From NCBI GenBank assembly GCA_029258245.1, contig JARHZK010000206.1, positions 1 through 35,279 of the forward strand: DNA of 35,279 nt. The letters run 5' to 3'. Origin of the DNA: Longicatena sp. (GTDB taxonomy: Bacteria; Bacillota_I; Bacilli_A; Erysipelotrichales; Erysipelotrichaceae). This document shows, piece by piece, positions 1 to 35,279 of this stretch. The translations under genes and the position numbers were made by a program. Under the pieces are notes generated by a model. That model was not told where the DNA came from, ran no database searches, and saw only the letters and a list, made by a program, of their open reading frames with translations. Numbering within the stretch: the first letter of the stretch is position 1; each line of letters opens with the position of its first letter.

Positions 1-179
1 CCTAATACAACTGTACGTTTTACTTGACTATTTTCAAAAAAACCTGCAAGCTCTAAACCAGGACGATTGGTATCCGCAACCGTAATCCTTCTTTTCAAAG
101 ACTCCGAATCTCCTGTAATTTGCTCAAACTCAAATGCGTCAACAAGTTTTTTTACTGTACAATAAATTTCTTCACTCAT
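1..179 (-). CDS. hprK: HPr kinase/phosphorylase, N-terminal part (truncated by window edge)
   Basis: Minus-strand translation from ATG at 179: MSEEIYCTVKKLVDAFEFEQITGDSESLKRRITVADTNRPGLELAGFFENSQVKRTVVLG; 'RPGLELAGFF' is typical of the HprK N-terminal domain. Lies just downstream of uvrA. Confidence 0.85.
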   Translation of the reverse strand, partial: MSEEIYCTVKKLVDAFEFEQITGDSESLKRRITVADTNRPGLELAGFFENSQVKRTVVL

Positions 180-193
180 TTTACGTTTCCTCT

Positions 194-3007
194 CTATAAT
201 ACTTTTTTCAAATATTGTCCTGTATAACTTTCTTCTATTTTCGCAATATCTTCCGGTGTACCACATGCAACAATTGTACCACCTTCATCCCCACCTTCAG
301 GACCAATATCAATAATATAATCTGCTGACTTAATAACATCAAGATTATGTTCAATTACAACTACTGTATCACCATTAGTAACAATTCTTTGCAATACTTC
401 TAATAGTTTTTTTACATCATGAGTATGTAAACCAGTTGTTGGTTCATCTAATATAAATAATGTTTTACCAGTTGCTTTTCTTTGTAATTCACTTGCTAAT
501 TTTACACGTTGTGCTTCTCCTCCTGAAAGAGTCGTAGCGCTCTGTCCTAATTTAATATATCCAAGTCCCACATCTTTTAATGTTTGCAACTTATGTTTAA
601 TTTTATGCACATTTGAGAAAAAGTCAATTGCTTCTTCCACACTCATTTCTAAAACATCATATATATTTTTTCCTTTATATGTAACTTGTAAAGTTTCTTC
701 ATTATATCTTTTTCCTTGGCATTCTTCACATGGAACATATACATCTGGTAAAAAATGCATTGAAATTTTTAAGATGCCATCCCCTTGACAAGCTTCACAA
801 CGTCCACCTTTTACATTAAATGAAAATCTACCTTTATCATACCCACGCATTTTTGCATCAGGAGTCTGAGCAAATAATGTACGAATATCATCAAATACAC
901 CTGTATAAGTAGCTGGATTACTACGTGGTGTGCGTCCAATTGGATCTTGTGAAATATCAATAATTTTATCAATGTTTTCAATTCCTTTAATCCGTTTATG
1001 TTTCCCAGGTTTAATTTTACTTCTTCCAAGCGCATGCATAATACCTTTGCTTAAGACCTCATTCACTAAAGAAGATTTTCCGCTTCCACTTACTCCTGTT
1101 ACTACACAAAGTGTTCCTAATGGAATTTTGACACTGACATTTTTCAAATTATTTTCACATGCTCCAACGATTTCTAATTTTTTCTTATTTCCTTTTCGTC
1201 TTTCTTTCGGAACTTCAATCTTAAGTTTTCCACTTAAATATTGTCCCGTTAATGAATTTGGATTGTCCATTACTTCTTTTGGTGTTCCTTGAGCAACCAC
1301 TTCTCCACCATGTACACCTGCACCAGGTCCAATATCAATAATATAATCACTTGCTCGCATGGTATCTTCATCATGCTCTACAACAATTAAGGAATTTCCC
1401 AAATCTCGCATATCTTTTAAAGTTCGAATCAGGCGATCATTATCTCTTTGATGTAAACCAATGCTAGGTTCATCCAGTACATATAAAACCCCACTTAAAT
1501 GAGACCCTATCTGCGTTGCCAATCGAATACGCTGTGCTTCTCCTCCAGATAATGTTCCAGCTAAACGATCTAAAGTTAAATATCCTAATCCTACATTGTT
1601 TAAAAAACTTAACCGCTCCTTAATCTCTTTTACAATTAATCTTGCAATTTCTTCTTGTTGTTTGGTCAATTGTAACTCATCCATAAAGACAGCTGCCTGT
1701 TTTACGGACATAGCTGTCCATTCATAAATATTTAATCCACCAACACGTACACTTAAAGCTTGTTCATTTAATCGTTTTCCTCCACAAACAGGACATGGTG
1801 CTTCTGCCAAAAATGTTGCATACCATTCCCTTGAGGCCTGTGAACTTGTTTCCATATAACGCCGCTCAATTAGTGTACATACACCTTCTATAAACTCTGA
1901 TTTCTTTAATACATTTCCACTTCTTGATTCTAATTGATAAGAAATAATATCCTTAGAACCATATAATACAATATCTAATTCTTTTTTTGTAAATTCTGCA
2001 ATTGGTTTATCTACACTAATATGATAATAATTTAATAATGCTGCAAATTTTTGCCATTCCAAATTTTCTGTATCTACTATATTTTTATAATAAATAATAC
2101 CACCTTCACGAATACTTTTCGAACGATCTGGTATTAAATAATCCACATCTACTTTTTGTGTAATTCCTAACCCTTTACAAGCATCACATGCTCCAAAGGG
2201 TGAGTTAAAAGAAAATAACTTAGGTTCTAATTTAGGAATACTAAATCCACAATATTTACAGGAATAATTACTAGAAAATAAAATTTCCTCTCCATTATAG
2301 GAAACAATCGCTAATCCATCGCTCATATGCAATGCTGTTTCTAGCGAATCATGTAAACGAGAGCGATCATTTCCCTTTACAATACGGTCTACAACAACAT
2401 CAATCGTATGTTTTTTATTTTTTTCTAACGCCTCTACATCTTCTAATAATTTTGTTTCTCCATCAACACGAACACGTAAAAAGCCTTCTTTTTGTAATCG
2501 CTCAAATAAATCTTTATGTGTTCCCTTTTTCCCCTGTACTACTGGTGATAAAATAATTAGACGAGTTTTATCTTCTAATTCCATAATTTTATCCACCATT
2601 TGTTTTATTGTTTGTGATGTAATTGGTTCTCCATGCGTTGGACAATAAGGTACACCAATTCTTGCATATAACAAACGTAAATAATCATATATTTCTGTTA
2701 CTGTTCCAACGGTTGATCGAGGATTATTACTTGTTGTTTTTTGATCGATTGAAATAGCAGGCGACAACCCTTCAATAGAATCCACATCTGGTTTTTCACT
2801 ATTCCCCAAGAACTGGCGAGCATACGCACTCAAGGATTCCACATAACGACGTTGTCCTTCCGCATAAATCGTATCAAAAGCAAGTGAAGTTTTTCCTGAT
2901 CCTGATACGCCCGTCATAATTACAAATTTATCTCTAGGCACTTTTAAATCAATATTTTTTAAATTATTTTCTCTTGCGCCTTTTATATCAATATAACCAT
3001 GATCCAT
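194..3007 (-). CDS. uvrA: Excinuclease ABC subunit A
   Basis: 937 aa; two ABC ATPase modules ([52 protein letters not shown]; CxxC zinc motifs). RBS GGAGG upstream. Confidence 0.98.
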
Positions 3008-3110
3008 ATAGATACCTCCAAACTACTACTATTATACATTAGTATACCCTTTCCGCCTATTTTTTCGCATCTAAATTTATAAATTTACTTGCATATAAAC
3101 AATTTACATA

Positions 3111-3140
3111 AAAAAAGAATCTACGATTTTATATAGATTC
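3111..3140 (-). terminator. Rho-independent terminator downstream of MATE gene
   Basis: GAATCTA...TAGATTC inverted repeat; minus-strand T-run follows the hairpin. Confidence 0.7.
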
Positions 3141-3159
3141 CTTAATCCTTTTATCCTCT

Positions 3160-4476
3160 TTAGGAAGTAAACTTAATTCCCTTTTTATTATATAAATACC
3201 CTGCAATTACAATCGTGCAAATTTCTGCAAAAGGAATTGTAACCCAAATACCATTTACTCCTATTACTATTGGTAAAACAAGCAAAAACAATACAACAAA
3301 GACAAGAGAGCGTAACGTAGATATAATAGCAGAAGATACACCATCACCAATAGCTGTAAAATAACTAGATAAAAAAACATTGATTCCATTAAATAAAAAT
3401 AGTGGACTAAACAAAAACAATGCTTCTTTGGTTATTTCATAAACATGTCCTTCCTCTATAAATATTTTGATAATAAAATCTTTACCAACATAGAGAATTC
3501 CCATAATCAAAATAGCGGTAACGATAATAGTAATAAAACTAAAACGCAATAACTTTTTTATTTTCATATAATTTTTAGCACCTAAATTATAACTAATCAT
3601 TGGTGCAGTAGCTACCGCAATTCCCATATAAAATGCAATAAAGAAATAATAAATATACATAAGGATTGTAACTGCTGCTACCCCATCTTCCCCATATACA
3701 CGCATAACTATAATATTAAATAATAATGTAGTAATTCCTGTCGACAATTCCGTAAGCATCTCACTACATCCATTAGTACAAGATTTCCACAATATCCTAA
3801 AATCTATCGTAAATTTACATAATTTAATCGTGCTAAATTTAAGAAAACATATCAATCCAATGATAGTACTACAGCTAATCGATATCACTGTACCTAACGC
3901 AGCACCAAATGTTCCCAAACCACAAAATCCTACAAAATAATAATCAAATACTACATTTAGCACTAGACCAACCATAGACATTGCTAAACCCACAACAGAA
4001 TTTCCATCCGTTCTTACAAGGTATTCAAAAAACAACTTAAATGCCATTGGAATTGTTCCTAAAAATACCATAAATGCATACGGCAATACATATTCCATTA
4101 ATTTTTCACTAGTTCCTAACCAAATTGCAATAGGCTTTAAAAACATAATCCCAAAAATAGTAAAAATAATACTAAATACAAATAAAACTAATGCTATTAA
4201 ACTAAATGTTTCATTCGCCTTTTTTTGATTTCTTTTTCCCATAAATTCTCCAATGATTGCACCAGATCCTGTCGCAAACATCACCGATACTCCAAAAATA
4301 ATACATGTTATTGGAATTACAATATTAATTCCTGCCAAAGCATCCGAATTCACATATTTAGAAACAAAAAAACCATCTATGGTTGTATAAAAAGATAAAA
4401 AAATCATTGTAAAAATGGAAGGAATCAAATATTTTATATATCCTCTATATGTCATTTCTTTTTCAAATACATTCAT
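3160..4476 (-). CDS. MATE family efflux transporter
   Basis: 438 aa polytopic membrane protein; MATE-like N-terminus (IPSIFTMIFLSFYTTIDGFFVSKYVNSDALAGINIVIP). Confidence 0.9.
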   Translation of the reverse strand: MNVFEKEMTYRGYIKYLIPSIFTMIFLSFYTTIDGFFVSKYVNSDALAGINIVIPITCIIFGVSVMFATGSGAIIGEFMGKRNQKKANETFSLIALVLFVFSIIFTIFGIMFLKPIAIWLGTSEKLMEYVLPYAFMVFLGTIPMAFKLFFEYLVRTDGNSVVGLAMSMVGLVLNVVFDYYFVGFCGLGTFGAALGTVISISCSTIIGLICFLKFSTIKLCKFTIDFRILWKSCTNGCSEMLTELSTGITTLLFNIIVMRVYGEDGVAAVTILMYIYYFFIAFYMGIAVATAPMISYNLGAKNYMKIKKLLRFSFITIIVTAILIMGILYVGKDFIIKIFIEEGHVYEITKEALFLFSPLFLFNGINVFLSSYFTAIGDGVSSAIISTLRSLVFVVLFLLVLPIVIGVNGIWVTIPFAEICTIVIAGYLYNKKGIKFTS

Positions 4477-4510
4477 AAAAAACCTCCTTGCTAATAATTT
4501 CCATAATGCT

Positions 4511-4541
4511 ATAATAAACTATATAGTAACTATAAGGTCAA
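4511..4541 (-). promoter_or_regulatory. MerR-type promoter/operator for MATE gene (19-bp spacer)
   Basis: Minus strand: TTGACC (-35, 4541-4536), exactly 19 bp spacer, TATTAT (-10, 4516-4511); spacer contains perfect dyad TATAGTTACTATA (4522-4534). Confidence 0.7.
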
Positions 4542-4550
4542 GGAGTCATT

Positions 4551-5366
4551 ATGAATAATTATTTTTCTATTGGAGAATTATCAAAATATCAAAATATATC
4601 CTCACAAACACTCATTTATTATGATAAAATCGACTTATTTAAACCAAGTTTTGTTGATGATAAAAATGGATATCGTTATTACAGTGCAGAACAATTAGAT
4701 TACTTAGATACTATCTTAATTATGAAAACTATTGGATTTTCTTTATCTGAAATAAAAAATTATATAAACAATAGTTCTATGAAGCATAGTTTACATTTAT
4801 TAAAAAATCAAGTTGACGTCATTACCCATAAAATAAATGAGTTATCTATGATCAAAAATCGATTAGAACATCGCATATCTGATGTTGAACAAGCACTATT
4901 GATTCAAGACTTAAATCCTTCTATATCTACAATCAAAGAACAATATGTGTTGTATCACGAAGTGAATAATCCCTATACCATGTGTGATATTAGCATTGCT
5001 ACTAAAAAATGTTATGCACAAGCACTAAAAAATAGCATCCCAATATTTTACCAATGTGGTGTATCTGTGCCATTAAAAAATATTCGCAATCATCATTCTA
5101 CAGAAGCTAATCTTGCCTTTGTTTCTACAGATTATATAGACGGAGTTAATAATATTATGAAATTACCTGAGGGTTTAACTGCGTCCATATATCACTTTGG
5201 TAATTATCAATCTATTGATACATCTTATCATAAATTAATCAATTTTTGTGATCAACATCATTTTGAAATCATTTCTGATTCCTATGAATTTTGTATCAAT
5301 GACTATATCACTTCAAAAGATGAAAATGAATTTATTACTAAAATAGTTTTTTATATTAAATCTTAA
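4551..5366 (+). CDS. MerR family transcriptional regulator, BmrR-like with C-terminal effector-binding domain
   Basis: 271 aa; N-terminal MerR HTH (FSIGELSKYQNISSQTLIYYDKIDLFKPSFVDDKNGYRYYSAEQLDYLDTILIMKTIGFSLSEIKNYI), coiled coil, GyrI-like C-terminus; RBS AAGGAG. Confidence 0.9.
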   Translation: MNNYFSIGELSKYQNISSQTLIYYDKIDLFKPSFVDDKNGYRYYSAEQLDYLDTILIMKTIGFSLSEIKNYINNSSMKHSLHLLKNQVDVITHKINELSMIKNRLEHRISDVEQALLIQDLNPSISTIKEQYVLYHEVNNPYTMCDISIATKKCYAQALKNSIPIFYQCGVSVPLKNIRNHHSTEANLAFVSTDYIDGVNNIMKLPEGLTASIYHFGNYQSIDTSYHKLINFCDQHHFEIISDSYEFCINDYITSKDENEFITKIVFYIKS

Positions 5367-5770
5367 TTATACCTAAAAGACGTAGTACGAACTTTACTTA
5401 TAAGGATCTATTATTACATATGAATCCTCAGCCATAAAGACCGAAAACTACAATACTTTCTCCAAACGCCCCTATAAGAGACTTTTTGTCTTTTATTCTA
5501 ACATCATTTCTTTCATAATATATTTTGCATTTTTCTTTATCTACTGTTTTAGTTAATAATAGATTTTTAATTTGCCATTCATATCATCTTTATAAGAAAT
5601 GGAATCCGTATCATTTAAATATAAATTACCGATTCCATATTCTTTAACTAATGAGTTGTAACTTTTGCCTTCTTTATGTTAATCCTATATTTCTATTCTC
5701 TTGTAATCTTGCCATAATAAAAAGTGAACCTTTTTCGTTAGTTATCCAACTTAAGGAGGTTCACTTCTAA
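5367..5770 (-). pseudogene. Candidate IS3-family element remnant (terminal repeat-like end plus degraded orfA fragment)
   Basis: Minus strand starts TGAACCTCCTTAAGTTGGATAACTAACG, resembling IS3-family ends, then an interrupted frame containing EGKSYNSLVKEYGIGN, like the HTH of IS3 OrfA proteins; stop codons/frameshifts throughout. Confidence 0.4.
5717..5766 (-). terminator. Terminator-like inverted repeat downstream of degV gene
   Basis: AAGTGAACCT (5722-5731) / AGGTTCACTT (5757-5766), followed on minus strand by TTTTTATT. Confidence 0.55.
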
Positions 5771-5787
5771 AAATATGCATTTATTAT

Positions 5788-6645
5788 TTATTCTTCTGTC
5801 TTTTTATATATTTGAATTGCTTGACATCCAATTCCCGTATGAATGCTTACAACACTTACCAATTGAATGAGTTGCGTTTGTACGGAAGGAAACGCCTCTT
5901 TAATCTTTTTCATAAAGTAGTTTGCTTCATCTTCATCATCCGCATGAGCAACTGTAATGACATAGCGATCATCAATTGGATGTTTTTCTTTAATACTTCT
6001 AATAACAACATCCATCGCCTTATGCATTGTACGTACTTTATCTTGAACATCAATTTTTCCATTGGTGCTTTTATTAATTTTTAAAATAGGTTTAATTTTT
6101 AGTAATCCACCCAATGCAGCTGCAAACGGTGTTAACCGTCCCCCACGTTTTAAATGTTGTAGATCACTTGGTAACAAATAAGTATCCGTACCTTCGATTA
6201 CTTTATTTAAGATATCTTTTATCTCTGTGATTGTTTTTCCTTCTTCGTAATATTGTTTTGCTTTTTTAATCAAATATTCTTGAACAACAGCAGTTACATA
6301 GCAATCTAAATATTCAAATTCTAATCCTACATTTCTTGCACATAACTCCATTGCATTAATCGTTCCACTTAATCCGCTACAAATTGGAACAGCAAAAATT
6401 CTTTCATATCCATCATTTTTTAATGATTCAAACAATTCTTCTATTTTACCTAAAGAAGGAAGAGATGTAGATAACATCACTCCATCTTGCATTAATTGAT
6501 ATATTTCATCAAGTCCTAATTCTTCTAAATCTTGATAATTCTTATTATCATAACTTACTTGTAATGGAATGCTATAAATTCCATCTTTTAATAGTTCTTC
6601 TACCATTTTGCCAGTGCCACTGTCTGTTACAAATGCTGTTTTCAT
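5788..6645 (-). CDS. DegV family (fatty-acid-binding) protein
   Basis: 285 aa; AFVTDSGTGK, TSLPSLGKIEELFE, ICSGLSGT, LQHLKRGGRLTPFAAALGGLLKIKPIL. Confidence 0.93.
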   Translation of the reverse strand: MKTAFVTDSGTGKMVEELLKDGIYSIPLQVSYDNKNYQDLEELGLDEIYQLMQDGVMLSTSLPSLGKIEELFESLKNDGYERIFAVPICSGLSGTINAMELCARNVGLEFEYLDCYVTAVVQEYLIKKAKQYYEEGKTITEIKDILNKVIEGTDTYLLPSDLQHLKRGGRLTPFAAALGGLLKIKPILKINKSTNGKIDVQDKVRTMHKAMDVVIRSIKEKHPIDDRYVITVAHADDEDEANYFMKKIKEAFPSVQTQLIQLVSVVSIHTGIGCQAIQIYKKTEE

Positions 6646-6738
6646 GGTATCATCCCTCCAATTTCTACATCCTATTATACTTTATTTAATAGATTATGAA
6701 AAGTGATAACGTTGTCTATCTACTATTTTCTATCCGAT

Positions 6739-7599
6739 TTACATTTGCACTTTTTTAATATATTGTATTGTGATACAACCAAGCCCTGTATGAACACTAA
6801 TTACTGGACCAATATTTCCAATTACGACATCTGTATTTGGAAATGATGTTTTTAGCAGTTCTTTTACTTTTTCCGCATCTTCTTGTGCCTTACTTTGTAA
6901 AACAATAAGTTTATAACCACTATCTAAATTATTTTCAGATACTGTAGTGACGGTTGTCTTTAATGCTTTTGATAACGTTCTTACTTTATCATATACATCA
7001 ATTTTACCCCCTGTTTTAGAATTTAACTGTAACACAGGTTTTATCTTTAACATTCCACCTAATGCTGCTGCAAGCGGAGTTAATCGACCTCCACGTTTCA
7101 AATGTTGTAAATCATTAGGGACAACAAAACTTCCACTTTCTTTAATACTATCATTTAATCTAGTAATGATTTCATTTACATCAAACCCTTGATCCACTAA
7201 TGTTTTTGCACAAGTAACTAAATATTTTTGAATTTCACATGTCGTATATGTTTCAACAATATGCAAAGATAATTCTAATTCCTTCGCAGTTACTTCCATA
7301 ACACTTGATGTAGATGATAATCCACTCGACAAAGGAATTGCTATTACTTCATCAAATCCATCTTTTTTTATTTGTTCAAAAACCTCTTCCATCATTCCAA
7401 CCGGAGGCATTGAAGTAGTTGGCATTTCTCCTTTTTCTAAAAGCTTATAAACTTCATCTAATGTAATATTTTCTCCATCTAAATACATTTGATCCTTTAC
7501 AAGAATTTGCAAAGGCAAATAATAAATACCTAAATCATTTGCTTGTGCTTTCGTAAGTCCGCTTCCACTATCAGTTATAATAGCTATTTTCATAGACAT
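6739..7599 (-). CDS. DegV family (fatty-acid-binding) protein, paralogue of downstream gene
   Basis: 286 aa; IITDSGSGL, TSMPPVGMMEEVFEQ, LSSGLSST, LQHLKRGGRLTPLAAALGGMLKIKPVL. Confidence 0.93.
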   Translation of the reverse strand: MSMKIAIITDSGSGLTKAQANDLGIYYLPLQILVKDQMYLDGENITLDEVYKLLEKGEMPTTSMPPVGMMEEVFEQIKKDGFDEVIAIPLSSGLSSTSSVMEVTAKELELSLHIVETYTTCEIQKYLVTCAKTLVDQGFDVNEIITRLNDSIKESGSFVVPNDLQHLKRGGRLTPLAAALGGMLKIKPVLQLNSKTGGKIDVYDKVRTLSKALKTTVTTVSENNLDSGYKLIVLQSKAQEDAEKVKELLKTSFPNTDVVIGNIGPVISVHTGLGCITIQYIKKVQM

Positions 7600-7856
7600 C
7601 CCTCCATATATTTTAATCGTAAGATCTTCTTATAAATATCATTTTATCTCTGTTTACATTATATCAAAATAAATCTTAATATCAATAAAATACCATCCAT
7701 TACTTTGAATGTCAAACTTTTTTTATTTCTAATTCATTTATTTTTGATTGAAAACACATCACCTTATATCATCAAATATTCTATACAAAGAAAAACCAAT
7801 AAATATATTTATAACTCATTTATCAACTATTTTTTCATTAAAAACAAACTATCTAT

Positions 7857-9971
7857 TCATTTATTTTCAAGTACAATAACACTATATGGTTCTATATTTA
7901 CTTTTTGAATTAAAATATCTTCTGATTTTTCATTATAGTACACTAATCGATATGCTTCTTTTAAATCATATGTAAAAACTTCTGCGGATGGGTTAAAGAA
8001 CATAATCAACTTTTTTTTGTCATCATTTATTTTATATACTAACACTTTATTTTGAATTGTATCAAAACACACATAATTTTGTACTTCTTGACTACTAGAA
8101 TATCTTAAGCATGCATATTTTTTACGAATATTTATCAATTCCTTTGTACAATCAACAATATTTTTATATTGATTTCTTCTTTGATAATCTAATTGGTTAA
8201 TATTATCGCTTTCTTCATATGTATTAGCAAGTCCATGCTTAGTTCTTGCAAATTCCTGTCCACTATGAAGAAATGGAATTCCTTGTGCTAATAAAACAGC
8301 TGCAATCATCATCTTATGCTTTGCAATGCGAACTTCCTTAGTATCTTCCTTACAGCATTCTTTTAACTTATCCCAACTCGTCATGTTATCATGACACTCT
8401 ACATAATTAATAACATTTATTGGATTTTCAAATAACTTTTCCATTCCTACGTTTGTACAGCTGCCAACAAAGCAATTTTTCATAATATCGATAAGATATA
8501 AAGCTCCTGTGCAATACCCTTTTATACTAACTTCATTCGTCGCTGTACGTCCTTTAGTAACATCTCGAAATCGATCTGAAAAATGTCCAATATATGGCAT
8601 CATTCCATTATTATAAATACTGGCTCTTTCTTTAAAATCAAGAAAACTCGGCATATCCCAGCCTTCTCCATATACCATAAAATTCGGGCGAATCAAACGA
8701 CATTCTTTTTCTATTCGATTCATTGTATCAACATCTAAAATTCCCATCAAATCAAATCGCAATCCATCAATATGATATGTTTTAACTAAAAATTTACATG
8801 TATCTACAATATATTTTGAACACATTTTTCTTTTACTATCGATATCATTTCCACAAAATGTTCCATTTGAAAAATCACCATGATCATTCATCTGAAAATA
8901 ATAATTTGGAACTGTTTTTTCAAAAAAACAATTTTCTTTATCATATACATGATTAAATACAACATCCAAATTCACTCGAATCCCAGCTTTATGACACTCT
9001 TCTATTAATTTCGTAAACTCAAATATTCTACTATATGGATTTTCTGGCTCTGTACTATAACTACCTTCTAATACGCGGAATTGTACCGGATCATATCCCC
9101 AATTATAATGTATCCATGGATGCATTTCATCAACAGAACCAAAGTCCATTACTGGTAATAATTGTACATGAGTTACTCCTAGTGATTTTAAATACGTAAA
9201 ACCAGTATTCATCTCTTTTGTTTGTTCATTTTCTTCTACAAAACCAAGAAAAGTTCCTGGATGCAAAACTCCAATATTATTCTGCATCGTGAAATCACGA
9301 ATACTTGTTTCATAAATAATTGCATCACAGGAACTCTTCATCTCGGGTAATAAATATTCTTTAACTTTAATTTTAGATAAATCAACAATTGCTGAACGTT
9401 TTGAATTTTCAATAGAAGATACTCCATAAGGATCAATGGTTTCTTGCCATTTCCCATCCACCCTAATATGATACACATAGGTTGCATTCTCTAAATTTTC
9501 TGCTACTTGATAACGAAATACACCTTTATCATCACGTTTCATTTCATATACATAAATTTCATCATTCTTAAACACTTCTAATTTTACACGATATGCCGTA
9601 GGAGCCCATAAAGCAAATTTTGTTGTATAATCACTAAGTGAATATCCTAAATCATCTTGATCATAATAAAACATCTCATCAAATTTCTTAGTTTTTACAA
9701 TTGCACTATAGCGTAAAATTGTAGCACGCGCATGTTGATGTACTACATAATATTCATTTCCAATTTCCAATTCATCAAATACTGCCAATGTATACTTATT
9801 ATAATTATTATGTGTTGTTTCAATTGATTGAATATGCAAATCACACAAATGACCGTCATTATCTCTTAAATAAAATTTATTGCTTACCCCATCGTAAGAA
9901 TTATGTGACATAAATACAATAATTTTATCAAAATCATCGAAATATGCCTCGTAATAATCTTGCTGCCTCAT
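7857..9971 (-). CDS. pulA: Type I pullulanase (glycogen/starch debranching), probably cytoplasmic
   Basis: 704 aa; GH13: VTHVQLLPVMDFGSVDE...YNWGYDPVQF, RVNLDVVFNHVY, DGLRFDLMGILD, YGEGWDM, YVECHDNMTSWDKL. No signal peptide visible. Confidence 0.93.
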   Translation of the reverse strand: MRQQDYYEAYFDDFDKIIVFMSHNSYDGVSNKFYLRDNDGHLCDLHIQSIETTHNNYNKYTLAVFDELEIGNEYYVVHQHARATILRYSAIVKTKKFDEMFYYDQDDLGYSLSDYTTKFALWAPTAYRVKLEVFKNDEIYVYEMKRDDKGVFRYQVAENLENATYVYHIRVDGKWQETIDPYGVSSIENSKRSAIVDLSKIKVKEYLLPEMKSSCDAIIYETSIRDFTMQNNIGVLHPGTFLGFVEENEQTKEMNTGFTYLKSLGVTHVQLLPVMDFGSVDEMHPWIHYNWGYDPVQFRVLEGSYSTEPENPYSRIFEFTKLIEECHKAGIRVNLDVVFNHVYDKENCFFEKTVPNYYFQMNDHGDFSNGTFCGNDIDSKRKMCSKYIVDTCKFLVKTYHIDGLRFDLMGILDVDTMNRIEKECRLIRPNFMVYGEGWDMPSFLDFKERASIYNNGMMPYIGHFSDRFRDVTKGRTATNEVSIKGYCTGALYLIDIMKNCFVGSCTNVGMEKLFENPINVINYVECHDNMTSWDKLKECCKEDTKEVRIAKHKMMIAAVLLAQGIPFLHSGQEFARTKHGLANTYEESDNINQLDYQRRNQYKNIVDCTKELINIRKKYACLRYSSSQEVQNYVCFDTIQNKVLVYKINDDKKKLIMFFNPSAEVFTYDLKEAYRLVYYNEKSEDILIQKVNIEPYSVIVLENK

Positions 9972-10052
9972 ACCTTATCACCTTAATTTATTATAACAGA
10001 TTTTTACCACATTTAATATATAACGTATTATTTCATTTCATACATATTTAGA

Positions 10053-10082
10053 CAAAAAGAACCTATAATATCCTATAGATTC
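10053..10082 (-). terminator. Rho-independent terminator downstream of glgP
   Basis: GAACCTATA...TATAGATTC hairpin with minus-strand T-run. Confidence 0.6.
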
Positions 10083-10090
10083 TTTCTACT

Positions 10091-12505
10091 TTATTTTACT
10101 TCTATTGGGTCAATATGCCAAATTTCTTTAGCATATTCAGTAATTGTACGATCACTTGAAAAATATCCAGATTGAGCAATATTAATCAAACATGTTCTTG
10201 CCCAAGTTTCTTTATCAAGATAACGTTTTTCAATATTTTTCTGTGCATATACATATGCTTCAAAATCTGCTAATAATAAATATTCATCATTTTTAAACAT
10301 TAATTCATTATAAATTTGCTTAAAATCATTTGGATTATTAGAGAATGTATTATCTACAAAGCTATTAACAACTTTTTGAATATCTTGATTTTGATTATAT
10401 TTTTTCCATACATCATAAGAGTTTTCATGTCGAATCAAAGCAACGTCATCTGCTCTTAGTCCAAAAATTTCTGCATTTTCATATCCAACACGATCAACAA
10501 TTTCAACATTTGCACCATCCATTGTTCCAAGTGTAATCGCACCATTCATCATAAATTTCATATTACCAGTACCACTTGCTTCTTTTCCAGCAGTTGAAAT
10601 TTGTTCGGATACATCTGCTGCATTCATTAAGAATTCTGCAATAGATACCCCGTAATTAGGAATAAAAACAACTTTCATATACGGAGATACATCACTATCA
10701 TTATTTACCTTATTTGCAACACAATGAATTAATTTTATAACTTCTTTTGCAAATTGATAAGAAGGTGCTGCTTTTGCAGCAAAGATGAATGTTCTTGGAT
10801 AAATTCGGAAATTAGGATCTTGTTTCATACGAAAATATAAATGAATAATATTCATTACATTTAATAATTGTCGTTTATAAGCATGTAGGCGTTTTGCTTG
10901 AACATCAAAAATAGAATTAACATCAATATCTATATTCAAAGTATCTTTAATATACTTTGCCAATATTAACTTACGTTCCATTTTTACATCCATAAATTTC
11001 TTTTGTAAATCTTTATCATCAACATATTTCATTAAATCTTCCAATTTTTCAGGATGCGTTTTAAATTCAGATCCAATTGTATCCTCTAATAACTTTGTTA
11101 ATTGTGGATTCGAATATAGCAACCATCTACGATGCGTAATCCCATTTGTCTTATTATTAAATTTATTAGGATACAGAATATTAAAGTTTTTCATTACATC
11201 TTCAACTAAAATACGTGTGTGAAGTGCCGCAACACCATTTACACTATGAGAACCTATAATGGCAAGATTTGCCATGTGGATTTGTCCATCTTTAATAATA
11301 CAACATTCATTCATTAAATCCCCACGTCCAAATTCATGGGAACATGCATATTTAAATCGGCGATCAATTTCTTCAATAATCATATAAATACGTGGTAATA
11401 ATTCCCTAACATATTGTACAGGCCATTTTTCTAATGCCTCGCTTAATACAGTATGATTGGTATAAGCCATTGTATTTTTTACAATTCTCCAGGCATCATC
11501 CCATTCATAACGATAGTCATCTAATAAAATACGCATTAACTCAGGAATACACAATACAGGATGTGTATCATTTAATTGAATAGCTGTTTTTTCAGCAAAA
11601 TTATCTAATGTGGCATACGTATTCATGTGTGCTTGGATAATACTATTTAATCCTGCTGCCACAAAAAAATATTGTTGTTTTAAGCGCAATAATTTTCCAT
11701 GTTCTGTAGAATCATCTGGATAAACATTACTACAAATTTCACGTACTTGATTTACATATTCATTTAAATTTGCTGCATCACATGCATCATCCGCAACTTC
11801 AGCACTCCACAATCGTAAAGTATTTGTTACTTTCGTATTGTATCCAACAATAGGTACATCATATGGTACAGCACGCACAACTAAGTTAGGGACATGATTT
11901 ACAACTGTTTTTCCATCTTCACCAATCCACATATCTACATGACCACCAAATTTTACATTCACCGCATGCTTTGGTTTGCGCACTTCCCATACATTTCCTA
12001 ATGTTAGCCATTGATCGGGAACCTCAACTTGTTCGTTATTCATTATTTTCTGTTTAAACAAACCATATTCATAACGAATACAGTTTCCATTACCTGGTAA
12101 ATTTAATGAGGCTAAAGAATCAAGGAAACATGCAGCAAGACGACCAAGTCCACCATTTCCCAATCCAGCATCACTTTCTAGATTTTCCAATTCATTGATA
12201 TCTAATCCTAATTCAGCAAGTCCCTCTTTCACTAAATTATATATTCCTAAATTCATTAAGTTATTCGTTAAAAGGCGTCCCATTAAAAATTCCATTGAAA
12301 AATAGTACATTTGCTTACTTTGTTTTTCCGCAACTGAATTTTTACTATCATTCCAATGAATGCTAGCATAATCTCTAACCATTTCTCCTAAAACCATATA
12401 TTTCTCTGTGATATGAGCCTGTTCAAAAGAACGGCCGTAGCGTTCGATAATTCTTCTTTTAAATTCTTCTTGAAATTCTTTTTTGTTTTGAAATTCGTTC
12501 ATCAT
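10091..12505 (-). CDS. glgP: Glycogen/starch/alpha-glucan phosphorylase
   Basis: 804 aa; GLGNGGLGRLAACFLDSLA, QLNDTHP, RLHAYKRQLLN, EQISTAGKEASGTGNMKFMMNGAITLGTMDGANVEI (PLP site). Confidence 0.97.
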   Translation of the reverse strand: MMNEFQNKKEFQEEFKRRIIERYGRSFEQAHITEKYMVLGEMVRDYASIHWNDSKNSVAEKQSKQMYYFSMEFLMGRLLTNNLMNLGIYNLVKEGLAELGLDINELENLESDAGLGNGGLGRLAACFLDSLASLNLPGNGNCIRYEYGLFKQKIMNNEQVEVPDQWLTLGNVWEVRKPKHAVNVKFGGHVDMWIGEDGKTVVNHVPNLVVRAVPYDVPIVGYNTKVTNTLRLWSAEVADDACDAANLNEYVNQVREICSNVYPDDSTEHGKLLRLKQQYFFVAAGLNSIIQAHMNTYATLDNFAEKTAIQLNDTHPVLCIPELMRILLDDYRYEWDDAWRIVKNTMAYTNHTVLSEALEKWPVQYVRELLPRIYMIIEEIDRRFKYACSHEFGRGDLMNECCIIKDGQIHMANLAIIGSHSVNGVAALHTRILVEDVMKNFNILYPNKFNNKTNGITHRRWLLYSNPQLTKLLEDTIGSEFKTHPEKLEDLMKYVDDKDLQKKFMDVKMERKLILAKYIKDTLNIDIDVNSIFDVQAKRLHAYKRQLLNVMNIIHLYFRMKQDPNFRIYPRTFIFAAKAAPSYQFAKEVIKLIHCVANKVNNDSDVSPYMKVVFIPNYGVSIAEFLMNAADVSEQISTAGKEASGTGNMKFMMNGAITLGTMDGANVEIVDRVGYENAEIFGLRADDVALIRHENSYDVWKKYNQNQDIQKVVNSFVDNTFSNNPNDFKQIYNELMFKNDEYLLLADFEAYVYAQKNIEKRYLDKETWARTCLINIAQSGYFSSDRTITEYAKEIWHIDPIEVK

Positions 12506-12582
12506 AAACTATTTCTCCTTTCAATAACATAATCACCTCAATAACGAAAACAATTCCAATATCTTCAACAAACCCATTTTAC

Positions 12583-12629
12583 AATATTTGATAATGAAAT
12601 ACAAATTTTTAATATTTGAAAACGAAATA
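12583..12629 (-). promoter_or_regulatory. Direct repeat upstream of glgP (candidate operator)
   Basis: AATATTTGATAATGAAATA (12583-12601) and AATATTTGAAAACGAAATA (12611-12629): 17/19 identical, 28-bp period. Confidence 0.45.
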
Positions 12630-12648
12630 ACTAGAATTCATTCGAACT

Positions 12649-13743
12649 TCACATATTTTTTACTAAATTTTCTATAAAAGAAACAACGCGTTCTAGATTT
12701 TTACCATCAGAACAATCTATATATTTATTTTTTATTGTACATGCATTATTATGCTCATTTTGTATTAACTTTATTAATTCACTTTCATTTTTCGCAATAT
12801 TTCCATCCATAAATACCTCAAAGTCTACAAAACAACCACGATTCTTTAAATATTCATCTAAATCTGGAGTATAGGCATAAATTGGTTTATTTAACAAAGA
12901 AAAATCAAACATTACAGAAGAAAAATCAGATATTAAGCAATCTGCTATACTAAACAGTTCATGTAATACTTCATTGGTCATATTTATTATTTTAGATGAA
13001 TTCTTATATTCTTCATGCGCTAATAAAGGATGACATTTATAAATAATCCTATATTCATCACCTAACCCTACTAGTATTTTATCTAAATCAATGTTTACTT
13101 TACTTACTCCTTGATAGATATCTCCTCTAAAAGTTGGAGCATATAAAATAATTTTCTTATCTTTCAATTCTGGATACTTTTCAAGCAACTTTGCTTTTGC
13201 CTGATTCCTATAATTCATATCAGCAACACAATCAAGTCTTGGCATTCCAATAGGAACAACTTGATTTTCTTCTACATTAAATGCTTCGCTATATGGCTTT
13301 TTCCAATATTCTCCATTTGAAATAACATAATCATAATTAGCAATTGGATAAGATCTTTCAATCACATTTCCAAATTTTTTTATTGCTCCAGTTGCATGCC
13401 AAATTTGAATCACAATGACTCCTTTTCTTTTAAATTTGCTAATTACAAAGTTATTATCATTAATAATAACTACTTTTGAAGTATTAATTAAAAACAACTG
13501 TTTAATTGTATTTAAAAAATAACAAAAATTTGTCCATAAATTGTTTTTATTAAATTTTGTTAAAACACATGATATCTTATAATTCTTTTGCTTCAATTCA
13601 TCATAAATCATTTTCATATCTGATTCTAAAACATTACTCTCTAAGGATACAAATGTAATTTTATGTTGATTAATTGGAATCAATTTTACAAAAAAATTAA
13701 AAAAAGACAGAACTATATTTAATATAAAAATTTTTAATCCCAT
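12649..13743 (-). CDS. CDP-glycerol glycerophosphotransferase family protein
   Basis: TagB/TagF-like: IVIQIWHATGAIKKFGN, LYAPTFRGD, ADCLISDFSSVMFDFSLLNKPIYAYTPDLDEYLKNRGCF. ATG at 13743 preferred over ORF start 13770, since it sits next to the upstream stop. Confidence 0.88.
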   Translation of the reverse strand: MGLKIFILNIVLSFFNFFVKLIPINQHKITFVSLESNVLESDMKMIYDELKQKNYKISCVLTKFNKNNLWTNFCYFLNTIKQLFLINTSKVVIINDNNFVISKFKRKGVIVIQIWHATGAIKKFGNVIERSYPIANYDYVISNGEYWKKPYSEAFNVEENQVVPIGMPRLDCVADMNYRNQAKAKLLEKYPELKDKKIILYAPTFRGDIYQGVSKVNIDLDKILVGLGDEYRIIYKCHPLLAHEEYKNSSKIINMTNEVLHELFSIADCLISDFSSVMFDFSLLNKPIYAYTPDLDEYLKNRGCFVDFEVFMDGNIAKNESELIKLIQNEHNNACTIKNKYIDCSDGKNLERVVSFIENLVKNM

Positions 13744-13744
13744 A

Positions 13745-14941
13745 TCATTTACCACCAAAAACAATATCAATTACGCGTTTTGATGCATTTCCATCCTCAT
13801 GATTATTAAAATAAGCATTAAACTCTTTAAGCTTTTCGTAATTATATACATGATTTGAAATGTCATCTAACATCATTTCTTCTTTTTCATAAATAGTTCC
13901 AGGTAAATCTTTATAAATATCAATATAGAAACCTCTCAATTCCTCTTTATAGCTTTCAATATCATACATATAAAAATATATTGGACGATTTAAAATCGCA
14001 TAATCGAAGAAAACACTTGAATAATCTGTAACCAAAGCATCCGCTATAATATATAATGAGCTAATATCAACACTTGCATCAATTGAATATAAAAAGCCTT
14101 CTAAAGAAGTATCTTTTTTATATTCATTAATGATCAAATAATGTGGCTTAAATAATAGAACATATTCATCGCCAAGTATATTTTTCCATTTATGGAAATC
14201 AGCTTCTAATTTAAAAGTATATCCTTTCGTAACATACTGATTATCCCTCCAAGTAGGTGCATATAATAAAACCTTTTTACCCAAAGGAATATTTAACATC
14301 TGTTTAATAGCTATTGCATCTTCCGTACTAGCATTACTTAAAATATCATTTCTAGGATACCCTGTTTCAATTAAACGATTTTGATCAATTGCAAATGCAG
14401 ATTGAAAGATCTTAGTACAAAATGTGTTAGGGGAAATCATATAGTTATATCTAGCCACATCAATATCATATGTTTTATACATCTCATCTGCGCTCATTTG
14501 ACTTCTATAAAAAGTTGCATCCTTATCAACTTGAATATCATGTCCTAATCGTTTTAATGGTGTTCCATGCCATGTTTGTAAATATATTTGATTTTTCTTT
14601 TTCGAAATATACGTTGGCATCTTGCAATTAAAAATCCAATACTTAGCCTTTGACATATAATAAAAATATGGAATACTATAATACTCGATTATTTTTGCAC
14701 CTTTAATTTTTAAATTTACTTTTTTATGATGCTTTATAGCCCATATAAATTTATAATCTTTAAATCTTTCATCTTTTTTCATTTCTTCATAAATAGCCTT
14801 TGGATTATCTGAATATCCTCTACCATGAAATGAAATAAATATTACTGTTTTATGATCTATTGGTACGAGTTTATAAGTTAAATGATATAAAATATAAATA
14901 ATTTTGCTTATTATTTTCTTTAGAATTTTCAATATTTTCAT
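13745..14941 (-). CDS. CDP-glycerol glycerophosphotransferase family protein
   Basis: 398 aa; IYLQTWHGTPLKRLGHD, LLYAPTWRDNQY, ADALVTDYSSVFFDYAILNRPIYFYMYD. Confidence 0.9.
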   Translation of the reverse strand: MKILKILKKIISKIIYILYHLTYKLVPIDHKTVIFISFHGRGYSDNPKAIYEEMKKDERFKDYKFIWAIKHHKKVNLKIKGAKIIEYYSIPYFYYMSKAKYWIFNCKMPTYISKKKNQIYLQTWHGTPLKRLGHDIQVDKDATFYRSQMSADEMYKTYDIDVARYNYMISPNTFCTKIFQSAFAIDQNRLIETGYPRNDILSNASTEDAIAIKQMLNIPLGKKVLLYAPTWRDNQYVTKGYTFKLEADFHKWKNILGDEYVLLFKPHYLIINEYKKDTSLEGFLYSIDASVDISSLYIIADALVTDYSSVFFDYAILNRPIYFYMYDIESYKEELRGFYIDIYKDLPGTIYEKEEMMLDDISNHVYNYEKLKEFNAYFNNHEDGNASKRVIDIVFGGK

Positions 14942-14955
14942 CTTACTTACCTAAT

Positions 14956-14986
14956 AAAATAGAATCAAATAACTTGATTCTATTTT
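14956..14986. terminator. Bidirectional-looking terminator between two glycerophosphotransferase genes
   Basis: Perfect 13-bp stem AAAATAGAATCAA / TTGATTCTATTTT, 5-nt loop. Confidence 0.75.
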
Positions 14987-15020
14987 CCTTTCTTTTGATT
15001 TGTTAAAAGTTAAATCTTAT

Positions 15021-18000
15021 TTAAATAATTTCATCTTCCTTTAAAAAAGATATTAACCTATCTGTATTTTTACCATCATGATACTGTACTAAATTTGTAT
15101 AATTTTTGATAAATTTTGAATTTTGTTTTTCTAAATAATTTCTATTAAATACATTTTTCAAATCCTCTTTAGAATAACAAATATCTCCATATACATTATT
15201 TTCATTTAGCATAAGCTTTGTTGAAGGACCATAATTTTCTAAACATTGATTTTTTTCTTCCCAATAGAATATAACATTCGATCCTCGATAAAATGCATCA
15301 TATGCAATCGAAGAATAATCTGTAATCAATACTTTTGTTTCTTTTAAAATATCATCGTATTTAGACGTAACATCTAAATATTTTTTTAATTTGAAATCAG
15401 CATCTTTTACAGCATCAAAAAATAAAGGATGTGGTAAAATTGTTATTTTTTCATGATATTCCTCTGGGATTGCATCAAAAATACGACAAATCATTTTATA
15501 GTATGCAGTACTTGAAAAATCGTACCTAGCTTCATTATATTCCCATGGTCTCCATGTAGGCATAATCACTATTCGATCTGCTCCGTCGTTTAAAATGTTT
15601 CGATCATACTTTGGTAAACCACTAATATAAATATATTCAGGAAGATACTTTCCTAATTCAATAAAATGTCTAGCTTCTTCCTCTGATGAAGTAACAACTC
15701 TAAACTTACCATCTGTCTTTTTAGGCTTAAAGAATTTTCTTGACTCTGAATCAAGTGAAATCATATACATAACTCCATGCTGTAAAAAAACATAATCTAA
15801 TTTCTTGGATGCTAATTTTTTTAAAGCGTAATGATTAATAATTCGTAAATCAATAGCATGTACAAGTGCCTCAGAACCAATGAATGTATTTGATTTAAAG
15901 AAATATAAATAATGTTTAAAAGAATATTTATATATTAAATTATGGCGATATTTTTCTTTTATATTTGATAAATATGGATAAGATTTATCTATGATAAAAT
16001 ATGCCGATTGATACCCTTGATCCATTAATTTTTCATATAATACAGATGCACTTTCTTCATATCTACTAGATTCTTTTTCAAATAATAAAATAATTTTTTT
16101 CGTAACCATGATTTTTGACAAATAATATGCAAAAAACAATTTTACTCTTTCTTTAAATAAATCTGTAACATTTTGTTTCCGTACTGTTAAATAAATCGTA
16201 TTTTTCGCTGTTTCTCTAATATAAGCAACGGTTTCATATTGTGGTATACTATATAATTTTTTATGTTTATTTTTCCCTTTTTTTCTATGAAAAATATTAT
16301 ATCGAATTCCTTTTTCTAATCCATATCCACTTTCATCTGCATAATAAATATATAACTTATTCTGGATTCCTAAATTTAAAATAGATAATTCATCCATACA
16401 GAAAGAATATCGAATGATATCGTAACCAAAAACACTGCAAATTTTCTTTACTTTGCTTGTAACCACTGTATCTCCAACTTTTATCTTTAAATCATCATAT
16501 GCAAACGGGAAAATTTTTTTAGCGACAGCAATTGCAGAATATGTAATTCCTGATCTACGATTTCTTTGTCGGGCACAAATATTTCCTATTTTTAAACTAC
16601 GATTATAACAAGTTTTCTTATTTTCTTCATCATATAAACCCATCACATTATCACTTTCATGTGAAATAACTTCATCATAATACATGTTTAAATAAGTCTT
16701 CATATTTGAGAATTTTGATCCATAATTTTGAAGTCCCACTACAACATTATTTTGGAGATGTGCAATTAACTTAGCTTTGGATTGTGCTCCCATTCGATAC
16801 ATATATTCAGGTTTTCCTGAATAATAAATAAATTTTTTAGGATTAATATGATAAAATAACCGATTCCATTCCTTTGTATAAGCATTTACTAACGATTTAT
16901 CAAAAAGTTTAGAACATAAATTTATCCTCATACTAAGAATTGATTTTATTTTATCTAAAATTGTTAATTCATATTTATTAACTAAAGCTAAATAATTTAT
17001 ATTATGAGGTATTGTTTTTAAAAATTCTGTAACAGTTTTTGTTATCTTACCACGAAAAACCAGTATAACATTTTCTTTTTGATATTTTTGTGAATAATCG
17101 ATTAAATAATCATATAACAAAGCATTCAATTGTTTATTTTTTAAATTTCCTGCATAAACTAAAACATTTTCTTTTCCATTATTTTCTCCATCTTCTATTA
17201 CTAAATCAGATTTCCCGTTTATCATTAAATCTAATATTTTTTCAGGATTATTAACATTTTGATACATACAATATGTATGTAAAAATGATTCCATATCATA
17301 ATTGATTGGTGAATTAATTTCCTTAATCAACCCATCTACATCATTATGGATTGGAAATGGTAAATTAGTAATAGGAAAATAGGTACCTCTTTCTGCCATA
17401 TATTCATCCAAGTCATATGTAAACAAAGTAATTTTTCTCTTCGTTATTGCAAAATCAAAAAATACACTTGAATAATCCGTTACCAATTGATCACAAATTG
17501 ATAAAAAATCATATGTCTCATATTCACTTGGAAACGGACGTATGTGTTTATATTTACTATAATCCATTACGTTTCCAACTAAAAAATGTAAATTCACATA
17601 AAATATTTGATTATTATTTAGTTTTTTATCAATTTTCGAAAAATAATTATGCAAAATTTCCTTTTGTTCTGCAGCATCCGCGGTTCTATTTCCACCGCGC
17701 CAAGTTGGCATATATGCGATTAATTGAAAATTATCAAGATGTAACTTACTTCTTAATTTAGCAGATTCTTCTCTTCTTAAAAATGCACTATTTCTAGGAT
17801 AATCGCATAATAAAACTTTGTTACTAAAAAGATTTGCTAACATGTAGTCATGCATAAATACATCTCTTGTAAACTTATTTGGAAATAGAGCGTAATCACT
17901 CATCAAATAATTCTTTTGAATATTTGCTAATGAAGTTGCATTTTCTATATCACTTTTCCCCAATGTTTTCAATGGTGTTCCATGCCATGTATTTAAATAA

Positions 18001-18356
18001 ACTTGTTCTTTTCTTTTATTAAAATACGGTGGAAATGAATTATCAGTAGCCAAATATTTAGCAGTTGCTAAATATTTCATATATTCTTTTGAACCTCTTA
18101 TAACGAGTCTAGTATTATATCCATAATAAGAGAATCTTTCTTTTGCTTGATTATAAGTATCTTCTGTAACGACAAAAATGGCAACCATATTTGCCCACTT
18201 GGGATTCAAATTAATTTCCCTTAATAAAGCAAACATATTACCATTTAAATTTTTTCCTTGTCCTGCTTCCAATAATATAAAATTTTCTTGAATATCTTCT
18301 CTTAAAAATTTCATATAATCTAAAGACTTACTTTTTAATTTATTTACTATTTTCAT
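15021..18356 (-). CDS. Large multidomain CDP-glycerol glycerophosphotransferase family protein (two transferase-like domains)
   Basis: 1111 aa; N-terminal YLNTWHGTPLKTLGKS...AYMPTWRGG...LVTDYSSVFFDFAI; C-terminal DYVFLQHGVMYM...IVIMPTWRPWEYN...VLITDYSSIAYDAFYRGSNVIFYW; distinct middle region. Confidence 0.88.
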   Translation of the reverse strand: MKIVNKLKSKSLDYMKFLREDIQENFILLEAGQGKNLNGNMFALLREINLNPKWANMVAIFVVTEDTYNQAKERFSYYGYNTRLVIRGSKEYMKYLATAKYLATDNSFPPYFNKRKEQVYLNTWHGTPLKTLGKSDIENATSLANIQKNYLMSDYALFPNKFTRDVFMHDYMLANLFSNKVLLCDYPRNSAFLRREESAKLRSKLHLDNFQLIAYMPTWRGGNRTADAAEQKEILHNYFSKIDKKLNNNQIFYVNLHFLVGNVMDYSKYKHIRPFPSEYETYDFLSICDQLVTDYSSVFFDFAITKRKITLFTYDLDEYMAERGTYFPITNLPFPIHNDVDGLIKEINSPINYDMESFLHTYCMYQNVNNPEKILDLMINGKSDLVIEDGENNGKENVLVYAGNLKNKQLNALLYDYLIDYSQKYQKENVILVFRGKITKTVTEFLKTIPHNINYLALVNKYELTILDKIKSILSMRINLCSKLFDKSLVNAYTKEWNRLFYHINPKKFIYYSGKPEYMYRMGAQSKAKLIAHLQNNVVVGLQNYGSKFSNMKTYLNMYYDEVISHESDNVMGLYDEENKKTCYNRSLKIGNICARQRNRRSGITYSAIAVAKKIFPFAYDDLKIKVGDTVVTSKVKKICSVFGYDIIRYSFCMDELSILNLGIQNKLYIYYADESGYGLEKGIRYNIFHRKKGKNKHKKLYSIPQYETVAYIRETAKNTIYLTVRKQNVTDLFKERVKLFFAYYLSKIMVTKKIILLFEKESSRYEESASVLYEKLMDQGYQSAYFIIDKSYPYLSNIKEKYRHNLIYKYSFKHYLYFFKSNTFIGSEALVHAIDLRIINHYALKKLASKKLDYVFLQHGVMYMISLDSESRKFFKPKKTDGKFRVVTSSEEEARHFIELGKYLPEYIYISGLPKYDRNILNDGADRIVIMPTWRPWEYNEARYDFSSTAYYKMICRIFDAIPEEYHEKITILPHPLFFDAVKDADFKLKKYLDVTSKYDDILKETKVLITDYSSIAYDAFYRGSNVIFYWEEKNQCLENYGPSTKLMLNENNVYGDICYSKEDLKNVFNRNYLEKQNSKFIKNYTNLVQYHDGKNTDRLISFLKEDEII

Positions 18357-18366
18357 AATACCACCC

Positions 18367-18753
18367 TTAGCCTTTTAATTCTTGTTTCAGCTGAGTAGTT
18401 GAAATTCCTTCCGTTCTTGGCAAATAAACAACTTCACAATAATCTTTCAAAAAATCAAACTTACCTTTCCAATCATCTCCCATTACAAAAACATCTATAT
18501 TATATTTTTTTACATCTTCAATTTTTTGTTCCCAACTTGTTTCAGGAATTACTTTATCAACATATTTAATTGATTCTACAATCGCCATTCGATCTTTATC
18601 TTTAATCTTACATACTTTTCCTTTTTCTAAATTAAATTCATCACTCGATACAGCAACAATTAAATAATCTCCTAATTCCTTTGCTCTTTTTAATAAATTT
18701 AAGTGTCCTATATGAAATAAGTCAAATGTACCATATGTAATTACTCTTTTCAT
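18367..18753 (-). CDS. tagD: Glycerol-3-phosphate cytidylyltransferase
   Basis: 128 aa; VITYGTFDLFHIGHLNLLKRAKELGDYLIVAVSSDEFN, FVMGDDWKGKFD, RTEGISTTQLK. Confidence 0.95.
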   Translation of the reverse strand: MKRVITYGTFDLFHIGHLNLLKRAKELGDYLIVAVSSDEFNLEKGKVCKIKDKDRMAIVESIKYVDKVIPETSWEQKIEDVKKYNIDVFVMGDDWKGKFDFLKDYCEVVYLPRTEGISTTQLKQELKG

Positions 18754-18762
18754 AGCATCCTC

Positions 18763-19584
18763 CTATTTTAAAATACGTTCCCAAAAACTTTTTTTAATTG
18801 GTTTTTTTATAACACGCTCTGCAAATTTTTCATCTCTTTGCTTTCTTCTCTCTTTTTCAGTCATAGAATTATATTGATCAACATAAGCAGAATAATGCTC
18901 ACATACTTCTTCAATATCTCCATATTCTACTAATTTTCCACCCTCAATCCACATTCCTTTTTTACAGAAACTTTGTACTTGAGATAGCGAATGAGAAATA
19001 AAGAATATGGTTTTTCCTTCTTCATCTCTTAATTTTTCCATATAATTCATACACTTTTGAGCAAAGCCTTTATCTCCAACAGACAATGCCTCATCAACAA
19101 TTAAAATATCAGGATCTAATGCTAACGAAATAGAAAATCCTAATCGTGATTTCATACCACTTGAATATTTCTTTACAGGTTGGTATAAAAAATCTCCTAA
19201 TTCTGCAAACTCAATAACTTTATTTTTAATATCTTGAATTTTTTTCTTCGATAATCCAAGCAAAGCACCTTTTACATTAATATTTTCTTCTCCAGTTAAT
19301 TGTAAATTAAGCCCTGTATTAATAGAAATTAATGCTTGCTCTCCATTAATGATCATTTCCCCGCCATCATGGTCAGAAATACCTGCAAGAATTAGTGATA
19401 ATGTTGATTTCCCTGAACCATTCGTTCCTAATATACCAACAACCTCTCCTTTTTCCACCTTAAACGAAATATCCTTTAGTGCATAAAAACTTTGATTTTT
19501 ATTCCCTTGATTTTTTTGTTTTAATGTATATATTTTTGAAACATTCTTTAGTTCCACTGCATATTTTTCATTCGTTTTCTTCAT
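18763..19584 (-). CDS. tagH: Teichoic acid/polysaccharide ABC exporter ATP-binding subunit
   Basis: 273 aa; GILGTNGSGKSTLSLILAG, YSSGMKSRLGFSISLALDPDILIVDEALSVGDKGFAQKC; adjacent to permease and tagD. Confidence 0.9.
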   Translation of the reverse strand: MKKTNEKYAVELKNVSKIYTLKQKNQGNKNQSFYALKDISFKVEKGEVVGILGTNGSGKSTLSLILAGISDHDGGEMIINGEQALISINTGLNLQLTGEENINVKGALLGLSKKKIQDIKNKVIEFAELGDFLYQPVKKYSSGMKSRLGFSISLALDPDILIVDEALSVGDKGFAQKCMNYMEKLRDEEGKTIFFISHSLSQVQSFCKKGMWIEGGKLVEYGDIEEVCEHYSAYVDQYNSMTEKERRKQRDEKFAERVIKKPIKKSFWERILK

Positions 19585-19600
19585 AATATATAGTTACTCC

Positions 19601-20407
19601 TTAAATCATATCAACCATTTTCCGCTTGAAGTGATACATAAGACTTGATCCAATTATTAACAACACAATAACAACAATCCAAAAGTATATAGTCATAGCA
19701 GGATGTGCTAAAAAACTCTTATTAAAAAATATAGAATCTCGATATCCTGTCACAATATAATACACTGGATTTAATTTCATTACATATGTCATAAAAGGAT
19801 AATTTTTGAATGCTGCAGGCCATAATACCGGAGATAAATATAATAACATTCTCATTAATGAAACTACTAATTTTTTTACATCTCTCCACATCATAGTTAG
19901 TACGGATGTTACTAAAGCTAAAGATTCTACTAACATAAAGGCACAGAATGCATAATATATTAAATTAATCCAATAGATATTCGGATAATATCCAAATAAA
20001 AATAAAGCAACAAACATAATCAATAGCATACATAAGTGATTAAAGAACTCCTTTACACATACTGTAGCAGGTAATATACTAATTGGAAATTTCATTTTCG
20101 TAATAACATTTATTTTAGAAAAAACCGCGCTACAACCTTGTGTAATACATGGATTAATATACCACCATGCTGCAAATCCAACAATCACCCAGGGTAGGAA
20201 TGGAACTCCACTATACCCTTTACGATTCATTCCAATACCAAATACTAACCAATATGTAATTACTTGAATTGCAGGAGATGCAAAATTCCAAAATATTCCA
20301 AATTTGGAATCACGCATATCTGCTAATAACTCATACCGTGCAATGCAAAAAATCCTATATACATTTGAAAAATTCTCTTTTAATACATAAGCGATACTCT
20401 TAAACAT
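19601..20407 (-). CDS. tagG: Teichoic acid/polysaccharide ABC exporter permease
   Basis: ABC-2 type permease; ARYELLADMRDSKFGIFWNFASPAIQVITYWLVFGIGMN. ATG at 20407 has a GGAGGT RBS; ORF track starts at 20440. Confidence 0.9.
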   Translation of the reverse strand: MFKSIAYVLKENFSNVYRIFCIARYELLADMRDSKFGIFWNFASPAIQVITYWLVFGIGMNRKGYSGVPFLPWVIVGFAAWWYINPCITQGCSAVFSKINVITKMKFPISILPATVCVKEFFNHLCMLLIMFVALFLFGYYPNIYWINLIYYAFCAFMLVESLALVTSVLTMMWRDVKKLVVSLMRMLLYLSPVLWPAAFKNYPFMTYVMKLNPVYYIVTGYRDSIFFNKSFLAHPAMTIYFWIVVIVLLIIGSSLMYHFKRKMVDMI

Positions 20408-20483
20408 AAGTACCTCCTTCTTCCTTTCTATAAATTTCATTCTCTATTATACAACAAATATGGTATAGTAGTAACCATTTTTC

Positions 20484-21524
20484 TTACCCATTTTTTGTTT
20501 CTATCATTCTTTTTGTAATTTGTTTTGTACAATATTTAAATATTTCAGCCATAATAAATGTAATGATCACCGATAATAAAAGATATAATAAATAATTATT
20601 ATAAATAAATGGTATTTTGCTTCCTATCATCATTGGAATCCTTTGTAAAATATAGATACCAAAAATATTTCCACCTATCCACATCAAAATCGGATTATCC
20701 ATTTTTAGAATCATTGACCCCCATGTAATTATCAAAGAAAATAAAATTCCATGTAAAATATAATATAACATAATATCTCTTTTATTGTAACAAATGATAA
20801 ATAATAAAATCAAACTTAATCCATATATCATATATGTACATGCGTTTTTCATAACTATTTTATCAAGTTTGTTTTTATTAAACGAATATATCATTCCTGC
20901 CCAATAGCATAATAAAGTATTATACCAACGTGTACCAACACGATATTGATATACAAAGTTCATAATACCTAGCGAAAAGATAAATATATAAAATAAGCAT
21001 ACCTTTTTATTTCCATTTCCTAATTTAAACGCAAAATATGATATTGCATATAAAGCCAAAATATCAAATAAATACCAATTACTATTTCCAATACTTTCCC
21101 ATCCAATACAAGATAATAATAATTTAGAAGCAGAAATATTTTTACCAAAATTTATCCCTACAATATAATATGCAAAAATAGCAACAGAAAAATTTATAGT
21201 CAAAACTATAATTTTTGTTGGTATGCCATCAACATACTCACTCCCTTTTTTCTTAATGGATTCCATAACTCCATATCCTGAATAAAATAAGAATGTAGTA
21301 ACAACCAATTGTCCTAACATCTCACGTATCCTTAAATAAAATGCACTATACGCTAATAATTCATGATCTACTATATATCCTGTAAAATGACTTAATAACA
21401 CCAAAAATACAAAAACACCATTAATTTGCATAGTAGCTTCGTGACTAAGATAATTCTGATTAAATCCACTAATTTTTACTTTATAAAAACAAAGTAAAAG
21501 AAACATAATTAAAATTATTGTCAT
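20484..21524 (-). CDS. Acyltransferase-3-like multipass membrane protein
   Basis: 346 aa, about ten hydrophobic segments; GVFVFLVLLSHFTGY ... FLFYSGYGVMESIKKKG resembles acyltransferase-3 family proteins in surface-polymer loci. Confidence 0.7.
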   Translation of the reverse strand: MTIILIMFLLLCFYKVKISGFNQNYLSHEATMQINGVFVFLVLLSHFTGYIVDHELLAYSAFYLRIREMLGQLVVTTFLFYSGYGVMESIKKKGSEYVDGIPTKIIVLTINFSVAIFAYYIVGINFGKNISASKLLLSCIGWESIGNSNWYLFDILALYAISYFAFKLGNGNKKVCLFYIFIFSLGIMNFVYQYRVGTRWYNTLLCYWAGMIYSFNKNKLDKIVMKNACTYMIYGLSLILLFIICYNKRDIMLYYILHGILFSLIITWGSMILKMDNPILMWIGGNIFGIYILQRIPMMIGSKIPFIYNNYLLYLLLSVIITFIMAEIFKYCTKQITKRMIETKNG

Positions 21525-21634
21525 ATACCTCTCCTTAACATGCCTGTTTTTAAGAATACACTACTTCACCATGTTTTGCAACAATTATCAAAACACTATA
21601 ATTCTTTTCAATATATTAAACTTCAGTTCATTTA

Positions 21635-21661
21635 TAAAAAAGGAGATATGTCCATATCTCC
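21635..21661 (-). terminator. Rho-independent terminator downstream of gpsA
   Basis: GGAGATATG/CATATCTCC hairpin with minus-strand T6 run. Confidence 0.8.
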
Positions 21662-21674
21662 AAATTATTCTTCA

Positions 21675-22676
21675 TCATAAATTCATTTCTGATTTTAGAT
21701 CTCTCATCATCAAATCAATCGCTGATTCTGAAGGTTTTTTCCCTTCATATAACACTTCATAAATTTGAGTGATAATAGGCATTTCAATATGCATTTGAGC
21801 TGCTAATTCATGTACAGCTTTTGCAGTTCGAACGCCTTCTACTGTTTTTGTATTCGTATCCCAGAAAATTTGAGCATTATTCGCTTTACCGATTTCACAG
21901 CCTGCTTGAAAATTACGGGAATGTTTACTTGTGCAAGTAACAATCAAATCTCCCATACCTGTTAAGCCCATAAAAGTCTCTTGTTTTCCACCCATAGCAA
22001 TTCCAAAACGAGTCATTTCCATCAATCCACGAGTGATTAAAGCTGCTCTAGTATTATCTCCATAACCTAAACCATATAAAACACCACTTGCAACTGCAAT
22101 CGCATTTTTTAATGCTACACCAACTTCACTTCCAATTTCATCCGTTCCTGTATAAATTCTTAAATAATTATTTGAAAATTCTTGTTGTACAATTTTTGCA
22201 TCTTCTTCATTTAAAGATACTGCACAAATCGTTGTTAACATTCGAACTACAACTTCTTCTGCATGACTTGGTCCAACTAACGATACAACACTACTCAACT
22301 TTTCCTTTGAGATATTATTACGGATTACATATGACATTCTTTCAAATGTTTCCGGATGAAATCCTTTTGAAGCATTGATAATAATTGTTTTCTCTTTAAT
22401 AAGCGGATTTATCTGGCGACATACACTTTCAATTGCAATCGTTGGAACACTTAAAACAATCATATCCGCATCTTTCACAACATTGATATCCATTGTAGCA
22501 TGTAGTTCTGGATTTAATTCAACATCATCAAAGAATTTTGAATTTCGATGATTTTGCTCAATATCATTTATTTCACTTTCACAGTTTCCATAAATAATTA
22601 CATCTTTTTTGTTATCACAAAGAACTTGGGCCAACCCAGTACCCCAGCTCCCACTTCCAATTACTACTGTTTTCAT
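21675..22676 (-). CDS. gpsA: NAD(P)H-dependent glycerol-3-phosphate dehydrogenase
   Basis: 333 aa; VVIGSGSWGTGLAQVLCDN, LVGPSHAEEV, EVGVALKNAIAVASG, TGMGDLIVTCTSKHSRNFQAG. Confidence 0.97.
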   Translation of the reverse strand: MKTVVIGSGSWGTGLAQVLCDNKKDVIIYGNCESEINDIEQNHRNSKFFDDVELNPELHATMDINVVKDADMIVLSVPTIAIESVCRQINPLIKEKTIIINASKGFHPETFERMSYVIRNNISKEKLSSVVSLVGPSHAEEVVVRMLTTICAVSLNEEDAKIVQQEFSNNYLRIYTGTDEIGSEVGVALKNAIAVASGVLYGLGYGDNTRAALITRGLMEMTRFGIAMGGKQETFMGLTGMGDLIVTCTSKHSRNFQAGCEIGKANNAQIFWDTNTKTVEGVRTAKAVHELAAQMHIEMPIITQIYEVLYEGKKPSESAIDLMMRDLKSEMNL

Positions 22677-22745
22677 AAAATTCCTACCTTTCAGGCATTA
22701 CATCCATGTATATGACATTATACACAATAATTAATATTCTCGCAA

Positions 22746-24599
22746 TTATTTCTTTTTCGTAGAAGGTTTGCGTCTTCGATACTCTAATAAAACCCCTCCA
22801 AAACTTGGAACATCTACTTCAATTGTATAGGGTCTATTATTACATTCTTCCTTACCTGCTTTATACTTCGATAATTCTGTTACATTTCCACCATAGATAT
22901 TCATATCTGTATTTAATATTTCATAATATGTCCCACTTTCAGATATTCCAAATCTATGCTTTTTATACTCATTTGGAGAGAAATTTAAAATAACAATATA
23001 ATTTTTCTTTTCCCCTTTTCTCATATAACTAAATAAATTTTCATCTGCATTATCTGCATCAATCCATTCAAATGATTGCCAATCGTATTCTTGTTCATAG
23101 AGTGTAGGAATCTTGCAATACAATTCCCCTAACTTAGAAAAATATTTATGAAAAGAATCATGTGTTGGATATTCTAGCAATTTCCAATCACATTCTTTTT
23201 GCTCATCCCATTCACGAAAATGTGCCAATTCATTTCCCATAAAATTTAATTTTTTTCCAGGATGTGTAAACATATATAAATATAATGTTTTTAACTGTGC
23301 AAATTTTTCTTCGTATGTGCCATATATTTTATCTATAATTGTCTTTTTTCCATGGACAACTTCATCGTGTGAGAACTCCATTAAAAACTTTTCTGAATAG
23401 AAATACGCCATAGAGAACGTAATATTATTATGGTGCCATTTACGATAAATTGGATCTTTCTCTAAATACTTCAAAGTATCATTCATCCAACCTAAATCCC
23501 ATTTGTAATCAAATCCTAGACCACCATCAAGTGTACTATGTGTTACTTTAGGAAAATCACTTGAATCTTCAGCAATCAACATAACTCCTGGATATGCATG
23601 ATGAAGATTATAGTTCATTCGTTTAACAAAATCTAGCGCGCCTTGGTTTTCACCTAAATCTTTATTCCCATGCCAATGAATCATATTACTAATAGCATCC
23701 ATTCTTAATCCATCTACATGATATTTATCAATCCAAAAAGACGCTGCTGACATTAAAAATGAACGAACTTCTTCTTTCCACAAATTAAAATTTGCTGTTC
23801 CCCATTGCGAATCCGCATCACATGCTTTCTCGTACTCATATAAAGGTGTTCCATCAAAATAGGATAACGAAAAATCATCACGTACAAAATGCACAGGAAC
23901 AAAGTCCATAATAACCCCAATTTTGGCTTTATGACATGCATTGATTAAATACATTAAATCTTCACATGTTCCATAGCGACTTGTTGCACTAAAGTAACCA
24001 CTACATTGATATCCCCAAGAACCATCAAATGGATATTCATTTAATGGCATTAATTCAATATGTGTAAAATGATTTTCTTTTACATAAGCAATTAATTCCT
24101 TTGCGATTGAACGATAATTCACCCATTCTTGTCCTTCTTCTTTTTTCCAAGAACCTAAATGTATTTCATAAATATTCATAGGTTTATCAAAGTTGCGATT
24201 TCTTTGATAAATCCACTTCTCATCGCTCCATCTTTTATAATTCAAATCAACGACAATAGATGCCGTATTAGGACGTAATTCAGAATAAAATGCATAAGGA
24301 TCCATTTTATCAACAATTCTTCCAGTTGCTTGTACAATACGGTATTTATACATATCACCAATCTTAGCCCCAGGAATAAATTTTGACCATACTCCTTTTT
24401 CATCTTTTCGAGTCATCTTATTCCCTTTACAACTCCATCCATCAAAACTACCAATCACTTGAATTTCTTGAGCATGAGGTGCATATGTAGTAAAGCGTAC
24501 CCCTTTTTTTCCACGTTCTTCACAAACATGTGCACCAAAAAATTCATACGCATTGATTGCATTCCCTTGATAATAATCTTGTAAAATCTTATTTTTCAT
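22746..24599 (-). CDS. glgB: 1,4-alpha-glucan branching enzyme
   Basis: 617 aa; CBM48 + GH13: HFTHIELMPLNEYPFDGSWGYQCSGYFSATSRYG, DGLRMDAISNMIHWHGN, EFSHDEVVHGKKTIIDK, FMGNELAHFREWDEQKE. Confidence 0.97.
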   Translation of the reverse strand: MKNKILQDYYQGNAINAYEFFGAHVCEERGKKGVRFTTYAPHAQEIQVIGSFDGWSCKGNKMTRKDEKGVWSKFIPGAKIGDMYKYRIVQATGRIVDKMDPYAFYSELRPNTASIVVDLNYKRWSDEKWIYQRNRNFDKPMNIYEIHLGSWKKEEGQEWVNYRSIAKELIAYVKENHFTHIELMPLNEYPFDGSWGYQCSGYFSATSRYGTCEDLMYLINACHKAKIGVIMDFVPVHFVRDDFSLSYFDGTPLYEYEKACDADSQWGTANFNLWKEEVRSFLMSAASFWIDKYHVDGLRMDAISNMIHWHGNKDLGENQGALDFVKRMNYNLHHAYPGVMLIAEDSSDFPKVTHSTLDGGLGFDYKWDLGWMNDTLKYLEKDPIYRKWHHNNITFSMAYFYSEKFLMEFSHDEVVHGKKTIIDKIYGTYEEKFAQLKTLYLYMFTHPGKKLNFMGNELAHFREWDEQKECDWKLLEYPTHDSFHKYFSKLGELYCKIPTLYEQEYDWQSFEWIDADNADENLFSYMRKGEKKNYIVILNFSPNEYKKHRFGISESGTYYEILNTDMNIYGGNVTELSKYKAGKEECNNRPYTIEVDVPSFGGVLLEYRRRKPSTKKK

Positions 24600-24645
24600 G
24601 AGATATACTCCTCTCTTTGTGTCTTACATATTGTATTCTCGGTGT

Positions 24646-24660
24646 CTTTGATAATCAAAG
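24646..24660. promoter_or_regulatory. Perfect dyad upstream of glgB
   Basis: CTTTGATAATCAAAG, 15-bp dyad with a single central base, about 47 bp upstream of the glgB start codon. Confidence 0.4.
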
Positions 24661-24676
24661 TTTTCCTTATATACGC

Positions 24677-24705
24677 AAAACCTCACCATATTCTGATGAG
24701 GTTTT
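24677..24705 (-). terminator. Terminator downstream of pgcA
   Basis: AAAACCTCA / TGAGGTTTT 9-bp stem just after the stop codon. Confidence 0.7.
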
Positions 24706-24711
24706 CTATAC

Positions 24712-26406
24712 TTAGCCGATCAATTCTTTAATTGCTTGTTGGTATGAAACTGTTTTTGTATGTGCATCTTCTAGTGAAGTACCTTTAATACAATAATAAA
24801 ATTTACATTTTGGTTCAGTTCCACTTGGACGAATCGCAATCCAACTACCATCTTCTAAGTAATATTTTAACACATCAGATTTCGTAAATCCTGTTAATTC
24901 AGTTTCTTTTCCATTTTCAAGAATTCGACATTCTTTATAATCTTCAAAACGAACAACTTTCTCATGGTTAATCTCTTGTAAATTGCTCTTTCGTAAATTT
25001 GCTAAAATTTCTTGTATTCTTTGAGCACCTGCTTGACCCTCTAATTTCAAAGAAGTTTGGCTTTCTTCATAAAATCCCAATTCAGCGTATAAATCGTATA
25101 AAACATCAACTAATGTTTTTCCTCTTTCTTTATAATAACACGCAGCTTCTGCAAGCATCAAACACGCTTGAGGTGCATCTTTATCACGTACAAATGGTTG
25201 AATTAATGAACCATAACTTTCTTCATATCCAAATACATATTGTTTTTCATTTGTTTTTTCATATTTTGCAATTTTTTCACCAATAAATTTAAATCCTGTC
25301 AATGTTTTTTCCGTTTCAACTCCATATTTAGATGCAATTTTTTCACCTAAATCACTTGTAACAACAGTATTAAACATTACTGGATTTTTTGGCATTAATC
25401 CTTTTTCAGTTCGTTGAGAGAAAATATATTCAATTAATACCGCACCACTTTGATTTCCTGTTAATAATTTGTAATCACCATGATATTTCACACCAACTCC
25501 CATACGATCAGCATCTGGATCACAAACCAAAATAATATCTGCATCTTCACGTTTTGCATATTCAATTGCTAATTCATATGAACCTGGTTCTTCTGGATTT
25601 GGTGTTGGCGTATTTGAAAAATCAGGATCTGGTGTGCATTGTTCTTCAACCGCTACAAAATGATAACCTGCGCGAGCATATACTTCTTTTACCGGAATAT
25701 TCGCAGTACCATGTTCAGGTGTAAAAATAATTTTTACATCATCTTTATTAACATCTGGATTTAATTGGATACTTACTACATTTTTATAGTATTCTTCATC
25801 TACATCTTTTCCAATAACAGTAATTAATTTTTCTTGTTCTGCTGTTGGATTTGCTGTAATTGCTAATTCATCTTCTACTGCATTTACACGATCAATTACT
25901 TGTTGTGCAAGATTAGGAACTAATTGACATCCTTTTTCATCATATAACTTGTAACCATTATATTCTTTTGGATTATGACTTGCAGTAACCATAATACCAC
26001 CAAAACAACCAAAATGTCTTACCGCAAAGCTTAATTCTGGAGTAGGTCTTAAAGATTCAAATACATAAGAACGAATATTATAAGTAGCTAATAATTTTGC
26101 TGAATCCATAGCAAACTCTTTAGACATATGACGATTATCATAACCAATCGCAACTCCACGATTCTTTGCATCTTCACCATAAGATGTAATATACTCTGCA
26201 AATCCTACATTTGCTTTACGAATCGTATGAATATTTATACGATTTGTTCCAGGTCCCAAAAGTCCTCTCATACCAGCAGTACCAAATTCTATAGTTGTAT
26301 AAAACGCATCATTTTTTGCCTGTTCATCCATATTTTTAAGTACTTCTCTATAAGAAGGTTCTAGGTTTGGATGATGTAACCATCTATCATAAACATCATT
26401 ATACAT
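24712..26406 (-). CDS. pgcA: Phospho-sugar mutase (alpha-phosphoglucomutase)
   Basis: 564 aa; GTAGMRGLLGPGTNRIN, MVTASHNPKEYNGYKLYDEKGCQL, DPDADRMGVGV, RPSGTEPKCKFYY. Confidence 0.95.
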   Translation of the reverse strand: MYNDVYDRWLHHPNLEPSYREVLKNMDEQAKNDAFYTTIEFGTAGMRGLLGPGTNRINIHTIRKANVGFAEYITSYGEDAKNRGVAIGYDNRHMSKEFAMDSAKLLATYNIRSYVFESLRPTPELSFAVRHFGCFGGIMVTASHNPKEYNGYKLYDEKGCQLVPNLAQQVIDRVNAVEDELAITANPTAEQEKLITVIGKDVDEEYYKNVVSIQLNPDVNKDDVKIIFTPEHGTANIPVKEVYARAGYHFVAVEEQCTPDPDFSNTPTPNPEEPGSYELAIEYAKREDADIILVCDPDADRMGVGVKYHGDYKLLTGNQSGAVLIEYIFSQRTEKGLMPKNPVMFNTVVTSDLGEKIASKYGVETEKTLTGFKFIGEKIAKYEKTNEKQYVFGYEESYGSLIQPFVRDKDAPQACLMLAEAACYYKERGKTLVDVLYDLYAELGFYEESQTSLKLEGQAGAQRIQEILANLRKSNLQEINHEKVVRFEDYKECRILENGKETELTGFTKSDVLKYYLEDGSWIAIRPSGTEPKCKFYYCIKGTSLEDAHTKTVSYQQAIKELIG

Positions 26407-26484
26407 ATTTCAATTTCTCCCTTTCTATCTAATTAATCCCATTATAGCATATTTCACTTATTTTTTATATGTAACTTTATGTTT

Positions 26485-26499
26485 ATGAAAGCGATTTCT
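26485..26499. promoter_or_regulatory. Candidate CcpA catabolite-responsive element (cre) upstream of pgcA
   Basis: ATGAAAGCGATTTCT matches the classical degenerate cre consensus WTGNAANCGNWNNCW at all fixed positions. Confidence 0.5.
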
Positions 26500-26546
26500 T
26501 TCTATAAAAAATTAATGTAATTATTTTGATATTATTTATGAATATA

Positions 26547-26570
26547 AAAAAAGACGGAAAATTCCATCTA
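26547..26570 (-). terminator. Rho-independent terminator about 260 nt downstream of the unknown-protein gene
   Basis: Minus strand GATGGAATTTTCCGTC hairpin followed by TTTTTTT. Confidence 0.6.
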
Positions 26571-26830
26571 AAATTTTTGATAAAAATAAATATTATTCTT
26601 CCTATGAAAATAACATAAAGTCATTACAACCTTATGTTATTCATTCTTTATATTATAAATCCTGTTCATAAGGTTATGAATGCCATGTGGTCAAATCCTT
26701 ATGAATAGTAAATAATTTCTTTATTCGATTCTATATAGTTTCAACAAAATGAAACCATAGATTAGCAGATTGAAACACTACTACTAACAAAAACAGAAAA
26801 GTTGTGATTTCTTTCAATGACATTACTTTC

Positions 26831-27316
26831 TTATTTCGTTGCAAATTGTTTCATAAAGAACTCAGTAAATGCAGCCAATTCATTTTCTTGTGATACATAT
26901 ACATAAAGTGATTCATCATCAAGCCAATCATACGCATTGATACCAATATATTCTTTTTTATCTGGATAAATAATAAAGGCATCCGTAGGATATTTATTTC
27001 GATAAGCTTTATGTATCTTGCTACGATGGTAATATGTTGGATCACCACAACCAGAAAGATTAGGTACTGCTGGCACAACAACGATTGTTTGTGTATCGGC
27101 ATTCCAACCGATAATTAAATTTCCAATTTTTGTCTTACTCCCATGAACAAAGCCATAATTAAAACGTCCAACATCTTCTGTATAGCCAAAGATTAGTTGA
27201 TAATTATCACCATCCTCTACGACTTGATTAAACAACACTCGCATTTTCTTAGCATTGGCATTGCTTTTATCCATATCAACCTCAGGTCCTTTAAATAATT
27301 TCGTAAAAATTCCCAT
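26831..27316 (-). CDS. Uncharacterised protein, about 161 aa, cotranscribed with a TetR-family regulator
   Basis: Continuous ORF; ATG at 27316 has a GGAGGG RBS (MGIFTKLFKGPEVDMDKSNANAKKMRVLF...); no family recognised. ORF track starts at 27334. Confidence 0.75.
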   Translation of the reverse strand: MGIFTKLFKGPEVDMDKSNANAKKMRVLFNQVVEDGDNYQLIFGYTEDVGRFNYGFVHGSKTKIGNLIIGWNADTQTIVVVPAVPNLSGCGDPTYYHRSKIHKAYRNKYPTDAFIIYPDKKEYIGINAYDWLDDESLYVYVSQENELAAFTEFFMKQFATK

Positions 27317-27363
27317 ATTTTTTCCCTCCTTCACTTCCTTCGAATAATACTATGAGAATAACT

Positions 27364-28002
27364 TTATTTGTTTTTATCTTTAGCAATTGGATATTCTGCT
27401 TTTAATTTTTCCAAAGCATTGACAAGAGCATCCATTTGAAAATCCACCGTTTCATCAACTGCTTCAGGAATAAAGAGTGGAAGTTGATTAGGAATAGCTT
27501 TGCGAATAACCATTAAGGATAAACTTAAATTGATAAATAGATTAACATTTGTTTTTTCCGCTTGAACTCCAAAACCTTCCAAAATTGACTTGAACAATAA
27601 CTGTTGTTTTTTACGAAAAATGGCATAATTTTCTGATGATAGACGTTTAAACAAAAGCTGCTGTTCTTCAATTGTAAGTATCGCAATACCATTTCTCTCC
27701 CCGTAACAACAGGAAAAAAGAAACTTCTTTACAGCACTTCTCCAATCTAAGAAAGGATCATTCATAAGTTCATGCACATAACGAATGATTTTTGGTTGTT
27801 GAAAATAAAGGGCTTCAACAATCAAATCTTCCTTTGTTGAAAAAAAGTCATAAAAGAAAGTACGTGATATACCAACGCTTTTGTAAACCTGTTCAACTGT
27901 TGTATGCTGAATTCCTTGTTTTGCCATTAAATCCAAACCAACCGTAATCAGCTGTATTCGTATATGCTCTCGTTCTTCCTCTGAATAAGCTACCTTCGGC
28001 AT
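27364..28002 (-). CDS. TetR/AcrR family transcriptional regulator
   Basis: MPKVAYSEEEREHIRIQLITVGLDLMAKQGIQHTTVEQVYKSVGISRTFFYDFFSTKEDLIVEAL = TetR HTH. Start at 28002 preferred over 28032 (AGGAAG RBS). Confidence 0.88.
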   Translation of the reverse strand: MPKVAYSEEEREHIRIQLITVGLDLMAKQGIQHTTVEQVYKSVGISRTFFYDFFSTKEDLIVEALYFQQPKIIRYVHELMNDPFLDWRSAVKKFLFSCCYGERNGIAILTIEEQQLLFKRLSSENYAIFRKKQQLLFKSILEGFGVQAEKTNVNLFINLSLSLMVIRKAIPNQLPLFIPEAVDETVDFQMDALVNALEKLKAEYPIAKDKNK

Positions 28003-28028
28003 TTCATCACTTCCTATCAAAAATAAAA

Positions 28029-28046
28029 ACAAATTTATAAATTTGT
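28029..28046. promoter_or_regulatory. Perfect 18-bp palindrome, candidate TetR operator
   Basis: ACAAATTTATAAATTTGT, fully self-complementary, 27 bp upstream of the preferred tetR start. Confidence 0.6.
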
Positions 28047-28180
28047 CTTTATTTTAACATGCATAAAAAGGAAAAACAATCATGTAAGAATTCCTTTTAA
28101 AATTATTTAAATTTTGCTTTCTCATGCTTCTCAAAAAACACACCTAAAATTTACCTATTATTCATATAAAAATGGAAACA

Positions 28181-28231
28181 AAAAAAGACCGTATGACAAA
28201 AACTATTCAAAGAATAGTTTAATCAACGGCC
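28181..28231 (-). terminator. Composite terminator downstream of ptsH
   Basis: Outer GGCCGT/ACGGTC pairing, inner AAACTATTC/GAATAGTTT hairpin, minus-strand T-run. Confidence 0.6.
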
Positions 28232-28261
28232 TAAGATGAAAGATACCATCTAGATTAGTAA

Positions 28262-28528
28262 TTAACCAATGATTTTTTGTGCACGTAATACTTCTTCGAT
28301 TGCAGCGATTGCTGAATCTTCATCATCACCATTACAAGTAATAGTAATTTCTGATTGAGTAGGAATTCCTAAAGACATTACTCCCATGATAGATTTCATG
28401 TTTACTTCACGTCCTTTGAAAGACACGTTTACTTCACTTTTGAATTTGCTTGCAGCGTTAACAGCAACAGTTGCTGGACGTGCATGTAATCCAACTGGAT
28501 CAATTACAGATACAGTAATTTGTTTCAT
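28262..28528 (-). CDS. ptsH: HPr phosphocarrier protein
   Basis: 88 aa; VIDPVGLHARPATVAVNAAS (His15 site) and MKSIMGVMSLG (Ser46 site). Confidence 0.96.
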   Translation of the reverse strand: MKQITVSVIDPVGLHARPATVAVNAASKFKSEVNVSFKGREVNMKSIMGVMSLGIPTQSEITITCNGDDEDSAIAAIEEVLRAQKIIG

Positions 28529-28629
28529 TTTATATTCCTCCTAATTAAACTTTTTTACATATACTATTTTAAACCATTTCCATATCTCTTACAATCTTTT
28601 TTTAAGGAAATACACATATATTTTTACAT

Positions 28630-29070
28630 CTATTTCATATTTTCTACAAAATCATCAATATTATATACCTGAATACCTTCATTTTTACACATTTTTACAA
28701 ATATTCCATCTCCATCAATTAGTTTTTTAGAAAATGTTCCATCATAAATTTTACCACATCCACAACTAGGGCTTCTTGGCTGCACTAATACAATTCCTAT
28801 TTTTTCCTTTAAAATGCGTTTTAATTCTTTCTTCGCACCTCGATAAAATTCCTCTGTAACATCTTGTCCTTTCGTATTTAAAACTTTCTGTTCAAAAATT
28901 TCACTACAAGCTCTAGGAATTGGTAATCCACCTGCAACTTCTGGACAAATCGTTATATAATCTTTATCTTTTAAAAACGATAATAGTTGCTCATTTCGAT
29001 TGTTTTTTCCATTATATTTGCAATTGACACCAACTAAACATGCACTAACTGCATACTTCATTTCTTTCAC
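28630..29070 (-). CDS. DUF523 family protein
   Basis: 146 aa; VSACLVGVNCKYNGKNN, CPEVAGGLPIPR, VLVQPRSPSCGCGKIYDGTF. Confidence 0.88.
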   Translation of the reverse strand: MKEMKYAVSACLVGVNCKYNGKNNRNEQLLSFLKDKDYITICPEVAGGLPIPRACSEIFEQKVLNTKGQDVTEEFYRGAKKELKRILKEKIGIVLVQPRSPSCGCGKIYDGTFSKKLIDGDGIFVKMCKNEGIQVYNIDDFVENMK

Positions 29071-29073
29071 CTT

Positions 29074-29832
29074 CTACTCCACGACTTTATAGAATACAAT
29101 TTGTTGTAGATTACTTACATCATAATCCACCTGATATCCATCTTCGCAAAATTCGTACAACTGATCTAATCTTTGTATCCTATGTTTAACTACAAATCGA
29201 ATCATTTTTCCTCGTGCCATTTTCGAAGCTGTGGCTTCTATTTTACGTTTCCCTTTTTTTTCTACTTGAAATATAATATCAATAAATTGTTCATTATGAA
29301 TATGATTTCGTATTACTTTATCATATTCTTTACTCGCAAGATTTATAATATATGGATATTCATGATTTTGTAATTCTTTTTGAATTTCTTTTGAAATTTC
29401 TTGTTCCCAATACGCATACAAGTCTTTATATCCTGCAACTTGAATTTTCGTTTGCATCTCTAATCGATATGGATAAATACTATCCAATGGCTTTACAACC
29501 CCATATAATCCACTTAGTATTCTTACATGTTCTGATGCATACTGAAAATCTGTATCATCCCATTTTGAAATATCCATGTATTTAAATTGTAATCCATCAT
29601 AAGTTTCAATTGCACGAGTTCCAAATTGATCAAATGCAATCGATGCGAATTGCTCCTTTACTCGTATTGCTAATGGTTCTTTGATTTTCATTAAACTTTG
29701 TAATTGTTCTTGACTATATTGTTGAAGAATATTTACAATTTGTTTTGTTTTTTCAAGAAATATAGGAACTTGCTCTGCTTGTATTTTTCCATCCTGTTTC
29801 ATTGTTTTTGTAGGCGATATAATATATAACAT
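29074..29832 (-). CDS. yaaA: Peroxide stress protein YaaA (DUF328/UPF0246)
   Basis: 252 aa; MLYIISPTKTMKQD, YDGLQFKYMD, RILSGLYGVVKPLDSIYPYRLEM, NLASKEYDKVI. Confidence 0.93.
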   Translation of the reverse strand: MLYIISPTKTMKQDGKIQAEQVPIFLEKTKQIVNILQQYSQEQLQSLMKIKEPLAIRVKEQFASIAFDQFGTRAIETYDGLQFKYMDISKWDDTDFQYASEHVRILSGLYGVVKPLDSIYPYRLEMQTKIQVAGYKDLYAYWEQEISKEIQKELQNHEYPYIINLASKEYDKVIRNHIHNEQFIDIIFQVEKKGKRKIEATASKMARGKMIRFVVKHRIQRLDQLYEFCEDGYQVDYDVSNLQQIVFYKVVE

Positions 29833-29859
29833 TTTACTTCCTCTTAAATGAATAAATTA

Positions 29860-31023
29860 TTATGCTATTTTTTTCATTTCTTTCTTTTGATCATATTTTT
29901 TTAAGTTTATTCTTCGATAAGTTTCTTCACGAATCAGTGCATATAAAATGGAGAATACTGGTAATCCTAAAATCATTCCTTTAAATCCAAACAATCCTCC
30001 TCCAATACTAATTGCAAACAATACCCATAGTCCAGATAATCCAACCGTATTTCCTACCACTTTTGGATAAATCAAATTGGATTCAATTTGTTGCAATGCT
30101 ATCCCAAAAATAACGAAAAATACTCCTTGTATTGGATTTACAAACATTACCAACAATGCACTAACACCAACTCCAAAAATAGCACCAAAAATTGGAATAA
30201 AATTCGTACATCCAATAATGATACTTACAATTGGAGCATATGGAAAACGAAAGATTTTACATCCAATAAAGCATAATACTCCAATAATAATAGCTTCCAT
30301 CACTTGACCTGAAACAAAATTTGTAAACGTTTCATTTGCCAATCTTCCTATTTTCAATACATATTCATAACCTTTTTTGGGTAAGAAAGCATATAAAATT
30401 GTTTTTAATTGTCTTTGTAATCGTTTTTTCGATACAGTTAAATATACTGCAATAACAATTGCCATAAAGAAATTTGCTATTCCACTCGCAAATCCACTCG
30501 CCATAGACACAATTTGGGGTAATCCATTTTTCACAATCGTCATCAATGTTTCTTCTATTTGCCCTGCATACTTTTCAATAGAATGTAGTACTTCAATAGA
30601 TACTTGCTGGTGTTCCATCATCTCATTCATCCAGTCTTGAAAAGAATCAAGATATCCTGGAAAAGCATTTGCCAATGATACAACACTATCCACAACTTGT
30701 GGTACAACAATCGATATAATAAAAGTAATCATCCCTATAATTAATATAAAAGACAATAGTGCCGCTAATGGCTGCTTCCACTTTCCTACTGAATCCGGTA
30801 ATTTCTTTAAAAAATATTGAAGTGGTAAATGAAATAAGAATGCCATTACTATTCCGTAAATAAACGGTTTTAATAAATCAAGGATAACTCGAATACATTC
30901 TGTCACTTGATTCATATGTAAAATAATCCATATTAGACCAATTGTATATGCGATTATAAACAAAACCTGTTTCATCGTTATGTGTTCCAATGAATAATTC
31001 TTTTGTTTCATTACTTCATTCAC
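29860..31023 (-). CDS. AI-2E family transporter
   Basis: 387 aa multi-TM; C-terminal IIGCTNFIPIFGAIFGVG...QQIESNLIYPKVVGNTVGLSGLWVLFAISIGGGLFGFKGMILGLPVFSILYAL. Confidence 0.9.
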   Translation of the reverse strand: MNEVMKQKNYSLEHITMKQVLFIIAYTIGLIWIILHMNQVTECIRVILDLLKPFIYGIVMAFLFHLPLQYFLKKLPDSVGKWKQPLAALLSFILIIGMITFIISIVVPQVVDSVVSLANAFPGYLDSFQDWMNEMMEHQQVSIEVLHSIEKYAGQIEETLMTIVKNGLPQIVSMASGFASGIANFFMAIVIAVYLTVSKKRLQRQLKTILYAFLPKKGYEYVLKIGRLANETFTNFVSGQVMEAIIIGVLCFIGCKIFRFPYAPIVSIIIGCTNFIPIFGAIFGVGVSALLVMFVNPIQGVFFVIFGIALQQIESNLIYPKVVGNTVGLSGLWVLFAISIGGGLFGFKGMILGLPVFSILYALIREETYRRINLKKYDQKKEMKKIA

Positions 31024-33006
31024 CTATCCCTCTCTTAATTCAAAAAGCATATCACGCAATTGCGCTGCCCTTTCAAAATCTAATGCTTTTGCTGCTTCTT
31101 TCATTTCTTGTTCAATGTTTGTAATTAATTTTTCTTTATCTTTCTTTGTCACTTTCTTTTTCTTATCCATGAACTTCGCAGCCATTTCTTGTGTTTCTTT
31201 ACTACGAACTGCTTCATGTACCGGTTTTATAATTGTTTTTGGTGTAATTCCATGTTCTTTATTATATGCTATTTGAATCATTCGTCTACGCTTTGTTTCA
31301 TCCAATGCTTTTTGCATACTCTTCGTAATTGTATCTGCATACATAATCACATGTCCATTTGCATTACGTGCAGCACGACCAATAATCTGAATTAAACTTC
31401 TCTCACTTCGTAAGAATCCTTCTTTGTCTGCATCTAAAATAGTAATTAAAGATACTTCAGGAATATCCAATCCTTCCCTTAACAAGTTAATACCAATTAA
31501 TACATCATACTTTCCTAAACGTAAATCTCGAATAATCTCCGTTCGTTCAATTGTTTTTACTTCATGGTGCAACCAAGCAACTTTAAAATCCATTTCTTTT
31601 AAATAACTTGATAAATCTTCTGCCATACGAACAGTCAATGTTGTTATAAGTGTGCGCTCATTTCGTTTTATTCGCTCTCTTATTTCATCCACAAGATCAT
31701 CAATTTGTCCATGTGTAGGTCTTACCTCTACCTCTGGGTCTAATAACCCTGTCGGTCGAATAATTTGTTCAATTACTTCTCCATGTACTTTTTCCATCTC
31801 ATAGTCTCCTGGAGTTGCAGAAATAAATATGGATTGATGATACATCTTTTCAAATTCTTCAAAACGTAATGGTCTATTATCTAATGCACTTGGCAAGCGG
31901 AATCCATAATTTACAAGTGTTTCTTTACGAGCCCGATCCCCATTATACATACCACGAATCTGTGGTAAAGAAACGTGACTTTCATCAATCACTAATAAAA
32001 AATCTTCTGGAAAATAATCAAATAAAGTATATGGTGTTTCTCCAGGTTTTCGTCCATCAATATGTCGAGAATAATTTTCGATTCCTGGACAGACTCCAAA
32101 TTCTCTTAAAGCTTCCATGTCATAGCGTGTTCTTTGTTCCAATCGTTGCTTTTCTAATAATTTCCCTTCATCATCTAATTCTTTTAAACGATCTTCCAAT
32201 TCTTCTCCAATCGTATCGGCTGCATGATTAATAATATCTTGTTTTGTCGCATAACCACTTGCTGGAGAAACAACATATACGGTATATGCATTTTGAATTT
32301 TCCCTGTTAACGGATCTACCTCACAAATACGCTCAATTTCATCATCAAACATTTCAACGCGCAATAAAAATGAATCTGTATGTCCTAGTGCAATCTCAAT
32401 AACATCACCACGAACCCGAAACGTTCCTCGTTTTAAATCGATATCATTTCTTTGATACTGTAAAGATACAAGTTTTTGTATGAATTCGTTACGTTCAATA
32501 ATATCTCCAACATGTATTGTAAAAAACATATCACGATAATGATTTGGATTACTTGCACCATAAATACACGCAACAGATGCAATAATAATTGTATCTCTTC
32601 TTTCTAATACTGAATTTACAGCAGCCATTCGTAACATATCTAACTCCATATTTGTCTGTGTATTTTTATCAATATAAGTATCGGAGCTAGGGATATATGC
32701 TTCTGGCTGATAATAGTCAAAATAAGAGACAAAATACTCCACCCTATTATGTGGAAAAAACTCTTTAAATTCCGAATATAGTTGTCCTGCTAATGTTTTA
32801 TTATGAGCAAATACAAGCGTTGGTTTATTCACTTGCGCGATTACATTAGAAATCGTAAATGTTTTTCCAGTTCCTGTTGCACCTAATAATACTTGATCTC
32901 TTTTTCCGTCTTTAATCCCTTGTACTAATTGTTTAATTGCTTCAGGTTGATCACCTTGTGGTTGATAATTTGATACTAAATCGAATAATTTCTCTTTTTT
33001 TTCCAT
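31024..33006 (-). CDS. uvrB: Excinuclease ABC subunit B
   Basis: 660 aa; [72 protein letters not shown]-terminal UVR motif. Confidence 0.98.
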
Positions 33007-33255
33007 ATATTACCCTCGTTTTTCTTAATACAATAACTACTTCATTCCAATATTTTATCATACCTATTTATTGTTCGATTATAGCAAAAAGACTAAAAAA
33101 TGTATAGAGATACACCAAATTGTTCAATAATTAAATTCATACGACATATTCAATTTACAATAGTGTATATAGAATTCAATAAATGTTTTTAAACAAATAT
33201 CGAATACTTCACTTGATTTAACACTTCATCATAATAGATCCATCCTATAGCTTAT

Positions 33256-33280
33256 AAAAAAAGGAAATCAAATCGATTTC
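33256..33280 (-). terminator. Terminator downstream of jetD
   Basis: GAAATC/GATTTC hairpin with minus-strand T7 run. Confidence 0.55.
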
Positions 33281-33283
33281 TAT

Positions 33284-34474
33284 TTATTCAATCTCAATAA
33301 TTTCCTGTTCCAATTTCATATTCTTTTTTAACATATATTGTATCACTGGTAACTGATACTGTTGATTCAATAGATTTAATTTATGAATATCTTGCTTTGT
33401 TAATGGTTTTGTATATTCTTGATATTCTTTTAACGTTTCTACATCCATTTTATAGGTATGGAAAGGCATCTTTGTTTTGTTAATTAAATCAAAATAAATA
33501 TAAAATCCGCCAGCATCAATATCTCCAAAATGATCATACACTACCGAATCCTTTAAAAAATCATATAATTGTAATAAGAACTTACGCTCTTGACTATTAT
33601 GGTATCCCCCTAAATATATTACTAAAGTATCTTTGGGTTCTACACTATAATAAGAAGTTAAGTTCTCAACCGTCATGACTCTTTTATTACGAACATTTAA
33701 AATTTCTAAAGATTCTAAATGTTTTTTTGTAAACACAAACTCATAATCCACTTTTTTTAAATCAATTCGTTGATCATGAATTTTAAGCTCCATATCCCCT
33801 TTTATATGAATACAAGTTGGATTTTTTAAAATATTAAAGCACTCTAACATTTGATTTTCATTTTCAATAAAAGGATTATAGAAATCTTGTACAACGTGAA
33901 GGATTCGTGTTTTATATACATCAAATTTTTTCGTATCGTGTAGTACAGATTGAGAAAACTTTCGTAACATAACCTCATTTTTTTGATTATATAAATGCTC
34001 CAAAATATCAACAATATCTTTCACTTCATGAAAATCTAATGTATTTAGATACTTGTTAACAGATTCATAATTTTTTACTTTATCAATTAAATAAGCAAGA
34101 AAATCATTCACAAAATCAATACTATTTATGCTTTGTACTTCATTGATAAATTGTCTTCTACTGTCTTTTTCAGGTATTCGATGTAATTCTTTATATATTT
34201 TTTCTAAACTATCTTCCTCTATATTTAATATAATCTTTCGTTTTCGGTATTCAAATGGATTGCCTGCTTTAATTATTTTTTCATGTAATAAATCTTCTAC
34301 TACTTTTTCTATTTCGTTTGTTTCATTAAAACATTCGCTATTTCCATATTCTTTGTAATTTTTATTAAGATTTAAAGTACATGTTGGACTTTTTTTTGAC
34401 TTTCCTTTATAAAACTTTGTATCCTCATATGTTTTAATGAACCAAGATAAAATATCTTCTCTATAGTTCTTCAT
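33284..34474 (-). CDS. jetD: Wadjet-like anti-plasmid protein JetD (DUF2220, TOPRIM-type nuclease)
   Basis: 396 aa; C-terminal VENLTSYYSVEPKDTLVIYLGGYHNSQERKFLLQLYDFLKDSVVYDHFGDIDAGGFYIYFDL resembles the DUF2220/TOPRIM core; overlaps an upstream SMC-like gene. Confidence 0.82.
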   Translation of the reverse strand: MKNYREDILSWFIKTYEDTKFYKGKSKKSPTCTLNLNKNYKEYGNSECFNETNEIEKVVEDLLHEKIIKAGNPFEYRKRKIILNIEEDSLEKIYKELHRIPEKDSRRQFINEVQSINSIDFVNDFLAYLIDKVKNYESVNKYLNTLDFHEVKDIVDILEHLYNQKNEVMLRKFSQSVLHDTKKFDVYKTRILHVVQDFYNPFIENENQMLECFNILKNPTCIHIKGDMELKIHDQRIDLKKVDYEFVFTKKHLESLEILNVRNKRVMTVENLTSYYSVEPKDTLVIYLGGYHNSQERKFLLQLYDFLKDSVVYDHFGDIDAGGFYIYFDLINKTKMPFHTYKMDVETLKEYQEYTKPLTKQDIHKLNLLNQQYQLPVIQYMLKKNMKLEQEIIEIE

Positions 34475-35279
34475 CCTTTACAACCTCCACAAAGGTTTGG
34501 TTATCTTGTTTAATTACTAATAGTCTTGTATTTACATATGGAATAATCGTACTAGCTCGTGATGGTGGTACTGCAATAAAGGTTTGGATATCTCTTTCAT
34601 TATAAAATTTAATCATTTCTTGAATTCGATACTCATCCATATTATTAAATGCTTCATCAAAAATAACGACGCATCCAAAATCTTCATCTTCGTTTCTATT
34701 TTGAATAATTTGTTCAAAACTTGCTGCCATAATAACATAGAATGGTGTCTGTGTTTCTCCACCTGATTTCTCTCTATTTACTTTTGAAAAATAAGCATAT
34801 GATCCATCTTCATATTTAATCTTTATATCATAATCTAAATAGTTACGATAATCTGTATATTCCATTAACGTTTGTTCGGTTTCTTTATCATTTTCAACAG
34901 ATGCTAATTTAGCAAATAATTCATCCATGATTCTTCTTTGACTATCATCTAATGTCTCTGAGAATAAATTATTCGCCATATATTCTTTTCCTGTTTCAAT
35001 AATGTCATAATAATCTTTAAAATTCTCTTTCTTTGTTGCAGTTACACAAAACTCATAAGTTTCCCCATTAAAGTCACGTTTTGCTAAACCTTTATTTAAT
35101 GTTTTAATATTTTCTTTCGCATCATGTATTTTTTCAGATAAACCGGATATAAAAGACTCTTTAAAGGATTCTTCACATTTTAATTTTGCCTGTCTTGTCA
35201 TTTCTGTTTTATCTACAATATCCATATCACGTAATTGATAATAACGTTTTTCATAATCATGCATGGCATCTATAGATAG
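34461..35279 (-). CDS. jetC: Wadjet-like JetC (SMC/MksB-like ATPase), C-terminal part only; open at window edge
   Basis: ABC signature KSGGETQTPFYVIMAASFEQI and Walker B CVVIFDEAFNNMDEYRIQEMI; frame stays open from the M at 35264 to the edge (LSIDAMHDYEKR...). Overlaps jetD by 14 bp. Confidence 0.82.
   Translation of the reverse strand, partial: LSIDAMHDYEKRYYQLRDMDIVDKTEMTRQAKLKCEESFKESFISGLSEKIHDAKENIKTLNKGLAKRDFNGETYEFCVTATKKENFKDYYDIIETGKEYMANNLFSETLDDSQRRIMDELFAKLASVENDKETEQTLMEYTDYRNYLDYDIKIKYEDGSYAYFSKVNREKSGGETQTPFYVIMAASFEQIIQNRNEDEDFGCVVIFDEAFNNMDEYRIQEMIKFYNERDIQTFIAVPPSRASTIIPYVNTRLLVIKQDNQTFVEVVKDEEL

Follow-up and report, generated by a model that had tools for sequence, protein, structure and literature searches.

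Does the pair of frames at one end of a bacterial contig belong to a complete Wadjet system, and if so, to which type? The stretch analysed here (the window; 35,279 nucleotides, the whole of contig C243) stops inside an open reading frame, and a sequence-only reading had taken this frame and the next for jetC and jetD of a Wadjet-like locus cut by the right window edge, with jetA and jetB just past position 35279 and the subtype still to be assigned. We conclude, with a probability of about 95%, that the window holds one part of a type I Wadjet operon that is complete (jetA-jetB-jetC-jetD), lies between the chromosomal genes ctpA and uvrB of an AT-rich, Bacillota-like bacterium, and is split within jetC by an assembly break. 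Wadjet type I (JetABCD), a four-gene system by which bacteria recognise small circular plasmids and cut them, is also named MksBEFG or EptABCD.

Results

The features of the operon on both contigs are listed in Table 1. The jetD product is covered by the PADLOC JetD1 model over the whole protein (residues 1-394, E 3.3e-101), and a profile search of its frame for DUF2220, as had been proposed, matched Pfam JetD_C (E 1.6e-21), the family formerly called DUF2220. The C-terminal piece of jetC matches PADLOC JetC1 at model positions 827-1089 of 1097 (E 1e-96) as well as Pfam SbcC_Walker_B (E 3.2e-23), and a motif scan recovered both the SGGE signature and the Walker B motif that had been read in this SMC-type frame. 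ORF coordinates, Pfam and PADLOC also agree with the reported overlap of a DUF2220/TOPRIM-like frame with the C-terminus of an SMC-type ATPase, and the cut at the right edge is indeed the end of an assembly contig, where jetC is truncated. Since the rest of the window consists of housekeeping genes (uvrA, glycogen metabolism, teichoic acid genes and others), it is not a defence island. The teichoic acid cluster comprises three consecutive genes of the CDP-glycerol glycerophosphotransferase family (12649-18356), one of which encodes 1111 residues; a cytidylyltransferase and an ABC exporter come next.

Table 1. Positions of the Wadjet genes, their motifs and the uvrB flank on the two contigs.
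Feature	Contig	Position	Strand	Basis or remark
jetA	C201	7826-9193	+	PADLOC JetA1 E 3.2e-84; Pfam JetA E 3.3e-78
jetB	C201	9194-9832	+	PADLOC JetB1 E 1.7e-63; Pfam DUF4194 E 9.1e-24
jetC, N-terminal piece	C201	9801-12188	+	PADLOC JetC1 model positions 1-811, E about 1.4e-200 to 1.5e-200; Pfam AAA_29 E 2.7e-18
jetC, C-terminal 272 residues, SMC-like ATPase, open at contig end	C243	34461..35279	-	PADLOC and Pfam
JetC signature motif SGGE	C243	34755..34766	-	motif scan
JetC Walker B VVIFDE	C243	34653..34670	-	motif scan
jetC end/jetD start overlap, 14 bp	C243	34461..34474	-	ORF coordinates
jetD, TOPRIM nuclease subunit	C243	33284..34474	-	396 aa, complete
JetD E270, first TOPRIM acidic residue (TVEN)	C243	33665..33667	-	invariant in alignment A1
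JetD D318-x-D320 (GDIDAGG), TOPRIM metal-binding motif	C243	33515..33523	-	invariant in alignment A1
JetD KLEQE (E389, E391), proposed catalytic glutamates	C243	33302..33316	-	invariant in alignment A1
uvrB, chromosomal flank downstream of jetD, outside the system	C243	31024..33006	-	neighbour of ctpA in relatives

Both jetA and jetB were found, not directly past position 35279, where the window contig stops, but on contig C201 of the same assembly. Searching this assembly with the JetC1 model gave one other strong piece, on C201, a contig of 12,192 bases off whose end jetC runs. This piece encodes the first 799 residues, including the N-terminal Walker A that had been expected (GENGTGKS, at residue 32), and is preceded in the same order and direction by jetB and jetA (locus L026, 7826-12191, + strand), the two upstream genes whose absence would have spoken against a Wadjet locus. 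JetB is of the anticipated DUF4194 kind; JetA, for which a DUF3375/DUF6063-type protein had been predicted, is instead of the DUF5716/PF18982 kind. With overlaps of 38 bp between jetB and jetC and 14 bp between jetC and jetD, the genes form a tight operon. The gene preceding jetA is an S41 peptidase of the ctpA type. Upstream of ctpA and jetA, genes for two sortases and for surface or pilin-like proteins anchored to the cell wall are clustered on C201 (1-4784), and after them comes a BTAD-type regulator (4818-6008, - strand).

The PADLOC type I models (JetA1, JetB1, JetC1 and JetD1) are the best match for all four proteins, while the best type II matches are weak (JetC2, E 2.2e-5; JetB2, E 2.8e-4). 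Over the two contig ends the four genes are adjacent and co-directional, with jetC directly before jetD as had been claimed, and full systems in the relatives examined have the same gene order. JetC retains all three ATPase motifs (Walker A, signature and Walker B) intact. This settles the subtype as type I. The short lysine-rich N-terminus of JetD (FYKGKSKKSPT), which had been the reason for leaving the subtype to assignment, turned out to be ordinary: the nearest homologs are basic at the same place (YYKGKSLKPQK, AFKGTSTRKRK), and the stretch therefore marks no new subtype.

We looked for an exact overlap between the ends of C201 and C243 and found none. When the pieces are aligned to the JetC of relatives with a spacer of 11 unknown residues, the junction closes without a gap in the nearest ones, and a JetC rebuilt with these approximately 11 uncovered codons has 1082 residues, compared to 1080-1094 in the five nearest relatives. 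Furthermore, among the 55 relatives that hold both ctpA and uvrB, counted by hand from coordinates, these genes are immediately adjacent and co-directional in 49 (gap at most about 225 bp); in the other six they are separated by 1.8, 3.8 or 5.8 kb (three genomes), lie on different contigs (two) or are rearranged (one). Because the flanking genes, ctpA on C201 and uvrB in the window, are neighbours in these relatives, the two contigs belong together, and jetABCD lies between ctpA and uvrB here.

A fragmented assembly with an estimated contamination of 2.9% does raise the thought that the halves stem from different organisms or strains that were binned together, so that no single complete system would exist. 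We consider this highly improbable: the assembly has a single N-terminal piece of jetC and a single C-terminal one, which complement each other, their flanks adjoin in the relatives counted above, the same relatives are nearest to both halves, and both contigs have a GC content of 28-29%. Somewhat less far-fetched, and still very unlikely, is that the operon is present but dead, with jetC interrupted, for instance by an insertion element, at the point where the two contigs break off. Both contigs stop inside jetC without overlapping, insertion elements are a frequent cause of assembly breaks, one relative (locus L037) has its jetC in two ORFs, and the stretch of about 11 codons, spanned by no read or single contig, could hold an insertion or a frameshift. 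However, both ends are still open jetC coding sequence free of foreign sequence, the missing stretch fits the relatives at its estimated length with nothing extra, and with 259 contigs in the assembly, breaks are common. A complete operon split by the assembly is thus the reading we retain.

The acidic residues of the TOPRIM active site, whose loss had been named as grounds for doubting a JetD, are kept: E270, D318, D320, E389 and E391 are all invariant across the 13 JetD proteins aligned (A1). Going by motif and spacing, E270 would correspond to E236 of the nuclease MksG, D318 to D279, and E389/E391 to E349/E351. In MksG, mutation of E236 and D279 drastically impaired nuclease activity, and E349/E351 are the glutamates for which a nucleophile role in JetD has been proposed; Y258, proposed to be catalytic in MksG, is reported not to be conserved in JetD (PMC10123090). 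Searches of PDB sequences with JetD, the A1 profile, JetB and the N-terminal part of JetC returned no relevant match, and the fold of JetD was therefore compared instead. Its AlphaFold2 model (mean pLDDT 91) has as its best predicted counterpart in the PDB 8b7f, the Wadjet nuclease MksG of C. glutamicum (E 2.6e-9), followed by topoisomerase VI-A and Spo11. Whole-chain TM-scores against solved structures are low (0.31-0.38), which a flexible hinge between two domains might well produce; the Foldseek probability is high.

JetABC is MukBEF-like and the C-terminal part of JetC has a weak match to MukB in the PDB sequence search, which would also suit a housekeeping condensin of the MukBEF/MksBEF type, serving chromosome organisation and not defence. 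Yet the operon includes a full-length JetD nuclease whose active site is complete, and its distribution is patchy and not universal, which leaves this the least probable of the alternatives.

JetD homologs occur in 14 of 246 other sampled genomes of the same family, the best being 35% identical over the full length, while the nearest ones, at 42-45% identity, are found in one genus in another family of the order. This patchiness within the family, together with nearest homologs outside it, suggests horizontal gain of the operon. Four plasmid records hold distant JetD homologs (23-30% identity), and a scan of genome contigs with JetD gave one distant locus only. Identity to the nearest relatives is 63-65% for JetA, 59-66% for JetB and 77-80% for the C-terminal part of JetC. 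We considered a swap of JetD given its lower values, and rejected it because JetD is the most divergent component among the relatives as well: between two subgroups of them it is 47-48% identical, against 58-60% for JetA. In one relative (G038, locus L043) we observed a JetD C-terminal remnant of 119 residues. It reads GGID instead of GDID, no further jet gene was detected, and the remnant looks like a decayed copy. The split jetC of relative G076 (locus L037), in ORFs of 476 and 567 residues, is possibly a pseudogene or an assembly error.

The simplest view is that the operon was inserted between ctpA and uvrB. In Wadjet-bearing relatives among the 55 (e.g. G018, G073, G075 and G080) these two genes adjoin, so their Wadjet is sited elsewhere. 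Three other relatives carry different genes in the interval: an ABC transporter cluster of 5.8 kb (G061, locus L044), an ABC transporter, its companion TetR-like regulator and one more ORF over 3.8 kb (G001, L045), and an ATPase_2/DUF234 gene over 1.8 kb (G022, L046). It is doubtful that accessory genes have repeatedly inserted at this interval across the order, the Wadjet operon, acquired horizontally and perhaps co-transcribed with its housekeeping neighbours, being the instance here. The gap as a defence hotspot was not retained, the genes seen in the insertions of these three relatives not being clearly defence genes, and a literature search on a ctpA-uvrB defence site found nothing.

Discussion

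This operon adds one further type I Wadjet in a lineage where few genomes have one; the kind of system is already well known, and our understanding of Wadjet is unchanged by it. In type I systems, JetABC forms an SMC motor dimer for which DNA extrusion has been proposed, and total extrusion of a small circle brings the motors together, upon which JetD is activated and cuts (PMC10586767). With the genes, gene order, subtype, motifs and fold found here, the present proteins would by analogy act alike: JetA as the kleisin, JetB as the KITE subunit and JetC as the SMC ATPase would assemble into a dimer of dimers and extrude loops of DNA. Once a small circular DNA has been reeled in completely, the two motors would meet, and this meeting would switch on the JetD dimer, leading to cutting of the DNA. 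Loop extrusion, plasmid cutting and a size limit may likewise be properties of this operon; no finding here favours a different mechanism, and activity in this organism is presumed on the same analogy.

In relation to known systems, the ctpA-uvrB site is one at which no Wadjet was seen in the relatives checked. The SMC, kleisin and KITE architecture is common to this operon and the MukBEF condensin, but MukBEF is without a nuclease subunit, whereas jetABCD here comes with JetD. C. glutamicum MksG (8b7f), the best fold match to this JetD, shares counterparts of E236, D279, E349 and E351 by motif and spacing at an overall identity of 12%. From Wadjet type I there is no substantive difference beyond a diverged sequence (full-length JetD identity to the homologs found at most 45%), the assembly break in jetC and the site: the A-B-C-D gene order, the matching type I models, the SMC ATPase motifs and the TOPRIM active site of JetD are all the same here.
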